DNA from: Fidelibacterota bacterium
GTDB lineage: Bacteria; Pseudomonadota; Alphaproteobacteria; Rhodospirillales; Rhodospirillaceae
Assembly (NCBI GenBank): GCA_947472795.1
Contig: CANJBL010000002.1
Location: 186,001 to 250,000 of the forward strand
Reading direction: 5' to 3'
Length of the DNA: 64,000 nt
The notes beneath the pieces were generated by a model. The model saw nothing but the letters and a program-made list of their open reading frames with translations. It was not told the DNA's origin and ran no database searches. Every line of letters starts with the position of its first letter. Position 1 is the stretch's first letter. Positions 1 through 64,000 of this stretch are shown one piece after another. Made by a program: the position numbers and the translations under genes.

Positions 1-304
1 CGCGAATGACGGGTCGGCTGGCGCCGGCAGCAAAGCTGGTGCCTGTGACGCCCGGCACATCCCCCAGCACATCGGCCAGATTGGCGCCGCCGCTTTTGAG
101 AATGTCGGCGCGGCTAACGGTGCCGATGATGGTAGCGATGTCGTCCGCGTCGTTGGAGAAAGGCGAGGCTGTAACAACGACCTGATCGATGGCTTCTGGT
201 GGTCTTCTCGGCGCCTCGGCAGCGACGGCAAGCGTCGTATGCAGCGCGGTGGTGGCGAGGATGGACAGCGCGAACGCTGCCCCTCGGGGGTGGCACATAA
301 ACAT
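1..304 (-). CDS. TonB-dependent receptor, N-terminal part (cut by window edge)
   Basis: Reading leftwards from an ATG at 304, the first 101 codons are open to the window edge. They encode a signal peptide (hydrophobic run then AVAAEA), a TonB-box-like stretch (IDQVVVTASPF) and the start of a plug domain (DILKSGGANLADVLGDVPGV). The family imports metal chelates or cobalamin across the outer membrane. A GGAGA motif 6-7 nt upstream supports this start. Because it lies downstream of znuA and a DUF2946-like gene on the same strand, beside Zur, zinc is the likely substrate (ZnuD-like role). That substrate is inference; the receptor family is clear. Confidence 0.85.
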   Translation of the reverse strand, partial: MFMCHPRGAAFALSILATTALHTTLAVAAEAPRRPPEAIDQVVVTASPFSNDADDIATIIGTVSRADILKSGGANLADVLGDVPGVTGTSFAAGASRPVIR

Positions 305-333
305 GAACGTCTCCGGAAATATGGGAATTGCAC

Positions 334-367
334 GGGATCACCACACGCGCGTGCGTGTGGTGATCCC
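334..367. terminator. Perfect 15-bp hairpin between DUF2946-like gene and receptor gene
   Basis: Arms 334-348 and 353-367 are exactly complementary with a 4-nt loop (gcgt). It lies just after the stop of the minus-strand DUF2946-like gene and before the receptor start. There is no T-run on either side, so it is not a classical intrinsic terminator. It may attenuate or stabilise the zinc operon mRNA. Confidence 0.5.
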
Positions 368-383
368 GGCGTCACTCAAAAAA

Positions 384-686
384 TCAGGCGGAGACGGGGA
401 GAGGCGGCGCGCGGGACTGGAAGCTTGCCGTGGTTTCGGCTTGCCGTGGCGCGAGCACGGCGAAGGTGGTGCGGCGGATGACAATAAAACGTGTCGGCAA
501 TGGTAGAGCCGCCGCCGTGGGCGCCGCCGACATACTGGAGGCGACCTGGCACAAGGCGCAGTCGTCGCCGCGTGTGAGGTCGCCGATCTTGTCTTGGAAA
601 ATATGGAACGACAGCCCAAGCTGCGCCGCGATCAAGAGCGCGACGGCGAAACTCCAGATCCGTGAATGCCGGAAGATTCGTGTCAT
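384..686 (-). CDS. Small membrane-anchored DUF2946-like protein
   Basis: 100 residues with one N-terminal hydrophobic segment (about residues 12-28), then a CALCQ motif near residue 43 and a Pro/Ala-rich tail. The short helix plus CxxC layout resembles DUF2946 proteins, often found beside metal-uptake genes. Its ATG overlaps the znuA stop in an ATGA, which indicates translational coupling and argues that the ORF is real. The Cys pair could bind metal, but that is inference. Function is unknown. Confidence 0.6.
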   Translation of the reverse strand: MTRIFRHSRIWSFAVALLIAAQLGLSFHIFQDKIGDLTRGDDCALCQVASSMSAAPTAAALPLPTRFIVIRRTTFAVLAPRQAETTASFQSRAPPLPVSA

Positions 687-1585
687 GAAGCGGACAGACA
701 GCTCACAAGGTGATCGGCTAATCCCTGCATGAGATTAAAGTACAGTTCGGGGCCGGCTGCAAGCGTGCTGCCTTCGGGGTCCAACTGACCAACCCTCGCA
801 TGCAAAGCATCAGCCAATGTCCGCAACAGCTTAGGCTCAAATTGGGGCTCGGCAAAAATGCACGAGGCGCCGTGGGTACGCATGTCTTTTTCGATGGCCG
901 CAATACGTTGCGCACCGGGCGCGCGGTCGGGCCCGACGGTGAGCGCCGCTGCATCCCGTAAACCATAGCGCCGCTCGAAATATTGATAGGCGTCATGGAA
1001 GACGACAAAGCGACGATCCGCGACGAGCGCAAGCTGGCCCTGCAGACGACGGTCGAGCGCATTCAGCTTTGCTTGCAGGAGATCGCCGTTGGTGCGGTAA
1101 CGCCCAGCGTTGGAAGAGTCCAAAGCGGACAGAACCACAACCATGTCTTCGACCAAGGCTTTGGCATTGCGAGGATCAAGCCACAGATGTCCATCGGCAT
1201 AGCTGGAAGATGAAGGCGTTTCAGCGTCTTGATGCAGTCCACCTTCACGGGCGGGAAGCACTTTCACGCCGGCGGTATCCATGAGCGTGACGATGCGCGC
1301 CTTACCCGCGAGCGCTGCCAGCGGCTTTTGCAAGAAGACTTCAAAACTGGGGCCGATCCAGAACACGACGTCAGCTTTGTTCAAGCTTTCGGCATCGGAG
1401 GGGCGCAACGTGTAAGCATGCGCCGAAGCCGATCCTTTGAGCAGCACGTCGGGCGCAGCGACACCCTCCATGACGCCGGCCAACAAAGCATGCACGGGCT
1501 TGATGGAAGCTACCGCCCGCGGCGCGGCCCAGGCCGGAATAGTCCACGTCAGAAAAGTCAGAAGGTAGAGCGCCAATGCGCGCAT
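683..1585 (-). CDS. znuA: Zinc ABC transporter periplasmic binding protein ZnuA
   Basis: 300 residues from ATG 1585. The frame is open further upstream, but that stretch is antisense to zur and lacks family similarity. A signal peptide (ALYLLTFLTWTIPAWA) precedes a cluster 9 metal-binding fold. Candidate zinc ligands are His in SAHAYTLRPSD, His in ADGHLWLDP, His in VFHDAYQYFERRYG and the C-terminal EPQF region. The His/Asp-rich loop usual in ZnuA is reduced to a short Ser-rich stretch (HQDAETPSSSS). It is divergent from zur-znuCB, with the putative Zur palindrome between them, and delivers Zn(II) to ZnuB. Confidence 0.92.
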   Translation of the reverse strand: MRALALYLLTFLTWTIPAWAAPRAVASIKPVHALLAGVMEGVAAPDVLLKGSASAHAYTLRPSDAESLNKADVVFWIGPSFEVFLQKPLAALAGKARIVTLMDTAGVKVLPAREGGLHQDAETPSSSSYADGHLWLDPRNAKALVEDMVVVLSALDSSNAGRYRTNGDLLQAKLNALDRRLQGQLALVADRRFVVFHDAYQYFERRYGLRDAAALTVGPDRAPGAQRIAAIEKDMRTHGASCIFAEPQFEPKLLRTLADALHARVGQLDPEGSTLAAGPELYFNLMQGLADHLVSCLSAS

Positions 1586-1647
1586 GCTTGAAACCTGAAA
1601 TCCGTCCGGCAAAGACCTTGCCTCCGTCGGGATCAAGCTATAGTGTG

Positions 1648-1659
1648 ATGTTATAACAT
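1648..1659. promoter_or_regulatory. Candidate Zur operator (ATGTTATAACAT palindrome)
   Basis: A perfect 12-bp palindrome, AT-rich in GC-rich surroundings, lies between divergent znuA and zur, 16 nt before the zur ATG. The TGTTATAACA core resembles Zur boxes of proteobacteria. From this position Zur could repress both transcription units. No binding data are available here. Confidence 0.6.
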
Positions 1660-1675
1660 ATACAAGCCCGCAGAC

Positions 1676-2173
1676 ATGGCCAAATCCGCTTCCTTTCCCA
1701 AACCCGATCATGATCACAGCCGCTGCAGTGCGTCCGCCCTGCGCAAGGCTGAGACCATTTGCGCTGCGCGCAAGGTGCGTCTGACGGACATTCGCCGCGA
1801 TGTGCTGGAGATTGTTTGGAAGAGTCACGTGCCGGTGGGCGCTTACGACATCCTGGCGCAACTCAATGCCGACGGCGGACGCACCGCGCCCATGGCCGTT
1901 TATCGCGCGCTGGAATTCCTGATGGAGAACGGACTTGTTCATCGTCTGGCGAGCCTCAACGCCTTCATCGGTTGCGCGCATTTGAATGCGGAAAGCGGTG
2001 AAGGGCATCATGCCGCGCAGTTTCTCATCTGCCGCGCCTGCGGCACCGCCGCCGAGTTGGAAAGCGCACCCCTCACTCGCGCGCTGACCCAAGCCGTGGC
2101 CGAACGCGGCTTCACCATCGACAGCCAGATTGTCGAAATCAGCGGCCTCTGTCCGCATTGCGCTGCGCTATGA
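1676..2173 (+). CDS. zur: Fur-family zinc uptake regulator Zur
   Basis: 165 residues. An N-terminal winged helix (about 30-95, VRLTDIRRDVLEIVWKSHVPVGAYDILAQL) is followed by the Fur dimerisation domain. CRAC near 118 and CPHC near the end form the structural zinc site, and GHHA and other His supply the sensory site. The N-terminus carries HDHSRC. Its stop overlaps the znuC ATG (ATGA), making a zur-znuC-znuB operon. It is expected to repress the zinc genes when zinc is replete. Zur is preferred over Fur because of the znu neighbours. Confidence 0.9.
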   Translation: MAKSASFPKPDHDHSRCSASALRKAETICAARKVRLTDIRRDVLEIVWKSHVPVGAYDILAQLNADGGRTAPMAVYRALEFLMENGLVHRLASLNAFIGCAHLNAESGEGHHAAQFLICRACGTAAELESAPLTRALTQAVAERGFTIDSQIVEISGLCPHCAAL

Positions 2174-2958
2174 CAACTGAAGTGCTGATCGATGTGCGCG
2201 GCGCCACCGTGACTCGTGGTGGCCGGCGCATTCTGGATAACGTGGACTTGACGGTGAGACGCGGCGAAATCGTCACGCTCGTCGGGCCGAACGGTGCGGG
2301 CAAATCAACGCTGGTGAAGATCGCCTTGAACCTTGAGCGCCTTGATCGCGGCGAGGTGCGCCGGGCTGCGGCGTTGAAGATTGGCTATCAGCCGCAAAAG
2401 CTGGCGCTCGATAGCACCTTACCGCTCAGCGTTCGCCGCTTCCTGACCCTTACGGAATCGCACGCCACCATTGCGCTGCAGGACGCGCTGAACGAGGTGG
2501 GCGCCGCCCACCATTTAGAGTCCAGCGTGCACACGCTGTCGGGCGGCGAATGGCAGCGCGTGATGCTGGCGCGCGCGCTTCTGCGCCGGCCTGATCTTCT
2601 GGTGCTGGACGAGCCGACGCAGAATGTCGATATGGCAGGTGCCGCGGACATCTATCAGATCATCGCTCATCTGCGCACGCGCATCGGATGCGGCGTGCTC
2701 ATGGTTTCGCATGATTTGAACGTGGTGATGGCCGCCACGGACCGGGTCTATTGCCTGAATGGGCACATCTGCTGTTCAGGCCATCCCGCCGACATCAGCC
2801 GCGACGCAGAGTTCCAAAAGCTTTTTGGACCGCAGGCCGCGTCCGCGCTTGCCATCTACAGCCATCATCATGATCACACCCATGCGCCGGACGGCAGTGT
2901 TACCGGCAGCGTTGCAGCTTGCGCGCATGAGCACGGTCATCACCATCACAGCCACTGA
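2170..2958 (+). CDS. znuC: Zinc ABC transporter ATPase ZnuC with His-rich tail
   Basis: 262 residues from the ATG overlapping the zur stop; an in-frame upstream ATG at 2158 would lie inside zur. Walker A GPNGAGKST (about 39-47), signature LSGGEWQRVMLARAL and Walker B LLVLDEPT are intact. The last ~30 residues hold two His clusters (HHHDHTH and HEHGHHHHSH), a feature of some rhizobial-type ZnuC proteins and a probable zinc-binding or regulatory tail. It energises ZnuB. Confidence 0.93.
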   Translation: MTTEVLIDVRGATVTRGGRRILDNVDLTVRRGEIVTLVGPNGAGKSTLVKIALNLERLDRGEVRRAAALKIGYQPQKLALDSTLPLSVRRFLTLTESHATIALQDALNEVGAAHHLESSVHTLSGGEWQRVMLARALLRRPDLLVLDEPTQNVDMAGAADIYQIIAHLRTRIGCGVLMVSHDLNVVMAATDRVYCLNGHICCSGHPADISRDAEFQKLFGPQAASALAIYSHHHDHTHAPDGSVTGSVAACAHEHGHHHHSH

Positions 2959-2968
2959 GCAGCACCTC

Positions 2969-3766
2969 ATGGACAGCTTCATCCTTCGTGCGTTGGCGGC
3001 CGGTTGCGGAGTGGCGCTTGTGGCCGGTCCGTTGGGCTGCTTCGTGGTGTGGCGACGCATGGCCTATTTCGGCGACACGCTGTCGCACGCGGGCCTCATG
3101 GGTGTCGCCTTGGGACTGATGCTAGGCATCGACCCCGCTATTGGCATTGTGGCGACAGGGCTTCTCGTTGGTCTGCTTCTGTTGGCGCTTCAACGCCAGC
3201 AGCGTTTGGCCACCGACACGCTTCTTGGCATCCTATCGCATGCGGCCCTTTCCATCGGTCTCATCGCCGTGAGTTTCATGGACAAGGTGCGCATCGATCT
3301 CATGGGTTATCTCTTTGGCGACATCCTGTCCGTCACGGGAATGGACCTCGCGTGGATTTACGGCGGCGGTGCAGTGGTGCTCGTGCTGCTTGCCGTCATT
3401 TGGAAACCGCTGATCGCGCTGACGGTGCATGAAGACATGGCCGTGGCGGAAGACGTACCGCGCTTGCCGGTGCTGCTGACCTACATTGTGCTGATGGCCC
3501 TGACCGTCGCCATCGCCATGAAGATTGTGGGCATACTTCTCGTGACGGCGCTGCTCGTGATCCCGGCGGCCACGGCACGGCGTTTTGCCCGCACGCCGGA
3601 GACCATGGCTGGCGCCACGATGGTCCTGGGCATTGGCGCGGTGGGCGGAGGTCTTTTTGCCTCCACGACATGGGATACACCGTCGGGACCTTCGATTGTC
3701 GCGGCCGCCACCGCGCTTTTTGCCCTGATCCTAGCGCTCAGCGCCGTCAGACGATCGCAAATCTAA
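2969..3766 (+). CDS. znuB: Zinc ABC transporter permease ZnuB
   Basis: 265 residues from ATG 2969 (MDSFILRALAAG), 10 nt after the znuC stop. A longer in-frame ORF starts inside znuC, but that part is antisense-like and not family sequence. Multiple hydrophobic helices and motifs such as WRRMAYFGDTLSHAGLMGVALG identify the ABC-3 metal permease family. It forms the inner-membrane channel for Zn(II) with ZnuC and ZnuA. Confidence 0.92.
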   Translation: MDSFILRALAAGCGVALVAGPLGCFVVWRRMAYFGDTLSHAGLMGVALGLMLGIDPAIGIVATGLLVGLLLLALQRQQRLATDTLLGILSHAALSIGLIAVSFMDKVRIDLMGYLFGDILSVTGMDLAWIYGGGAVVLVLLAVIWKPLIALTVHEDMAVAEDVPRLPVLLTYIVLMALTVAIAMKIVGILLVTALLVIPAATARRFARTPETMAGATMVLGIGAVGGGLFASTTWDTPSGPSIVAAATALFALILALSAVRRSQI

Positions 3767-3851
3767 AGCAACCAGCCTGCGACATGAGGCGTTACTGGCG
3801 CCAGCGAAACCGCCATAATGGCTCCGTCTTCAAGCCTTCGGCAGCGTCTTC

Positions 3852-5861
3852 ATGACTTTCCCTACCACACCGCCTCTTCCCGGCTCGCCCTATCTACTGG
3901 CTGTCGCCGGTCCGACCGTGGACCTGGACCAGTTCGCGCGGGAAGCTTTGTGGATGGCCCAGGAGCGCGATCTCGCGCTCGTGCTTGCCGTGCGCACGAC
4001 ACCGGAGAGCTGGGCGCAGCTGATGGGTTTCACCACCGCCGCCGACCTCACCGATTTCGCGGAACGTTGGGATATCTCATTGCTCTCCTGGCGCAGCAGT
4101 GAAGATGTGGATGCCCTGCTCGCAACATGGGACCACCATGCGCCTGCGGCCGTGGTCTTCGGCGCGCGTCAGGGCTGGGCCATGCGCCCGGGCGTGCCCG
4201 GCGCCATCGCAAACCGCATGGAGAAGAGCGCTCGCGCGCTCAATATCGAAGTCATCTCCGACCCAGCGCAGGAGCGCAGCTATACGCCCGTGCTGGGCCT
4301 GGCGTGGAGGCTGGATGAACAGAGGCCGTGGTATCACGCCTATGTTCTGAGCGCCTTCGCCGTCTCGCTCGTGGCGATCATGGTCAAATGGCTATCAGGT
4401 GTTTTGCCTGCACAAAGCCTGGCGCCCCTGTTCCTGATGGCGGTTGTCTACAGTGCCAACGCTTACGGCATGGCGGCGGCGTCCTTCACGACTCTCGTCA
4501 GCGTCGGCCTCTTCAGCTATTTCTTCAGCAACACAAAGTATGAGCTGAATTTCGGGCTGGAGGACGTCGTCCTCCTGATCGTGTTCTTGCTGGTGGCGGG
4601 CATCACCAGCAACCTTTCGGGCGGCTTGAGACGCCAAGCAAGCCGCGCCCAACGCCAGGCCCGCGAGGCCCGCGCGCTATTCCAGCTGACACGCGACATC
4701 GCCATCGCCACCGATACCACGGCGATCTTCCGGGCCATCGTGCAGCAGTGCAACGACATCTTCGAATGCGACACGGTGCTGCTCGCCCCCTTTAGCGGCG
4801 GCCAGCCCGAGGACCTTTCCTCGGTGCGCGCGTCGTCGCTGCAAACGGCCTATCCACCGCAAGCCACGCTGACCCAGGACGAGATCGAAGCGGCCCGCTG
4901 GTCTTATGGCCACGGCAAACCCGCCGGGCGCGGATCCGACGTATTTCAAAGCATTGACGTCACTTTTCAGCCCCTGACGACCGCAGAGGGCACCGTGGCG
5001 GTGCTGGCGCTGAAAGGCGTGTCGATGACAGTGGTCAAATCCGCGAGCTTTGGGCGCGTGATCGGTTCCATCTGCCGGCTGGCGGCACTTGCCGTCGAGC
5101 ACACCTTGCGCAAACAGGAACTGGAAACCGCGCGCATTGTGTCGCAGACGGAGGGCCTGCGCTCGGCGCTGCTTTCGGCCATCTCGCACGACTTCGGTAC
5201 CCCGCTGGCGTCCGTCATCGGATCGGCGTCGAGTTTGTTGTCCTACGGCAATACCTACTCGCCGGAAGTGACGCAGGAGTTGCTCACAACAATCCTGGAA
5301 GAAGCCGAGCGCCTGAGCCGCTTTGTGAAGAACGTCATGCAGATGACGCGCCTGGAGTCAGGCGCACTGGTGCCGCGTATGCAATGGGCAGACGTGGAAG
5401 ACCTGATTTCAACCTCACTCGATGCGGCCCACCGCCGCCTGCGCAGCCACGAAATCTATGCCGATACCGCTGATGTGCTGCCGCTGGTGCAGGTGGACTT
5501 CGTGCTGATGGAAAGCGTGTTGGTGAATGTGCTCGACAACGCGGCCAAGTACGCGCCGCCGGAAACTGCAATCCAGGTGACGGCCCGCAAGGCGGGCAAC
5601 GACGTGGTTATAGATATTGCCGACGAGGGCCGTGGCATCGCATCGGAAGACCTGGGCGCCGTGTTCGACAAATTCTATCGCACCAAGCATCGCGACCGGA
5701 CGGTACCCGGCACGGGCTTGGGGTTAGCGATTTGCAAAGGCATTGTCGAGGCGCACGGCGGCACCATTGAAGCCTTGAGTGAAGGCCCCGGCCGGGGTAC
5801 CACCATCCGCATCCGGCTGCCCATCCGCACGCCGGATATGGCGGCCATCGCCGAGGTGTGA
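3852..5861 (+). CDS. KdpD-like sensor histidine kinase lacking the KdpD N-terminal ATPase-like domain
   Basis: 669 residues, against about 890 for full KdpD. Residues about 12-135 resemble the universal-stress-protein-like domain of KdpD. About 165-265 form four membrane helices (DUF4118), followed by a GAF-like region (about 285-420), a HisKA domain with SAISHDFGTPLAS (phosphoacceptor about His446) and a HATPase domain with N box VLDNAAKYAP and G boxes DEGRGI and GTGLGLAI. The cytoplasmic Walker-containing KdpD domain is absent. It overlaps or abuts a KdpE-like regulator. No kdpFABC is in the window, so a potassium role is unproven. Confidence 0.85.
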   Translation: MTFPTTPPLPGSPYLLAVAGPTVDLDQFAREALWMAQERDLALVLAVRTTPESWAQLMGFTTAADLTDFAERWDISLLSWRSSEDVDALLATWDHHAPAAVVFGARQGWAMRPGVPGAIANRMEKSARALNIEVISDPAQERSYTPVLGLAWRLDEQRPWYHAYVLSAFAVSLVAIMVKWLSGVLPAQSLAPLFLMAVVYSANAYGMAAASFTTLVSVGLFSYFFSNTKYELNFGLEDVVLLIVFLLVAGITSNLSGGLRRQASRAQRQAREARALFQLTRDIAIATDTTAIFRAIVQQCNDIFECDTVLLAPFSGGQPEDLSSVRASSLQTAYPPQATLTQDEIEAARWSYGHGKPAGRGSDVFQSIDVTFQPLTTAEGTVAVLALKGVSMTVVKSASFGRVIGSICRLAALAVEHTLRKQELETARIVSQTEGLRSALLSAISHDFGTPLASVIGSASSLLSYGNTYSPEVTQELLTTILEEAERLSRFVKNVMQMTRLESGALVPRMQWADVEDLISTSLDAAHRRLRSHEIYADTADVLPLVQVDFVLMESVLVNVLDNAAKYAPPETAIQVTARKAGNDVVIDIADEGRGIASEDLGAVFDKFYRTKHRDRTVPGTGLGLAICKGIVEAHGGTIEALSEGPGRGTTIRIRLPIRTPDMAAIAEV

Positions 5862-5863
5862 TC

Positions 5864-6586
5864 ATGACCACCAGCCCGCCACCGGGCCCCAAAGTTCTAA
5901 TCGTTGATGACGAACCGCAGATCCGCCGCTTCCTGCGTGCGAGCCTGCAATCGCATGACTATGTCGTGGTAGAGGCGGAGAACGGCAAGGAAGCGGTGAA
6001 GGTTTGCACCGTCCAGAAGCCCGACTTGCTGATTCTCGATCTGGGCCTGCCTGACATGGACGGGCTCGATGTCATCAAGCTGGTGCGCGAGTGGTCAACG
6101 GTACCGATCATTGTTCTGTCTATTCGTTCCGAAGACGCCGACAAGATCGAAGCGCTGGATCGCGGTGCCAACGATTACGTCACGAAGCCCTTCAGCATGG
6201 GCGAACTGCTGGCCCGCATGCGCGCTGCTCTTCGTCAGGGCCGGAGTGAAGGGGCGGAAAACGCCGCCACCATTACCGCCGGCGATATCACCATCGACCT
6301 CAGCAAACGGCTGATCACCCTGGGTGGCTCGCCAGTGAAGCTGTCGCGCAAGGAATACGACCTGTTGAAAATCCTCGCCATGCATCCCGGCAAGGTCATC
6401 ACCCATCAGCAACTTCTTCAAGAGGTATGGGGGCCGGCTTACGTGGAGGAGACGCAGTACTTGCGCGTCTATATGGGCCAGTTGCGCCAGAAGCTGGAAC
6501 GCGACCCGGCCGCACCGCGCTGGCTCATCACCGAACCGGGCGTCGGTTATCGCTTACAGACCGCTCGAAGCTCCGTGCAGAAATAA
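5864..6586 (+). CDS. KdpE-like OmpR-family response regulator
   Basis: 240 residues from ATG 5864, preceded by a GAGG ribosome site. A GTG at 5858 that overlaps the kinase stop in a GTGA is an alternative. A receiver domain (VLIVDDEPQ, phosphoacceptor Asp in LLILDLGLPDMDG, Lys in VTKPF) is followed by a winged-helix DNA-binding domain (LSRKEYDLLKILAMHPGKVITHQQLLQEVWG). It is cotranscribed with the KdpD-like kinase and is its likely partner. Targets are unknown because no kdp transporter genes are adjacent. Confidence 0.88.
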   Translation: MTTSPPPGPKVLIVDDEPQIRRFLRASLQSHDYVVVEAENGKEAVKVCTVQKPDLLILDLGLPDMDGLDVIKLVREWSTVPIIVLSIRSEDADKIEALDRGANDYVTKPFSMGELLARMRAALRQGRSEGAENAATITAGDITIDLSKRLITLGGSPVKLSRKEYDLLKILAMHPGKVITHQQLLQEVWGPAYVEETQYLRVYMGQLRQKLERDPAAPRWLITEPGVGYRLQTARSSVQK

Positions 6587-6590
6587 AGAA

Positions 6591-6617
6591 CCCCGCAGCG
6601 AATTCATCGCTGCGGGG
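6591..6617. terminator. Hairpin terminator after the KdpE-like gene
   Basis: An 11-bp perfect stem, arms 6591-6601 and 6607-6617, has a 5-nt loop and lies 4 nt after the regulator stop. It is followed by ctgagtttcc, a weak T-run. It also sits downstream of the convergent sigma gene and could act in both directions. Confidence 0.65.
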
Positions 6618-6681
6618 CTGAGTTTCCACTGGCGGCTAGTTGGGGGATGGGAGACGCCGAACCAATGGATTTCGAAAATTC

Positions 6682-7182
6682 TTAAGCCGCAGCCAACCCG
6701 CTCATATCGAGCCCAAGGATGGAGCGCAGGTGTGCGCGACCGCGACAGAGGCGCGACTTCACGGTGCCGACGGGCTCGCGCGTGGCCCGCGCCAAATCGT
6801 GCTGGGAGCCTTCATGGATGCCGAGGGCGACGATGGCCTGCCGCTCACTGGCGGAAAGGTCTTGCATGGCGCGCACGGTCTCCTTGAGGAAAACGTTGTT
6901 GAGCTGGCTGGGGCGCTGCACACGACCGTCTTCGCCAAGCGAGGCCACGTAGCGCTTATCGAGAGCGACGCGGCGGCGTTGGCTGATGAAAATGTTGCGC
7001 ATCAGGGTGAAGAGCCACGACTTCAGGCTGGTGCCGGCTTGGAACAGGTCCTGTTTGCGCAAGGCGCGTTCGACGCAGTCCTGCACCAGATCGTGGGCGT
7101 CGTCTTCATTACGGGTGAGCACACGGGCGAACCGGTTCAGGTCCGGGAGCAAAATCGCGACGTCGGTGTTAAAGGCGCTCAT
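6682..7182 (-). CDS. ECF RNA polymerase sigma factor
   Basis: 166 residues from ATG 7182, chosen because GGAGGA lies 4-5 nt upstream; the longer GTG start at 7194 would bury that site. Region 2 (LPDLNRFARVLTRNEDDAHDLVQDCVERAL, then SWLFTLMRNIFIS) and region 4 (LSASERQAIVALGIHEGSQHDLARATREPVGTVKSRLCRGRAHL) are both present. No anti-sigma gene is adjacent, unlike most ECF loci. It is a second alphaproteobacterial ECF paralog besides the EcfG at 62.4 kb, and may answer to the same or another anti-sigma factor. Confidence 0.88.
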   Translation of the reverse strand: MSAFNTDVAILLPDLNRFARVLTRNEDDAHDLVQDCVERALRKQDLFQAGTSLKSWLFTLMRNIFISQRRRVALDKRYVASLGEDGRVQRPSQLNNVFLKETVRAMQDLSASERQAIVALGIHEGSQHDLARATREPVGTVKSRLCRGRAHLRSILGLDMSGLAAA

Positions 7183-7509
7183 GCTGTCCTCCACTGTTGC
7201 CCCATCGGGGGTTACCGTTCTGGTGGAAGAAGCCTCGCTCCAAGACCCGTAAAAGCGCGATGTGGAATTGCCGCTATCGGCATAAAGAAAATATCGACGT
7301 GCGGAGCGCGGTCTTCACAACCGCAGGCCCCGCGGGCGCGGGCGCGGGCCAATACCTCTTTCCTAAACTATTGGAAAAAGGTGCACTTTTTACGTGTTCA
7401 GGAAAAAACCGAATGGAATACAGCGATGTCCGCCAATGTCGCCCGGGCATAAAAGAATCATAAAAATTCGGACCTGCCGCTACGCCTTTGGAAGTAACGA
7501 AGCGCGAGG
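7183..7509. other. Gene-free stretch upstream of the ECF sigma gene
   Basis: This 327-nt gap holds the 5' region of the minus-strand sigma gene. I found no convincing promoter, no EcfG-type GGAAC/CGTT pair and no repeat. ORFs running through it have no recognisable motifs. Confidence 0.4.
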
Positions 7510-7689
7510 CTAGCGGGGAATACGCGCCGGCCGGCGCGCAAGACCGCCAAGCCCGGCGACAGCAAAAAGCAGCGCCGCCGCGTCGAGCATCAGACGCATA
7601 TCGGCGGATGTGCCGGGCTTCGCGCTGTAAAGATCCAGCAAAACCGCACAGATAATGGCCACGTAGGCCAGATATTTGACCTGAAGCAT
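7510..7689 (-). CDS. Small two-helix membrane protein, unknown
   Basis: 59 residues from ATG 7689, preceded by AGGAAG about 5 nt upstream; a GTG at 7704 is an alternative. Two hydrophobic segments (about 5-17 and 33-50) are separated by LYSAKPGTSADMRLML and followed by an Arg/Pro tail. No family is recognised. It is a lone gene between a sigma factor and the DUF1800 pair. The good ribosome site and membrane pattern support coding. Confidence 0.45.
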   Translation of the reverse strand: MLQVKYLAYVAIICAVLLDLYSAKPGTSADMRLMLDAAALLFAVAGLGGLARRPARIPR

Positions 7690-7883
7690 CGCGCCCTTCC
7701 TCACCCCTCAATGGCGGTGCAGCTTTTTTTGTGCCGCCGTTCATCCGCCGTTTTCGAGAATGGCGTGACCCACACGCCATACCCACCGAGTCAAAAGCCC
7801 AACGCCCAGATAAATGCGGCGGTTGCCAAGGATTCCCCAACATTTCCGAAATGCCCGTGTAAGTAAGTTTGGAAAGTTGTTAT

Positions 7884-7912
7884 TTTTCAGATCCTTGTGA
7901 GATTGTTATACT
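7884..7912 (+). promoter_or_regulatory. Candidate sigma70-type promoter before the DUF1800 gene
   Basis: In an AT-rich patch, TTTTCA (7884-7889) and TATACT (7907-7912) are separated by 17 nt and point toward the DUF1800/DUF1501 pair. The -35 element is weak. The rest of the gap 7690-8009 shows no gene. Confidence 0.4.
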
Positions 7913-8009
7913 ACTTTTAAGTGTGTCATGTTAACTTGGCTTAATAGTCCAACCCTCGCTTTCCGACGGCAGACTCCTGAATACAAAACCCACCTTCGAG
8001 CGCATCGCT

Positions 8010-9596
8010 TTGAACCGCGTCACCTTCGGCGCGCGTGACCTTGATGTTGCCAATGTGACGGCAAACGGATGGACCGCTTGGGTCGAAGATCAACTGCGTC
8101 CGCCAGCGGGCGATGACCCTGATCTCGACCGCTATCTCAAGTCCTTTACCGTCCATATCCAGTACGACTCTTTCGACGACAACCTCACCAATTACCATTG
8201 GAAGGGCGTCAACGAGGACAGGCCGCTCAGCTACCTCACGGCCAGTCTGGAAAAGATATGGAAGACGACGCGCCAGATCCCATGGACGGTTTCCTTCGAG
8301 GAGGCCGGGCGCATGGAGATGGAATTCATCTCCTCCGTCTATATCCGCAACGCGCACAGCCGCTACCAGTTGCGCGAGTTCATGACGGACTTCTGGTCGA
8401 ATCACTTCAATGTGGGGCGTGCCAAAAGCTATCTCGTCGGCAATCCTCTGATCATCTATGACCGCGATGTCATCCGCCCCAACGTCTTCGGAAATTTCCG
8501 GCAGATGCTGGAAGCGGTGGCCATGTCGAACTCGATGCTGTTCTACCTGGACAACGCCGCGAGTACGGCCACCATCCCCAATGAGAACTACGCGCGCGAA
8601 TTGATGGAACTGCACACCATGGGCCGCGGCGCCTATTTCGGGAAAAACCCCGGAGACGGCGACGTGAGCGACCGCGGCTTTACGGACGAAGACATCGTGC
8701 AAGCCTCCCGGGCACTTTCGGGCTGGACCGTGCGCTTCGGGCAAAACGGCGCCATGGAAGGAAGTCCGCCGGATCAGCAAGTGAACTATCCCGACGACGG
8801 ACAATTCATCTACAACTCGTCGGCCCACAACACCAAGGCCGGCCGCTGCCTCGGGTTTGATCTTTCCACCATCCGCGAGAATACAAGAGCACAAGGCCAG
8901 AAGGTGCTGGACCTTGTCGCCTTCCACCCAGCCACGGGACCTTTCATCTGCGGCAAGCTGTGCCGGCGTATCTTCGGCGACAACCCGCCCTCTTCCGTCA
9001 TGGCCCGCGCGATCGAAGCCTGGACGAACTACAAATATCACCCCAACCAAATCGCTATCGTGCTGCGCGCCATCTTGCTGGGCGGGGCAGAGGTCGGTAC
9101 CGGACCTTGCACAAAAGTGCGCCGTCCCTACGAACGCTTCATCGGCATGGTGCGCACGACCGACACGTTGCTGTCCCCTACGCCGTATTGGCGGATTTAC
9201 CTGCAGGATGTGAACGACAGCCCCTTCACCTGGCCCACGCCCGATGGCCGCCCTGACAGCAATCAGTTCTGGCTATCGACCTACGCCATGGTCACAGCGT
9301 GGGATCAGTTGAAAGCGTTTTCCGACACCACCAGCATCAAGAAGTCACTTGTCGCCCAGACGCCCGTTGAAACTTTTAACTCGCCGGCGGCAATGGTCGA
9401 ATACTGGGTGGGCCGCATGATCGGTTACACCTTGAGCGATGAAGCGATGAAAGCGTTGACGGCGCTGGCGACCAATGCCGGCACCATTCCCCAGGAGGCC
9501 GCCACCAACCCCGGTGTCGCCGCCAACTGGGAAATCAATTTCGCCCGCGACGTCATCGCGACCATCGCCGCCGCGCCCGAATTCGTGCTGAGATGA
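8010..9596 (+). CDS. DUF1800 family protein
   Basis: 528 residues from a TTG at 8010. The reading frame is open from 7935, and upstream codons (LNTKPTFERIA before LNRVTFGARD) fit the usual DUF1800 N-terminus, so the true start is probably further left. No ATG, GTG or TTG exists there; a CTG at 7977 is possible. Family motifs include REFMTDFWSNHFNVGR, NENYARELMELHTMG and GFTDEDIVQASRALSGWT. DUF1800 proteins are secreted or periplasmic proteins of unknown biochemistry, nearly always encoded with a DUF1501 partner, here 4 nt downstream. Confidence 0.85.
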   Translation: MNRVTFGARDLDVANVTANGWTAWVEDQLRPPAGDDPDLDRYLKSFTVHIQYDSFDDNLTNYHWKGVNEDRPLSYLTASLEKIWKTTRQIPWTVSFEEAGRMEMEFISSVYIRNAHSRYQLREFMTDFWSNHFNVGRAKSYLVGNPLIIYDRDVIRPNVFGNFRQMLEAVAMSNSMLFYLDNAASTATIPNENYARELMELHTMGRGAYFGKNPGDGDVSDRGFTDEDIVQASRALSGWTVRFGQNGAMEGSPPDQQVNYPDDGQFIYNSSAHNTKAGRCLGFDLSTIRENTRAQGQKVLDLVAFHPATGPFICGKLCRRIFGDNPPSSVMARAIEAWTNYKYHPNQIAIVLRAILLGGAEVGTGPCTKVRRPYERFIGMVRTTDTLLSPTPYWRIYLQDVNDSPFTWPTPDGRPDSNQFWLSTYAMVTAWDQLKAFSDTTSIKKSLVAQTPVETFNSPAAMVEYWVGRMIGYTLSDEAMKALTALATNAGTIPQEAATNPGVAANWEINFARDVIATIAAAPEFVLR

Positions 9597-9600
9597 CACC

Positions 9601-10812
9601 ATGACCCTCACGCGGCGCTCATTCATCGGCACGGCAGCAGCGGGCGGCTTGGTTTCCTTGGCGCCGGGCTTGCGCGTGGCGCTCGCGGACACGCCCTCGC
9701 CTGACAGCAATATCCTGGTGTTCCTGTTCCTGCGTTTCGGTATGGACGGTTTGTCGCTGGTCTCACCGTCCGACGACGGCAATTACCGCGACAAGCGGCC
9801 CACAATCGCCATCCCCTCATCGGGACCCGGCGCCGGCATCTATCTGGGCCAGCAGGAGGGCACGTCCTTTTTCATGCATCCGTTGGCACGCCAGCTTCAT
9901 CAGATGTTCGTCGATAAAAAACTCGCCATCGTACAAGCCGCCGGTGTGCCCACGGAGAACCGCAGTCACTTCGAGACGCAGGAGATGGTCACGCACGGCC
10001 TTGCGGACAACGAAGGACCGGCCCGCAGTGGGTGGCTCACGCGCCATTTGACGGCAAGGGCCGCGCCTCTGGGGGACTTCGATGCCGTCTCCGACGGCCA
10101 GGGCGTCACGACCTCGCTCGACGGGCTGGGCGGATCGTTATCGTTCAGCAATCTCTCGCGCCTTGGCTTTCAGATCTACGGCGCCTATGCGGATGCCCTG
10201 GCCGCCATGCATAAAGGTGACGGCGAGCTACAGCTGGCGGCACAGAAGACGTTGCGCGCCGCCGCGGCCGTGCGTGAGAAGGCTCTTTCCCTGCCTTTTA
10301 CGCAGCCCAACCCCAACTACACCTATGGCCCGCTTTCCAATGTGCTGCGGCCGCTGGCCGAGGTCCTTAAGATGGATATCGGCGTACAGACGGCTACGGC
10401 GGATTTTATCGGCTGGGACCATCACGAATACCTTTCCAACAACTTCAGCCGGCAGGCCCAGGAACTTTCCGACGCACTGTTTGCCTTCACGGACGATCTT
10501 GGTGCCATCGCCAAGCGCGTGACTATCGTCGCCATGACCGAGTTCGGACGGCGCGTGCGCGAGAACACCAACAACGGCACCGATCACGGTGCCGGAGCGC
10601 CCATGCTTGTCATGGGAGCCGGCGTGAACGGCGGCAAATTCTATGGCCATTGGCCGGGGTTGTCCGACAGCGTGCTGGATCAGGGCGACTTGCCGGTGGT
10701 CACCGACTATCGCCAGGTGTTGAGTGAGGTTCTGGTCAAACGCGCCAGCCAGAGCGCCATTGAACAGGTTTTCCCGACTCTCTCCTATAAGCCGCTTGGC
10801 ATCATCACCTGA
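9601..10812 (+). CDS. DUF1501 family protein with Tat signal
   Basis: 403 residues. The N-terminus TRRSFIGTAAAGGLVSLAPG is a twin-arginine signal followed by a cleavage-like ALA. The body carries DUF1501 (sulfatase-like alkaline phosphatase fold) motifs: NILVFLFLRFGMDGLSLVSP, HPLARQLHQMF, TENRSHFETQEMV and TEFGRRVRENTNNGTDHGAGAPMLVMG. It is exported folded and cotranscribed with the DUF1800 gene. The pair's function is not established. Confidence 0.9.
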   Translation: MTLTRRSFIGTAAAGGLVSLAPGLRVALADTPSPDSNILVFLFLRFGMDGLSLVSPSDDGNYRDKRPTIAIPSSGPGAGIYLGQQEGTSFFMHPLARQLHQMFVDKKLAIVQAAGVPTENRSHFETQEMVTHGLADNEGPARSGWLTRHLTARAAPLGDFDAVSDGQGVTTSLDGLGGSLSFSNLSRLGFQIYGAYADALAAMHKGDGELQLAAQKTLRAAAAVREKALSLPFTQPNPNYTYGPLSNVLRPLAEVLKMDIGVQTATADFIGWDHHEYLSNNFSRQAQELSDALFAFTDDLGAIAKRVTIVAMTEFGRRVRENTNNGTDHGAGAPMLVMGAGVNGGKFYGHWPGLSDSVLDQGDLPVVTDYRQVLSEVLVKRASQSAIEQVFPTLSYKPLGIIT

Positions 10813-10818
10813 CAGCCT

Positions 10819-12096
10819 TCAGGCTGGGTGACGGGCTTCGATCTCATTCTGTAGTTCGGATTCTTGCGTTGGCCGCAGCGTATGCAGCGGGCCGACACGC
10901 GCGAGCGCCGGCCATGCCAGCGCGACGGCGATAACAACCAGGATCGTGCCGATCCCTCCACCCACGACCGAGGCTACAGGTCCGAAAAGTGCGGCGGTCG
11001 CGCCGCTTTCAAAGTCGCCAAGCTCGTTGGAAAAGCCGATGAAGACATAGTTGATGGCCGCGACACGACCACGCAGGCGGTCTGGCGTGAGCATCTGCTC
11101 TAACGTCGAGCGGATCACAACACTGACGGAGTCAAATACGCCGGAGAAGAACAGGCAGATGATGGACAGAGGAAAACTGGTCGAGAGACCAAAGCCGATG
11201 GTCGCCACGCCGAACCCTAGCACCACCGCCAACAAAACCCGCCCAGGCCGGGCAAAGGGCTTCAAGCGTGCGACAATCATGAGCATGCACAGGCTGCCGA
11301 CCGAAGGGGCAGCACGCAGCCAACCCAGCCCTTCAGGGCCGACATGCAGAATGTCTTTGGCAAAAATCGGCAGCAGCATCACCGCGCCGCCGAGCAGAAC
11401 GGCAAACATGTCGAGCGTAATGGCGGCGAGGAAGACCGGCGTGCGGCGGATAAAGCTGAAACCAGCGAAAAGGTCGGAGAATTTCCGCTTCTCCGTCGCC
11501 TCGGGGGGCCTGACGACCGGCAACATGGAGAAAGCGAGGACAAACACCAGTTGCCCGATGGCGGCGACCACATAGGCCCACGTCGTGCCGCCTGTCCAAC
11601 CGATGATGGCTCCGCCAATCGCAGGACCTGAGATGGAGGCGAACTGATAGGCCGAAGACATCCACGCGTTGGCGCTGACAAATTGCTCCGGCTTCAAGAG
11701 CTGCGGCAGGATCGTGCCGACGGCCGGCGCGGAGAAGGCCCGCGAAGCGCCGACCAGGACCAACATGGCGTAGATGAACTCGACCGGCCCATGAAGCCAA
11801 GCAATGGCGGTGAGACCTAGGGCGCCCAGGAAGGTGACGCACTGCGCCAACATGGCGATGTTACGCCGCGGAAAACGATCCGCCGCATTTCCAGCCGGGA
11901 TCATAAAGAAGAGGACGGGTGCTACCTCGAAAAGACCAACAAGGCCAAGCGCCCAAGCGCTGCCGGTCCGCTCATAGAGCTCCCAGCCGACGGCAACGTT
12001 GATGATCTGTGTTCCAATGACCCCCGAAACACGGCCCAAGGCCATGGCGCGCACGATGGGGTTGCGGATGGCGGAGAAGGATTCGTCGGCGGTCAT
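10819..12096 (-). CDS. MFS transporter (EntS/MFS_3-like exporter)
   Basis: 425 residues from ATG 12096. The frame extends to 12219, but the upstream part (Lys/Pro/Phe-rich) does not look like family sequence. About 12 hydrophobic helices are visible, with the MFS loop motif NAADRFPRRNIAML after helix 2 and LTPDRLRGRVAAINYVFIGFSNELGDFESG in the second half, typical of the enterobactin-exporter-like MFS_3 group. Substrate unknown. It is tail-to-tail with the DUF1501 gene, with a small CAGCC/GGCTG hairpin (10813-10826) at the junction. Confidence 0.85.
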   Translation of the reverse strand: MTADESFSAIRNPIVRAMALGRVSGVIGTQIINVAVGWELYERTGSAWALGLVGLFEVAPVLFFMIPAGNAADRFPRRNIAMLAQCVTFLGALGLTAIAWLHGPVEFIYAMLVLVGASRAFSAPAVGTILPQLLKPEQFVSANAWMSSAYQFASISGPAIGGAIIGWTGGTTWAYVVAAIGQLVFVLAFSMLPVVRPPEATEKRKFSDLFAGFSFIRRTPVFLAAITLDMFAVLLGGAVMLLPIFAKDILHVGPEGLGWLRAAPSVGSLCMLMIVARLKPFARPGRVLLAVVLGFGVATIGFGLSTSFPLSIICLFFSGVFDSVSVVIRSTLEQMLTPDRLRGRVAAINYVFIGFSNELGDFESGATAALFGPVASVVGGGIGTILVVIAVALAWPALARVGPLHTLRPTQESELQNEIEARHPA

Positions 12097-12181
12097 AAAC
12101 GTCTGGACAAAATAGACCGCGAACTTAGAGCAAGTGCGCCACCCTGGAAACAGAATTTGCTGGAAACAGAATTTACGCTTC

Positions 12182-13672
12182 TTAAGCGGCGGCGGCGTCC
12201 GAAGGCGGGGCGCTTTCACTCTGCGGCGCCGGCAGAAGCTTGGCGGGCGCAGCCTTGGGCAGCTTGGTGCCAGATTTTGCCGAAGCGGTCGCAGCCTGCT
12301 GTACCGGAAAGCTCAACGTGACGCGCAGCCCGGGCTGGTTATCGTCCAGCTTGAGTTCGAGTTCGTGGGACTTGGCCACGGCAGAAACCAGACTGAGGCC
12401 CAACCCGGCCCCAGGCGACGTACGGCTCTGTTCCAGCCGGAACAACCGTTCCAGCACTTTGTCGCGATAAGCTGGCGGGACACCGGGGCCAGTATCGGCG
12501 ACGACAAAAGTGGGGCGACCCTGTTGGGTCGTCAGGGATACGGTGACCGCGCCCTGCTCAGTGTACTTGATAGCGTTGTCGATGAGATTGGCCAGGGCCT
12601 GCGCAATGAGATTGGGATCGCCGCGCGCTGTTAGCCCCTCCTGGAATTGCGTCACGAAGCTCAATCCCTTCTCTTCCGCCAGAGGTCCATAGAGATCGGC
12701 CACTTCCTCGGCCAAAGCATGCAAGTCGACGTTGACGAAATTCCGCGCAGCACCTGCTTCGGCGCGCGCGATACGCAACAAGGCGGCAAATGTCGCCAGC
12801 AGACTGTCGGCATCGGCGATGGCACCTTCGATGGTTTCGCGCTCGGCCGGATTCTCCTGATGGCGCAGCGTACTCTCCAGACGACTCTTCAGGCGCGTCA
12901 GCGGCGTGCGCAAATCATGAGCCACGTTGTCGGAAACCTGACGCATACCGGCCATGAGGCGTTCGATCTGATCGAGCATGGCATTGATGCTCAGCGATAA
13001 CTGCCCCAGTTCATCATTCTGGCGCGAGATCGTCACGCGCTGCGACAGATCGCCCGACATAATGCTGCGGCAAGTGCGCGTAATCGCCTGGATGCGCCGC
13101 ATGATGGTGCGGCTGAAGATGAACCCGCCGAGAATGCCCAGCCCCAGCGTGATGCCAAGACCGATGTTGAGGGAATCCAGCAGGCGGGTCCGGAATTCGT
13201 GAGCATCGCGCACGTCGCGCCCGACGAGGAGCATATAGTTCTGTTGTCCGCCCGGGATCACATACTGCTTGGCGCGCACGTCGGCGATTTCAGCCTCGGC
13301 ACGACGCAGGTCGTTGATGGTGAAGTTCACCCAAATGTCGTCGGCGACGGCATTGCGCGGCCAGTTGCGCAAATTGCCCGCCAGCGGATTGCCGACGGAA
13401 TCCACCAGGAGATAAATGCCGTCGCGATTGGCACCGGGACTTGCCCGACGGTTGATGGCGATGATGAGCCCGGTGACGCCGGAACGCTCAAAGGTTTCCT
13501 GGAAGCCGGTGACGTCGGCCTCGATTGCCGCTTCTTTCTGCTGCGCCACGAACCCAGTCGTGGAGAAATAGACAAAATAAAACAGCACGCCAACGGAGAC
13601 ACCGAAGATCAGCGTGTAAATGAAGGCGAGCCGGAAGGTGATAGACCCGAAGATTTCCGAAAGACGCTTCAT
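12182..13672 (-). CDS. Two-component sensor histidine kinase
   Basis: 496 residues: TM1 (about 12-35), periplasmic domain (about 36-170), TM2 (about 172-190), HAMP (RRIQAITRTCRSIMSGDLSQRV), HisKA with NVAHDLRTPLTRL (phosphoacceptor about His252), and HATPase (NLIDNAIKY, DTGPGVP, GAGLGLSLV). A C-terminal Ala/Pro-rich extension of ~45 residues follows the kinase core. It is encoded directly after its response regulator, with a gap of about 39 nt. Architecture matches PhoQ/FeuQ-like kinases; the signal is unknown. Confidence 0.9.
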   Translation of the reverse strand: MKRLSEIFGSITFRLAFIYTLIFGVSVGVLFYFVYFSTTGFVAQQKEAAIEADVTGFQETFERSGVTGLIIAINRRASPGANRDGIYLLVDSVGNPLAGNLRNWPRNAVADDIWVNFTINDLRRAEAEIADVRAKQYVIPGGQQNYMLLVGRDVRDAHEFRTRLLDSLNIGLGITLGLGILGGFIFSRTIMRRIQAITRTCRSIMSGDLSQRVTISRQNDELGQLSLSINAMLDQIERLMAGMRQVSDNVAHDLRTPLTRLKSRLESTLRHQENPAERETIEGAIADADSLLATFAALLRIARAEAGAARNFVNVDLHALAEEVADLYGPLAEEKGLSFVTQFQEGLTARGDPNLIAQALANLIDNAIKYTEQGAVTVSLTTQQGRPTFVVADTGPGVPPAYRDKVLERLFRLEQSRTSPGAGLGLSLVSAVAKSHELELKLDDNQPGLRVTLSFPVQQAATASAKSGTKLPKAAPAKLLPAPQSESAPPSDAAAA

Positions 13673-13711
13673 AGGTCCTGCTTTACGGGGTCCTGCTTTG
13701 CGCGCACGAAC

Positions 13712-14389
13712 CTAGGCTGCCGGATCGAGTTTGTAGCCCGCACCGCGCACCGTCTGCAGGATGGGCTTATCGAAAGGCTTATCGATTTTCTGGCGCAGGC
13801 GGCTGATGTGCACATCGATGACGTTGGTCTGCGGGTCGAAATGATATTCCCACACATTCTCCAGCAGCATGGTGCGCGTCACGACTTGGCCCGCATGGCG
13901 CATGAGATACTCGAGCAGACGGAATTCACGCGGATGCAGATAGACACGCTTGCCCTGGCGCGTGACCTTGCGCGCGAGCAGATCCATTTCAAGGTCGCCG
14001 ACCTTGAGGAAAGTGTTCTCGGGCACAGCACCCGAGCGGCGCAGCAGCGCTTCGAGACGCGCCAGCAGTTCGGAGAAGGAGAAGGGCTTGGCGAGATAGT
14101 CATCGCCGCCCGCTTTCAGGCCGGCGACACGGTCTTCCACGTCGCCCAGCGCGCTCAGGAAAAGGACTGGTGTGGGGATCGAGGCTTTGCGCACCGATTC
14201 AACGATCGACAGGCCGTCCGGACCGGGCAACATGCGATCGACAATCATGACATCGTAGGGTTCCGACAAAGCCAGGAAAAGCCCATCCCGCCCATCGGCT
14301 GCATGATCGACCGTATAGCCACTCTCGCGCAGACCTTTGACCAGGTAGTCCGCCGCGTCTTTGTCGTCTTCAATCACCAATACCCGCAT
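13712..14389 (-). CDS. OmpR-family response regulator
   Basis: 225 residues from ATG 14389 (MRVLVIEDDKDAADYL), the family-typical start; an in-frame ATG at 14467 would add 26 atypical residues. The receiver has acidic pair EDD, phosphoacceptor in VMIVDRMLPGPDG and YLAKPFSFSELLAR. The winged helix has LHPREFRLLEYLMRHAGQVVTRTMLLENVWEYHFDPQTNVIDVHISRLRQKID. It pairs with the downstream kinase. Confidence 0.92.
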   Translation of the reverse strand: MRVLVIEDDKDAADYLVKGLRESGYTVDHAADGRDGLFLALSEPYDVMIVDRMLPGPDGLSIVESVRKASIPTPVLFLSALGDVEDRVAGLKAGGDDYLAKPFSFSELLARLEALLRRSGAVPENTFLKVGDLEMDLLARKVTRQGKRVYLHPREFRLLEYLMRHAGQVVTRTMLLENVWEYHFDPQTNVIDVHISRLRQKIDKPFDKPILQTVRGAGYKLDPAA

Positions 14390-14704
14390 GGCGGTACTTT
14401 CTTGGATACGATGGTCAGCCGGGTTGCTTCTGGCGGAACCGATAGCCTCTGACAGATTGCTGGTCATTATATCGAACCTATTGGAATCGTGATTGAAAAT
14501 TTGGTTGCCTGAACTGCAACGCCCGTCCGAAGCATAACGGGGTTACATCTATAGGGTTGCACCACCGCGCATTACCTCGCGCTTGCTCTGTCATTACAAG
14601 GCTGTCAGGGCCTGAAGCCCCGCCGTGCAGATGACAAAGCACGCCATAATTTAGAGCCGCCGCTGCCCTATTCTTGCGGTCAGGACGTACTTTATGAGGG
14701 TTCC
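14390..14704. other. Divergent intergenic region
   Basis: This 315-nt gap separates the minus-strand regulator from the plus-strand surface-protein gene and should hold both promoters. I see no clear -35/-10 pair, EcfG box or strong palindrome. Confidence 0.4.
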
Positions 14705-15298
14705 ATGAAAGGTCTTTTGCGGTCGGCGGCCATTGCCTCGGCAGTGGTTTTGGGTTTGAGCTTTGGGGTCGCGGGCCCGGCTGAAGCCCGTGGTCACTCG
14801 CATTTTTCGCTCTCGGTCGGGATACCGCTGGGCGGTTATTACGGGCCTTATGCCCCTACCTACCGGCCTTACTATGGCGCTTCTTATTATGGTTGGTACG
14901 GCGGTCCTTATTACGACGGCTATTACGTGCCACGCCCGGTCGCCTATCCGCGGCCAGCCTATCGCCCCTATGTCTATGGCCCGGTCGTCAGCCTCGGCCT
15001 CTTCCCAGCTTACGTCGGCGACGTCATGACCTCCGACGATCGCGCCATTTACTATGACGCTTATCGCCGCGCGCTGGCGGGCCCCGTGGGCGAGGGCATG
15101 GCCTGGAACACAAACCACGCCAGCGGTTCCGTTGTGACCATGCGCGACGGGTGGGCCGGTCAACGCTATTGCCGCGAGTTCAGGCAAGACGTTCAGATCG
15201 ACGGCCGCAGTCAGGAAGCAGTCGGCACCGCATGTCAGGCACCGAATGGCGACTGGCAGCTTGTGCAGAATCAGTCCTCCGCGCCCGATCCCTACTGA
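14705..15298 (+). CDS. Exported Tyr/Gly/Pro-rich protein with surface-antigen-like C-terminus
   Basis: 197 residues. A signal peptide (about 1-29, ending AEARG) precedes a Tyr/Pro/Gly-rich low-complexity stretch (about 38-95, repeats such as PYYDGYYVPRP) and a C-terminal domain with NHASGSVVTMRDGWAGQRYCREFRQDV and GTACQAPNGDWQLV. This matches the 17 kDa surface antigen type C-terminal domain (RT0821/Lpp0805-like). Likely periplasmic or outer-membrane associated. The next gene ends in a related Cys-containing motif, so the two may be functionally linked. Confidence 0.75.
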   Translation: MKGLLRSAAIASAVVLGLSFGVAGPAEARGHSHFSLSVGIPLGGYYGPYAPTYRPYYGASYYGWYGGPYYDGYYVPRPVAYPRPAYRPYVYGPVVSLGLFPAYVGDVMTSDDRAIYYDAYRRALAGPVGEGMAWNTNHASGSVVTMRDGWAGQRYCREFRQDVQIDGRSQEAVGTACQAPNGDWQLVQNQSSAPDPY

Positions 15299-15406
15299 AA
15301 TCACCTGAAACTTAAGGCCCTCCGGACCCATCGACAGGCCTAAATAGATACGAGCATCCCTTTCGGGACGGTCTATAATGGCCTCTCGGGGACTTTGGGT
15401 TCGGGG

Positions 15407-16027
15407 ATGCCGGTACAAAAACTTTTAGCGCGCGTGGGGTGCGGTATTGCGGCCTGCCTATTGGCGGGCTGCGGCACGATTCCCATGCTCGCCCAGCAAA
15501 CAACAGGGGCTGCCCTAGCGCCTTTCACCACGGCCGCCCAGGCTGTCGGAACCGACTTGCAGATCCTCGGACGCGGCATGTCGGCGCTCACCAGCCAGAG
15601 CCGGCAGGTTGCAACGGCGTTGAATAGCAATGCCGCCGTCATGCGGCCTATGACCGCGAGCACGCCGAGTCCGGTTTCTTACTCCGCGCCACGCTCCACA
15701 TCGTCTGCCGGCAAAAACGCTAAGCCGGGGAAATCCAATGACGACGTTCCCGATGTTCTCCCGGCGGACCTTCTCAAACGGCTGACATCCGACCAAGCGG
15801 GCATGCAACACGCCGCGCAGCGCACCGCCATGAAGGCGTCTGTAGGGGAAACGATCTACTGGTTCGTGGATGGACGCATCGGCACTGCTCAGACCGAAAG
15901 CGAAAGCGCACTCGGAGGCTTTACGTGCCGCGTTTTTGTCCAGACCATCGCGCTGGAAGACTATTTCGACAAAGCCAGCCTGACTGCCTGCCGTAACGGT
16001 GATGGCGCCTGGACACCCTCCTTCTAA
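15407..16027 (+). CDS. Lipoprotein with surface-antigen-like C-terminus
   Basis: 206 residues from ATG 15407; a TTG at 15395 is the alternative. The signal ends in a lipobox (CLLAGC), predicting lipidation at about Cys22. The middle is Ser/Thr/Ala-rich and likely unstructured. The C-terminus (GETIYWFVDGRIGTAQTESE, FTCRVFVQT, ASLTACRNGDGAWTP) resembles the end of the preceding protein. A TATAAT (15374-15379) upstream could be its -10 element, though no good -35 is visible. Confidence 0.7.
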   Translation: MPVQKLLARVGCGIAACLLAGCGTIPMLAQQTTGAALAPFTTAAQAVGTDLQILGRGMSALTSQSRQVATALNSNAAVMRPMTASTPSPVSYSAPRSTSSAGKNAKPGKSNDDVPDVLPADLLKRLTSDQAGMQHAAQRTAMKASVGETIYWFVDGRIGTAQTESESALGGFTCRVFVQTIALEDYFDKASLTACRNGDGAWTPSF

Positions 16028-16042
16028 CGTGGACGGCATGTG

Positions 16043-16603
16043 ATGACCACTTTTGGCAGCGGCACGCAGCCCGATACTGAAACCAATATCCGCGCCAAGG
16101 CCGGCGAGCTGCTGAAACGTGTTCTTTACGAGAAGGACAAAGTTATTTTCCGTGAAGGCCACGATGGCACGGATGCCTTTGTTTTAGAATCAGGGCGCAT
16201 CGGCGTCTACAAAACCACCAATGGTAAGCCCGTGCGGCTTGCGGTACTGGAGAAAGGTGCCATGTTCGGTGAGATGGCTGCCATCACCGGCGAAAGGCGC
16301 TCGGCAACGACCATTGCGCTGGAGCCCTGCGTGGTGGTGCGCATCTCGAAAAGCAACATTCAGCAGAAGATCAATACCTGCGACCCCTTCGTCAAAGCGC
16401 TGATCGCCATCCTGATCAATAACCTCAGCCGCGTGAATGAGCGTTACGCCACGACCAACACCGTTGCCGAAAAGCTCCTGAACGATCTTAAAGCCGCGCA
16501 AAATGAGAAGTCGGTCGATAAAGAACCGGAGCCCGCGCCGGCGGACACGGAGACCGCGTCCCTCGAAAGCGGCGTGCGTGGCAAGGACGGCGGCGTCTCC
16601 TAA
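16043..16603 (+). CDS. Cyclic nucleotide-binding domain protein
   Basis: 186 residues from ATG 16043 (a GTG lies at 16040). It is a single cNMP-binding domain: VIFREGHDGTDAFVLESGRIGVYK, then the phosphate-binding cassette region FGEMAAITGERRSATTIAL, in which Glu and Arg are conserved. No DNA-binding helix-turn-helix follows, only a short helical and acidic tail, so it is not a CRP-type regulator. It is probably a stand-alone cAMP or cGMP effector. A cyclase-like gene lies 3 kb downstream. Confidence 0.85.
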   Translation: MTTFGSGTQPDTETNIRAKAGELLKRVLYEKDKVIFREGHDGTDAFVLESGRIGVYKTTNGKPVRLAVLEKGAMFGEMAAITGERRSATTIALEPCVVVRISKSNIQQKINTCDPFVKALIAILINNLSRVNERYATTNTVAEKLLNDLKAAQNEKSVDKEPEPAPADTETASLESGVRGKDGGVS

Positions 16604-16620
16604 AGCGCCCGCATATCAGC

Positions 16621-17394
16621 ATGTTGCTTGCCCTCCTCTCGCCCGCCAAGAAACTCGACTTTAAACCCGCGCCCGACTTCGCGAAGTCGACAACGCCGCA
16701 GCTGCTTGCCGACACAGCTGAACTTGCGGTACGCGCCAAGAATTACACACGCGATGATTTACGCCGCCTGATGGATCTGAGCCCGGCCCTCGCGCAATTG
16801 AACTACGAGCGTTTCCAGAATTTCGATGAGACCAATAATGCCGGCACGAAACCCGCCATCTATGCCTTCAACGGCGATGTCTACCTGGGGTTCGATGCGA
16901 AGACGCTGAACAAAGCCGATATCACTTTTGCGCAGAAGCATGTTGCGATCATCTCCGGCCTTTACGGCGTGCTCAGGCCTTTGGACGCCATCCAGCCTTA
17001 TCGCCTGGAGATGGGCTCGCGCGTCGATACCGCGCGGGGCAAGGACCTCTATGCCTTCTGGCGAAAAAAGCTCGCCACCACGCTGAACGGCATGACCGCC
17101 GGGATGAAAGCGCCGACCGTTGTCAACCTCGCCTCGGTGGAATATTGGGGCGCGGTCGAAGAAAAGGCACTTGATGCGCCCGTGATCCACACGGCGTTCA
17201 AGGAGATCAAGGCCGGCAAAGCGACCATCGTCAGTTTCCTCGCCAAAAAGGCGCGCGGCATGATGGCGCGATATATTGTGCAGCATCGCATCAGCAATGC
17301 CTCTGACTTGAAAAGCTTCGACGCTGCCGGCTATCGCTTCGATCCCAAGGACTCCACCGACAGCGCGTGGACCTTCAGCCGTAAGGTAAAATAG
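16621..17394 (+). CDS. yaaA: Peroxide stress protein YaaA (DUF328)
   Basis: 257 residues, full length for the family. Recognised by MLLALLSPAKKLDF at the N-terminus, YERFQNFDETNNAGTKPAIYAFNGDVYLGF, ISGLYGVLRPLDAIQPYRLEMG and VNLASVEYW. YaaA limits free intracellular iron and oxidative DNA damage in E. coli. It is followed 5 nt later by a DNA glycosylase gene, consistent with a damage-defence pair. Confidence 0.93.
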   Translation: MLLALLSPAKKLDFKPAPDFAKSTTPQLLADTAELAVRAKNYTRDDLRRLMDLSPALAQLNYERFQNFDETNNAGTKPAIYAFNGDVYLGFDAKTLNKADITFAQKHVAIISGLYGVLRPLDAIQPYRLEMGSRVDTARGKDLYAFWRKKLATTLNGMTAGMKAPTVVNLASVEYWGAVEEKALDAPVIHTAFKEIKAGKATIVSFLAKKARGMMARYIVQHRISNASDLKSFDAAGYRFDPKDSTDSAWTFSRKVK

Positions 17395-17399
17395 GCGCC

Positions 17400-18161
17400 A
17401 TGGTCGGGAACCCAGAAGTCATCAAAAAACATCTCGGCATTCTGCGCCGACGCGACAAACATCTCTCGCGTGCTATCAAACACGCTGGCGTTCCGGCACC
17501 GCGCGTTGTCGGACCGGGGTTTGCCACCTTGATCCGCATCATCGGTGACCAGCAGGTTTCCACGGCCGCAGGTGCGGCGATCTGGGCGAAGCTTGAACGC
17601 AACGCCGGTGGAACCGTCACCGCCAAGACACTTCTAAAAATGGGCGAAGCTGGCTTACGGGCTAGCGGCTTCAGCGGTCAGAAGACACGCTATGCGCTCG
17701 GGCTCGCTGAAGCCGTCGCCGCCGGCACCCTTGACTTTGAAGCGTTGGAAAAAGCCGAAGACGACGTGGTGCGTGCAACCTTGACCGCGTTCAAGGGCAT
17801 CGGCAGTTGGACGGCGGATATTTACCTCATGTTCGGCATGGGCCGGCCGGACGTATGGCCCGTCGGCGACCTGGCCCTGCAACTCGCCGTACAGATCCTG
17901 CACGGCTTGAAAGAAAAGCCGACGCAGAAACATTTGGAGAGCATGGGCGAAAGCTGGCGACCCTATCGCTCCAGCGCTTCGCTGCTGCTGTGGCGCTACT
18001 ACGGCGCGACCCGCGTGGCGGCGAAAGCATCGAAAAAGACGCTAGACAAGAAGACCCCTGAAAAGCGGACACGCGCGAAGGCCAAAAAGCCGGCGCCCGG
18101 CAGTGCCGGAAAGGCCAGAAAGACCGGTCCAAAAAAGCCGAAAAAAATCAAAAAATCGTAG
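17400..18161 (+). CDS. DNA-3-methyladenine glycosylase II (AlkA-like) with Lys-rich tail
   Basis: 253 residues. HhH-GPD fold: IRIIGDQQVSTAAG, the helix-hairpin-helix FKGIGSWTADIYLMF (about 131-145) and catalytic Asp in WPVGDLAL (about Asp157). It excises alkylated bases. The last ~45 residues (after about 207) are almost all Lys, Ala, Pro, Arg and Thr, like histone H1 tails, and are not part of the catalytic fold. They probably add nonspecific DNA affinity (inference). Confidence 0.88.
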   Translation: MVGNPEVIKKHLGILRRRDKHLSRAIKHAGVPAPRVVGPGFATLIRIIGDQQVSTAAGAAIWAKLERNAGGTVTAKTLLKMGEAGLRASGFSGQKTRYALGLAEAVAAGTLDFEALEKAEDDVVRATLTAFKGIGSWTADIYLMFGMGRPDVWPVGDLALQLAVQILHGLKEKPTQKHLESMGESWRPYRSSASLLLWRYYGATRVAAKASKKTLDKKTPEKRTRAKAKKPAPGSAGKARKTGPKKPKKIKKS

Positions 18162-18307
18162 GCACTTCAGCTACTTATTCTAGCAACGTCGCTCGTTAAA
18201 ACGACCTTTGCCTTTGCGTGTTGCGGCCCCTATTCTCCCGCCCATCGCGCGAGCCACCTGAAACGAGCCGCAACAAGCCGCCGCCCTTTACCAAAGGATC
18301 GATTACC

Positions 18308-19075
18308 GTGAACACCACACCTGCTTCCACTCCGGGCTCGTCCCAGGCTGAACCTCTGCCGATGTTTTATTCGAACATCGAGGCCGTATCGTCGCAACTG
18401 CATAAAGATCTGAAGATCCGCGCCGAAAATGACTTCAGCTTTGCCGCCCGCATCAACACCGTGCCGTTGACCGTGCCCGAGTTCACCATGGTGGCGCGCC
18501 ACTTCCCCATTCTTCTGCTCGGCGATGAGCTGGTGCCCTCGGCAGCGCTGGGAATCAGCCCCGACCAGAACCTTTTCGTCGATGCCGACGGCCGCTGGGA
18601 CAATCGCACCTTCATCCCCGCTTATGTGCGGCGTTATCCGTTCATTTTGCTCGGCAACATGGGCAATGACGCGCAGCTGACGCTCGGTGTCGATTCCGGC
18701 ACGAAACCGACGGAAGGCGCGTTGCGTCCCCTGTTCGGCGCCGACGGCAAGGAAACGGAAGTCGTGAAACAGGCGCTGGATCTGTGCGAGCAGTTTCATA
18801 ACGCTTTCCTCTATACGCGCGAATTTTCAGACGCTCTGAAGAAGACCGACATCGTCGAGGACTGCACCTTGGAGATCGAACCTACCCCTGGCCAGAAGCG
18901 CAACCTCGGCACGTTCAAGCGCATCAACGAAGAAAAATTCAAGAACCTGCCGGATGCCGTCGTACTGGAGTGGCATAAGCGGGGTTTCCTGCATGCCGTC
19001 ATCTTCCTGCTCCAGTCCATGAACAACTGGGATCAGCTCCTGGCAAAAGCCGGCATGTTCGCGCCCCGCATTTAG
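18308..19075 (+). CDS. SapC family protein
   Basis: 255 residues from GTG 18308, preceded by AAAGGA 9 nt upstream; the frame is open to 18218 but that part is Arg/Pro-rich and poorly supported. Motifs typical of SapC (PF07277): FPILLLGDELVPSAALGI, ADGRWDNRTFIPAYVRRYPFIL, LFGADGKET, and a C-terminal LEWHKRGFLHAVIFLLQSMNNWDQLL. Family members are linked to S-layer or peptide resistance by name only; molecular role is unknown. Confidence 0.85.
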   Translation: MNTTPASTPGSSQAEPLPMFYSNIEAVSSQLHKDLKIRAENDFSFAARINTVPLTVPEFTMVARHFPILLLGDELVPSAALGISPDQNLFVDADGRWDNRTFIPAYVRRYPFILLGNMGNDAQLTLGVDSGTKPTEGALRPLFGADGKETEVVKQALDLCEQFHNAFLYTREFSDALKKTDIVEDCTLEIEPTPGQKRNLGTFKRINEEKFKNLPDAVVLEWHKRGFLHAVIFLLQSMNNWDQLLAKAGMFAPRI

Positions 19076-19180
19076 GTCGGGAAGTCTATTCCGGGTGAGA
19101 CGCAGAGGCTGGGGGTGCTAAACTGAAAACCAGCGACACCGCGCGGTGGGGCGCGGTGCGCGGGGACACGTCGGGGATCG

Positions 19181-20953
19181 ATGAAGGCTATCACCTATTT
19201 CGAGGTGTATGTCGCCAAGCTGGGCCGCTGGGCGCTGCATGCACGCCTAAGCTCCGGCGAGCAAAATCAGGCCGTCGAAGCAGCGCGTGCGTTGGAGGCC
19301 GAAACCGGCTCTCCCACCCAGACCCTTGAAGAAGGCCTCGACCCCGAGAGCGGGCAGATGACGGTGCGCGTCATTGCCCAATATGGACAAGCACCGCCCG
19401 AGACAAAGGGTCCCTCCACCGACACCAACATCGCCTCGCGCGCCATGATGGTCGGGCTAAATGCTTTCGGAATTGGCGCCATCGTCACCATGATCATGGC
19501 GATCATGCTGTCGAATTTCCGCGAGTCCGGCGCGGCAGCCGGCAGTGCTTTCAATATGCTGCTCCTGTTCACTTTCGCTGCGACTGTTTTGTCGGCGGGC
19601 CTCATGCTGTTCAAGATCTACATTCCGGTGGAGTGGATCTTGTGGCGCAGCAAGAGCTCGGAATCCCAGCAACGCGCCATTGAGACCTTGCTGTACGGCA
19701 ACCGCAACACAACGCCGAAGTGGCAACCTCCCGCCGAATCGTCAGCGGATGCAAACGCTTCGATGAACATGCAGGCGGAGGATGCTCCTCCGCCACAGGA
19801 CCTTGAGAACGCGACAGCATCACCTGCCGAGCAGACACCGGTCGCTGCGCAAAGAATGGAGACCAACGCAGATCAGGGCGAACAGACGTCCTTCCAAATC
19901 ACATCCTCTCCCGGCGAGGTAGTAGCTGCTGCACCGACTGAAAGTCTGGTGGAAAGCGCAGCCTCGGTCATGGACTCACTTCTGGATAAAGAACGCACGG
20001 CATTGAAGGCCTTTGCCGACGCAGCACTTGCCGCTCTCACCGCGACGCGACCCCAGCTGCAATCTTTCGAGCGCGTCGGCTTCAACCTCTATGTGGCAGG
20101 TGCTGCCGGCGCCCTGGCTACCCACGGCAGCTATTCCGACGGCATCAAACTCGACCTGCTCCGTTACGCCCTTGAGCAATCGGGAACGCACCCCTCTGTT
20201 GCCGATGCCTTCGTCAACCGGCTGGCAGCCTCAGCGCAGCGTCCGCGCTTTGCGCAACTCATCGAAGCAGGACGGATCGCGATGATGGCGCAGATCCAGA
20301 ACGACACAACCGCCGCATTGCCGTCCATTTCGGATTTGATCCAGCAATGGGCCGATCCTGCCGTGCGCGGCGCCGAAATAAAAAAGGTGACGTTCTTGCT
20401 CACCGATATTGTGGGTTCCACGGCGCTCACCAGCAAGCTCGGCAATTCCGGCGCCCAACGCGTCGTACGCGCGCACAACGCTGCCGTACGCGCGGCGACA
20501 AAGAACTTTCGCGGCACGGAGGTCAAGCACACAGGCGATGGGATGCTGCTAACGTTCCCTGACGCTGCCGCCGCCTGCCGCGCGGCCATGGACATTCAGC
20601 AGGAAGCCACCTCTTACGCCCGAGACAATCCCGATGCGCCCTTGGTCTTGCGCGTCGGCGTCCATACCGGCGAAGCAAGCTTCGAAGAAGGCGAGTACTA
20701 CGGCCCCGCCTTGGGAATACTCAACGGCATCTGTTCTGCTGCCGGCGATACGCAGATTTTCTGCGGTGAAGAAGTCAAAGCGCGGAGCGTCGGGCCGGCC
20801 TTCCGCTTCCAGGATATGGGCAAGCGCAAGCTCAAGGGCTCCGGCGTGGATGCCCAATGCTACAAACTGGATTGGACGCCCAAGATCAAAGCGCCGACAG
20901 GGCCCGTCGAATACACGCAGATCGGCCGTAAAGTTCCGGCTGCCTCGTCCTGA
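19181..20953 (+). CDS. Membrane protein with class III nucleotidyl cyclase-like domain, catalytic residues altered
   Basis: 590 residues. An N-terminal globular segment (1-85) precedes two membrane helices (about 98-113 and 125-145), an Ala/Glu/Pro-rich linker, an all-helical region (about 265-390), and a class III cyclase domain (about 400-570). Metal-binding Asp409 (LTDIVGST) and Asp453 (HTGDG) and the substrate-selecting Lys449 are present. The position of the transition-state Asn is Gly512 and that of the Arg is Gly516 (YYGPALGILNGICSAA against the usual GPAVNLAAR). The domain is therefore predicted to be weakly active or inactive and may act as a sensor or partner. Confidence 0.85.
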   Translation: MKAITYFEVYVAKLGRWALHARLSSGEQNQAVEAARALEAETGSPTQTLEEGLDPESGQMTVRVIAQYGQAPPETKGPSTDTNIASRAMMVGLNAFGIGAIVTMIMAIMLSNFRESGAAAGSAFNMLLLFTFAATVLSAGLMLFKIYIPVEWILWRSKSSESQQRAIETLLYGNRNTTPKWQPPAESSADANASMNMQAEDAPPPQDLENATASPAEQTPVAAQRMETNADQGEQTSFQITSSPGEVVAAAPTESLVESAASVMDSLLDKERTALKAFADAALAALTATRPQLQSFERVGFNLYVAGAAGALATHGSYSDGIKLDLLRYALEQSGTHPSVADAFVNRLAASAQRPRFAQLIEAGRIAMMAQIQNDTTAALPSISDLIQQWADPAVRGAEIKKVTFLLTDIVGSTALTSKLGNSGAQRVVRAHNAAVRAATKNFRGTEVKHTGDGMLLTFPDAAAACRAAMDIQQEATSYARDNPDAPLVLRVGVHTGEASFEEGEYYGPALGILNGICSAAGDTQIFCGEEVKARSVGPAFRFQDMGKRKLKGSGVDAQCYKLDWTPKIKAPTGPVEYTQIGRKVPAASS

Positions 20954-20965
20954 TCTCTTTTGCAT

Positions 20966-21006
20966 CCACTAGGTGCTCGCAAATGGCTTAACCCCATTCC
21001 TAGTGG
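20966..21006. repeat. CCACTAGG/CCTAGTGG inverted repeat
   Basis: Arms 20966-20973 and 20999-21006 are perfectly complementary, with 25 nt between, just after the cyclase-like gene. There is no T-run. It shares the CTAG core of the paired hairpin repeats, but in the opposite orientation and without their inner stem, so kinship is doubtful. Confidence 0.4.
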
Positions 21007-21200
21007 GTTGGGGGATGGGCGAGCGCATTTTTCGCTGCGACTTAATCTTAATGCGGGCCAAGTCTTTATTGAAAAACGAGAATTTCCGCTGAGCGCTGCA
21101 ACCTTTCGTCCGGCTGGCTCTGGCCTTTGGGACGCACCGGGGCAATAATGGCCGCCAAATTCATAAGGGGCACAAAGCCTTGGGTATAGGGAGAGCGGAC

Positions 21201-21842
21201 ATGCGGAGGGGAGTGCTCGCGACCGGCGCGCTTCTGCTTGCCGTCCCCGCTTACGCCGGCACACTGGAAACCCGCGTGACATCGGCCGATGGCAAACCCA
21301 TCCCTTTTGCGGTCGTCACAGCTACGCCCACCGGGCAGGTATCTATCCCCGCCAAGTCCGGCACCAAAGCCGTGATGGTACAAGAGGGTAAGCAGTTCAT
21401 TCCCTTCGTGCTTCCGGTTCAGATTGGAACCGCGGTCGCGTTCCCGAATAAGGACCCCTTCCGGCATCAAGTGTATTCCTTCTCACCTGCCAAAGCCTTT
21501 GAACTGAAGCTCTACAGTAATGATGAGGCCAGCACCGTGGTCTTCGACAAGGAAGGCGCCGTTGCCCTGGGTTGCAACATCCATGACAACATGTTGGCCT
21601 ACGTCTATGTCGTTGGAACACCCTATTTTGCCAACTCCGACGCGAACGGCGACACCAAGATCGCCGTGCCCGCGGGCACCTATACCGTCAGGGTCTGGCA
21701 TCCCAATCAGAAGAGTGGATCACCCGACCTGACCGACGTACGCGTTACCGGCAATGACACCTTGTCGCTGACGGCCAAGGTAGAGCTCAAACGTGCCCGG
21801 ACGCAGCGCCGGCCGGGAGCCGTGGACGACAACGACTACTGA
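21201..21842 (+). CDS. Exported cupredoxin-like protein
   Basis: 213 residues from ATG 21201, with GGGAGAG upstream. A signal peptide ends in PAYAG. The body resembles methylamine-utilisation/plastocyanin-like proteins: KDPFRHQVYSF supplies His, and GCNIHDNMLAYVYV supplies Cys, His and Met in the order of a type 1 copper site. A final Ig-like stretch follows (VPAGTYTVRVWHP). It is probably a periplasmic copper electron carrier. The next gene lies beyond a repeat pair that fills the whole intergenic space. Confidence 0.75.
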   Translation: MRRGVLATGALLLAVPAYAGTLETRVTSADGKPIPFAVVTATPTGQVSIPAKSGTKAVMVQEGKQFIPFVLPVQIGTAVAFPNKDPFRHQVYSFSPAKAFELKLYSNDEASTVVFDKEGAVALGCNIHDNMLAYVYVVGTPYFANSDANGDTKIAVPAGTYTVRVWHPNQKSGSPDLTDVRVTGNDTLSLTAKVELKRARTQRRPGAVDDNDY

Positions 21843-21845
21843 CGG

Positions 21846-21924
21846 CTAGTGGAGCAGATTTGACATTCGCTATCTCCCTCGCGAAGAAACTGCGCAGCGA
21901 ATGTCAAATCGTAAGCTCCACTAG
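21846..21924. repeat. CTAG-ended hairpin repeat A1 (first half of composite A)
   Basis: Outer arms CTAGTGGAGC (21846-21855) and GCTCCACTAG (21915-21924) and inner arms GATTTGACATTCGCT (21857-21871) and its exact complement (21896-21910) give 25 paired bases with a 1x4 internal loop and a 24-nt apical loop. The bulge is on the right arm, the mirror of A2. Confidence 0.9.
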
Positions 21925-21937
21925 ATACATAAAGTTT

Positions 21938-22013
21938 CTAGTGGTCCCTTGATTCTAACATTCGCAAAATAGCACCTCGAACCGGTATGCGAATGTTAGA
22001 ATCGGACCACTAG
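21938..22013. repeat. CTAG-ended hairpin repeat A2 (second half of composite A)
   Basis: Outer arms CTAGTGGTCC (21938-21947) and GGACCACTAG (22004-22013) and inner arms GATTCTAACATTCGCA (21951-21966) and complement (21988-22003) make 26 paired bases. There is a 3-nt bulge on the left arm and a 21-nt loop. It is separated from A1 by 13 nt (atacataaagttt). With A1 it fills the gap before the EAL gene, ending 17 nt before its start. Confidence 0.9.
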
Positions 22014-22030
22014 TTCTCGGAGCATCACGC

Positions 22031-24448
22031 GTGTTACGCAGCTTCCGCCATTTCCAAGCCAGATTGATCCTGTTTTTCGGGATGCTGTTTGTCGTCATCA
22101 GCATTGTGACGATCTTGTTGGTGCAGAACGCCATTCGCAGCAACATCTTTGAACAAGCGCGATTCCAGCTGACAGCCACCAACGAGATCTTCAACCGCCG
22201 CATGGGCGACACCTCCGACGCTCTTGCCGGCGGCTCGGCCCTGCTTGCCTCCGACTTTGGCTTCCGCCAGGCCGTCGCGACCGACGACCGCGCCACCACG
22301 CTCTCGGCCCTTCACAACCTTGCCGATCGCATCAAGGCCGACCGCGTTCTGTTGGTGTCGCTGGACTCCGAGATTCTTGCCGACACCGCTGCGCCGATCC
22401 AGGCGACACGCGCGCCGGAAAAGCCTTTCCAATTCCCCGACATGATCGACACCGCCGACGAGAAAGGCCGCGCCACAGCCACAACGGTCATCGATGGCAA
22501 GGTCTATGAGCTTGTGGTGGTGCCCGTTCTTGCCCCGCTTCCGGTGGCCTGGATCGTGGTCGGCATTGAAAGCGGCGACAAATTCCTGGTCGATCTGCAA
22601 CACGCCACGACGGTGCCGGTCGAAATCACCTTTGCCTATCAGGATCAGACAAAAGTCTGGAAAGCGCCTGCCACGACGCTGTCGTCCAACCTGAAGGATA
22701 TCCTTCTTACGCATCTGGATAGCGGGTCCGCCAACGCGCCCCAACTTCTGCCTATGGGCGGCAGCGAATATGTGACGCTCGTGGCGCCGCTCGCAGGCCC
22801 GCGTGAAGCCCCGCAAGCCAACGTCATCCTGCAGTATTCGCTGGATGTGGCGCTTGATCCTTACCGGTCGCTTTTCCTGCTGCTGATCGGCCTTGCCGTG
22901 GCCGCTTTGGTGGGCTCGCTTGGCGGCGCGGCCTTCATCGCACGCAGCGTCACGAAGCCCATTCGCATCCTGGATGAAGCCGCCAAGCGCATTCAGGCCG
23001 GCCGTTACACCGAAAAGATCGCCGTCACGCAGCTGGATGAAATCGGCCGCTTGTCGGAGACGTTCAACCAGATGATGACAGGCATCGCAGAACGCGAGGA
23101 CCGCATCGCTTACCAGGCACGCCATGATTCATTGTCCGGCCTACCCAACCGCATGTCCTTTGAAGGTCACGTGGCGGACATGATCATCGAGCGGCAGGAA
23201 AACCGGAAATCTTTCAGCGTGGTCCTTGTCCAAATCGGACGCTTCTCGGAAATCATCAATACCCTGGGCCACGACACGGCCGATCAACTGGTTCGTAAGA
23301 TCGGAAAAACCCTGCGGCAGATCGTGCCGCAATCAAATGCCGTAGCACGCCACGCCAGCAACATCTTCGCTCTGGCGTTGGATACTGATGACGCCGTTGC
23401 CGTCCATCTGATCGTCGATCGCATCCTGAACCTGTTCGATAAGTCGGTCAGTGTGGCCGGCTTCAATATCGATATCTCGGCAACCGTCGGCGAAGCGCGA
23501 TTCCCGGACCACGGCGCCACGGCGCGCACCCTGATGCAGCATGCGGATACGGCCATCTACGAAGCCAAGCAGGCCAATCGCGCCTACGCCGTTTACGACC
23601 CGCAGTCCGATCCGCACCGCCCCGAGCGGTTGTCGATGATGGGAGAGTTGCGCGAAGGTTTGGACAAAGGCCAATTCAAGTTCGTCTTTCAGCCCAAGGT
23701 CGATCTTGCGACCGAAACCATCACCGCCGTAGAGGCCTTGATCCGCTGGAACCATCCCGAGCGCGGCTTCATGGCACCGGACTTGTTCATTCCCTTGGCC
23801 GAGCAAACCGGCAATATCCGCAAGCTCACAGCATGGGCTTTAGCCGCAGCCGTGAAACAGTCACGCTCGTGGGCGGACCGCGGCATCAACATCAAGATTG
23901 CCGTCAACCTGTCGGCCCATGACCTGGGTAACCGCGACCTGCCGGCCGAGATCGCCAACCTGCTGGCGGCCTACGACGTGAGCCCGGGGCGCATCATTCT
24001 CGAGATCACCGAAAGCGCCGTTATGCAGGACCCTCTCCATGCCCTTCAGGTGCTGAAAGCCTTGAGCGACATGGGCCTGACGCTATCCGTCGATGACTAT
24101 GGTATCGGCCACTCTTCATTGGCCTACCTCAGAAAACTGCCGGTTCAGGAGATCAAGATCGACAAATCCTTTGTCATGAAGCTGGCCGACAGCCGGGGCG
24201 ATCAGATTCTGGTCAAATCGACCATTGAATTAGGTCATAATCTGGGGCTGCGGGTGACGGCGGAAGGCGTTGAAGATCGCGCCTCGCTCGAGATCCTGCA
24301 GAACCTGGGATGCGACACCGGCCAAGGCTATTTCATCAGCCGGCCCATTCCGGCGGAGGAATTCGAGGTCTTCTTCACAACGTCGCGGTGGTCGCCGCAT
24401 TTCGGCGGCCGGGGCATAACAGGTGTTGTTGCCGCCACGGGGGGATAA
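22031..24448 (+). CDS. Membrane-bound EAL c-di-GMP phosphodiesterase with degenerate GGDEF
   Basis: 805 residues from GTG 22031 (GGAG 8 nt upstream). TM1 (about 12-32), a periplasmic sensor domain (about 33-275), TM2 (about 280-303), HAMP (SVTKPIRILDEAAKRIQAG), a GGDEF-type domain whose signature is ASNIF (about 442-446) and so lacks cyclase activity, and an EAL domain. The EAL domain keeps VEALIRW (about Glu568), NLSAHDL, ITESAVM, DDYGIGHSSL, KIDKSF and AEGVED, so it should hydrolyse c-di-GMP. The degenerate GGDEF may bind GTP as an allosteric domain. Confidence 0.92.
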   Translation: MLRSFRHFQARLILFFGMLFVVISIVTILLVQNAIRSNIFEQARFQLTATNEIFNRRMGDTSDALAGGSALLASDFGFRQAVATDDRATTLSALHNLADRIKADRVLLVSLDSEILADTAAPIQATRAPEKPFQFPDMIDTADEKGRATATTVIDGKVYELVVVPVLAPLPVAWIVVGIESGDKFLVDLQHATTVPVEITFAYQDQTKVWKAPATTLSSNLKDILLTHLDSGSANAPQLLPMGGSEYVTLVAPLAGPREAPQANVILQYSLDVALDPYRSLFLLLIGLAVAALVGSLGGAAFIARSVTKPIRILDEAAKRIQAGRYTEKIAVTQLDEIGRLSETFNQMMTGIAEREDRIAYQARHDSLSGLPNRMSFEGHVADMIIERQENRKSFSVVLVQIGRFSEIINTLGHDTADQLVRKIGKTLRQIVPQSNAVARHASNIFALALDTDDAVAVHLIVDRILNLFDKSVSVAGFNIDISATVGEARFPDHGATARTLMQHADTAIYEAKQANRAYAVYDPQSDPHRPERLSMMGELREGLDKGQFKFVFQPKVDLATETITAVEALIRWNHPERGFMAPDLFIPLAEQTGNIRKLTAWALAAAVKQSRSWADRGINIKIAVNLSAHDLGNRDLPAEIANLLAAYDVSPGRIILEITESAVMQDPLHALQVLKALSDMGLTLSVDDYGIGHSSLAYLRKLPVQEIKIDKSFVMKLADSRGDQILVKSTIELGHNLGLRVTAEGVEDRASLEILQNLGCDTGQGYFISRPIPAEEFEVFFTTSRWSPHFGGRGITGVVAATGG

Positions 24449-24482
24449 ATGGTTCGCGTCCGGAGGGGATGAGGACAACAGC

Positions 24483-25763
24483 ATGTTCCGTTCCCGCATC
24501 GCATTAGCGCTGGTGCCATTCGTGACACTCGCTGTGCAGGCCACGCCGGCCCGCGCGGTGAACGACGTATTGTCCACCGGCGACCTCAGTCTCGATATCA
24601 GTGGATACCTTGAGGCCCGCGCCATCTATACAGGCGATAACCAGAGCTGGGAGAACGGCGGGCTCGGTAAGCTGAGTTTCAGCGGCAATGCGAAGGGCGA
24701 CGGCCGTGTGCTGGCCAAAGCCGATGGCGCCGTCGTCTTCAAGCCAAAACTTGGGTTCGATTGGACCGGGTACGTTGCCGTCGTTGCCAATGATCGCCAA
24801 CGCACGGCCCTCGATATCAGTGAAGCCTTCCTGCAATACAAGCCCGTGCCCAATACGCTCTTCGGCATTAAGGCCAAGGCGGGGGCCTTCTTTCCACCGA
24901 TTTCGGGGGAGAATGCCGGCCTTGCCTGGACCAGCCCCTATACCATTACACCCTCGGCCATTAACAGCTGGGTGGGCGAGGAACTGAAAACCATCGGCGG
25001 GGAAGCCACCATTTATCATCGCGAGGGCGATTGGCAGATGGACCTGACCGGCGCCGTATTTTTGGCCAATGACCCTGCGGGTACGCTGCTGGCCTGGCGC
25101 GGTTGGTCGCTGAACGACCGTGTCACAGGGCTCTTCGACAAGCTGAGCCTCGCGCAGATCAGGATCATCCGCCCTACGGGCAATCTCAATACCCAAGCCC
25201 CGACGGAAAAGCCCTTCCACGAGATCGATGGGCACGCCGGGTATTACGTCGGTCTTAGCCTCGAGCATGCCGACTACGGCAAGCTTTCTGTGCTCCGGTA
25301 TGACAACAAGGCCAATGACCATGCCTTTGTGCTGTCGCAGTGGGCCTGGGATACCAAGTTCTGGACCGTATCCTACAAAGTCCAGCTTTCCGGCGATGTC
25401 GATGTGCTCACGCAATACATGAAGGGCAGCACGACGGTCATCACGATCCCGGCGCCCGTGGGACCCATCGTCTATACAGACTACACATCCGCCTTTGGCC
25501 TTATCAGCAAGGATTGGGGACGCCACCGCCTCAGCTTCCGCGGTGAGTATTTCAAGACCGAAGATGAAGACAGGTTCCCCGACAACAACAACGAACATGG
25601 GACGGCCTTCACGCTGGCCTATATCTTCCGTCCCGTGGTCAATCAACGCTTGACGGTTGAACTGCTGCACGTGGATAGCTGGCGCCCGGAACGCCAATAC
25701 ATTGGCGAAAGGGTGCGGCAGAAGGATTTGCAAACCCAGATCAGCTATCGGTTCTTTTTCTAG
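24483..25763 (+). CDS. Outer-membrane beta-barrel protein, porin-like
   Basis: 426 residues from ATG 24483 (GAGGA upstream). A signal peptide ending TPARA is followed by alternating amphipathic strands rich in aromatic residues and a terminal Phe (SYRFFF), the mark of an outer-membrane barrel. No closer family recognised. It lies downstream of the EAL gene with a short gap and may share its transcript. Confidence 0.7.
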   Translation: MFRSRIALALVPFVTLAVQATPARAVNDVLSTGDLSLDISGYLEARAIYTGDNQSWENGGLGKLSFSGNAKGDGRVLAKADGAVVFKPKLGFDWTGYVAVVANDRQRTALDISEAFLQYKPVPNTLFGIKAKAGAFFPPISGENAGLAWTSPYTITPSAINSWVGEELKTIGGEATIYHREGDWQMDLTGAVFLANDPAGTLLAWRGWSLNDRVTGLFDKLSLAQIRIIRPTGNLNTQAPTEKPFHEIDGHAGYYVGLSLEHADYGKLSVLRYDNKANDHAFVLSQWAWDTKFWTVSYKVQLSGDVDVLTQYMKGSTTVITIPAPVGPIVYTDYTSAFGLISKDWGRHRLSFRGEYFKTEDEDRFPDNNNEHGTAFTLAYIFRPVVNQRLTVELLHVDSWRPERQYIGERVRQKDLQTQISYRFFF

Positions 25764-25793
25764 CTCATTCCTTCAAGCCAGGACGCCGCCCGC

Positions 25794-26891
25794 GTGACAG
25801 AAACCCCTTCCGAGCCACACCGTCTTTCATCCCTGACCCCTGCTGGGGCGACGGTGGTGACTGCCGCAGCCTCCTTCGGTTTGGTCGCGCTCACGCTCTA
25901 TATGCTGGTTGTCGGGCAGGAGATCCTGATCCCGCTGGTGCTGGCGCTTTTCATCACCTACCTCATCGCCGCCCTGGGGCGCCGCTTTCAGCGCATCCGG
26001 CTCGGGCGCCGGCATATCCCCGACTGGCTGGGCTTGGCGCTGGCGACACTTGTCCTGGTTTTGGTGGCCGCCGTCACCGTCCAGATCGCCGCGAGCAACC
26101 TGAGTGACGTCGTCAGCGCGGCGCCGGGCTACCAGGACCGGCTGCAGGGCATGTTCACCGAGGCTTCCACCTGGGCTGCGGAAACCCTGCGTCTCAGTAA
26201 ACCGCTGACCCTGGCTGCTCTGACGGAGCAGATCGACCTTTCCAGCGTCATCGAAAGGTTCGCCCTTGGCTTACGCTCTATCGCCGCCAATACGCTCCAG
26301 GTGCTGATCTACGTGGCCTTCATGCTGCTGGAACTCAGAACCTTCGATATCAAGCTCAAGGCCATTTTCACCGACCCCAACCGCGAGAAGACCATACGTA
26401 AAACGTTGGTCACCATGGGTCGCAAAATCGAGACCTATGTGCTGATCAAAAGCACCATCAGCTTGTTGAACAGCATGCTCACCTACGCCATCTTGCGCTT
26501 CCTGGGCATTGATTTTGCTGGCTTCTGGGCGTTGCTGGTCCTTGTCCTGTATTTCATCCCCTACATCGGATCGCCGTTGTCCATCCTGTTCCCGACGGTG
26601 CTTGCCCTGCTGCAGTTTGGCGCGCTGGCGCCTGCCCTGATGGTCATGGCCAGCATGGCGGCGGTCCTTGGATTTGTGGAGAACTTCATTGAGCCACGCA
26701 TCACCGGCCGCAGCCTCAACTTGAGTCCGGTCGTGGTGATCGTCTCGCTGTCCTTGTGGGGTGCCATGTGGGGCATCACCGGCATGATCCTGAGCGTACC
26801 GCTCATGGTGATCGTTGTGATTATGCTCGCGCAGTTCCCAAAGACACGCCCCATCGCCGTTCTCATGTCAGCAAACGGCGACGTGAGCTGA
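25794..26891 (+). CDS. AI-2E family (PerM/TqsA-like) membrane protein
   Basis: 365 residues from GTG 25794 (AGGACG upstream). Hydrophobic helices are grouped at the N-terminus (about 18-55, 75-95) and in the C-terminal half, with the family signature IDFAGFWALLVLVLYFIPYIGSPLSILFPTVLAL and VENFIEPRITGRSLNLSPVVVIVSLSLWGAMWGITGMILSVPL. Family members export autoinducer-2 or exchange ions; the substrate here is unknown. Confidence 0.9.
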   Translation: MTETPSEPHRLSSLTPAGATVVTAAASFGLVALTLYMLVVGQEILIPLVLALFITYLIAALGRRFQRIRLGRRHIPDWLGLALATLVLVLVAAVTVQIAASNLSDVVSAAPGYQDRLQGMFTEASTWAAETLRLSKPLTLAALTEQIDLSSVIERFALGLRSIAANTLQVLIYVAFMLLELRTFDIKLKAIFTDPNREKTIRKTLVTMGRKIETYVLIKSTISLLNSMLTYAILRFLGIDFAGFWALLVLVLYFIPYIGSPLSILFPTVLALLQFGALAPALMVMASMAAVLGFVENFIEPRITGRSLNLSPVVVIVSLSLWGAMWGITGMILSVPLMVIVVIMLAQFPKTRPIAVLMSANGDVS

Positions 26892-27531
26892 CGCGCCGCC
26901 CCCGAGTCGCGGAATTTTTACGTTTTTGACCGTTTGAGGGTCGCCGCCTCCTCTCTTCAACCTCATCACGACCCCGTCGATGATGCCGAGACAACGTGAT
27001 GGTCGTGGACGAGACATCCTGCGATCGCGCCTGCCCTTATCATCGACCGATCCCTCTTATTGCGCTTCGTTCTCCTGAAAATTCCGCGGGAAGGCAGCCG
27101 ATGGCACGCAAAATCCCGCCGGCATGAAGACCGTCGCGAGATGCCACGTGAACTATTCGCGGCCCACATTGGTGCAAGACACCGCGCTTGCCGCTCCTTC
27201 AAAATTATCTGCATCGAAATCGCACACGAAGCCGCGCAATTACTGAATTACTGCGCGCTTTTCGGCCGTCTCTCCGCATCTGAAATAATGCGGGCTTCAA
27301 ATGCAAAGTCTGTCGCGAACAATACGGCGCCGCGCAACCGCGCGCGGAGTGCAATGCGCACGTTCGCACTCCAGCGGAACGCATTGATGTGCGTCAAGGT
27401 GAGTCGTGTCTCAGAGAGTCATCGCAGCTTTTTTGAGCGCGATATGCGTTGCGATGATGATGCGTCGCGACGGGTCAAAGTAACTTCAAAAGAGAAATCA
27501 AGAAAAAAATTCGGCGCGCGCGCAAAATCTC
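26892..27531. other. Long AT-richer intergenic region
   Basis: About 640 nt without a supported gene. A 162-codon open frame (27060-27548) has unusual composition, no domain motif and no clear ribosome site, so I do not call it. The right end, near 27500, becomes A-rich and leads into a candidate promoter for the microprotein gene. Confidence 0.5.
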
Positions 27532-27560
27532 TTGTGAAATTTTATTAACTGCGTTTATCT
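27532..27560 (+). promoter_or_regulatory. Candidate sigma70 promoter of the lysine-rich microprotein gene
   Basis: TTGTGA (27532-27537) and TTATCT (27555-27560) are separated by exactly 17 nt, about 100 nt upstream of the microprotein start, in an AT-rich patch. Confidence 0.5.
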
Positions 27561-27659
27561 CATCAGTGTTTGGGTGTTTCACATCGAACGTGGTGTTCGG
27601 TTTTTTTGGTTCGAGGCGCCCAGACGTAAACCCAAACCCATTGAACAGGGGATTTGATC

Positions 27660-27731
27660 ATGGCTGCTAAGAAAAAGGCGAAGAAGAAAGTTGCGAAAAA
27701 GAAGGCCAAAAAGAAGTCCAAAAAGAAGTAG
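27660..27731 (+). CDS. 23-residue lysine-block microprotein
   Basis: ATG 27660 is preceded by AGGGGA at 7 nt, an ideal ribosome site. The product starts Met-Ala-Ala, then has five KKK blocks separated by A, VA, A and S, ending in Lys: 15 of 23 residues are lysine. Codons alternate AAG and AAA, so it is not a simple DNA homopolymer. The pattern equals a bare histone H1/HC1-like tail. A role in DNA or RNA compaction is inference. It may share a transcript with the structured region and strong terminator that end at 27896. Confidence 0.7.
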   Translation: MAAKKKAKKKVAKKKAKKKSKKK

Positions 27732-27865
27732 GCCTTAAGCCACTTTTGTTTTCTTAGGGACAGCACACAAGAACGGTTACGAAGTCGGTGTGGACGGAAG
27801 GCTCAAGCCTTTAAGGGCTCTGCCCTGAACAGTTCGTGCCGGATCGATATCCGATTGTGATGGAA

Positions 27866-27896
27866 AGCCCGCCGGGCCATAGCTCGGCGGGTTTTT
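27866..27896 (+). terminator. Strong intrinsic terminator
   Basis: CCCGCCG (27868-27874) pairs with CGGCGGG (27885-27891), the stem is extended by A-T and G-T pairs, and five T residues follow. It is 135 nt after the microprotein stop. Between them are short hairpins (AAGGCT/AGCCTT and AGGGC/GCCCT), so the stretch 27732-27896 could be a structured 3' UTR or a small RNA. Confidence 0.8.
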
Positions 27897-27940
27897 CATT
27901 TGCGGAAAGCCTTACGTTATACGGGTTGGCGTAATGCGGA

Positions 27941-28879
27941 TTAGATGGCGCCGCTCATCTTAAGTTTCACCAGCATCGCGACCGAACGCATGGTGCGGCC
28001 AAGCACCGTTAACGGCACGAGCCGATGCGGCAATTTGGCCAGGAAGGCGTCGACGGCCCCCAGAGCCTCGGGCTCATCGAGATAGGGGGCGTGCCCCACA
28101 TTCGGCACGGTGACCTGATCAATGTGCGGCAGCTGCTGCTTCATCCGGGCGAAGATATCGGCACTCAGCAGATCCGATGTGCCGCCGCGGATCGTGAGGG
28201 TGGGAATGCCCCTCAGCGACAGGAAAAACGGCCAAAGATCCACGGCCTTCGCGCTACCGGCAAAGGGTTTGGAGATATTAAGGTCGTAGTCGGGCCGGAC
28301 CCCCCCCTCCTCCTCCACAAAACGGCGGCGGGCCATGCGCAGCCAGTCGCTTTGCTGATAGGCGGGATAGATCACACCATCGAGCATCTTGATGGCGTCG
28401 GCAGCATCCTCCCACGTGGTGATGGGTTTGCTTTTACCCAGGTAGCTCGCGATACGCGTGAGGCCCGCCGGGTCAAGTTCAGGTCCGATATCGTTGAGCA
28501 CCACACCCAGAAGCTTCGCCGGCACGACCCCGGCCATGACCATCGAGATGATTCCACCAAGGGACGTCCCGATCAAAGCCACATGGCGCAGGCCGGTGGC
28601 TTTGATGAGGTTCCCCATGTCCCGCACATAGATGCCGGGAACATAAGTCGCGGCGTCCTTGGCGTATTCCGACAGCCCGCGCCCCCGAAGTTCGGCAACA
28701 AGAACACGGTACCGGGTGGCAAGGTGGGGGGCCAAATCCTCAAAGTCGCGGGCATTCCGGGTCAAGCCCGGAATGCAAAGTACGGTGAACGGCGCGTCCG
28801 GCGGCCCCGTATAGTCGCGATAGTGCAGCTTTAGTCCGTCGGAGGATCGATAGAAGCAGGAAACGAAGGCCGCCGTCAT
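27941..28879 (-). CDS. Alpha/beta hydrolase
   Basis: 312 residues. Motifs: oxyanion region VLCIPGLTRNARDFEDLA, nucleophile elbow GTSLGG (Ser near 105), acid near LTIRGGTSDLLSAD, and the catalytic His in VGHAPYLDEPEAL. No signal peptide, so cytoplasmic. Typical of esterase or C-C hydrolase folds, but the substrate cannot be read. It is convergent with the microprotein unit. Confidence 0.9.
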   Translation of the reverse strand: MTAAFVSCFYRSSDGLKLHYRDYTGPPDAPFTVLCIPGLTRNARDFEDLAPHLATRYRVLVAELRGRGLSEYAKDAATYVPGIYVRDMGNLIKATGLRHVALIGTSLGGIISMVMAGVVPAKLLGVVLNDIGPELDPAGLTRIASYLGKSKPITTWEDAADAIKMLDGVIYPAYQQSDWLRMARRRFVEEEGGVRPDYDLNISKPFAGSAKAVDLWPFFLSLRGIPTLTIRGGTSDLLSADIFARMKQQLPHIDQVTVPNVGHAPYLDEPEALGAVDAFLAKLPHRLVPLTVLGRTMRSVAMLVKLKMSGAI

Positions 28880-29023
28880 GGGGTTCTGCCGGTGATTTCT
28901 GCTGGTTGCGAGGCGCGATTGTCGGCTATCTTTGCAGGCACGATCAAGCTGTGATCGCTCGCAAATCCGGTACGTGGAGACTAGACTACTGTGGCAGAGC
29001 CACCTGAGAGGAACATTTTCTCC

Positions 29024-29092
29024 ATGACCGCGCTTTCAGCTTTGGCTAGCGCCGGCATGCCTTTCGGACGTCCTCTGGGTCGGCTTCAATAA
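29024..29092 (+). CDS. Possible 22-residue leader ORF upstream of the cysteine synthase gene
   Basis: ATG 29024 is preceded by GAGAGGAA 10 nt upstream and ends at TAA 29092, 45 nt before the synthase start. The peptide (Ala/Leu/Gly/Pro-rich, no Cys) has no recognisable family. It could be a leader or chance; codon evidence is thin at this length. Confidence 0.25.
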   Translation: MTALSALASAGMPFGRPLGRLQ

Positions 29093-29137
29093 AGCCCATC
29101 ATCCTTAAACCCACTCATTAAACCACTAGGCATTTCC

Positions 29138-30160
29138 ATGTCTGCCCGCCCCTCCCTCGGCCTTTTCCCGGATGTCGTGGCCTCTATTGGCCATACGCCG
29201 ATGATCAAACTGCGCAAGGCCTCGGAGTTAACGGGCTGCACCATCCTAGCAAAGGCCGAGTACGCCAACCCGGGCGGTTCCATCAAGGACCGCACGGCAA
29301 AGTTCATTGTCGAGGATGCCGAGGCCAAGGGGTTACTGAAACCCGGCGGTGTGATCGTGGAGGGAACGGCCGGTAACACCGGTATCGGCCTGACCGTGGT
29401 GGGCAATGCCAAGGGGTACCGCTCGGTCATCGTGGTTCCCGAAACGCAGAGTCAGGAGAAAAAGGATTTCCTGCGCCTGCTCGGTGCGGACCTGCGCGAG
29501 GTCAAAGCGGTGCCCGCTGCCGACCCCAATCATTATGTCAAATTCTCCCAACGTCTGGCGGAAGAATTAGCGCGTACGGAACCTAACGGCGCTATCTGGG
29601 CCAACCAGTTCGACAATGTCGCCAACCGTGACGGCCACGCCAGGGAAACGGCAGCGGAAATCTGGGACGATGTGAATGGCCGTATCGATGGCTTTGTCTC
29701 GGCCGTCGGCACCGGCGGAACCCTCGCCGGCGTCGGCCTGGGCCTCAAGGCCAAGCGCAAGGACATCGTCGTGGCGCTGGCGGACCCTATGGGGGCGGCC
29801 CTCTTCAACTATTATGCCCACGGCACCTTGAAAGCCGAGGGTAATTCCATCACCGAAGGTATCGGTCAGGGGCGCATCACCGGCAACCTGGAAGGCGTGC
29901 CGATCGACGATCAGTTCCAAATCCACGACAACGAAGCCCTGCCCATTGTTTTCGATCTGCTGAAGGATGAAGGCCTGTGCGTCGGTGGTTCCACGGGCAT
30001 TAACATCGCCGGCGCCATCCGCCTGGCCTTTAAGTTGGGCCCGGGCAAAACCATCGTGACCTTCCTGACGGATTCCGGCGCCCGTTATCAAAGCAAACTG
30101 TTCAACCCCGCTTTCCTGCGATCCAAGGACCTGCCGGTTCCGTCCTGGCTCGACAAGTAG
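29138..30160 (+). CDS. Cysteine synthase family protein (PLP-dependent)
   Basis: 340 residues. PLP-binding Lys in NPGGSIKDRTAK (about Lys50), phosphate loop VGTGGTLAGVG, and the substrate loop EGTAGNTGIGLTVVG where classical CysK has a TSGNTG pattern; the A for S change and the LTDSGARYQSKLFNPAFL C-terminus suggest the cysteine-synthase-like subgroup. It joins O-acetylserine and sulfide, or acts on a related substrate. It is not next to the sulfate-reduction cluster at 47-57 kb but would supply its end step. Confidence 0.85.
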   Translation: MSARPSLGLFPDVVASIGHTPMIKLRKASELTGCTILAKAEYANPGGSIKDRTAKFIVEDAEAKGLLKPGGVIVEGTAGNTGIGLTVVGNAKGYRSVIVVPETQSQEKKDFLRLLGADLREVKAVPAADPNHYVKFSQRLAEELARTEPNGAIWANQFDNVANRDGHARETAAEIWDDVNGRIDGFVSAVGTGGTLAGVGLGLKAKRKDIVVALADPMGAALFNYYAHGTLKAEGNSITEGIGQGRITGNLEGVPIDDQFQIHDNEALPIVFDLLKDEGLCVGGSTGINIAGAIRLAFKLGPGKTIVTFLTDSGARYQSKLFNPAFLRSKDLPVPSWLDK

Positions 30161-30165
30161 GCCCC

Positions 30166-30594
30166 GTGGCCTTCGCCATCACCGCTTTCCGCGTTGATGA
30201 TGAAGCGTCCATGGCCGCGGTGCGGCACATCCGCCAGACAGTCTTCTGCGACGAGCAAGGCGTCTCCTCCACCGATGAGTGGGACGGCAAGGACTTCCTT
30301 TGCGAGCATTTCCTGCTGATGGACGGCGCCACTGCCATCGGCTGCGCGCGCCTGCGCCCCTATGCGCCCGGCATTCACAAGATTGAGCGGGTTGCCATCG
30401 TGAAGGAGCGTCGAGGGAAAGGTGCCGGCCGGACCATCATGGATCATCTGCTCCATCGCCTGAAGGGCCGCATGGCAATCCTGCATGCGCAGACGGCTGT
30501 TGAGGATTTCTATAAACGTATGGGATTTGAGCGTGAGGGTGAGCCTTTCACGGAAGCCGGACTCGCCCATGTCGCCATGACCTGGCGGTCATAG
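30166..30594 (+). CDS. GNAT family N-acetyltransferase
   Basis: 142 residues from GTG 30166, 5 nt after the preceding stop and therefore cotranscribed. The N-terminal AVRHIRQTVFCDEQGVSSTDEWDGKDF matches ElaA-like GNATs; the acetyl-CoA loop is IVKERRGKGAGRTIMDHLL and the C-terminal segment is AVEDFYKRMGFEREGEPFTEAGLAHVAM. Substrate unknown. Confidence 0.9.
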   Translation: MAFAITAFRVDDEASMAAVRHIRQTVFCDEQGVSSTDEWDGKDFLCEHFLLMDGATAIGCARLRPYAPGIHKIERVAIVKERRGKGAGRTIMDHLLHRLKGRMAILHAQTAVEDFYKRMGFEREGEPFTEAGLAHVAMTWRS

Positions 30595-30604
30595 GAAAAC
30601 ACCG

Positions 30605-32482
30605 CTAGAGCGTTTCCTTGATCCAATCCTCGACGACATCCGACAAGATCGTCAGAGGTACGGCACCCACGCCCAGGACAGCGTTGTGGAAGCCGCGCAG
30701 ATCGAACTTCTCGCCCAGCCGTGCCTTGGCGTCCTCACGCAAGGCGAGGATCTTCTCCATCCCGATCTTGTAGGCAGTGGCCTGACCGGGATCGACGATA
30801 TAGCGCTCGACGGAGTTGGCGATATCCCCCATCGCATTGGGTGTGTTCTCGGCCAGGTAGTCCATGGCCTGGTTGCGGGTCCAGCGCTTGTCGTCCATGT
30901 GGATGCCCGTATCCACCACGAGGCGACAGGCGCGCCAAAGTTCCGACGAGAGGCGCCCGAAATCCGCCGTCGGGTCCTGATAGAAACCCATGTCCTTGGC
31001 CAGACGCTCGGCATAGACGGCCCAGCCTTCCGAATACGCGGTGTGATCGGCGAAGCGGCGGAAACGCGGCAGATCGTCCATCTCTTGGGCCAGCGCGATC
31101 TGCATATGATGGCCGGGGATGCCCTCGTGATAGGCCAGGGACTCCAGCTCGTATTTGGGCAGGGCGTGCATATCGCTGGTGTTGACGTAATAGACTCCGG
31201 GCCGGTTATCAAAGGCGCCGCCGCTTTTGTAGAAGGCCGACGTGGCCGACTGCTCGCGAAAGGCTTCCACGGGCCGTACGATGAGCCGAGCCCGAGGCTT
31301 GCGCAGGAACACTTCATCCAAACGCCTGCTCATGCCGTCAGTCACGGATCGCGCGCGGGCGAGATAGGCCGCCTTTCCTTCCGGCGTTTGCGGGAAATAG
31401 AATTGCGGATCGGTCTTGAGGTAGGCAAAGAACGCCTTCAGATCGCCACTGAAGCCGATTTTTTGCATAAGCGCCTGCATCTCGCCGTGAATACGTTCCA
31501 CCTCGCTCACGCCGAAGTCATGGATCTCGGCCGCACTCATTTCGGTGGTGGTATGATAGGCAAGGCGGCTGGCGTAGTAGGTGCCGCCGTTTGGGTACCG
31601 CCACACGCCGTCCTCCGTGCCCGCGCGCTGCTCGGCGGCTTGGCAGGCCGCGATGAGCTTCAAGAACGCCGGCCGCACGCTGGTCACAAGCACTCTTATC
31701 GCATCGCTCTTCAGTTTTTGCTGCGCAGAGGGTTCGAGCGAGAGGCGATCGATCTTGCCGCTGATGTCCGCCCAGAGCGGGCTGCTCCCCAGCGGGGCAT
31801 CGAATGGCGCGCCTGAAATCACGTTGCGGCAATCGCGTATGGCATGCTCGTAGGCGAATTTCGGAGCAAGGATGCCAGCACTTTCCGCCAGCCGCATGGA
31901 CTCGATGACTTGGTCGATCAGCGGGGTGATGGCCTGCAGGCGCGCGACGTAACTTTGTGCGTCTTCCACATTCTCAACGCCGTGGACGTTCATCATGACG
32001 GAGGGGATTTCCTGCTGCCAGCCGTCTACCTGATTCACCGGGCACTGATAGTGCCGCCAGGGGAATTCGTTGATGAGTGTTTGGCAGCGATCATCGTAAA
32101 GCCGGTAACTCAGCGAACCCGCCGGTGACAGGTTCACGGACTGGAAATTGTCCTTCAGATCGGCAAGCTCTTGCTGGACCTTGTCGAGATCGTCCTTGCG
32201 CCGCGCGTCGCCAATATCGTCCCACTTCCCGGCGTCTGTCTTAAGACCGAGATAGGCCTGCTGGAGAGGGCTGCGTGCCAGCCAGAACTCGTAACGAGCC
32301 TCCAACCAGCCATTGAGGCGCGCCGTGGCGGGCAACGGATCCTCCTCGCGGGCCATAGGCGCGCGCGCGGACGCGACCGATCCGACCAGGGCGGTGGCGG
32401 CGAGAAAGCGGCGACGGGATAATGGACGGGACAGAGGTCTCTCCCAGAGCGGAATTGAACCTTTAGTCGCTCTCCCTTCCAT
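30605..32482 (-). CDS. DUF885 family exported peptidase-like protein
   Basis: 625 residues from ATG 32482, though the ribosome site is poor and the true start may be closer to the signal. A Tat signal (SRRRFLAATALVGSVASA) precedes the body. The zinc-peptidase-like motif YHEGIPGHHMQ and a downstream Glu-rich helix (HTAYSEGWAVYAERLAKDMGFY) identify DUF885. Likely a periplasmic metallopeptidase; no substrate is known. Confidence 0.85.
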   Translation of the reverse strand: MEGRATKGSIPLWERPLSRPLSRRRFLAATALVGSVASARAPMAREEDPLPATARLNGWLEARYEFWLARSPLQQAYLGLKTDAGKWDDIGDARRKDDLDKVQQELADLKDNFQSVNLSPAGSLSYRLYDDRCQTLINEFPWRHYQCPVNQVDGWQQEIPSVMMNVHGVENVEDAQSYVARLQAITPLIDQVIESMRLAESAGILAPKFAYEHAIRDCRNVISGAPFDAPLGSSPLWADISGKIDRLSLEPSAQQKLKSDAIRVLVTSVRPAFLKLIAACQAAEQRAGTEDGVWRYPNGGTYYASRLAYHTTTEMSAAEIHDFGVSEVERIHGEMQALMQKIGFSGDLKAFFAYLKTDPQFYFPQTPEGKAAYLARARSVTDGMSRRLDEVFLRKPRARLIVRPVEAFREQSATSAFYKSGGAFDNRPGVYYVNTSDMHALPKYELESLAYHEGIPGHHMQIALAQEMDDLPRFRRFADHTAYSEGWAVYAERLAKDMGFYQDPTADFGRLSSELWRACRLVVDTGIHMDDKRWTRNQAMDYLAENTPNAMGDIANSVERYIVDPGQATAYKIGMEKILALREDAKARLGEKFDLRGFHNAVLGVGAVPLTILSDVVEDWIKETL

Positions 32483-32536
32483 AAAGTTCAAGAGGAACTT
32501 GGTGCCGCGCCGCTTGGTTTTGGGGTACCGTGAGCC

Positions 32537-34138
32537 ATGGCAGTTCACCGCTCCCGATGGTTCAGCCTGACCGTGCTCGCACTGCTGGTAACGGCGGAGG
32601 TTTCCCTTGCCGCGGAGCCGGTGGTCTTTCGTCTGGGTAACCAGGCGGAGCCCTCGACCCTCGACCCGCACCTGGCCAGCACGGCCTGGGAAAACAACAT
32701 CATCGGCGACCTGTTCATGGGTCTCACCACCGATGATATCGAGGCGCGGCCCATCGCTGGCATGGCGGAAAGCTGGACCATCAGCCCGGACGGCCTGCTC
32801 TGGACCTTCAAACTCCGCCCCAATCTGGTCTGGTCGGACGGCGTTCCTTTGAAAGCTTCGGACTTTGTCTTTGGCTTCCGGCACCTGTTCGACCCGAAGA
32901 CGGCAGCGCCCTACTCATCTATCCAATATCAGATCAAGAATGCCGAGGCGGTGAACAGCGGCAAGTTGCCGCCGGATCAGGTAGGCGTGCGCGCTCCCGA
33001 TGACCGCACCGTCGAGATCGAGTTGGCCACCCCCACCCCTTTCCTGCTCGGCCTGTTGACCCACTACACGGCCTACCCCATTCCGGAGCACGCCTATCGC
33101 AAGTTTGGCGAGAACTGGAACAAGGCGGGAAATATGGTCTCTAACGGACCGTTCACGCTCGTCAGCTGGAAAGCCAATGCCGAGATTGTGGCCAAGAAGA
33201 ACCCGCTGTTCTTCGATGCCAAGAACGTGGCCATCGATGAGGTCATCTACTACGCCACCGACGACACCATGGCGGCCCTGAACCGCTTCCGGGCCCGGGA
33301 TATCGACGCCAACATCGGCACACGCGGGTTTCCTGTCAGCCAATACCCATTGCTGAAGCAGAACATGCCCGGCGAAGCCCACGTTTCACCTATGCTGGGC
33401 ACTGAGTATATCGCTCTCAACATACGCAAAGCGCCCTTCAGCGATGCGCGCCTGCGAAAAGCAATATCCTTATGCCTGGACCGCCCAGTGCTTACGGATA
33501 AAGTTTTGAAGGACGAGCAAGTACCCGCCTTCTCCTTCGTGCCGCCAGGTATCGACAACTATCATGGAGGGCCCAAGCTGAACTTTCTTGGGTTGTCCAT
33601 GGATCAACGACGCGCTGAAGCCAAACGCCTCTTGGCCGAGGCTGGCTATACCGCCGATAGACCGCTGATCTTTGAATACAAGTATATGATCAGCATCGAC
33701 TCCCGCCGCACGGTCGTGGCGCAGTCCGCCATGTTGAAGGAATGCAATATGGTCGTCCGCCTCATCGGGAACGAAGCCAAGATTCACTACGACGTGATGA
33801 AGGTTGGCGACTTCACCGCAGCACAAGCGCGCTGGGGAGCCGATTACAACGACCCACAGACCTTCCTTTACTTGCTGGATTCCCGTTCCGGTTCGTTGAA
33901 TTACGGCGGTTACAACAATCCCGCCTTCGACGCGATCTTCGACCAAAGCAAAGTCACGCTGGACCTGGAGAAACGTGCAGAACTTCTCACACAGGCCGAG
34001 CAGCTCATGCTTGACGATGCGGCTCTCGTGCCCTTGAGCTTCTTCACAAGCAAGAGCCTCGTGGCACCTTACGTGAAGGGTTACGCCGACAATGTGACCA
34101 ACATCCACCGCACGCGCTGGATGCGGATCGAGCGTTAA
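32537..34138 (+). CDS. Peptide/oligopeptide ABC transporter substrate-binding protein (SBP family 5)
   Basis: 533 residues with a signal peptide ending SLAAEP. Family 5 motifs: QAEPSTLDPHLAST, LFMGLTTDDIEARPIAGMAESWTISPDGL, WSDGVPLKASDFVFGFRHLFDP and NGPFTLVSWKANAEIVAKKNP. It resembles OppA/MppA. No permease or ATPase gene is adjacent, so it is an orphan that must use transporters elsewhere. It is divergent from the DUF885 gene. Confidence 0.92.
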   Translation: MAVHRSRWFSLTVLALLVTAEVSLAAEPVVFRLGNQAEPSTLDPHLASTAWENNIIGDLFMGLTTDDIEARPIAGMAESWTISPDGLLWTFKLRPNLVWSDGVPLKASDFVFGFRHLFDPKTAAPYSSIQYQIKNAEAVNSGKLPPDQVGVRAPDDRTVEIELATPTPFLLGLLTHYTAYPIPEHAYRKFGENWNKAGNMVSNGPFTLVSWKANAEIVAKKNPLFFDAKNVAIDEVIYYATDDTMAALNRFRARDIDANIGTRGFPVSQYPLLKQNMPGEAHVSPMLGTEYIALNIRKAPFSDARLRKAISLCLDRPVLTDKVLKDEQVPAFSFVPPGIDNYHGGPKLNFLGLSMDQRRAEAKRLLAEAGYTADRPLIFEYKYMISIDSRRTVVAQSAMLKECNMVVRLIGNEAKIHYDVMKVGDFTAAQARWGADYNDPQTFLYLLDSRSGSLNYGGYNNPAFDAIFDQSKVTLDLEKRAELLTQAEQLMLDDAALVPLSFFTSKSLVAPYVKGYADNVTNIHRTRWMRIER

Positions 34139-34142
34139 ACCC

Positions 34143-34865
34143 ATGGCGGACACCGGCCTGCATCCGCGCCACATGGGGCTGAACCCCGCTCCGCTCTCCG
34201 ATTGGCTCAAGCCTCAGCCCGGCGATGATAACCTGCTTACCTTACGCCAACGCCTCATCGACACCCACAGAGACGAGGTGCTCGCCGTTTTGCCCCAAGC
34301 ACACAGTGCCATAGCAGAACTCGCAAGCCGTCTTCATATGGCGCGGGCAGAACCTGTCGCCGCGCTGAGCAATCTTGGTACGCGCTTAGCAGAAGACCTT
34401 TGCATCCTCACGCGGCACGGACTTGAAAACTTTGTTTTGTCTGCCGGCGTGCTCTGTTTCCCGAACCGCTGGCGTCTGCGTGAGAAAATCGGCGGCACGG
34501 TGCTGGAGGCCCACGCCCCCGTGCCGGAGTATGCCGCGCTCATGACCACAGCCGTGGACCGTTTCCTCGCGCGCTTGAAACCAGAACGCTTCTATCATCG
34601 CGGCAACTGGGGTTTGAGCAGTTCACCGGAGCTTTTCCTGCCGGCACCGACACCACCCGTGAACCCCGTGCGCGATACGGACTTCTTTCTGCGGCGAGAG
34701 GAGCAGGGTTTCCTGAAACTGCCTCAAACCGGCGCCGTGGTTTTCTCGATCCGGACAGTAGTCACGCCATGGGCGGAGACGCCGGCCGCCTTGCGCGAGG
34801 GCATCCTGGAAACCATCGCCGGACTGAGCCCCGACTGGCTCTGTTACAAGTCCATCTCGGGCTGA
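34143..34865 (+). CDS. DUF3445, heme-dependent oxidative N-demethylase-like protein
   Basis: 240 residues, starting 4 nt after the solute-binding gene. Motifs of the family: MGLNPAPLSDWL, VLCFPNRWRLREKIGGTVLEAHAPVPEY, FYHRGNWGL and FFLRREEQGFLKLPQTGAVVFSIRTVVTPW. Characterised relatives form the heme- or PAS-like alpha subunit of a dimethylamine N-demethylase; no beta, gamma or delta subunit genes lie here. Coupling with a peptide-binding protein is unusual. Confidence 0.8.
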   Translation: MADTGLHPRHMGLNPAPLSDWLKPQPGDDNLLTLRQRLIDTHRDEVLAVLPQAHSAIAELASRLHMARAEPVAALSNLGTRLAEDLCILTRHGLENFVLSAGVLCFPNRWRLREKIGGTVLEAHAPVPEYAALMTTAVDRFLARLKPERFYHRGNWGLSSSPELFLPAPTPPVNPVRDTDFFLRREEQGFLKLPQTGAVVFSIRTVVTPWAETPAALREGILETIAGLSPDWLCYKSISG

Positions 34866-35077
34866 AATCGAAGCCGAAAAGTCTCACTTGTATATAGAGT
34901 GCGCGCGTATACCTGTTGGGCGAGATATTCGCCTGTGGATTATACGGGTATTCCAAATATAGCGATGGAAAGGCGTTAAATATCTATATCTAGCGCTATG
35001 GCCGCTTTCCGCTCAGAGGCATGAAATAAGCTGGGATATTCTACTTTTGGTAGATTTTACCCTCCCGCTCCAAAGCA

Positions 35078-35105
35078 AAACGGGCCCCGTCGCCGGAGCC
35101 CGTTT
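35078..35105 (-). terminator. Terminator of the glucan synthase gene
   Basis: AAACGGGC (35078-35085) pairs with GCCCGTTT (35098-35105), extended inward by CCG/CGG across one mismatch. Read on the minus strand the stem is followed by a T-rich run (TTTTGCTTT). It lies 24 nt after the gene's stop. Confidence 0.7.
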
Positions 35106-35128
35106 CGACGTCGATTGAACGGCTGCCT

Positions 35129-37753
35129 TTAGGCGGCGGCGTCCATTTTCTGCGGACCATAAACCTGCGGCGAAGCCAGATCGGCCTGCGGAACTTTGAG
35201 CGCGCTGCCGCTGAACTTGAAGGTCGAGATCAGCGCGGTCACGAGCGACGCCGCATAGGGGATCGCCATCGTGCCCAAGGCCATCACCCAGATGCGTTCC
35301 GCTGGATCGTCGAGACGGCGGATATGCACCGTAGCGACAATGGCGATGATCGTGGCCACGAGCATCATGCTTTCCGAAGCGGTGATGCGCAGCGCATGAG
35401 TCCAGGCCGCCGTGTTCTCGCACTTGGGCGTACGCATAAACGGCTTACCCGAAGTGAACAGGCCGGAAATGACACCGCGACCCACCGTATAAGCCAACGA
35501 GAGACCGGTTACCGCCGAGGCCATGGCACCCATGAAGCCCGTGCCCACCTTGGCGCGGTGCAGGAGGATGGTCTTCAGCGTCTTCACGGTGAAGATGGCA
35601 AGCGCCACGGAAGAGAGCGCCGTCAGCGGCACGTCGAAGTGCTTCGGCGCAACGGCCATGAGTAACGACCAGACCAGGGCGAGCACACCGAATACCAGCG
35701 CAAAACCGTCCGCGAACCACGGCAGCCAGCCGGCCACGAAATGATAGCGCTGGGCAATGGTGAGCTTGGACTTGCCGCGGAAGATCTCTGCCGCATGCCG
35801 CTTCATGATCTGCATGGCGCCATAGACCCAGCGATAACGTTGGATTTTATAGGCGTCGTACGTGTCGGGCATCAGGCCGCGCCCAAGGGTTTCGGACGTG
35901 TAGTGCGCCGTATAGCCGGCTTCGAACAGGCGCAGGCCCAATTCGGTGTCTTCGGTAATGCACCACTCCGCCCAACCACCCACCTCTTCCATCGCTATAC
36001 GACGGACCACGCACATGGTGCCGTGCTGGATGATGGCGTTGTGCTCGTTGCGCTCCACCATGCCGATGCGGAAGAAGCCGGTGTATTCCTCGTAGCAGAG
36101 CTGCTTGAACAGGCTTTCGTCGGCATCGCGGTAATCTTGCGGACCCTGGAAGATGGCGACCTTCTGATCGGCGAAAGCGGGCATGGCGACCTTCAGCCAG
36201 TTCGGCATGACTTGATAGTCGCTGTCGATGACACCAATATAGGCGGCGTCCGCATGGGTCAGTTCCAGGGCCTTGTTGAGCGCGCCGGCCTTGAAGCCCT
36301 TCATGTTATCGAAGTGGTAAAAGCGGAATTTCGGCCCCAGGGTGGCGCAGTGCGCTTCCACCGGTTTCCAGTCCGCTGGGTCCTTCGTGTTGTTATCGAG
36401 GAGGATGACCTCGTAATCGGGATAATCCAGCCGTGCGAGCGCGTTCAGGGTCTGTATGACCATTTCAGGCGGTTCGTTGTAGCAAGGCACATGAATCGAG
36501 ACTTTCGGATAGAACGACAGCGGTTCCGCGGGCAAGTGCTTGCGGCCTTTGCGCCACAAGCTGAGGGCCCACTCGGAGGTTTCGGTGATCAACAGCAGAC
36601 CCGTGAACAGACCGGCCGGCACAACGAACAGAGCGCCGCTTATGGCGCCCCACGCGACATAACGCACCGACGTTGCCTCGAGGATGAACAGCGCACCCGA
36701 GACGACAAGGCCGATGATGCCGCTGAGCAGCAGATAGCCCTGCAAGCCAACAGCCGGGATCACGAGCAATACGGCGAGGCCGATGACGAGGCTGCCGGCA
36801 GCAGCGGCGCCGGCGTAAGAGGCCCAGTCTTCAAATGAGGTCAGCGTGCCTGTGAAGCTGAACTTCGGATTACCTTCGGCGTCGAAGATGCCCCAGAACG
36901 CGCCGACAGCGCCTTCTTGTACGGCCTTGAACGGCTGGTCGAAGGCTTCGAGCACGTAGTAGTCATAGTTCTTGGCAGTCGCGAGCGTCAGGAAGTGGCG
37001 ATAGAAGTAAGCCGCCATGGCCGGCGACGGCACGGCGCCGCGCTTTACGCGGCCTTCAGAGGGCCAGCCCGCTTCGGTGATGACGACCTTCTTGTTGGGA
37101 AACAGCTTGTGGATTTGAGTGACATAGTTCTCCACCCAGTCCATGGATTTTTCGGCGGAAACGCCTTCCCAGTACGGCAGCAGGTTGATGCCGATGAAAG
37201 CGCTTTCCTTCGCCATTTCCGGATGGTCGATCCAGGTGCCCGGCACATCGACCGTGCCGATTTCGACCTTCTTGTTCTTAATGCCCTTCTTGACGCGAAC
37301 GATATAAGCCGTGAGTTGCTCGGGCGTCAGGTTGCGGACGAGAATGACTTCGTTACCGACGAAAACGCGATCGACAACGCCGGGGTTATCGTTGACGACC
37401 TTGATCGCGCGCGCCAATTCGATTTCGTTCTTTTCGAGGTCGTCGCTGAGCATGATGCCCAACGAAACCTTCAAACCGTAATCCTTCGCGATGGCGGGAA
37501 CGCGATCCAGGCCGATGTCTGTGGTGTAGGTGCGGACGCGTTTCGTCAGGGATGACAGGCGTTCCATGTCACGGCGGATGACGCCTTCGGGAACACCCTC
37601 GTTGACCTGATCCTCGGTGTAGAGGCCGCTCGAGGTGTACGTGATGCCCTTCATCTGGCCATGCCAGTCGGGTGCATCAAGCGGACGGTCGAGGGAAGCC
37701 CACAAAATCGCGGAGCCCAAACAGACCGCCAGCAGCGCAATCAGGATCCTCAT
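35129..37753 (-). CDS. GH17-GT2 fusion, beta-glucan synthase (NdvB-type of Bradyrhizobium)
   Basis: 874 residues. An N-terminal membrane anchor, then a GH17 glycoside hydrolase-like domain (about 30-300: KGITYTSSGLYTEDQVNEGV, FVGNEVILVRN, VITEAGWPSEGR), hydrophobic helices (about 310-400), a GT2 catalytic domain (about 415-640; VSIHVPCYNEPPEMV, DSDYQVMPNW, TEDTELGLRLFEAGY, QRYRWVYGAMQ for D, DxD, TED and QxxRW) and C-terminal helices. It should polymerise UDP-glucose into a beta-1,3 or mixed glucan and remodel it with the GH17 domain, as in Bradyrhizobium cyclic glucan synthesis. Product linkage is inference. Confidence 0.88.
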   Translation of the reverse strand: MRILIALLAVCLGSAILWASLDRPLDAPDWHGQMKGITYTSSGLYTEDQVNEGVPEGVIRRDMERLSSLTKRVRTYTTDIGLDRVPAIAKDYGLKVSLGIMLSDDLEKNEIELARAIKVVNDNPGVVDRVFVGNEVILVRNLTPEQLTAYIVRVKKGIKNKKVEIGTVDVPGTWIDHPEMAKESAFIGINLLPYWEGVSAEKSMDWVENYVTQIHKLFPNKKVVITEAGWPSEGRVKRGAVPSPAMAAYFYRHFLTLATAKNYDYYVLEAFDQPFKAVQEGAVGAFWGIFDAEGNPKFSFTGTLTSFEDWASYAGAAAAGSLVIGLAVLLVIPAVGLQGYLLLSGIIGLVVSGALFILEATSVRYVAWGAISGALFVVPAGLFTGLLLITETSEWALSLWRKGRKHLPAEPLSFYPKVSIHVPCYNEPPEMVIQTLNALARLDYPDYEVILLDNNTKDPADWKPVEAHCATLGPKFRFYHFDNMKGFKAGALNKALELTHADAAYIGVIDSDYQVMPNWLKVAMPAFADQKVAIFQGPQDYRDADESLFKQLCYEEYTGFFRIGMVERNEHNAIIQHGTMCVVRRIAMEEVGGWAEWCITEDTELGLRLFEAGYTAHYTSETLGRGLMPDTYDAYKIQRYRWVYGAMQIMKRHAAEIFRGKSKLTIAQRYHFVAGWLPWFADGFALVFGVLALVWSLLMAVAPKHFDVPLTALSSVALAIFTVKTLKTILLHRAKVGTGFMGAMASAVTGLSLAYTVGRGVISGLFTSGKPFMRTPKCENTAAWTHALRITASESMMLVATIIAIVATVHIRRLDDPAERIWVMALGTMAIPYAASLVTALISTFKFSGSALKVPQADLASPQVYGPQKMDAAA

Positions 37754-38291
37754 TTTATTTAGACTTTCCTTGTCTATTTATTGTTTGCCGCGACTCAAGC
37801 TCAACGGCCCGCGCGCAATGACGCGGGGTGCCTGCGAAGCTCGAAGTCCTGGGACGTTGTTTTGGACGAGAAAAATGGCGGGAAGATGAACACTAAGGCA
37901 GACATTCAAAAAAATGTTGCGCGGGGTGGACATCGGATGCCGATACAGAAAGGGCTAGAAAACCGGCGAAACCTGCCTGTTTTCTCGCGCGGGGTTATAA
38001 CAGAGGGGCTATGCCGCTCAAAGTCGGTTTGGTGCGGTGCGACACAAAATATGTTTCTATCGGCGCAATGAGGAATTTTGTAATTTTGTTATTAAATCGA
38101 GCCATGTGACATAATTACCATTCGAGCGATGCCGGATGCTCAAATGCGGCCCATATGGGCATTGACCTTCGCTAAGTATCAGAAAAGGCAGAGAAATTGT
38201 ATAAAGACATAAATAAATTATGCCTTCTTGAAAACGTGTCGGCGAAGCGTGTGTGGCTGCTGAGTGCGACTCGCAGCGGTGGCTTTCAGCC
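37754..38291. other. 538-nt divergent intergenic region
   Basis: Carries the upstream regions of the glucan synthase (minus; AAGGAAAG about 10 nt before its start) and rlmJ (plus). It turns AT-rich near 38060-38225. No convincing ORF, EcfG box or repeat was found; short open frames have no motifs. Confidence 0.5.
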
Positions 38292-39131
38292 ATGCTGAGC
38301 TACCAGCACAAGTTCCATGCCGGAAGCGCTGCCGATGTGCACAAGCATGTGGCGCTTTCGCTGCTGCTGGCCCATCTCGCCCAGAAAGAGAAACCGTTCA
38401 CAGTCATCGATCTCTACGCCGGCGAAGGCGACTACGGCCTGGGCACGCCGGAAGCGCAAAAGACACGCGACTTCGACAGCGGCATTGCGCGCCTTTGGGC
38501 ACGCACGGACATTCCCGCGCAATTGCAGCGCTATATGGATATCGTGCGCGGCCTCAATCCGGATGGGACCTTGGTGCGCTATCCTGGTTCGCCCGCCATT
38601 GCGCGTGATTATTTGCGCGAGGGTGATCAGCTCATCCTCAATGAACTGCACACCACCAGCTTTCCCGTTCTGAAACGCTGGGCCCGTCTGGATGAACGTA
38701 TCGCGGTGCATCAACGTGAAGGGTTGGAAGCGCTGATCGCGCTCACACCGCCGAAGATTCGCCGCGGCCTCGCGTTGATCGATCCCAGTTACGAGGTGAA
38801 GACCGAATACGCGGATGTACCCCAAGAGGTTGGCGCGGCGTTGCACCGCTGGGCCGAGGGCATCTTCGTGGTGTGGTATCCCCTTCTGGCCGACGAGCGC
38901 CACAAAGCGCTGACGTCGGCCTTCACACACTGCGATGCGCCGACGCTTGCCTGCGAACTGACGTTTGCTCCCACAAAAGACAAAGCTTCCGGCCTCCGCG
39001 GCACCGGACTCATCGTCGTCAATCCGCCCTGGCAGTTTGACGTCGCGATGAAAGAGACCGGCGCATGGCTGGGGACGGTTCTTGGCGGGCGGCACAGCCT
39101 CGCGTGGCTGAAGGCCCCAAAAGTCTCTTGA
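38292..39131 (+). CDS. rlmJ: 23S rRNA (adenine(2030)-N6)-methyltransferase RlmJ
   Basis: 279 residues from ATG 38292 (MLSYQHKFHAGSAADVHKHVAL), the family-typical start; the frame opens at 38253. SAM-binding VIDLYAGEGDYGL is intact. The catalytic motif, usually DPPY, reads LIDPSYE here, with Ser replacing the second Pro. VVWYPLLADERH and TGLIVVNPPWQFD match RlmJ. It modifies A2030 of 23S rRNA. It is convergent with hrpB. Confidence 0.9.
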   Translation: MLSYQHKFHAGSAADVHKHVALSLLLAHLAQKEKPFTVIDLYAGEGDYGLGTPEAQKTRDFDSGIARLWARTDIPAQLQRYMDIVRGLNPDGTLVRYPGSPAIARDYLREGDQLILNELHTTSFPVLKRWARLDERIAVHQREGLEALIALTPPKIRRGLALIDPSYEVKTEYADVPQEVGAALHRWAEGIFVVWYPLLADERHKALTSAFTHCDAPTLACELTFAPTKDKASGLRGTGLIVVNPPWQFDVAMKETGAWLGTVLGGRHSLAWLKAPKVS

Positions 39132-39136
39132 AGGGT

Positions 39137-41638
39137 CTAAGTCCCGCGCGGCTTGATGCTGCGGCGCGTGGCATGGGCTTCCAGCGGGTTTTCAGGCCAG
39201 ATATGGCGCGGATAGCGCCCGCGCATCTCGCCACGCACTTGCGGATAGATATTGGCCCAGAAGCTCTTGAGATCGCGCGTGACCGCCACAGGGCGGCGCG
39301 CCGGTGAAAGCAGATGCAACGTCACAGGAATGCGGCCACCGCCCACCGCCGGCGTGTCGCGCAGGCCAAAGACCTCCTGAAGCTTCACGTGCAGCGCCGG
39401 TCCGGCCGTGTCGCCGTAATCGACCGCGATCTGCGAGCCCGAAGGTACGCCAATGTGAATGGGCGCCAATTCGTCGAGTTTTTGCGGCAGCGGCCACGGC
39501 AGAAGACTGCGCAAGGCGGACGCGACATCCAGCTGCGCAAGATGGCCGCGCCGCGTGATGCCGTCGAGATAAGGTTCCAGCCACTGCTCCAGATGTTCCA
39601 GCAGCGCTGCGTTCGAGAGATCGGGCCAAACGTCTTCCGGGAAGGCCTTGCGTAAGACGCCCACGCGCTGCTGGAGCCCGCGTGCGCCCTCGCCCCAGGG
39701 CAAAACATCCAATCCGAGCGAGCGGATACCCGCCAGCATGGCGCGCCGCAAGGCTTCCGGTTGGGCTTTGCTCAGCGGCTTGTCTTCGAGGATGAGTGCG
39801 CCAAGGCGCCGCTGACGCCGCGCAGCGACGATCTGCTCACGCGCATCCCACGCGATCTCATCGGCATCCACAATGTCGTCTGCAAAAGCGCCCTCGATCT
39901 CCGCCTTTGTCACAGGAGCCGCCAGATAGATACGCGCATCGCGGGCGGCACCATCAAGATCGGCGATGGCCAGGAATTCCTGCGCCGCCAGTGACTCCGC
40001 AGGATCGACAAAGGCACCACCGCCGCCGGACAGGCGGTATTTGCCTTCGCCGCGCCGCTGGCCGATGCGGTCAGGGTAAGCCAGCGCCACAAGCACACCG
40101 GCGCCGTCGCTGCCGGATGCTTCATCCCTCACCCGTGCAAGACCGTGGATTTGTTTGGCGGCGGCTCTGACACGCGCAAGACCGGCGTGGTTGACCTTCA
40201 GTCCCCGCTCGCGCCCACGCAGCACATCAAGCCGTAAACGGATATCGGGATCACGTGTACCCACAAGGATATCCCGCTCGGCCAGCAATGCCGCCACGTC
40301 GCACGCCAAAGCACCTTGGCCAAGGTCCTTGGCGCGATGAACCAAGTGAGCCAGGCGCGGATGCAAGGGCAGAGCGGCCATGGCTTTGCCTTCGGCGGTG
40401 ATGCGGTTTGAAGCGTCGAGGGCATCCAGGCGGCGCAAAAGATCGCGTCCTTGCGCAAAGGCCCCGGCGGGAGGCGGCGTCATCCAACTGAGAGCGGCTG
40501 GGTCCGCGACGCCCCAGGCAGCGAGGTCGAGAACCAGCGGCGCGAGGTCGGCCTGCTGCATCTCCGGCTCGTCGAAAGCTTTGAGGCCACGGTCTTCCGG
40601 CGCGGTCCACAAACGATAACATACGCCTGGTTCCAGGCGGCCGGCGCGGCCACGGCGTTGTTCAGCCGACGCCTTGGAGACGCGCACCGTCTCCAGCTCG
40701 GTCATGCCACGACGCGGATCGAATCGCGGCGCGCGCTTGAAGCCGCAATCGATCACCACACGCACACCCTCAATCGTCAAACTGGTTTCGGCGATGGTGG
40801 TCGCGAGCACGACCTTGCGTGTGCCCGGCGGCGGCGGGTCAACGGCGCGCTGCTGATCCTGCGCCGAAAGTGCGCCGAAGAGCGGCGCAACGTCCACGCC
40901 CACAGGCAGCTGCGCTTCATTGAGAAGCGCTGCCGTGCGGCGGATTTCTCCCTCACCCGGCAGGAACGCCAGCACGCTGCCCTGCTCCTCGGCGAGCGCG
41001 CGGCGGATGAGCGCCGCCATTTCCTTGGGCAGTTCGCGCGGGAGATCCGCCGGCGGTTTTTCCAAATAACGCGTCTCCACCGGGAACGGCCGGTGGGCAC
41101 AGGCGATCACGGGAGCTTGACCCAAAAGACCCGACACCGCTTGATCGTCGAGCGTGGCCGACATGACCAGAATCTTCAGATCGGGGCGCAAACCGCGCTG
41201 GATATCCAACGCTAAGGCAAGCCCCAGGTCCGCATCCAGGCTGCGTTCGTGGAATTCGTCGAAGATCAAAACGCCGATGCTGGTGAGTTCTGGGTCGCTT
41301 TGCAAACGGCGCGTGAGAATCCCTTCGGTGACGACTTCGATCCTAGTCCTGGCGGAGACTTTGGAGTCCATGCGCACGCGGTAACCCACGGTCTCGCCCA
41401 AAGGCTCGTTGAGGGTCGCGGCCATACGCGCCGCCGCCATGCGTGCGGCGAGGCGCCGCGGTTCAAGCATGAGGATCGTTTGGCCCGCAAGCCAAGGCAT
41501 CTCCAGCAATGCGAGCGGAATGCGGGTTGTTTTGCCTGCGCCGGGTGCCGCCAGCACAACAGCCGCCACGCCATTGGTGAGCGCGGCCACAACGTCACCC
41601 AGGATCGCGTCAATGGGCAGAGGCGTGGCGAACTTCAC
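39137..41638 (-). CDS. hrpB: ATP-dependent RNA helicase HrpB
   Basis: 833 residues. Walker A LAAPGAGKTTRIP, DEAH-type box IFDEFHERS, SAT motif VMSATLDDQA, motif V/VI TTIAETSLTIEGVRVVIDCG and QRRGRAGRLEPGVCYRLW, then the C-terminal HrpB-specific domain (GARGLQQRVGVLRKAFPEDVWPDLS and SPARRPVAVTRDLKSFW). Function is RNA processing or ribosome-associated remodelling. Confidence 0.95.
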   Translation of the reverse strand: MKFATPLPIDAILGDVVAALTNGVAAVVLAAPGAGKTTRIPLALLEMPWLAGQTILMLEPRRLAARMAAARMAATLNEPLGETVGYRVRMDSKVSARTRIEVVTEGILTRRLQSDPELTSIGVLIFDEFHERSLDADLGLALALDIQRGLRPDLKILVMSATLDDQAVSGLLGQAPVIACAHRPFPVETRYLEKPPADLPRELPKEMAALIRRALAEEQGSVLAFLPGEGEIRRTAALLNEAQLPVGVDVAPLFGALSAQDQQRAVDPPPPGTRKVVLATTIAETSLTIEGVRVVIDCGFKRAPRFDPRRGMTELETVRVSKASAEQRRGRAGRLEPGVCYRLWTAPEDRGLKAFDEPEMQQADLAPLVLDLAAWGVADPAALSWMTPPPAGAFAQGRDLLRRLDALDASNRITAEGKAMAALPLHPRLAHLVHRAKDLGQGALACDVAALLAERDILVGTRDPDIRLRLDVLRGRERGLKVNHAGLARVRAAAKQIHGLARVRDEASGSDGAGVLVALAYPDRIGQRRGEGKYRLSGGGGAFVDPAESLAAQEFLAIADLDGAARDARIYLAAPVTKAEIEGAFADDIVDADEIAWDAREQIVAARRQRRLGALILEDKPLSKAQPEALRRAMLAGIRSLGLDVLPWGEGARGLQQRVGVLRKAFPEDVWPDLSNAALLEHLEQWLEPYLDGITRRGHLAQLDVASALRSLLPWPLPQKLDELAPIHIGVPSGSQIAVDYGDTAGPALHVKLQEVFGLRDTPAVGGGRIPVTLHLLSPARRPVAVTRDLKSFWANIYPQVRGEMRGRYPRHIWPENPLEAHATRRSIKPRGT

Positions 41639-41663
41639 GGGAGCCGCGGAGATAATGGGACGT

Positions 41664-41897
41664 TCAAATTGGAGCGGCGGCGAAGCCTACCCCGGTCAGC
41701 TGACCGCTTTCAGTGATCCAGCCCTTTGATTGTGCAAAGGCCAGAGCCGGTGAAAGGTCAGATTGGTTCCAGGGTAGATAAGAAAATCCCTCCACCACTG
41801 TTCCTGCGTGAATCGCCGCACCTGCCGTCAGACGCTGATCGCGAACGGCGATACGCAGGATTTCCTTAGCAGCATCTTCCACGCTGGGACGGCCCAT
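41664..41897 (-). CDS. Small conserved-looking protein, unknown
   Basis: 77 residues from ATG 41897 with AAGG about 7 nt upstream. The start (GRPSVEDAAKEILRIAVRDQRL) is helical and the later WITESGQLTGVGFAA looks like a small winged-helix end. I do not recognise the family. It lies between hrpB and a CheY-like gene on the same strand. Composition and ribosome site support coding. Confidence 0.55.
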   Translation of the reverse strand: MGRPSVEDAAKEILRIAVRDQRLTAGAAIHAGTVVEGFSYLPWNQSDLSPALAFAQSKGWITESGQLTGVGFAAAPI

Positions 41898-41928
41898 GAT
41901 TAGCCTTCACTCAGGAACGAACGCAGTG

Positions 41929-42411
41929 TCATGCGTCGTCGGGGGGTAGCGCGACGCCGCTGTAGTCCTCGGGCGGTTTCAAGGCGATGGGTTTGGCAAA
42001 CGCACGGTGAATAGCCTTGATGAGCGCATCCTTACGCAACGGCTTGACGATGTAGCCGCTGACGTCGAGATTAATAGCCGCTTTCACCACGGCCTCCTGG
42101 CCATGCGCAGTGATCATGATGAAAGCAATGTCGCGCGGCACATGGGCATAGCGGGCGGCGCGGATTTCCTGGAGAAGCTGCAGGCCGGTCATGTTCGGCA
42201 TGGAATGGTCACAGATGATGCAATCGACTTTCTTGCGCTGATCAGCCAGCACATTCAACGCCGTGAGACAGTTGGCAGCTTTCATGACACTGCCCACACC
42301 CACCATCCGTAACATGGCGTCGATCAGTTCCAGCATGGCCCGGTCATCGTCGATAACCATAAAACGCAGGCGATCGATGGGCGTCAAAACAAAGGGTTCA
42401 GCGTCGTTCAT
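41929..42411 (-). CDS. Single-domain CheY-like response regulator
   Basis: 160 residues from ATG 42411 (TTG and GTG lie just upstream in frame). A receiver domain with MVIDDDRAMLELI, phosphoacceptor in VDCIICDHSMPNMTG, Thr in IMITAHG and Lys in YIVKPLRKD; no output domain. Its short tail ends PPDDA. It may pass phosphate among the neighbouring hybrid kinase or other partners. It is divergent from the REC-GGDEF gene. Confidence 0.88.
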   Translation of the reverse strand: MNDAEPFVLTPIDRLRFMVIDDDRAMLELIDAMLRMVGVGSVMKAANCLTALNVLADQRKKVDCIICDHSMPNMTGLQLLQEIRAARYAHVPRDIAFIMITAHGQEAVVKAAINLDVSGYIVKPLRKDALIKAIHRAFAKPIALKPPEDYSGVALPPDDA

Positions 42412-42559
42412 CACCAATATCCGGTCTGACCCCGCAGTACCTTGCCATCTGCTGCTTCTGAGGGGATAAATGAGATGTAGTAGGTCCTTTCCCTCCGGAA
42501 AAGATGCTCATAAGCAATTGTGCCTAAAAAGAGACTAGCGGTCCAGGGAGCCTTGCCCG

Positions 42560-43480
42560 ATGGCAGTCGACAAAAAGCCAACGGTCCTGACAGTGGAAGA
42601 TGACGATGCCATACGCGCACTTATTGGCGGAGTCTTAAGCCTCGAATGTAACATGCTATCGGAAGGCACCGGTTCCAGCGCGCTGGCCAGCGCAGCAGTC
42701 CACATACCAGACTTGGTCTTGCTCGATGTGGGCCTGCCCGACATGGACGGCTTTGAGGTCTGCCGCCGTTTTAAGGCTAACCCTATCCTGCAGGATATAC
42801 CGATCATTTTCCTCACCAGCCGCTCGTCCACCACGGACGAGATTGACGGGTTAGAAGCCGGCGGGATCGACTATATCACCAAGCCCATCAATCCCGCGAT
42901 CCTGCGCGCGCGCGTGCGCAATCATTTGGAACTGAAGAAATCGCGCGACATGCTGGCGCGTATGGCGCGCCTCGATGGGCTCACGGGCGTGGCCAACCGG
43001 CGCACCTTCGATGACCTCTTGCTGCGCGAATGGCGCCGACAGCTGCGTACCGGCCAGACGCTCGCCGTGATCATGGTGGATGTGGACCATTTCAAGCAGT
43101 TCAACGATACCTACGGCCATGGCGCCGGCGACGCTTGCCTGAAGGAAGTCGTCAAAGCCGCCGAGGGATCGCTGCAACGACCCGCCGACTTACTGGCCCG
43201 TTATGGCGGCGAGGAATTTGTCGCCTTGCTGCCAGACACATCGCTTGAAGGCGGGATTGCGGTCGCCGAAGGCATTCGTGCAGCTGTAGCCGCGCTTGAA
43301 ATTCCGCACGCCGGCTCGAAAGCAGCTTCCCACGTTACCGTCAGCTTGGGTGTTGCTTCTATGGTGCCTCATCCGGATAGGGAACCATCGTTTCTGCTCG
43401 AAGCCGCTGACGGACAGCTCTACGAAGCCAAGGCGTCGGGCCGCAATCGCTTCAAGGGAATCAATATTCCACCGACCTAA
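42560..43480 (+). CDS. REC-GGDEF diguanylate cyclase (PleD/WspR-like)
   Basis: 306 residues. A receiver domain with phosphoacceptor Asp56 (LLDVGLPDMDG) and Lys in YITKPINP is joined to a GGDEF domain with intact GGEEF (about 216-220), DHFKQFNDTYGHGAGD and LGVAS. An RPAD sequence five residues before the GGEEF forms a product-inhibition I-site. It should make c-di-GMP when phosphorylated. The adjacent hybrid kinase (convergent) and CheY-like protein suggest one signalling module. Confidence 0.93.
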   Translation: MAVDKKPTVLTVEDDDAIRALIGGVLSLECNMLSEGTGSSALASAAVHIPDLVLLDVGLPDMDGFEVCRRFKANPILQDIPIIFLTSRSSTTDEIDGLEAGGIDYITKPINPAILRARVRNHLELKKSRDMLARMARLDGLTGVANRRTFDDLLLREWRRQLRTGQTLAVIMVDVDHFKQFNDTYGHGAGDACLKEVVKAAEGSLQRPADLLARYGGEEFVALLPDTSLEGGIAVAEGIRAAVAALEIPHAGSKAASHVTVSLGVASMVPHPDREPSFLLEAADGQLYEAKASGRNRFKGINIPPT

Positions 43481-43490
43481 CTCTCCGGAC

Positions 43491-46400
43491 CTAAACAGCG
43501 CGTGCGAGGCGCTTTTGCCGCGCCGTCAAAGCTTCGCGCGTGGCGGCAATGGCGTCGGCCAGCGCCGGCAGCACAGGTTCCACGCCACGGAGATTGTGCG
43601 CTTCCACTTCAATGAACTTAGCAAGTTCGCTGACGCGCATGGCGCCGAACTGCGCGCACAATCCCTTCAACGCGTGGGCCGTGCGTTTGGCCTGCGTGAG
43701 GTTGCCTTCGTGGACGGCGGCAGACAGGTCATCTCGGTATTTGATCATGTTGGCATCGAAGGTGATCAACATTGGGGCCAGCACATCCTCTCCTAGAGCC
43801 GAGGACAAAGTCAGGATGGCCTCTTCGTCGAGAATCGTGGCGTCAGAGGTTTTGCCAGCGACCGCCGCACCGCTCGCCTTTCCAGCTTCAGGTTTCGGCT
43901 CCACGGATTTTGGCACCGCAGCAGCAGCCGGTTCCTTTCCCGACATCTGACGGTCCATCTCCTCGGCCAGTTCAGTCCAATTCACTGGTTTGCCGACAAT
44001 GGCATTCACGCCGGCAGCAAAATAGCTTCCGCGATGCGAGGCGAGCACGTCCGCCGTCAAAGCGATGATAGGGACCTTTGCGCCGGGTGTTTTGAGTTTG
44101 CGAATTTGCCGCGTGGCTTCGGGACCATCCATGACAGGCATCTGCATGTCCATGAGGATGATGTCATAAGCTCTCTCGCCGGCAGCGGCGACCGCTTGGA
44201 CGCCATTCTCTACGGCCACAACTTCGTGGCCCAGGCGGGTCAGCATGGTCAAGATAAGATAGCGCGACGTTTCGTTGTCTTCGGCAAGAAGGATAAGGCG
44301 TGGCGTCACCGCCGTCGCACCCCGTGCCTGCGCGCCCGCTGCGAAGCTCGACTGCGCCCCCTTCTCGATGCGTGCATAGGCTGTGTCCGGCACGACGCTG
44401 GTGGTGAAGGCGAACGTGGAGCCCTTTCCCATCTCGCTCGTTACGTCAATATTTCCGCCCATGGCTTCAACGAGGCGCTTCGAGATTGCGAGTCCCAAAC
44501 CCGTGCCGCCGTATTTGCGCGACGTAGAAATATCGGCCTGGATGAAAGGCCGAAACAAACGGCCGACGTCCTTGTCCTCGATCCCGATTCCCGTATCGCG
44601 CACGCTGAATTTAAGACTGAGCTGACCCGCCGACTGCTCCGCTTGGGTGAAGGAAATGGCGACCTCGCCCTTCTCCGTGAACTTGATGGCATTCCCCACG
44701 AGATTGGAGAGCACCTGGCGTGTGCGTTTGGGATCGCCTTTGATAACGTCCCAGTACGATTCCGGCAGGCGCGATGTCAGCCGGATACTTTTTTCCGACG
44801 CAATCGTGCCGAATAGCTTCAGCACATCGGCAATGACCTCCGATGCGCTGAAGGAGATGCTCTCGATCTCCAGCTGTCCGGCTTCGATCTTGGAGAAATC
44901 GAGAATATCGTTCAAAAGATCAAGCAGCACCCGAGCAGAACGCAGCAGGAGCTTGGTGGTGTCCCGCTGTTCGGCGGAGAGTTTGGACATAAGCAGCAAA
45001 TCTGCCATGCCCATGATGCCCGTCATTGGCGTGCGCAATTCGTGGCTCATCATCGCCAAGAACTGGGATTTCGCGGTGTTGGCCTGCTCGGCGCGTTCGC
45101 GCTCCATTTCGAGATTCTGCGCAAGGATCGTCAATTCATCGGCCTGATTCTTCAGGCGGTCACGCGCCGCACCCAGCTCGGCTTCGCGCTCGACGCGTTC
45201 CGTGACGTCGCGTAAAGCCGATACGACCCCATAGCCCTCGAGCCCGGCGACGGAGGGCACGCGACTGCTGCTGGATTCCACCCAGATGATCGATCCATCT
45301 TTGCGGCGCATTTGCCACAGCGCTGTTCCGATAAAAGGTTCCTGGGCGAGACGACGGCGCTCTTCGCGGGAGGGAATATCATCAGGTAGCGCCCACAGAT
45401 ACATATCCCGGCCAACGATCTCCTCAGGTTCGTAGCCCGTGACACGCTTTACCGAAGGAGAAACGTAGCGCAAAACCTGATCGTGATCGTGCAGTGTGAC
45501 AAGGTCTGACGCATTGTCGGCCAGGAGTCGGAAGCGTTCTTCGCTGGCGCGCAGCTTGACCTGAACAGCTTCCTGTTCCGTCACATCCAGCACCACCTGC
45601 TGGCGCGCAGGTTCGCCCTCCCATTGGATGAGACGCTCGATGGTTTCAATCCATTTGCTGTTGCCGTCTCGATCCAGAATACGTTTGCGGAAGACCTTGC
45701 CGTCAAGTTCGCGACGCAGCGCGCGGTCCCAATCCACAAGAAGCGCGTCTTTACGGTCGGCAGGTATATGCGCGGAGAGGTTTTCGAGCTCAAGCACGTC
45801 TTCGGGCCGCCCATATCCAAAGATGCGGGCGAACTCTTGATTGCAGAACAGCGCGCGGTCGCGCCGTATAATGACAAATCCCTGCAGCGACGTTTCGATG
45901 AGATTCCGGAACTTGCGCTCGCTGTCAGCGAGAGCCTGTTGCGCTTGCATGCTGGTGGAAACATCGCGGATGAGACCGATCGTCCGGTAGATCTTGCCCG
46001 CATCCGTACGGAGGTGCACGGCGCGCACATGCACCCAGATATAATGCCCGGCGCCATGACGAACGCGCACCTGTGCGTCCAACGGCGTATCGCGCAACCG
46101 GAATTCTTCAACGCTGGCGAGGAACTCGGGCAGATCTTCGGCATGGATCAGATGCGCCAGAAGTTGTGCCTTGGGATATCCATGGTTTTCACGCAAGCCA
46201 AGAATCTCAAGAGCACCCGGCGACCAATATGCTTCGTTGGTCGCCAAGATGATGTCGAAGTGGCCCGCCTGGGACGCTTTCATGGCAAGCTCGAGGGAGT
46301 CCTGACTGCGCTGGAGTTCCTCTTGAGCTCTATGCCGCTCGGTTACGTCGATAACCGTGCCGATCGCCCGCACGGCGATTTTTCCGGAATACGTGACCAC

Positions 46401-47192
46401 CCGTCCGCTGCTGTGCACCCAGATATAGTGGCCGGCGCTGTGACGCATACGGTACTCGACGGAATACGGCGAACCCGTGTGCACGTGCGCATTAAAGGCA
46501 TTGTGCACGAGCGGCACGTCTTCCGGATGACACAGTTGATCGTGCAGCGTCATGGTGGGATTGAAATTCTGGGGATCGAGCCCGAGGATTTCGGCAAAAC
46601 GTGGGCCTGCGAAAAGGCGCCCAGATGGGACGTCCCAGTCCCATATGGCCGCCCCCATGGCTGAAATGGCGCGCTGCAACTGATCCTCTCGCTCACTGGC
46701 TGCCCGCTCGGCGACCTTGCGCGCGCTCACATCGGCGACAATGCCGAAGAGCCGACTGATCTTCTGCGCCTTCGTGCCATGCACGCGCGTTGCCACCACC
46801 ACATCCTTGATGGTGCCATCGGGCCGCCGGATGCGTATTTCCGCTTCGCCTTCATGCGCAGCCGTGACGATCTGATCCGTAAGCGCCCTGACCGCGTACT
46901 GGTCTTCCGTAACGATCAGCGGCCGCATGGTCTCGACGCTCGGCACGAAACGATGGCGATCCTGGCCGAACAGGTCATACATACCGGGCGACCATGAGAT
47001 CACCATCGAATCGAGGTCGCGGCTCCAATAGCCGATGCCAGCCACGTTTTCGGCAAGGCTCATGTCAGCCGTCAGCGCTCTGAGGTCGCTGACCAAGCGC
47101 AAGCGCTGCATGATCTGAAGAAAGAAGAAGATGCCCGCTGCGATGACCAGCAAGCCGCCGCCGATTCCGATCAGAATGATGGAATCGGTCAT
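43491..47192 (-). CDS. Multi-PAS hybrid histidine kinase with REC and Hpt domains
   Basis: 1233 residues: one N-terminal membrane helix (about 5-27), about five successive PAS/PAC domains (about 50-670), coiled coil, HisKA (FLAMMSHELRTPMTG, phosphoacceptor about His717), HATPase (LSNLVGNAIKFT, DTGIGI, GGTGLGLAIS), REC (LLAEDNETSR, Asp about 1015 in LMDMQMPVMDG) and C-terminal Hpt (TAHALKGLCAQFGA, about His1173). A complete His-Asp-His relay lies in one protein. The output partner is probably the CheY-like or REC-GGDEF protein next door. Confidence 0.93.
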   Translation of the reverse strand: MTDSIILIGIGGGLLVIAAGIFFFLQIMQRLRLVSDLRALTADMSLAENVAGIGYWSRDLDSMVISWSPGMYDLFGQDRHRFVPSVETMRPLIVTEDQYAVRALTDQIVTAAHEGEAEIRIRRPDGTIKDVVVATRVHGTKAQKISRLFGIVADVSARKVAERAASEREDQLQRAISAMGAAIWDWDVPSGRLFAGPRFAEILGLDPQNFNPTMTLHDQLCHPEDVPLVHNAFNAHVHTGSPYSVEYRMRHSAGHYIWVHSSGRVVTYSGKIAVRAIGTVIDVTERHRAQEELQRSQDSLELAMKASQAGHFDIILATNEAYWSPGALEILGLRENHGYPKAQLLAHLIHAEDLPEFLASVEEFRLRDTPLDAQVRVRHGAGHYIWVHVRAVHLRTDAGKIYRTIGLIRDVSTSMQAQQALADSERKFRNLIETSLQGFVIIRRDRALFCNQEFARIFGYGRPEDVLELENLSAHIPADRKDALLVDWDRALRRELDGKVFRKRILDRDGNSKWIETIERLIQWEGEPARQQVVLDVTEQEAVQVKLRASEERFRLLADNASDLVTLHDHDQVLRYVSPSVKRVTGYEPEEIVGRDMYLWALPDDIPSREERRRLAQEPFIGTALWQMRRKDGSIIWVESSSSRVPSVAGLEGYGVVSALRDVTERVEREAELGAARDRLKNQADELTILAQNLEMERERAEQANTAKSQFLAMMSHELRTPMTGIMGMADLLLMSKLSAEQRDTTKLLLRSARVLLDLLNDILDFSKIEAGQLEIESISFSASEVIADVLKLFGTIASEKSIRLTSRLPESYWDVIKGDPKRTRQVLSNLVGNAIKFTEKGEVAISFTQAEQSAGQLSLKFSVRDTGIGIEDKDVGRLFRPFIQADISTSRKYGGTGLGLAISKRLVEAMGGNIDVTSEMGKGSTFAFTTSVVPDTAYARIEKGAQSSFAAGAQARGATAVTPRLILLAEDNETSRYLILTMLTRLGHEVVAVENGVQAVAAAGERAYDIILMDMQMPVMDGPEATRQIRKLKTPGAKVPIIALTADVLASHRGSYFAAGVNAIVGKPVNWTELAEEMDRQMSGKEPAAAAVPKSVEPKPEAGKASGAAVAGKTSDATILDEEAILTLSSALGEDVLAPMLITFDANMIKYRDDLSAAVHEGNLTQAKRTAHALKGLCAQFGAMRVSELAKFIEVEAHNLRGVEPVLPALADAIAATREALTARQKRLARAV

Positions 47193-47311
47193 GCTCAGGT
47201 TTTCCAGAAGCTGGGTTGCGCGGTCATGGTGCCCCCGGACCTACCAAATCCGGCACACTTAGCCGCCGCCGGAAGACGTTATCCTACCTAGGCCAAAAGC
47301 CTACGAAAAGA

Positions 47312-47387
47312 CTAGTGTCGCGATTCCAAAGTTCGCCTACCTTCACAGCAGGCATATTTGCGAACTTTGGAATCGAGGCGACACTAG
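47312..47387. repeat. CTAG-ended hairpin repeat B1 (first half of composite B)
   Basis: Outer arms CTAGTGTCGC (47312-47321) and GCGACACTAG (47378-47387) and inner arms GATTCCAAAGTTCGC (47322-47336) and complement (47360-47374) give 25 base pairs with a 3-nt bulge on the right arm and a 23-nt loop. Same architecture as A1, different arm sequence. Confidence 0.9.
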
Positions 47388-47400
47388 AAAACATAGAATA

Positions 47401-47477
47401 TAGTGTGGCTTATGGATTTGAAGTTCCTAAAAGTGCTTGCTGAAAAAAATGATAGAAACTTCAAATCCGCCACACTA
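47401..47477. repeat. CTAG-ended hairpin repeat B2 (second half of composite B)
   Basis: Outer arms TAGTGTGGC (47401-47409) and GCCACACTA (47469-47477) and inner arms GGATTTGAAGTT (47414-47425) and complement (47457-47468). A 4-nt bulge is on the left arm and the loop is 31 nt. The left terminal C of CTAG is A at 47400; the right CTAG is intact. It is separated from B1 by 12-13 nt containing ACATA, as in composite A. The rest of the gap 47193-47492 holds no gene. Confidence 0.88.
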
Positions 47478-47492
47478 GCGGTCCCGCTTATT

Positions 47493-48065
47493 TCAGGGGT
47501 TTTTTAGCCAACCACGTATCGAGACCAGGTCTGCCACTGCCTTGCCTAGGGCGGCGAAGGAGAGCCCTTCCCGCTTCCACTGGGCGCGCGCGGCCGCCAC
47601 CTCTTCCACATATTGTGCCCATTCCGGACCAAACACGTGGGTTTCGAGAAATTCACGGATGTGACGGGAAAGCCCCGCCGCTTTCCCATCCGTGGAAACA
47701 GTGACCTGGAGGTGACCGCGCCGTACCCGGGCGGGCAAGTGGAAATCGCACAGCGGGATGCGGTCCTGGACGTGCACCAGGGCGCCCACCGTGTGCGCCT
47801 GAGCGTAAAGCCCTTGAGCAATTTCATCCGAAACGTCAGCGATGAAAACCAGACGCGGGCGGATGTTCTGGAAATCGTCGGTTACGGGTAGATGTTCGTT
47901 AAGACGGCCCGCAACGAGCGTACGGATATCGGCGCCCGCATCCGGCGCGAAGACGTGAACGTCTGAAGCGCCGTGTTCAGCAAGCATGGTAAAACGCGCT
48001 GATATTCCCTCACCCCCTACCACCAGGATGGGCAACCCGGACACATTGAGCATCAGCGGGAACAT
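47493..48065 (-). CDS. Siroheme synthase N-terminal domain-like protein (precorrin-2 dehydrogenase)
   Basis: 190 residues from ATG 48065; a TTG at 48119 just after the hemB stop would add 18 residues, so the start is uncertain. The Rossmann start VSGLPILVVGGEGISARF and the later VHVQDRIPLCDFHLPARVRRGHLQVTVSTDGKAAGLSRHIREFLE match the CysG N-terminal NAD-dependent dehydrogenase/ferrochelatase domain. It should turn precorrin-2 into siroheme for CysI. It is last in the operon after hemB; the methylase half is a separate cobA gene at the other end. Confidence 0.85.
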   Translation of the reverse strand: MFPLMLNVSGLPILVVGGEGISARFTMLAEHGASDVHVFAPDAGADIRTLVAGRLNEHLPVTDDFQNIRPRLVFIADVSDEIAQGLYAQAHTVGALVHVQDRIPLCDFHLPARVRRGHLQVTVSTDGKAAGLSRHIREFLETHVFGPEWAQYVEEVAAARAQWKREGLSFAALGKAVADLVSIRGWLKNP

Positions 48066-48123
48066 CAGCGGCACATCCGATGCAGCGGGTGCGCTCTGCT
48101 CCTGCTCCCCAACTGTCAAAGGA

Positions 48124-49131
48124 TCAACCCTTGCCGGCGAGAGCACGCGCCACATCAAGGGCGGCGTAGGTGAAAATACCGGCAGCACCTGCGCGCTTGA
48201 AAGCGACCAGCGATTCCTTGAAAGCCGCCGCTTTGTCGAAGGCACCATTATTGCCGGCCATGGCCAGCATGGCGTACTCGCCGCTCACCTGATAGGCGAA
48301 CACCGGCACATGCACGTGAGCCTTCACCGCGGCAATAACGTCAAGATAAGGCATGCCGGGTTTCACCATCACGATGTCCGCACCTTCGGCGATATCGAGC
48401 GCCGCTTCGCGCAGCGCTTCATCGACGTTGCCCACATCCATCTGATAGGTGTGCTTGCCCTTCGGGCCCAGATTGCCCTTGGAGCCAACAGCATCGCGGA
48501 AAGGTCCATAGAAGGCCGAGGCGTATTTGACCGCGTAAGACATGATCATTGTATTGACGAAGCCACGCTTCTCGAGCGCGTTGCGGATCGCGCCAATGCG
48601 CCCGTCCATCATGTCCGAGGGCGCGACCATATCGCAGCCCGCTTCCGCCAGCGTCAGAGCTTGCTTGACCAGAATCTCCACCGTCGCGTCGTTGGCGACA
48701 TCGTCGCCATCGAAGAGGCCGTCGTGGCCATGTGTTGTGTAAGGGTCCAGCGCCACATCGCAGATGGTGCCAATGTCGGGCACGGCCTTCTTGATGGCGG
48801 CCACGGTCCGGCACATGAGGTTATTGGGATTATGAGCCTCACGCCCCTGTTCGTCTTTGAGTGATTCTTCCGTCACGGGGAATAGAGCCAACGCAGGGAT
48901 GCCAAGATCGCAGGCTTCCTTCGCCGTCTCTACGGCCTGATCGATGGACAGACGCGTTACCCCTGGCAACGTCTGCACTGGTTGACGCACCTTCGTACCT
49001 TCGACAATGATCAGCGGCAACACCAGATCGTCGGCGGTGAGCACGGTTTCCCGCACCAGCCTGCGACGCCAACTCGCCGCGCGCGCGCGGCGCAGGCGGG
49101 TCGCCGGAAAGCTTCCTTCCGTGGATGTCAT
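48124..49131 (-). CDS. hemB: Porphobilinogen synthase HemB
   Basis: 335 residues. Schiff-base Lys in MVKPGMPYLD and second Lys in MSYAVKYASAFYGPFRDA. The metal region reads CDVALDPYTTHGHDG, with Asp and His where zinc enzymes have clustered Cys, so it is the Mg/K-type enzyme. It condenses two 5-aminolevulinate molecules. Encoded in line with hemD and the cys genes, it feeds tetrapyrrole to siroheme synthesis. Confidence 0.95.
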   Translation of the reverse strand: MTSTEGSFPATRLRRARAASWRRRLVRETVLTADDLVLPLIIVEGTKVRQPVQTLPGVTRLSIDQAVETAKEACDLGIPALALFPVTEESLKDEQGREAHNPNNLMCRTVAAIKKAVPDIGTICDVALDPYTTHGHDGLFDGDDVANDATVEILVKQALTLAEAGCDMVAPSDMMDGRIGAIRNALEKRGFVNTMIMSYAVKYASAFYGPFRDAVGSKGNLGPKGKHTYQMDVGNVDEALREAALDIAEGADIVMVKPGMPYLDVIAAVKAHVHVPVFAYQVSGEYAMLAMAGNNGAFDKAAAFKESLVAFKRAGAAGIFTYAALDVARALAGKG

Positions 49132-49143
49132 AAGCAGACTCCT

Positions 49144-49848
49144 CTATAGACCTTCGATCACTTCTGCGGTGCGCAACACCACCGCCTCCATCGTCGGTTC
49201 TTCGGCCGCTACCTGACGCTGCCAGGGAGGACTGTCGACAGTGAAGACATTGGCACTCATGCCCACGGCCGTGATCTTGCTGTTCCCGGCATCGATACCG
49301 GCGCTGCGCAGAATATCGGCCATAATACTCACAGCCCGGCGGGAAAACAGCGGCACAACGATGGGCGTACCGGCCAAGGCAGATTTGGCGATAGAGACCG
49401 GCAAATCCGTGCGCGGCGCCATGCTGTAGATCACCAGGCGTTGGATATAGGGAAATTCAGCGGGCAAATCGTAACTGATCTCGTCCGCCGACGGATAAAG
49501 AGCGCGCATTGGACCGACCTGGTCGAGCGCGCGACGCATGTGTTCGATGTTAAGACCGGTAGAAACGACCTTCAAATAACCCGTCGTCAGGGCAGCGTCA
49601 GCGGTACCTTGGCCTACGGCATAGACCTTCTTCTCCAACCATCGGAAATCGCTCGGAAAGATCGCCACGCCCGCTTGGCTGGTGAAAATGAGAGCGTCAA
49701 AATCGTCAGGCGAGGGAATCGAAAAGCCCACCGGCTCCGGCCGTGTCAAAGGGCAGTCGAAAATCGCCCAGGGCAGATCGCCGAACGCCTCGTGAAAGCG
49801 CTCGTGGTAGAGCGTTGCTCGTGTATTGATGATCAGACCTGCCTGCAT
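49144..49848 (-). CDS. hemD: Uroporphyrinogen-III synthase HemD
   Basis: 234 residues of a divergent family. Recognised by the start LIINTRATLYHERFHEAF, FDALIFTSQAGVAIF, KVYAVGQGTADAA and the C-terminal ITAVGMSANVFTV. It cyclises hydroxymethylbilane to uroporphyrinogen III. Its place between cysH and hemB, with tight spacing, points to a role in siroheme supply. hemC is not in the window. Confidence 0.85.
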   Translation of the reverse strand: MQAGLIINTRATLYHERFHEAFGDLPWAIFDCPLTRPEPVGFSIPSPDDFDALIFTSQAGVAIFPSDFRWLEKKVYAVGQGTADAALTTGYLKVVSTGLNIEHMRRALDQVGPMRALYPSADEISYDLPAEFPYIQRLVIYSMAPRTDLPVSIAKSALAGTPIVVPLFSRRAVSIMADILRSAGIDAGNSKITAVGMSANVFTVDSPPWQRQVAAEEPTMEAVVLRTAEVIEGL

Positions 49849-49869
49849 GGGACTACGTGACGCCGGCGT

Positions 49870-50589
49870 TCAGGTTTCGGCCAGCGCCGGTCGCTGCCCG
49901 GCCGGCAGATGAATCCCGCATTCAATCTTGTCGCTGCCACGCCAACGGCCCGCACGGGCATCCTCGCCGACCTCAACGCGCGAGGTGCACGGCATGCAGC
50001 CAATGCTGAGATAGCCGTCGGCTTCCAACGGATGACGGGGCAGATCGTGCTCGGTGAAATAATCTTCCAGATCGGCCTTTGTCCAGCGCAGGATCGGATT
50101 GATTTTGACGCGCCCACCTTCTGCTTCGAACAACGGCAGGGCGTTACGCGACGTTGCCTGGAAAGCCTTGCGGCCCGTGAACCACGCTTCATAGGGCGCA
50201 AGCGCGCGTTCCAACGGCTCGACCTTGCGCAAGATGCAGCAGGCGTCCGGATTTTGCGTCCACAACACGCCGCGCGGATCACGCGCAGCAACGGCGGCCG
50301 GATCGGGCGCGACGGAATTGACCGCCGTCAGACCCAGCAGCTTCGTGAGTTGGTCGCGATATCTCTTGGTCTCACCAAAGAGCTTACCGGTATCAAGGAA
50401 GACAACCGGCGTTGCTGGGTCCACCTCGGCCAGCAGATGCAATAGCACTGCGGACTCGGTGCCGAAAGACGACACCAGCGCGATCTTGCCCGGAAACTCC
50501 GCGACGGAGCCTTTCAGAATCTCCAGCGGCGAAGCGTTCTCGAAGCGCTTGTTCAGAAGCTCGACACGGCGGGCAACGGCGGTGCTCAC
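49870..50589 (-). CDS. cysH: Adenylylsulfate/phosphoadenylylsulfate reductase CysH with Fe-S Cys pairs
   Basis: 239 residues from GTG 50589, which overlaps the DUF934 stop in a GTGA. PP-loop-like SSFGTESAVLLH, FLDTGKLFGET and catalytic Cys in KIECGIH (about Cys224). CC at about 117-118 and CMPC at about 198-201 are the four ligands of the [4Fe-4S] cluster found in APS reductases and absent from plain PAPS reductases. It reduces activated sulfate to sulfite, with thioredoxin as donor. Confidence 0.93.
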   Translation of the reverse strand: MSTAVARRVELLNKRFENASPLEILKGSVAEFPGKIALVSSFGTESAVLLHLLAEVDPATPVVFLDTGKLFGETKRYRDQLTKLLGLTAVNSVAPDPAAVAARDPRGVLWTQNPDACCILRKVEPLERALAPYEAWFTGRKAFQATSRNALPLFEAEGGRVKINPILRWTKADLEDYFTEHDLPRHPLEADGYLSIGCMPCTSRVEVGEDARAGRWRGSDKIECGIHLPAGQRPALAET

Positions 50590-51083
50590 GATACACCACT
50601 TGTGCGCTGATCGATGATGGTCGCACCGCGGTCCGTGGCGCGTTGATACCAAACGCTGTAGGTCGCAACGGCCTGCTTAAGTGAGTCCACCGGAAATGCG
50701 TCACCTACCTCGAATGAATCGAAGCCGCAGCGCAGGAGGAATCGCGCCTGGTCGGGGATGAAATCGCCGATAGCGCGCAATTCGCCCTTATAGGCGTACT
50801 TTTCGCGCAACAGACGGCCCGTCGAAAAAATGCGCCCGTCGCGCATGTTGGGCATGCGCACAACAATGATACCGAGGCGCGGCAGAAACGGCTCCAAATC
50901 TTCTAAAACGACATCACCCACAACTTCCACACCGACGGCCGTGGACGCCGAGAATAGGCTGTTGTGCTCGTTCTTCAGGCGCGCGAAAGACACGATGACG
51001 GACTGACCCTTCGCGGGTTGCGCGTCGTCGGCCAGATGGACCCAACTATTGGCGATGGGCCCGTTACGATCAATGACCGCCAT
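50586..51083 (-). CDS. DUF934 protein of the sulfite reductase operon
   Basis: 165 residues from ATG 51083 (MAVIDRNGPIANSW), overlapping cysI by 14 nt. Motifs DLEPFLPRLGIIVVRMPNMRDGRIFSTGRLLREKY and ELRAIGDFIPDQARFLLRCGFDSFEV are typical of DUF934. The gene is a standard neighbour of cysI in alphaproteobacteria; a role in sulfite reduction, perhaps electron delivery, is suspected but not shown. Confidence 0.9.
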   Translation of the reverse strand: MAVIDRNGPIANSWVHLADDAQPAKGQSVIVSFARLKNEHNSLFSASTAVGVEVVGDVVLEDLEPFLPRLGIIVVRMPNMRDGRIFSTGRLLREKYAYKGELRAIGDFIPDQARFLLRCGFDSFEVGDAFPVDSLKQAVATYSVWYQRATDRGATIIDQRTSGVS

Positions 51084-52728
51084 AGAGGCTCTCCTTGAAC
51101 GGCACCGGCCCCACGCGGCGGTAAGCTTCAATGAATGTCTCGCTCGGCTTTTCACGCAAGCCGAGGTAGGTATCGATCACCTTCTCGATGGCGCCCACGA
51201 CGTCATCCGACGAGAACCCAGGGCCCAGAAGCTGGCCGATGCTGGCGGTCTCATCGCCGGCTCCGCCCAGAGTAAGCTGGTAAAATTCCTGCCCCGCTTT
51301 GTCGACGCCAAGAATGCCGATATGGCCCGCATGGTGGTGCCCGCAAGCGTTGATGCAGCCCGAGATCTTGATCTGCAGCGGGCCGATATGGTGCTGCTTA
51401 TCGAGATCGGCGAACCGTTCGCTGATGCGCTGCGAAACGGGGATCGAACGCGCATTGGCCAACGAGCAATAGTCGAGCCCCGGGCACGCGATGATATCGG
51501 TCACAAGGCCGATGTTGGCTTCGGCAAATCCGATTTCGCGCAGGCGTTGCCACACGGCGTGGAGATCGGCCTGTCTGACGTTGGGCAGCACGAGGTTTTG
51601 CACGTGCGTCACACGCAGTTCGGAAAGGCTATATTTTTCTGCCAGATCGGCAATGGCGCGCATCTGGTCGGTGGATGCATCGCCCGGAATGCCGCCGATG
51701 GGCTTCAGTGAAATGGTCACGGCGCCGTAGCCCGGCACTTTATGCGGATGCACGTTGGTTTCGACCCAACGCGCAAACGAACGGTTCTTGGCCTGCGCTT
51801 CGACAAAAGAATGCACAGGCTCGGCAATGGTTTCGTACTGCGGCGGCTTGAAGAAGCTGCGGATGCGCGCTTCCTCTTCCGGCGGGATATCGATGCCGGT
51901 GCCGCGGATGCGCTGCCACTCTTCTTCGACCTGACGCTTGTATTCGCCCGGACCCAAGTCACGCACCAGGATCTTGATGCGCGCTTTGAAAATGTTATCG
52001 CGGCGGCCATAGCGGTTATAGACGCGCAAGCACGCTTCCAGATAGGACAACAGCTCTGCCTTCGGCACGAACGCATTGATGAGCGGAGCCACCACCGGTG
52101 TGCGGCCCATGCCGCCGCCGACATATACGGCGTACCCGATCTCGCCCGCTTCGTTCTTTACGATATGTATCCCGATATCGTGATACTGGATCGCCGCACG
52201 ATCTTTCGGCGCGCCCGTGACGGCAAATTTGAACTTGCGCGGCAGGAATGAGAATTCCGGGTGGAACGTCGACCACTGGCGAATGATTTCCGACACAATA
52301 CGAGGATCTTCCACTTCGTCGCCTGCGACGCCGGCGAACTGGTCGGCCGTGACGTTGCGGATGCAATTGCCGGATGTCTGGTTGGCATGCATCTCGACGG
52401 TGGCAAGCTCGGCCAGAAGCTCGGGCACTTGATCCAGCTTGATCCAGTTGTACTGGATGTTCTGACGCGTGGTGAAATGGCCGTAACCGCGGTCGTACTT
52501 CTCGGCGATATCGGCCAGCTTGCGCAGCTGCTTTGCCGACAACGTCCCGTACGGAATAGCTACACGCAGCATATAGGCGTGAAGCTGCAGATAGAGACCG
52601 TTCATCAGGCGCAAGGGGCGGAACTGATCTTCCGACAGTTCCCCGGCTAGGCGACGCTTCACCTGCTGGGTAAATTCGGTGACCCGCTCACGGGCGATGG
52701 TCTGGTCATATTTGTCGTAGATATACAC
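51070..52728 (-). CDS. cysI: Sulfite reductase hemoprotein (CysI/SirA-like)
   Basis: 552 residues. Two ferredoxin-like half-domains and two siroheme-binding repeats. The [4Fe-4S]-siroheme ligands are Cys415 and Cys421 in CPGLDYC and Cys458 and Cys462 in GCINACGHHH. TTRQNIQYNWIKL and the HANQTSGNCIRN region also fit. It reduces sulfite to sulfide with six electrons. No cysJ flavoprotein is adjacent, so ferredoxin is the probable donor. Siroheme comes from the genes around it. Confidence 0.94.
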   Translation of the reverse strand: MYIYDKYDQTIARERVTEFTQQVKRRLAGELSEDQFRPLRLMNGLYLQLHAYMLRVAIPYGTLSAKQLRKLADIAEKYDRGYGHFTTRQNIQYNWIKLDQVPELLAELATVEMHANQTSGNCIRNVTADQFAGVAGDEVEDPRIVSEIIRQWSTFHPEFSFLPRKFKFAVTGAPKDRAAIQYHDIGIHIVKNEAGEIGYAVYVGGGMGRTPVVAPLINAFVPKAELLSYLEACLRVYNRYGRRDNIFKARIKILVRDLGPGEYKRQVEEEWQRIRGTGIDIPPEEEARIRSFFKPPQYETIAEPVHSFVEAQAKNRSFARWVETNVHPHKVPGYGAVTISLKPIGGIPGDASTDQMRAIADLAEKYSLSELRVTHVQNLVLPNVRQADLHAVWQRLREIGFAEANIGLVTDIIACPGLDYCSLANARSIPVSQRISERFADLDKQHHIGPLQIKISGCINACGHHHAGHIGILGVDKAGQEFYQLTLGGAGDETASIGQLLGPGFSSDDVVGAIEKVIDTYLGLREKPSETFIEAYRRVGPVPFKESLYGGH

Positions 52729-52736
52729 TGGGTGGC

Positions 52737-53054
52737 CTACCTACCCGCTGGAGTTACGGGCTTGTTGAGATCCATGCGCACCGTCGGACCGGTGGCGCGG
52801 ATGATCTCACGAATATGGGACGGCTTGGCACCGTCGCCAGGGAGTACATCGATGATATTTATATCGACGATCTGATTGGCGGCATACGCAGCTTTGCCGG
52901 CCTTATCCAATTCCTCGACGCCTTCAGGTGTTGTGACAACCTTGGCTTCGCTGACATAAGCCGACCACGCGCCGGCGGCGGTGTAATAGACCGTGTCGCC
53001 AGTACGCAGGCGATTGCCGGTGAGAATCTTATTGATGGGTTTGGCTTGCGCCAT
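52737..53054 (-). CDS. DUF2849 protein of the sulfite reductase operon
   Basis: 105 residues. Typical DUF2849 sequence: NKILTGNRLRTGDTVYYTAAGAW and VVDINIIDVLPGDGAKPSHIREIIRATGPTVRMDL-type C-terminal half. Found next to cysI in alphaproteobacteria. Function unknown. It sits between cobA and cysI in one transcript. Confidence 0.88.
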   Translation of the reverse strand: MAQAKPINKILTGNRLRTGDTVYYTAAGAWSAYVSEAKVVTTPEGVEELDKAGKAAYAANQIVDINIIDVLPGDGAKPSHIREIIRATGPTVRMDLNKPVTPAGR

Positions 53055-53065
53055 GGCGTTGATCC

Positions 53066-53863
53066 TTAGCCGTGCGCCGTGACAGCAACGTCGGCGGCAA
53101 CATAGGTGCGTACGACGTCTCCGACGATGAAGAGCGCCGGGCTGCGTACGGTATGTTTAGCGATGGCCTCGGGTAGATCGCCGACAGTCGTGATGATCAC
53201 GCGCTCCTCGGGCCGTGTGGCATTCTCCACGATCGCCACCGGCAGCTGCGCGTCCACACCGTCAGCCTGCAAGGCTTCGCTGAGCGCTTTGGCGCGGGCA
53301 ATGCCCATATAAACGACAAGAGTGCGTTTTGCGCCGGCAAGGCCACGCACATCGGCAAGGCTGCCATCGCGGCGGGCGGCGGTCACGAAAGTCACTTGCG
53401 CCGCGTAATCCCTATGCGTGAGCGAGATACGTGTCGAAGCCGCCGCACCCATGGCCGAGGTGATGCCGGGGATGACGTCGACTTCAATGCCTTCCGCACG
53501 CAAGGCATCGATCTCCTCGCCGCTGCGACCGAAGATCATGGGGTCGCCACCCTTCAGACGCACCACGCGCTGGCCGCCGCGCGCGGCGGCGATCAGTTGG
53601 CGGGCAATATCGGGTTGGGTGATGTTCGCGGTTTGATGCGGCTTACCGACATAGATGCAGCGGGCATGCTGCGGCAGCAGGTCGATAATCTCCGGAGACA
53701 CGAGTTCGTCGAAGAACACCACCTCCGCGGACTGCAGGGCGTCGTAGCCCTTACGCGTCAAAAGGCCGGGGTCGCCGGGACCTGCGCCCACCAGCGTTAC
53801 CTTAAAGGGCCCGTTCTTGACGCTGCCGGAGGCCGCGCCGAAAAGTAGATCGAGAGTACTCAC
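53066..53863 (-). CDS. cobA: Uroporphyrinogen-III C-methyltransferase (SUMT)
   Basis: 265 residues from GTG 53863, with AAGGAC 6 nt upstream; the frame runs to 54016 without family sequence. Motifs: VTLVGAGPGDPGLLT, VFFDELVSPEI, VRLKGGDPMIFGRSGEE, GITSAMGAAASTRISLTHR, ALFIVGDVV. It methylates uroporphyrinogen III to precorrin-2, which the protein at 47493-48065 turns into siroheme. First gene of the minus-strand sulfur operon. Confidence 0.93.
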   Translation of the reverse strand: MSTLDLLFGAASGSVKNGPFKVTLVGAGPGDPGLLTRKGYDALQSAEVVFFDELVSPEIIDLLPQHARCIYVGKPHQTANITQPDIARQLIAAARGGQRVVRLKGGDPMIFGRSGEEIDALRAEGIEVDVIPGITSAMGAAASTRISLTHRDYAAQVTFVTAARRDGSLADVRGLAGAKRTLVVYMGIARAKALSEALQADGVDAQLPVAIVENATRPEERVIITTVGDLPEAIAKHTVRSPALFIVGDVVRTYVAADVAVTAHG

Positions 53864-54149
53864 GGTCTGTCCTTGTGTTGCGCGAGTTTTAGGGCACGCC
53901 AGCCCAAAGCGCCAGCGACCCTCGCAAACCTGCGGCAGACATAGGCCCAAGCGCCTTAGAATGAAACAATCTTCTCCCCATGCCCAGAGTTTCCGGGGTG
54001 GCCGGATAAGGTCCATCTACGGCGAAGCTATTGAAAAGAAGAAATTTCTATAGGGGACGGGTGAAACCCACTTTTGCCCCCGGAAGGGTCGTGCCAGGGT
54101 ACATCGACGGTGGTAAGACGCTTGAAATATTTGAGCCATCGAGGACTTA

Positions 54150-54191
54150 AGCAGGTCCAACCCGGGCGTCGCACCGCCGGGGTGGCCTGCT
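54150..54191 (+). promoter_or_regulatory. Structured leader hairpin upstream of cysD
   Basis: AGCAGG (54150-54155) pairs with CCTGCT (54186-54191), and inside CCCGG (54161-54165) pairs with CCGGG (54177-54181), 27 nt before the cysD start. The 354-nt gap (53864-54217) must hold divergent promoters. No known riboswitch class was recognised. The element could control cysDNC (inference). Confidence 0.4.
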
Positions 54192-54217
54192 TTCGCGTCC
54201 GCCAGACATAAAGTGAG

Positions 54218-55123
54218 ATGATGAGCGCTTTAAATAATCTCCAGCGCCTGGAAGCGGAGAGCATTCACATCATGCGCGAGGTCGTCGCCGAATGCGACAA
54301 CCCGGTGATGCTGTATTCCATCGGTAAGGACAGCGCCGTCATGCTGCACCTTGCGGCAAAGGCGTTCTATCCCTCCAAGCCACCCTTCCCCCTGCTGCAC
54401 GTGGACACGACATGGAAGTTCAAAGCCATGTACGAGATGCGCGAGCGCATGGCCAAGGAACTGGGCTTCGAGCTTTTGGTCCATAAGAATCCAGAAGCGG
54501 TGGCGAAGAACATCAATCCCTTCGACCATGGCTCGGCGCTGCATACCGACATGTGGAAGACGGAAGGCCTGAAGCAGGCCTTGGATAAATACAAATTCGA
54601 CGCGGCTTTCGGCGGCGCGCGCCGCGACGAGGAAAAGTCCCGCGCCAAGGAGCGCATCTTTTCTTTCCGCTCGGCACAACACCGCTGGGACCCCAAACAC
54701 CAGCGCCCGGAGTTGTGGCAGCTCTACAACGCCAAAAAACACAAGGGCGAAAGCATCCGCGTATTCCCGATCTCCAACTGGACCGAGCTGGACATCTGGC
54801 AATACATCTACCTGGAGAAAATTCCCATCGTGCCGCTGTATTATTCGGCCGTGCGCCCCGTGGTGAACCGCAGCGGCACGCTCATCATGGTCGATGACGA
54901 ACGCATGCCGCTGCTGCCGGGCGAGAAGCCCATGATGAAAAAGGTGCGTTTCCGTACGCTGGGCTGTTATCCGCTGACCGGCGCCATTGAGAGCGAAGCT
55001 GAAACACTGCCTGACATCATTCAGGAAATGCTGCTGACTCGAAGCTCCGAACGCCAGGGCCGCGTCATCGATCATGACGCAGCCGCGTCCATGGAGAAGA
55101 AGAAGCAGGAGGGCTACTTCTAA
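54218..55123 (+). CDS. cysD: Sulfate adenylyltransferase small subunit CysD
   Basis: 301 residues; two ATG codons in a row, so the start may be 54221. PP-loop [17 protein letters not shown], then [34 protein letters not shown] and [20 protein letters not shown]. Catalyses ATP sulfurylase with the CysN half of the next gene. Divergent from the cobA-cysI-cysH operon. Confidence 0.96.
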
Positions 55124-57060
55124 TGGCCCACGTTTCAGACCTCATCGAGAAAGACATTCTCGGCTATCTCCAAGCCCATCAACAAAAAGGGCTCATGCGC
55201 TTCATCACGTGCGGCAGCGTCGATGACGGCAAGTCGACCCTCATCGGCCGACTGCTTTACGATTCCAAGATGATTTTCGAGGATCAGCTTGCAGCCCTCG
55301 AAAGTGATTCCAAAAAAGTCGGCACACAAGGCGGCGAGATCGATTTCGCGCTGCTGGTCGATGGCTTGGCTGCCGAGCGCGAGCAAGGCATCACCATCGA
55401 CGTCGCCTACCGCTTCTTCTCCACCGACAAACGCAAGTTCATCGTTGCCGACACTCCGGGCCACGAGCAATACACGCGCAACATGATCACCGGCGCCTCC
55501 ACGGCGGACCTGGCCGTGATCCTGATGGATGCACGCAAGGGCGTGCTGGTGCAGACACGCCGCCATTCGTTCCTGGTATCGCTCATCGGCATCAAGAACG
55601 TCGTGCTGGCCATCAATAAGATGGACCTTGTCGGGTACTCCCAGGAGACTTTTGATAAGATCGTTGCCGACTACCGTGCTTTCGCCAAGCAAATCGGCTT
55701 TGAGAACATTCTCGCCATTCCGATCTCAGGACTGAAGGGCGACAACATCACCGAAAAGAGCAACGCGACGCCCTGGTACAAGGGTCCGACCTTGATGCAC
55801 CATCTGGAAACGGTGCAGATCGAAGAGCGCGTGAAAAGCGGCCCATTCCGCATGTGGGTGCAGTGGGTCAACCGCCCGGATCTGGATTTCCGCGGATTTT
55901 CCGGCCAGATCGTCAGCGGCGTGGTCCGCCCCGGCGACCGCATCCGCGCTCTACCCTCCGCCCGCGAAAGCGTGGTGACGCGGATCGTCACGAAAGATGG
56001 CGATCTGTCCGAGGCCATTGCCGGTCAATCCGTCACACTGACGCTGCGCGATGAGATCGACATCAGCCGCGGAGACCTGCTTGCGTCTTCGGACTCTCTC
56101 GCCGGCGTCGCCGACCAGTTCAATGCTACCTTGGTGTGGATGAACGATACCCAGCTTTTGCCGGGCCGCCCATACTGGCTGAAGATCGGCGCGCGCACGA
56201 TCACGGCATCGGTCACAGAGATCAAGCACAAGGTCAACGTCAACACGCTCGAACAGCTTGCGGCAAAGAGCTTGGAACTGAATGAGATCGCCAGCGTCAA
56301 CCTGAGCGTCGATCTGCCGATCCCCTTCGATGCCTATACCGAAAACAAAGAGACAGGCGGCTTCATCCTCGTCGACCGCATGACCAATGCGACGGTTGCG
56401 GCAGGCATGATTCAGTTCGCCTTGCGCCGCTCGCAGAACATCCATTGGCAAGCCGTCGATGTGGACAAGGGCGCACGCGCGGCCCTCAAAGGACAGAAGG
56501 CCTGCGTACTTTGGTTCACGGGCCTTTCCGGCTCGGGCAAATCAACCATCGCCAATCTGGTGGAGCAGCAGCTTTATGCGCTGGGCCGGCATACTTACAT
56601 GCTCGACGGCGACAACGTGCGCCATGGGCTGAACCGCGATCTCGGATTCTCCGACACCGACCGCGTGGAAAACATCCGCCGTGTGGCCGAGGTCTCGAAG
56701 CTCATGGTCGATGCCGGCTTGATCACGCTGGTGTCCTTCATCTCGCCATTCCGGGCCGAGCGGAGATTGGCGCGCGATTTGATGCAGGCAGGCGAATTCT
56801 TCGAAGTTTTCGTGGACACGCCGTTGGCCGAAGCTGAACGGCGCGATCCTAAAGGCCTTTACAAGAAGGCCCGCAAAGGTGAGGTCAAAAACTTCACTGG
56901 AATCGACTCGCCTTACGAAGCGCCGGAAAATCCCGAGCTGCGCATCGATACAACGCAGATGACCGCCGAAGAGGCCGCCGCCTACATCCTCCGCCAGTTG
57001 GAAGAACGCGGTATGCTCATGGGCTTCCGCGTGGCAGAGGATACGACGCCGACGGCCTAA
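55123..57060 (+). CDS. cysNC: Bifunctional sulfate adenylyltransferase large subunit / APS kinase CysNC
   Basis: 645 residues. The ATG overlaps the cysD stop (TAATG). N-terminal CysN GTPase: [12 protein letters not shown] (about 31), [19 protein letters not shown], then domains 2-3. From about residue 455 there is a full APS kinase: GLSGSGKST (about 467-475), [16 protein letters not shown] and [13 protein letters not shown]. It forms APS and phosphorylates it to PAPS. Note that CysH here carries the Fe-S Cys of APS reductases. Confidence 0.96.
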
Positions 57061-57067
57061 GCAGGCG

Positions 57068-57421
57068 TTACGGAATAATCGCTAAGTCGTTTTCGACACG
57101 GCGCACGCCCGATACTTGCAAAGCCAGATCCTCGGCACGCAGCATATCATTACGCGAGACGACATAACCCGTCAGGTGAACGACGTTGCCAAAAGTGCGC
57201 ACATGAATCTGCGAACCTTCCAGGCGCCTGTCTTCCGTATACATGGCCGCGACTTTAGACGTGATGGCGGCATCTTCCAGCGCTTCGCCACGGTCGGCGA
57301 GGTAGTTGGCTTCCGCCGCGCGCTCATCGTAAGAGCTGCTTCCACAGGCAGCGAGGGCCATAGCCAAAGGGATAGCTATAGACGCCAGCAAAACTGATTT
57401 ACGCAATGATACATTCGTCAT
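57068..57421 (-). CDS. BON-domain lipoprotein
   Basis: 117 residues. A signal ends in lipobox LAAC (about Cys26), followed by a single BON domain (AITSKVAAMYTEDRRLEGSQIHVRTFGNVVHLTGYV and AEDLALQVSGVRRVENDL). Envelope-protecting proteins of the OsmY type share the domain. An exact EcfG-type promoter lies 52-77 nt upstream. Confidence 0.9.
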   Translation of the reverse strand: MTNVSLRKSVLLASIAIPLAMALAACGSSSYDERAAEANYLADRGEALEDAAITSKVAAMYTEDRRLEGSQIHVRTFGNVVHLTGYVVSRNDMLRAEDLALQVSGVRRVENDLAIIP

Positions 57422-57472
57422 CGTTCGATCCTCATAATGCGGCGAAGCATGGCTTCACCCTGATGCGGATTA

Positions 57473-57498
57473 AACGCGCGTCCGTTTAGAATGGTTCC
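57473..57498 (-). promoter_or_regulatory. EcfG-type promoter of the BON lipoprotein gene
   Basis: Minus strand: GGAAC (57498-57494), 17 nt, CGTT (57476-57473). Exact match to the alphaproteobacterial general stress sigma consensus, about 50 nt from the start codon. Confidence 0.8.
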
Positions 57499-57503
57499 AC
57501 ACC

Positions 57504-58151
57504 TCAGGCGTGTGTACGTGCTCGCTTGCGTTCGGTGAAGTGCACCACAACCAGCGTTAGGATTGCGCCGCAGAACGCAACAAACTGGTCTTGCTGGCTG
57601 TCGAACGGATCGCCCTGTGTGCCGAGGAAAGCCGCACCGGCTTTGGGATCGACAATGACGGCGGCTGCCCACTCCATCAATTCATAGAAGCCGCTGCATG
57701 TGGCGATGATCGCGAAAGCGAGAAGACTGAGCCAGCCGCCACGCAAGACATCTCGCCGCATCAAATATTCCCGCAGCGGATAAACAATGAGCAGACCGAA
57801 ACTGAAGTGAATGATGCGGTCATAGTGGTTGCGCTCAAGGCCTGCGGCATGTTTCAGCCACTCGCCGGCAGGCACGAGCGCGTACGTGTAGTGCGCGCCA
57901 ACGGTATGCAAGACCAGGAACACCGCGCACAGAATATTGGAGAGGTCCGACAAAGGCCGCGTGCGGCAAATCCAAACCGCGAGACCGACTCCCACCACCA
58001 CAAGGATGTTTTCCAGGACCCAGTCCTTGCGGAAGTTCGGCGCGATGGCGGCCCACACCCAGACTGCCGCATAAACGGCGGATAGAACCTGCAGCAGGCG
58101 ATTTTGAAGGAAAGATTTAGGTCTTGGTGATGTGGCTGTTGTGAACGTCAT
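57504..58151 (-). CDS. YjdF-like DUF2238 membrane protein
   Basis: 215 residues with about six hydrophobic helices. Family motifs: LSNILCAVFLVLHTVGAHYTYALVPAGEWL, NHYDRIIHFSFGLLIVYPLREYLMRR and FYELMEWAAAVIVDPKAGAAFLGTQGDPFDSQQDQFVAF. Role in the membrane is unknown. It sits inside the stress island, but no EcfG box was found just upstream. Confidence 0.88.
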   Translation of the reverse strand: MTFTTATSPRPKSFLQNRLLQVLSAVYAAVWVWAAIAPNFRKDWVLENILVVVGVGLAVWICRTRPLSDLSNILCAVFLVLHTVGAHYTYALVPAGEWLKHAAGLERNHYDRIIHFSFGLLIVYPLREYLMRRDVLRGGWLSLLAFAIIATCSGFYELMEWAAAVIVDPKAGAAFLGTQGDPFDSQQDQFVAFCGAILTLVVVHFTERKRARTHA

Positions 58152-58198
58152 TAGGGCGGAGGTGTGTTTTTGTAAGACGCCCCCCGGCGTACTCAGTC

Positions 58199-58609
58199 CT
58201 ATTTCTTGTTCCCGAGAACGAGACCAGCGACAAGTGCTGCCATAAGGGTTAGCAGCTTGTTGTCTTCAAAAGTCTCGCGCAGATCTTCCATGAGATCTTC
58301 ACCCAATGCTGATTCGCGCGGCGCTTTGGGATCATATTCCGCCGGTGTGAACTGACGGTGCGCGATGAGCATGAGGATACCACTGCTCACCAGCAGCACT
58401 GCGCCGACGATGAGGGCGGCTTCGGCGCTGCCGACAATCGGGATAAGATAGATCCACAATGCCGCCAGTAGGCAGGCAATGCCCACGGTCATGCTGATGA
58501 TGGCAGCACCGGTACACAAAGCGCCGGCCGTGATGCGCGCCGCTCCGCTTTCCCCGCCGGAGTTCCGGTGCGATAGCACCATCAACGCGATTTTGACGAT
58601 CTTATCCAT
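58199..58609 (-). CDS. Small membrane protein of the phage-holin-like (DUF1469/PF07332) type
   Basis: 136 residues. Two adjacent helices (about 26-50 and 58-82) and a C-terminal amphipathic and hydrophobic end (LMAALVAGLVLGNKK). This resembles the PF07332 holin-superfamily group often co-encoded with DUF883 proteins, as here (gap 11 nt), rather than a phage lysis holin. Likely a membrane stress protein transcribed from the EcfG promoter at 58996-59020. Confidence 0.7.
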   Translation of the reverse strand: MDKIVKIALMVLSHRNSGGESGAARITAGALCTGAAIISMTVGIACLLAALWIYLIPIVGSAEAALIVGAVLLVSSGILMLIAHRQFTPAEYDPKAPRESALGEDLMEDLRETFEDNKLLTLMAALVAGLVLGNKK

Positions 58610-58620
58610 GGCGCGCGCCT

Positions 58621-58914
58621 TTAACGGCGGTCCGTCAGCCGGCTGAGGAAGAAGCCCGCGGTGAAGGCGATCAAAATGCTGGTGATAGGTTGTTCTTCAA
58701 CCTGCTTGCCGAGCGCCTTCGTGGCAACCTGGCTTTTCTTCGCCATGGTCTTATAGATCGCGAGCGCTTCATCGGTCATGTCTTCGGCGAGATTGCTCGC
58801 AGAATTGACGGCGCCGGACTTCAGATGCTCCATCGCGCGGGCCAAATCCTTTTTCAATCGCTCGACATCGGCCATGAGCGCATCGACATCTGACTTCTTG
58901 ATCGGGTTTTCCAT
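58621..58914 (-). CDS. DUF883 (YqjD/ElaB-like) protein
   Basis: 97 residues from ATG 58914, preceded by GGAGAC; the frame runs to 59028 but that part is poorly supported. Long amphipathic helix (VDALMADVERLKKDLARAMEHLKS ...) and a C-terminal membrane anchor (SILIAFTAGFFLSRLTDRR) are as in YqjD, a ribosome-binding inner-membrane stress protein. Confidence 0.85.
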   Translation of the reverse strand: MENPIKKSDVDALMADVERLKKDLARAMEHLKSGAVNSASNLAEDMTDEALAIYKTMAKKSQVATKALGKQVEEQPITSILIAFTAGFFLSRLTDRR

Positions 58915-58995
58915 AGCAAGTCTCCAAAAAACAGGGCGCGAATCAGGGCAGCCAAGGGCCACTCTGTCGCGTCTCATTCGCGCCGTCCATAGTAA

Positions 58996-59020
58996 AACGC
59001 GAATATGATGGCGGTGTTCC
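58996..59020 (-). promoter_or_regulatory. EcfG-type promoter of the DUF883/holin-like pair
   Basis: Minus strand: GGAAC (59020-59016), 16 nt, CGTT (58999-58996). Exact consensus, about 80 nt from the DUF883 start. Divergent from the near-match box at 59061. Confidence 0.8.
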
Positions 59021-59060
59021 CGCTCCATGCGAACGGGCTTATCACCCGCGCGTGGTCATC

Positions 59061-59086
59061 GGAACAATTACGAGTGGAGGACTGTT
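59061..59086 (+). promoter_or_regulatory. Near-consensus EcfG promoter of the DUF3309 gene
   Basis: GGAAC (59061-59065), 17 nt, TGTT (59083-59086); only the first base of the -10 differs. About 65 nt before the DUF3309 start. Confidence 0.6.
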
Positions 59087-59152
59087 TTATGAACGACGAC
59101 ATATTGGCGCGTTCAACCGTCCGCGCTGCCTGTCTGCTGGAGGAGATTTCGC

Positions 59153-59308
59153 ATGTTAGGCACACTTCTGCTCATTCTTTTGATCCTGCTTTTGGTCGGT
59201 GCCCTGCCGACGTGGCCTTATAGCCGCGCGTGGGGCTATTACCCCAGCGGGGGAGCGTCTGTTCTCCTCGTTGTGGTGGTCGTGCTTTTGCTGGCCGGCC
59301 GAATCTAG
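59153..59308 (+). CDS. DUF3309 small membrane protein
   Basis: 51 residues from ATG 59153, with the strong ribosome site GGAGGAG 8-9 nt upstream. Sequence MLGTLLLILLILLLVG, then ALPTWPYSRAWGYYPSGG and a second hydrophobic run LLVVVVVLLLAGRI, the standard DUF3309 pattern. Stress-associated in alphaproteobacteria; function unknown. Confidence 0.9.
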   Translation: MLGTLLLILLILLLVGALPTWPYSRAWGYYPSGGASVLLVVVVVLLLAGRI

Positions 59309-59324
59309 TCACACGCAGATATAA

Positions 59325-59352
59325 AAAAGAGCGGCCGAAAGGCCGCTCTTTT
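59325..59352. terminator. Bidirectional terminator between DUF3309 and sodB
   Basis: AAAAGAGCGGCC (59325-59336) pairs with its complement (59341-59352) around a gaaa tetraloop. A T-rich run follows on plus and an A/T run on the other side, so it can stop both convergent genes. Confidence 0.85.
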
Positions 59353-59377
59353 CTTTTGCGCGTACGTCAGCAGAAAC

Positions 59378-60007
59378 CTATTTTTCGAAATTCGCGGACG
59401 CGAAATCCCAATTGAGCAGCCCGTCGACGACGGCCTTCACATAGGCTTTACGGTCGTTCTGGCGATCGAGATAATAAGCGTGCTCCCATACATCGACGGT
59501 CAATAAGCACGTTGCGCCCTCTTCCAACGGGGTGTGCGCATCGTGCGTATCCACAATGACAAGTTTGTTGTTCTTGGCCACCAGCCAAGCCCAGCCACTT
59601 GCGAAATGATTTACAGCCGCATTGGTGAGTTCGGTTTTCAGGTTCTCTATATTGCCAAAGCTCGCCTCGATCGCTTTTCGTAGCGCGCCGCTCGGGCCCG
59701 TCGGTTTTGGCGACAGACTCTTCCAGTATAAATCGTGGTTCCACGCCTGAGCCGCATTGTTGAAGATCTTGGCGTTCGCTTTGTCCTTAGCCGTTTCCTT
59801 TACCACCTCCTCGAGACTGAGGTCCGCAAAGGGCGTACCTGCCACAAGTTCATTGAGCTTATCCACGTATCCGTTGTGGTGTTTGCCATAGTGGAAGCTC
59901 AGCGTGCGCGCCGAAACGATCGGCGCGAGCGCATCCTCGGCATACGCCAATGCAGGCAAAGTGAAGGGGCCGGCAGCAGCGGCGCTTTTCAGCGTAGGAC
60001 TTGTCAT
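59378..60007 (-). CDS. sodB: Fe/Mn superoxide dismutase
   Basis: 209 residues. Metal ligands: His in SFHYGKHHNGYVDKL, His in AAQAWNHDLYW, Asp and His in TVDVWEHAYYLD. Spacing and AAQAWNHDLYW suggest the iron form. No signal peptide, so cytoplasmic. Dismutates superoxide; suits the stress island. No EcfG box was found just upstream, so it may read through from DUF1328. Confidence 0.94.
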   Translation of the reverse strand: MTSPTLKSAAAAGPFTLPALAYAEDALAPIVSARTLSFHYGKHHNGYVDKLNELVAGTPFADLSLEEVVKETAKDKANAKIFNNAAQAWNHDLYWKSLSPKPTGPSGALRKAIEASFGNIENLKTELTNAAVNHFASGWAWLVAKNNKLVIVDTHDAHTPLEEGATCLLTVDVWEHAYYLDRQNDRKAYVKAVVDGLLNWDFASANFEK

Positions 60008-60030
60008 CGTGATTCCCTTTTACGTTTAGA

Positions 60031-60207
60031 TCATATGGGCGGAGCCCGCCCGCGCAGTAGGTGCAGCATGAGCGTCACGATGAAGACGAGAAGGAAGATA
60101 AAGAACAGAACGCGCGCAATCGCCACCGACGCAATAGCAATTCCACCAAAACCCAGAATGCCTGCGACGATGGCGACGAGTAGGAATGTTAAAGCCCATC
60201 CCAACAT
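60031..60207 (-). CDS. DUF1328 small membrane protein (YtjA-like)
   Basis: 58 residues from ATG 60207 (GGAGG 6-7 nt upstream; a GTG at 60219 is in frame). Two hydrophobic segments: [20 protein letters not shown] and [19 protein letters not shown], with the GFGGIAIA loop diagnostic for DUF1328. Function unknown. Confidence 0.92.
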
Positions 60208-60231
60208 ATTAGCCTCCACAAATGTGGTTGC

Positions 60232-60390
60232 TTAGTTGTTGGATGGCCTTGCGTCGTCAGCGCCGCGTTCGATGGCCTTGCCGGTGGATTTAATGTCTTT
60301 TCCAACGCCTTCGGTCGTGTTGCAGGCACTCAACGCAAAAACGGAACCGATGACCAGCAAAATAACAGCCGTAGATTTCTTGGTGCTCAT
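60232..60390 (-). CDS. Entericidin EcnA/B-like lipoprotein
   Basis: 52 residues from ATG 60390. Signal with lipobox LSAC (about Cys23), then NTTEGVGKDIKSTGKAIERG, the entericidin helix. Entericidins are stress-induced bacteriolytic or membrane-active lipoproteins. A near-match EcfG box lies about 45-70 nt upstream. Confidence 0.9.
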   Translation of the reverse strand: MSTKKSTAVILLVIGSVFALSACNTTEGVGKDIKSTGKAIERGADDARPSNN

Positions 60391-60433
60391 TTGAAAGAAA
60401 ATCCTTTTCCAGAAGTGTGACCAACGATTGTGA

Positions 60434-60458
60434 AACACCTCTGAGCGCCGGAAGTTCC
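60434..60458 (-). promoter_or_regulatory. Near-consensus EcfG promoter of the entericidin gene
   Basis: Minus strand: GGAAC (60458-60454), 16 nt, TGTT (60437-60434). Only the first -10 base differs from CGTT. Confidence 0.6.
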
Positions 60459-60492
60459 ATTCAGCCCAAAGGCTTCTCTGGTCACAAGCAAC

Positions 60493-60523
60493 AAAAAAGG
60501 CGGCCTTCACAGGCCGCTTTTTT
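60493..60523 (-). terminator. Terminator of phyR
   Basis: GCGGCC-type stem (60500-60505 with 60512-60517) flanked by A6 and T6 blocks and a 6-nt loop, 29 nt after the phyR stop. On the minus strand it ends in TTTTTTG. Confidence 0.8.
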
Positions 60524-60551
60524 ATTTTGCCGCCTAACGGCTCAGCTGGCT

Positions 60552-61397
60552 TTAGCTGACCAAGCGCTTGGCGCCCGTATTCTTTCCGACTGCGTGATTG
60601 GCAACGCCGGCGCCTTCATCTTCGTCTTCGGCCAGCAGTAATGCCTGGGCAATGGTGGCTTTGACGGTATCGGTCATGAAGGGTTTGGTGACCAGGAAGG
60701 TCGGCTCGGGACGCTCGCCCGTCAGCAGGCGCTCAGGGTAAGCGGTGATGAAGATCACCGGTGCGCTGATCTGGCTCAAGATCTCGTTCACTGCGTCGAT
60801 ACCGGAGCTGTTATCGGCGAGCTGGATGTCGGCCAGCACCAGGCCGGGGCGCGTAGCCTTGGCGGCAGCGACGGCTTCACGGCGTGTGGTGGCCGTAGCG
60901 CAGACTTCGTGACCCATTTCCTCGACAATATTGGCGATGTCCATGGAGATAACCGGTTCGTCCTCGATGATGAGAACCGACTTCGGCACCTGCGCCACCA
61001 GATCGTAGAGCGCTTCTTTCACCATGCGCGCCACATCTTCCGGCGACGTCGCGAGGATCACCGCCGCTTCGGTGTTGGAGAAATCCTCCATGGCCGTGAG
61101 CAGAAGTGCCTGACGGCGCATCAACGAGATGGCATCGAGCCGATCACGGAAACGGGACGTTTCGATTTCTCCATTGGGGCCTGTCGGCAATGTATGCGTC
61201 GCCGACCAAATCACATGGAACACGCGATAGAGACCGACACGCGGCGGCACGCCACGAGGAAACTGGTCTGGAGACTGCACGATGGCCTCCAATGTCGCGC
61301 GGACGTAGGCATCGCCGCCGCTCTGGGAGCCCATCAATGCGCGCGCGTAGCGGCGCAGCAGCGGAAGATGGTGAGCAATTTCGTGGGAAAGCGACAT
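60552..61397 (-). CDS. phyR: General stress response anti-anti-sigma regulator PhyR
   Basis: 281 residues from ATG 61397. Residues 1-~130 form a sigma-factor-like domain (HHLPLLRRYARALMGSQSGGDAYV, then LTAMEDFSNTEAAVILATSPEDVARMV); residues ~139-262 are a receiver with VLIIEDEPVIS, phosphoacceptor Asp190 (LVLADIQLAD), FITAYPERLL and VTKPF. When phosphorylated PhyR binds NepR and frees EcfG. Both partners lie 1-2 kb away. No PhyK-type HWE kinase gene is in the window. Confidence 0.95.
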   Translation of the reverse strand: MSLSHEIAHHLPLLRRYARALMGSQSGGDAYVRATLEAIVQSPDQFPRGVPPRVGLYRVFHVIWSATHTLPTGPNGEIETSRFRDRLDAISLMRRQALLLTAMEDFSNTEAAVILATSPEDVARMVKEALYDLVAQVPKSVLIIEDEPVISMDIANIVEEMGHEVCATATTRREAVAAAKATRPGLVLADIQLADNSSGIDAVNEILSQISAPVIFITAYPERLLTGERPEPTFLVTKPFMTDTVKATIAQALLLAEDEDEGAGVANHAVGKNTGAKRLVS

Positions 61398-61606
61398 CAG
61401 AGAACCCCTTTTTTCGAAAACAATCCGATCGGTGCGCAATCCGCGATTATTGCGGTGCCTAGGCGCAGAAACGTCGAACGTGTTGAATGAGCTGGCATCA
61501 ATCCTAACAGAACGAACGAGCGAGAAAAGCACGGGTAGCATGTAATCGCGGGGAATTTTTTTAGCTATTACGGGAACAAACTCGCATCTGTTCTTCCAAG
61601 ATGCCT

Positions 61607-61711
61607 CCTCCCGCGAAGATATTCACTTCGCGGGAGGGACATGTTCCGCAATTGGGGTCATTGCGGACATTCGACGTATGCTTGGCTGGGGGGACGGCCG
61701 GGATGCATACG
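61607..61711. other. Cluster of three hairpins in the phyR upstream gap
   Basis: Stem 1: 12 bp, 61607-61618 with 61626-61637. Stem 2: TCCGCAAT (61645-61652) with ATTGCGGA (61660-61667). Stem 3: CGTATGC (61675-61681) with GCATACG (61705-61711). They lie in the 451-nt gap 61398-61848 with no supported gene; no T-run follows them. Possibly a structured RNA or an upstream control region. Confidence 0.45.
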
Positions 61712-61848
61712 ACGAAGCGGAAAAACCTCTATTCCTTACCTGCCTGGCATCGGCCGCTGCGTTGGTCGGCCTTACCAAATGCAATTTTCGAAAGTGTCGA
61801 TTTCATAACGGCGGTTTGTAAAATTAGTTGCCGGGCGGACGGCAATTT

Positions 61849-62145
61849 CTACGCGCCGGAATTGCGTGGAGGGGATGCCTTTACCGCTGATGCGGTATGG
61901 CTTTGCTTTTCCTCATCATTCAACGCGAGCAACGCACTCACGACGGCGCCTAGCTGGCTTGATTCACCGTCTTGCATGTTCTCCTCCTCCGCAACTGAAA
62001 GAAGCCGCGCATCCACTTCCCACTGGTGCAGAATATCCAGCTTGCTGGTGCGGCTGAGCTCGGGATGCACAAGCACCTCTTTGGGCGTGGAGAAGAACTT
62101 GCTCGGGTTGGCTTTCGCGGCCTTGAGGTCGAACTGATGGGTCAT
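61849..62145 (-). CDS. Conserved hypothetical protein of the stress locus
   Basis: 98 residues from ATG 62145 (MTHQFDLKAAKANPSKFF). Motif region FFSTPKEVLVHPELSRTSKLDILHQWEVDARLLSVAEEENM resembles a small protein widespread in alphaproteobacteria; I cannot name a function. Acidic Ser-rich C-terminal tail. An exact EcfG promoter lies about 50-70 nt upstream, so it is a predicted general stress gene. Confidence 0.8.
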   Translation of the reverse strand: MTHQFDLKAAKANPSKFFSTPKEVLVHPELSRTSKLDILHQWEVDARLLSVAEEENMQDGESSQLGAVVSALLALNDEEKQSHTASAVKASPPRNSGA

Positions 62146-62192
62146 GGTGAGGTCCCTGAAAAACATGGCCTAAAAAATATGGCTGCTCAGGA

Positions 62193-62218
62193 AACGTGAT
62201 GTCGAAATCCAATGTTCC
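62193..62218 (-). promoter_or_regulatory. EcfG-type promoter of the gene at 61849-62145
   Basis: Minus strand: GGAAC (62218-62214), 17 nt, CGTT (62196-62193). Exact consensus. Confidence 0.8.
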
Positions 62219-62220
62219 AT

Positions 62221-62256
62221 CATCGACAGGCGCGCGAACATCGACAGGCGCGCGAA
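62221..62256. repeat. 18-bp perfect tandem duplication
   Basis: catcgacaggcgcgcgaa occurs twice in a row, at 62221-62238 and 62239-62256, right after the EcfG box of the minus gene. A recent slippage or regulatory duplication; no function assigned. Further right, TTGAAA (62287-62292) and TATAAT (62312-62317), 19 nt apart, could form a housekeeping promoter toward ecfG. Confidence 0.9.
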
Positions 62257-62361
62257 CGGTCTAAAATCAACTGAAAGTTGCTTTTATTGAAATTCTAGGC
62301 AACCCAAAATGTATAATGTCTTCTTTTTGCGGCATTTTATTGCCTCTACGCCATTTTTCCG

Positions 62362-62387
62362 GGAACCTAATCGGCCCATATGACGTT
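62362..62387 (+). promoter_or_regulatory. EcfG-type autoregulatory promoter of ecfG
   Basis: GGAAC (62362-62366), 17 nt, CGTT (62384-62387). Exact consensus, about 45 nt before the sigma start; implies positive autoregulation. Confidence 0.85.
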
Positions 62388-62430
62388 TGGGTTCCTGCCA
62401 TGTTTCATTGTTTTGTGAGGGCAGATTCTA

Positions 62431-62958
62431 ATGGCTGACAAATTCCAAGAGATGTTGCTGACCCACCTTCCCCGCCTGCAGGCTTACGCCGTCATGCTGA
62501 CGCGCGATCGTGCGGCTGCGGAAGACCTATTGCAGGAAACCGCGCTCAAGGCGTGGCGTGCGCAGTCGCAGTTCGCCGTGGACACCAACTTCACTGCTTG
62601 GATTTATAAAATTCTGCGGAACGAATACATCAGCTCTCTGCGTCGCAATAAGCGCAAGCCGTCTCGTCTCGATGATGTGCCGGAAGAGTTTCTGTCGCGC
62701 ATGGGCGCACAGGAAAATGATATTCTTTCGCGCGAAGTTGTACATGCAATGGGTAAGCTGCAGCCTGAACAACGTGAAGTTCTGGTCCTGATTTGCGCCA
62801 GCGGTCTGAGCTACGAAGAAGCTGCGGAATCTCTGGGCTGTTCCATCGGCACCATCAAGAGCCGCCTGTGGCGCGCGCGCGCATGGCCTCTTTGGTCCTC
62901 GGCGAGGGCGAGGCGGCCAAAGAAAGTGCAAAGGAAAGTGATGAACCTCCACGCTTGA
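62431..62958 (+). CDS. ecfG: General stress sigma factor EcfG, C-terminal tail probably frameshifted
   Basis: 175 residues in the current frame. Region 2: LPRLQAYAVMLTRDRAAAEDLLQETALKAW and FTAWIYKILRNEYIS; region 4: LQPEQREVLVLICASGLSYEEAAESLGCSIGTIKSRLWRARA. After that the frame gives a basic Trp-containing tail. If one GC unit of the (GC)6 tract at 62871-62882 is removed, the sequence continues WRARMASLVLGEGEAAKES to a stop at 62999, a more usual ending. Current start is supported by GAGGG upstream and an EcfG promoter. Partner of PhyR and NepR. Confidence 0.88.
   Translation: MADKFQEMLLTHLPRLQAYAVMLTRDRAAAEDLLQETALKAWRAQSQFAVDTNFTAWIYKILRNEYISSLRRNKRKPSRLDDVPEEFLSRMGAQENDILSREVVHAMGKLQPEQREVLVLICASGLSYEEAAESLGCSIGTIKSRLWRARAWPLWSSARARRPKKVQRKVMNLHA
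62871..62882 (+). repeat. (GC)6 dinucleotide tract inside ecfG
   Basis: Six GC units after the region 4 helix. A one-unit loss changes the frame to an alternative tail of about 40 residues. Such tracts mutate by slippage and are also error-prone in sequencing and assembly. Confidence 0.85.
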
Positions 62959-63032
62959 GCCGTTCAGCTGATTCGCAAGAAAGCAGGGCGTGGATGTAGC
63001 CGGCATTGGCTACACTGCGGAGGCGGACTACT

Positions 63033-63374
63033 ATGCATATCGGAATCGTGGGCGCCGCCATCGCGGCCCTTGAAAACACCTTCGATGACCCCGACCCCTT
63101 TGCGGGGCCCATTCTTGATCGGCTTTATTCAGCAATGAACGAGAAACCGCCTGCTAAATCTCCTCGCGCGAAGGCATCGGATGCCGAGCAATCCGATGCT
63201 CGTGGAGAGACCTCCGCAAAAATGAACCCCGCTTTCGACGTCTGGCTGGAGAACAAGCTGCACAAAATGTTTGATTCCGTGGCGGCGGAACCTCTGCCGG
63301 CGGAGCTGGTCAAATTGCTTGAGGAACTCGACAAGAAGACCTCGGACGGCGACAAGAACGACAGCAAGAGCTGA
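63033..63374 (+). CDS. NepR-like anti-sigma factor with N-terminal extension
   Basis: 113 residues from ATG 63033 (GGAGG upstream). The C-terminal half (FDVWLENKLHKMFDSVAAEPLPAELVKLLEELDKK) matches the NepR helices that clamp EcfG. Canonical NepR is about 60 residues; here an extra ~70-residue N-terminal part (with an Ala-rich start and a charged linker) precedes it. Starting at Met near 63136 would shorten it but lacks a ribosome site. It lies downstream of ecfG, the reverse of the usual nepR-ecfG order. Confidence 0.75.
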   Translation: MHIGIVGAAIAALENTFDDPDPFAGPILDRLYSAMNEKPPAKSPRAKASDAEQSDARGETSAKMNPAFDVWLENKLHKMFDSVAAEPLPAELVKLLEELDKKTSDGDKNDSKS

Positions 63375-63377
63375 GGC

Positions 63378-63403
63378 GGAACTCGGCCCATAGAGCCGGC
63401 GTT
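63378..63403 (+). promoter_or_regulatory. EcfG-type promoter of the PRC-barrel gene
   Basis: GGAAC (63378-63382), 17 nt, CGTT (63400-63403). Exact consensus, 43 nt before the start codon at 63446. Confidence 0.8.
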
Positions 63404-63445
63404 ATATCCTTCATCATATCCACCATTCAAAATTTCAGGTGATGC

Positions 63446-63718
63446 ATGACGAAGGAAATGTTACTCGCGCTGGGCTTAATCGCTGCTATTCCGCTTATAC
63501 CTGTGTATTCCCACGCCCAGGGCGTGCCACAGACCATAGCCAAATATAAAGTCGATATCACCAACGTCTCCACGGGTTTTCGCGGCAGCAAACTTATGGG
63601 TGCCGCCGTGGTGAACGAAAACAATGAGAAGATCGGCACGATCGATGACCTGATTGTCTCGCGGACTGACAAGGTGGTCTACGCCATCGTGTCTGTCGGC
63701 TCACCTTCTCCGTCATGA
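63446..63718 (+). pseudogene. Truncated PRC-barrel protein gene
   Basis: 90 codons. Signal peptide (LALGLIAAIPLIPVYSHAQ), then the first half of a PRC-barrel domain (ITNVSTGFRGSKLMGAAVVNENNEKIGTIDDLIVSRTDKVVYAIVSVG). Homologs continue GGFLG and another 40-60 residues; here the similarity ends abruptly at about 63697 and the frame stops after SPSPS. Downstream sequence belongs to a different gene family. The promoter is intact, so a shortened product may still be made. Confidence 0.75.
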
Positions 63719-63813
63719 CGATCAATGCCTGGAACCGCCTGAACATCGCGTTCCGAAACGTGCCGGGATCAAAAGACATCGCTTTTAGTCTTGATAGAGC
63801 CGGCCTGAGCTAA
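63700..63813 (+). pseudogene. 3' fragment of a carboxymuconolactone decarboxylase/AhpD-like gene
   Basis: From 63700 the frame encodes LTFSVMTINAWNRLNIAFRNV, then PGSKDIAF, to a stop at 63811-63813. The INAWNRLNIAFR motif is the conserved C-terminal helix of the carboxymuconolactone decarboxylase/AhpD-like family. There is no start or 5' part; it is fused head-on to the truncated PRC-barrel gene. Remains of a deletion or an assembly join. Confidence 0.7.
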
Positions 63814-63833
63814 CAGCACGACTACCAGCGCCA

Positions 63834-64000
63834 TTACGTGTGCGCGGTGACCCAGGCGGTTGTCTTTTCAAGAATATCGCCAGGCACCTCGTCCGCGAGC
63901 GCGTTGGCGATATCCGATACCTTTGTCGCACGCAGCCGCTTGCGCCATGCCTCATCGGCTTCCCACATCACACGCGCCACCCCGCACGGTTTGGGATCGC
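63834..64000 (-). CDS. Partial gene, possible Rrf2-type regulator C-terminus
   Basis: The last 54 residues of a minus-strand protein cut by the window end. CGVARVMWEADEAWRKRLRATKVSDIANAL resembles the C-terminal helix of Rrf2 regulators (Cys, VW, later a tladl-type end), but the match is weak. The rest lies outside the window. Confidence 0.4.
   Translation of the reverse strand, partial: DPKPCGVARVMWEADEAWRKRLRATKVSDIANALADEVPGDILEKTTAWVTAHT

Follow-up and report, generated by a model that had tools for sequence, protein, structure and literature searches.

A dispersed family of CTAG-ended twin-hairpin elements among Alphaproteobacteria

We found that the DNA at 21846-22013 of the window (the whole stretch of 64,000 nucleotides that was analysed) is one full-length copy of a dispersed family of discrete, non-coding and non-autonomous elements that are usually 160-172 bp long. 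We refer to this copy as copy A and to a second copy in the window as copy B (Table 1). The best explanation, to which we give a probability of roughly 0.6, is that these are twin-hairpin elements, similar to MITEs and BIMEs, that are moved in trans by a putative enzyme that recognises hairpins.

Plan and distribution of the element

The element is built of two inverted copies of one imperfect hairpin unit around an A/T-rich spacer of 12-13 nt. The unit has outer arms of the form CTAGTGnnnn, an inner stem of about 15 bp that usually ends in TTCGC, a loop, and a bulge of about 3 nt that is confined to the spacer side. Read from the outer end inwards, both halves are versions of this one unit, hence the mirror pair. 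We compared 129 distinct composites, 160-172 nt in total length, with spacers of 13 nt (85 composites), 12 nt (33), 14 nt (8), 11 nt (2) and 9 nt (1). In 125 of the 129, both hairpins have a net bulge of 1-5 nt (mostly 2-4) on the spacer side. That is, the description of the repeat as a composite of two mirror-arranged hairpins, made earlier in a sequence-only reading of the window, holds across the family.

Table 1. Coordinates in the window of copies A and B, their parts, and the open reading frames next to copy A.
Feature	Position	Strand	Details
Copy A, complete composite (hairpins A1 and A2 with the spacer between them, ending in CTAG on both sides)	21846-22013	.	match to model R1 over 1-167 (copy A itself is 1 of the 38 model rows)
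Left outer CTAG of copy A, target-site word	21846-21849	.	empty site compatible; empty site of another copy (L034); arm conservation in the family
Hairpin A1	21846-21924	+	outer arms 21846-21855 / 21915-21924; stem 21857-21870 / 21897-21910
A1 spacer-side bulge	21911-21914		GTAA, compared to a single A on the left
Spacer of copy A, A/T-rich, 13 nt	21925-21937	+	ATACATAAAGTTT; separates hairpins A1 and A2
Hairpin A2	21938-22013	+	arms 21938-21947 / 22004-22013; stem 21951-21966 / 21988-22003
A2 spacer-side bulge	21948-21950		CTT
A2 GANTC sites	21951-21955; 21999-22003		GATTC; GAATC
Right outer CTAG of copy A, target-site word	22010-22013	.	same basis: empty sites and arm conservation
ORF with CarboxypepD_reg domain, upstream of copy A	21180-21842	+	TGA ends 3 nt before copy A
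ORF with dCache_3-HAMP-GGDEF-EAL, downstream of copy A	22031-24448	+	listed GTG start 17 nt after copy A
Copy B, second subfamily of the element, reversed relative to A	47312-47478	.	
Hairpin B1	47312-47387	+	outer arms 47312-47321 / 47378-47387; stem 47322-47336 / 47360-47374; bulge GAG 47375-47377
B1 GANTC sites	47322-47326; 47370-47374		GATTC; GAATC
Hairpin B2	47400-47478	+	arms 47400-47409 / 47469-47478; bulge TTAT 47410-47413; stem 47414-47425 / 47457-47468

The sequence-only reading had the coordinates and arms of both copies exactly right. When inverted pairs with exact arms of at least 9 bp and 20-110 nt between the arms were sought in the window, the four inner stems of A and B ranked at the top (16, 16, 15 and 12 bp; the next was 11 bp). 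Copy B has the design of copy A, with stem arms that have changed together, as had been claimed, but its orientation is reversed, so that B1 is the counterpart of A2 reversed and B2 that of A1 reversed. The consensus proposed for the inner stem and the CTAGTG arms does not extend to B2, in which the stem is GGATTTGAAGTT and the outer left base is mutated (ATAG, not CTAG). A similarity seen between the starts of two loops is weak and carries no weight. Loops are the least conserved part of the element, and in two folded copies from genome G104 they are about 4 nt long, indicating that long loops are dispensable there. Short versions were found at a minimum of 11 places in G104 (121-133 nt, including L362:1501-1621 and L369:1501-1621) and at least 4 places in G295 (120 nt; L364, L370).

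Both copies in the window are predicted to fold well. As single-stranded DNA, copy A folds at -51.8 kcal/mol, compared to a mean of -15.7 for shuffled sequences (z -13.3), and copy B at -43.0 kcal/mol, compared to -14.8 (z -9.9); for each, 0 of 200 shuffles were as good. Copy A folded as RNA is also far below its shuffles (z -9.4).

The four composites with another bulge pattern were dropped before arm conservation and spacers were counted. C, T, A and G of the CTAG are conserved at 0.95, 0.98, 0.98 and 1.00, respectively, in 250 outer arms, and at 0.96-0.99 per base in 250 inner arms (0.98 for the C). Of the 125 composites, 117 contain GANTC. The site lies in the stem, for the most part at unit positions 11 and about 59, and one half usually carries GATTC in both arms. 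Composites without GATTC in exactly one half (16 of the 125) were dropped before orienting, which left 109 oriented composites. The base after GATT (unit positions 11-14) is C in 109 of 118 halves; the conservation of GATT is partly ascertainment, since the oriented composites were chosen by GATTC and the scan pattern demanded GATT (not the C). The family consensus of the spacer, read from half P to half Q, is near CAACTNTATGATT. Scored against the IHF consensus, 31 of 110 distinct spacers have at most one mismatch, compared to 1.7 expected by shuffling. The spacer of copy A has four mismatches (by eye). An open frame runs through the element and 150 nt on each side in 2 of 122 cases.

Among 34 partial places that might have held an autonomous long version, those inspected were outer-arm hybrids, remnants or chance. 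Seven hybrids were identified by eye (L097, L169, L200, L225, L230, L259, L268). They include single hairpins that join the outer arms of both halves, as though a deletion had removed the spacer and the inner arms (L259:4510-4585, L225:618-690, L097:835-910, L230:2073-2146). At L246 there are two similar groups of three hairpins (11-336 and 2159-2485) with an 84-nt gap, which may reflect duplication or nesting.

Further copies, which the sequence-only reading had proposed to look for with a covariance model, are present in the source genome and in relatives. In the source genome, a loose pattern matched 22 times forward and 20 times in reverse, compared to 2 and 4 for the reversed control. BLAST with copy A found 13 copies of 162-168 nt there (A included), 80-100% identical, and matches in 11 of 61 genomes. 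With copy B as the query, five copies (B included) were full or nearly full; one more copy was matched in part, and the rest were short remnants. A third subfamily in the source genome (L064:94-259; arms CTAGTACCGC and CTAGTGCCCT) has a B-type copy as a neighbour, about 1.2 kb away. The covariance model, R1, was built from 38 diverse copies, A and B among them. It identified at least 22 places in the source genome (22 distinct ones among the matches listed) and had matches in 16 of 41 genomes, the source genome included; E-values in this search are rough, and stricter filters lose weak matches. The distribution among relatives is patchy. G000, G009, G006 and G002 have 45, 40, 26 and 20 matches, respectively (most elements being counted on both strands), and G001, G003, G011, G012, G014 and G016 have none.

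Across the class, 15 of 241 genomes (source included) have a match to R1 at E ≤1e-6; no genome had more than 11 candidates scored, so each count is a minimum. Scanning named genomes with a pattern gave at least 120 stretches, and the named hosts are nearly all Alphaproteobacteria, which is why the class is taken to be this one. The titles are mostly Xanthobacteraceae, Hyphomicrobiales, Bradyrhizobium, Afipia, Nitrobacter, Mesorhizobium, Hyphomicrobium, Rhodoplanes and Caulobacteraceae. Some of these matches are due to chance, for example L149 (Hydrogenovibrio), in which the hairpin script found no hairpins. There are matches in plasmids of Labrenzia/Roseibium, Aminobacter, Agrobacterium, Ochrobactrum, Martelella, Rhizobium and Bradyrhizobium. 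There was no match to a Mesorhizobium copy in the plasmids searched, nor to the copy at L153 in the phages searched. Six IMG/VR viral contigs (L269-L274) match the element pattern. The genus mate G009 (L245, L074) matches a MAG, CANJLF01, that was deposited as Candidatus Marinimicrobia, and carries this element, which is otherwise found in Alphaproteobacteria; the label may be wrong.

It had been left open at the outset that a known repeat already describes this family. An Rfam scan of the window gave no matches at gathering thresholds, and a permissive scan of copy A gave three miRNA matches, the best at 17.7 bits compared to a gathering threshold of 65. In full-text searches of the open literature, no CTAG-ended twin-hairpin family was recognised from titles and abstracts.

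Insertion sites and CTAG

Wherever a relative of the same genus aligns across the site of copy A or copy B, the site is empty there; this check had been proposed along with the repeat itself. Of 16 subject loci at the A site, 15 (in 12 genomes of the genus) align straight across the junction without the element. The empty sequences are such as TGACGGCAGCTTTC, and the source genome has TGACGG-element-TTCTCGG. At the B site, six loci in five genomes (L297, L298 and L315, L299, L301, L305) are empty, in single alignments of 63-65% identity. Other members of the genus were unaligned at these sites or aligned only partly.

One site could be read directly. At L034 in the source genome the order is CTAG-element-CTAG, and a pair of convergent open frames have their stops in the outer CTAGs. 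Four relatives were alignable across this junction. G016 and G009 have a single CTAG; in G016 it forms the overlapping stops of convergent genes, and G009 aligns poorly on the left. G018 and G012 have TTAG and CTAA instead. At this site, then, the target was a CTAG already present, and the inserted element has a CTAG on each side. The second CTAG may be a target duplication or may be borne by the element; both fit these sequences equally. There was no empty site among the Labrenzia/Roseibium plasmids, in which all nine records carry the element at one site, and no close empty site in searches around the Aminobacter, Agrobacterium and Ochrobactrum copies.

Of the 256 tetranucleotides, CTAG is the rarest in the window outside both elements. 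It occurs 31 times, compared to 231 expected from base composition and 59 from trinucleotides. In 61 of 234 flanks, the outer TAG of the element serves as the in-frame stop of an open frame of 100 codons or more, compared to 40 and 32 in the other phases. The same phase count for ordinary CTAGs in the window is 10, 10 and 7 of 62. A remnant in the source genome also has CTAG at the end of a reading frame.

Candidate movers and known repeat families

No driver gene was recognised by eye (from first residues) in the 25 largest protein clusters from 816 ORFs at 126 loci (L149-L274). No autonomous IS that shares the ends of the element was seen among the 34 partial places or the ORF clusters. Y1_Tnp is found in the source genome and in 17 of 18 other members of the genus, with and without the element. 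The one RAYT-like Y1 transposase gene found in the source genome (L127:1440-2210, outside the window) is flanked by hairpins of another kind, GTCCCTGGTAC and GTACCAGGGAC. We do not favour a RAYT as the driver, because Y1 genes occur independently of the number of elements and the Y1 gene of the source genome has its own hairpins. DDE_3 (IS630 type) is found in 3 of 19 genomes of the genus, none of them among the four richest in R1 matches (G000, G002, G006 and G009). An IS630/Tc1-like driver is rejected for these four genomes since DDE_3 is absent from them. The patchy copy number within one genus suggests that a driver has been gained and lost, and incomplete assemblies may add to the patchiness.

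The element is a MITE in the broad sense: it is short, non-coding and dispersed, and inserts precisely at a target word. It is not a REP by tag or, in the source genome, by association with a RAYT. By analogy, it appears to work like paired-hairpin, non-autonomous mobile DNA. RIME and Bru-RS of rhizobia and Brucella are intergenic elements of about 110 bp with two palindromes; they are G/C-rich and have other sequences.

The likeness to BIMEs that was proposed from copies A and B stands for the plan of the element and not for the tags or, in the source genome, the Y1 gene. As REP/BIME and REPIN elements moved by RAYT are described in passages of a paper (PMC3733652; see also PMC3116915), they too have mirror-paired imperfect hairpins (the arrangement in 125 of 129 composites here) with a tetranucleotide at the hairpin foot, and are mostly intergenic and non-autonomous. 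In contrast to the REP tag, GTAG/CGTC beside the stem, the tag of our element is CTAG, palindromic and inside the stem. Its hairpins are about 75-80 nt, have stems of about 25 bp, and are nearly always paired. No GTAG/CGTC foot was found, and the Y1 gene of the source genome is not flanked by the element.

The CGTC REPs of Alphaproteobacteria, in the part of PMC3733652 that treats them, are similar in being mostly alphaproteobacterial, mostly paired (HH dimers) and not associated with transposase genes, but they have stems of 8-9 bp, loops of 4-5, the CGTC tag and a CCA tail. The MITEs RUP and Correia/NEMIS, according to passages of a review (PMC2229807), are likewise short and non-autonomous with TA ends, and the 155-bp form of Correia has an IHF motif; unlike our element with its two hairpins, they make one fold by pairing of the 5' and 3' ends. 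RUP is thought, in the same passages, to use an IS630 transposase (PMC2229807), whereas DDE_3 was not found in the four genomes richest in our element. Br-REP1 and Br-REP2 of Bradyrhizobium, as given in part of PMC5082802, have other sequences.

Arm covariation, alternative explanations and implications

The arms of the element co-vary. We aligned 38 copies, 32 of the 109 oriented composites that were kept for diversity and six chosen by hand, and 97.9% of the 1899 cells are standard pairs. Both sides have changed in 29 of 50 pairs, compared to a mean of 17.3 when shuffled and at most 12 when slid, and the covariation score is 0.391, compared to 0.145 shuffled and at most 0.108 slid; neither control is perfect, as the structure was written from one alignment row and the rows are related. 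Among A-type copies within the genus, the P halves (30) have 5 paired double changes (0.4 expected) and 19 single-arm changes, and the Q halves (32) have 5 paired and 6 unpaired double changes (2.9 expected) and 25 single-arm changes. That is, single-arm changes outnumber paired ones in both halves. Stem differences among seven orthologous copies at one Labrenzia/Roseibium plasmid site are single-arm (by eye, with the last ~10 nt of four copies left out). The variant there (L275:2501-2667; arms CTAGTCAC/GTGACTAG) lies beside the stop of an SDR gene in nine records. The covariation in the alignment and the single-arm changes at a fixed site together indicate that the structure is kept long-term and that arms at a fixed site decay one by one.

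Two processes had been named earlier for arms that change together, selection on structure and a process that homogenises the arms. Template-switching at cruciforms during replication is a known process that could copy arm onto arm with no selection on structure. It would fit the excess of paired double changes over independence in the P halves (5 compared to 0.4), and among the hairpins listed there is one (L182, 6224-6296) that has lost its bulge and is now symmetric. However, template-switching would erase bulges, and 125 of 129 composites still have theirs on the spacer side. The numbers for the Q halves, the preponderance of single-arm changes in both halves, and the single-arm differences among the plasmid copies also argue against it. 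Because the bulges are kept, we favour selection on structure over pure homogenising, and we consider template-switching by itself quite improbable. Selection might instead act on an RNA at gene ends, as a bidirectional terminator, a 3' mRNA stabiliser or a processing site. This would be compatible with mobility and could account for the strong RNA fold of copy A and the enrichment of the element right at stop codons; Br-REP1 and Br-REP2 are in 3' UTR-associated transcripts, as stated in part of PMC5082802. However, the element is absent at both window sites in aligning relatives and its copy number is patchy, and structure alone does not distinguish use as RNA from use as DNA. We regard an RNA role as slightly more improbable still.

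A doubtful but possible alternative is that the element is an ordinary MITE. A DDE transposase would read the outer arms, which are inverted repeats of about 25 bp, as double-stranded terminal inverted repeats and duplicate TA or CTAG; the inner arms would be a fossil inverted duplication and the palindromes incidental. CTAG at both ends is just as expected from a 2-bp or a 4-bp target duplication by such an enzyme, and the targets of IS630 (CTAG/TA) and IS5 (YTAR) are of this kind. The single hairpins made of two outer arms might still move. However, inner arms would be unneeded for recognition of inverted repeats, yet they are conserved like the outer ones (0.98 for the C of CTAG in inner arms, 0.95 in outer arms) and co-vary, and DDE_3, the one DDE family searched, has no match in the four richest genomes. 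It is also possible, although unlikely, that the element is a branch of the CIRs (CcrM-associated intergenic repeats) of Caulobacter and Brucella. This is a question of membership and is compatible with the best explanation. CIRs, reported by Chen and Shapiro in 2003 and compared here by their description in passages of a review (PMC2229807), are likewise alphaproteobacterial and intergenic, with two hairpin arms and a linker, GANTC and TA termini. In contrast, they are about 110 bp with GANTC exposed at the terminal loop, whereas our element is usually 160-172 bp, with GATTC in the inner stem, at its foot; the gap in length is smaller for the forms of 120-133 nt that two genomes carry. The passages of the review (PMC2229807) do not mention a CTAG target, mirror bulges or arm covariation for CIRs.

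Under the explanation that we prefer, an element without its own gene would be moved in trans by an enzyme that reads folded hairpins, with a CTAG foot and a spacer-side bulge, and no fixed sequence of letters. The likeliest mode, by analogy to IS200/IS605 and REP/BIME elements, would be single-strand or hairpin-based. We propose that folding of both hairpins is required for a new copy to arise, which would make the arms drift in concert and form new subfamilies. The spacer, through an IHF-like bend, and the GANTC in one hairpin may draw the hairpins together and time the move. CTAG is rare and often at gene ends, and many insertions would thus be harmless. A bolder form of this explanation, which we think unlikely to be right in full, is that the element represents a class defined by fold. 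That is, twin-hairpin DNA would be read as structure by the putative enzyme with most letters free, the rarest word, CTAG, would be targeted so that genes sharing the stop survive, and IHF bending and CcrM methylation of GANTC would tie movement to replication in Alphaproteobacteria.

A family this widespread offers a natural test of mobile DNA that is recognised by shape rather than sequence, and CTAG at gene ends is a suggested rule for harmless insertion. The covariance model R1 can be used to mask or trace the element. The sharp differences in copy number within one genus provide a route to hunting the enzyme, and the GANTC and IHF-like features offer a way to test whether transposition is linked to the cell cycle.
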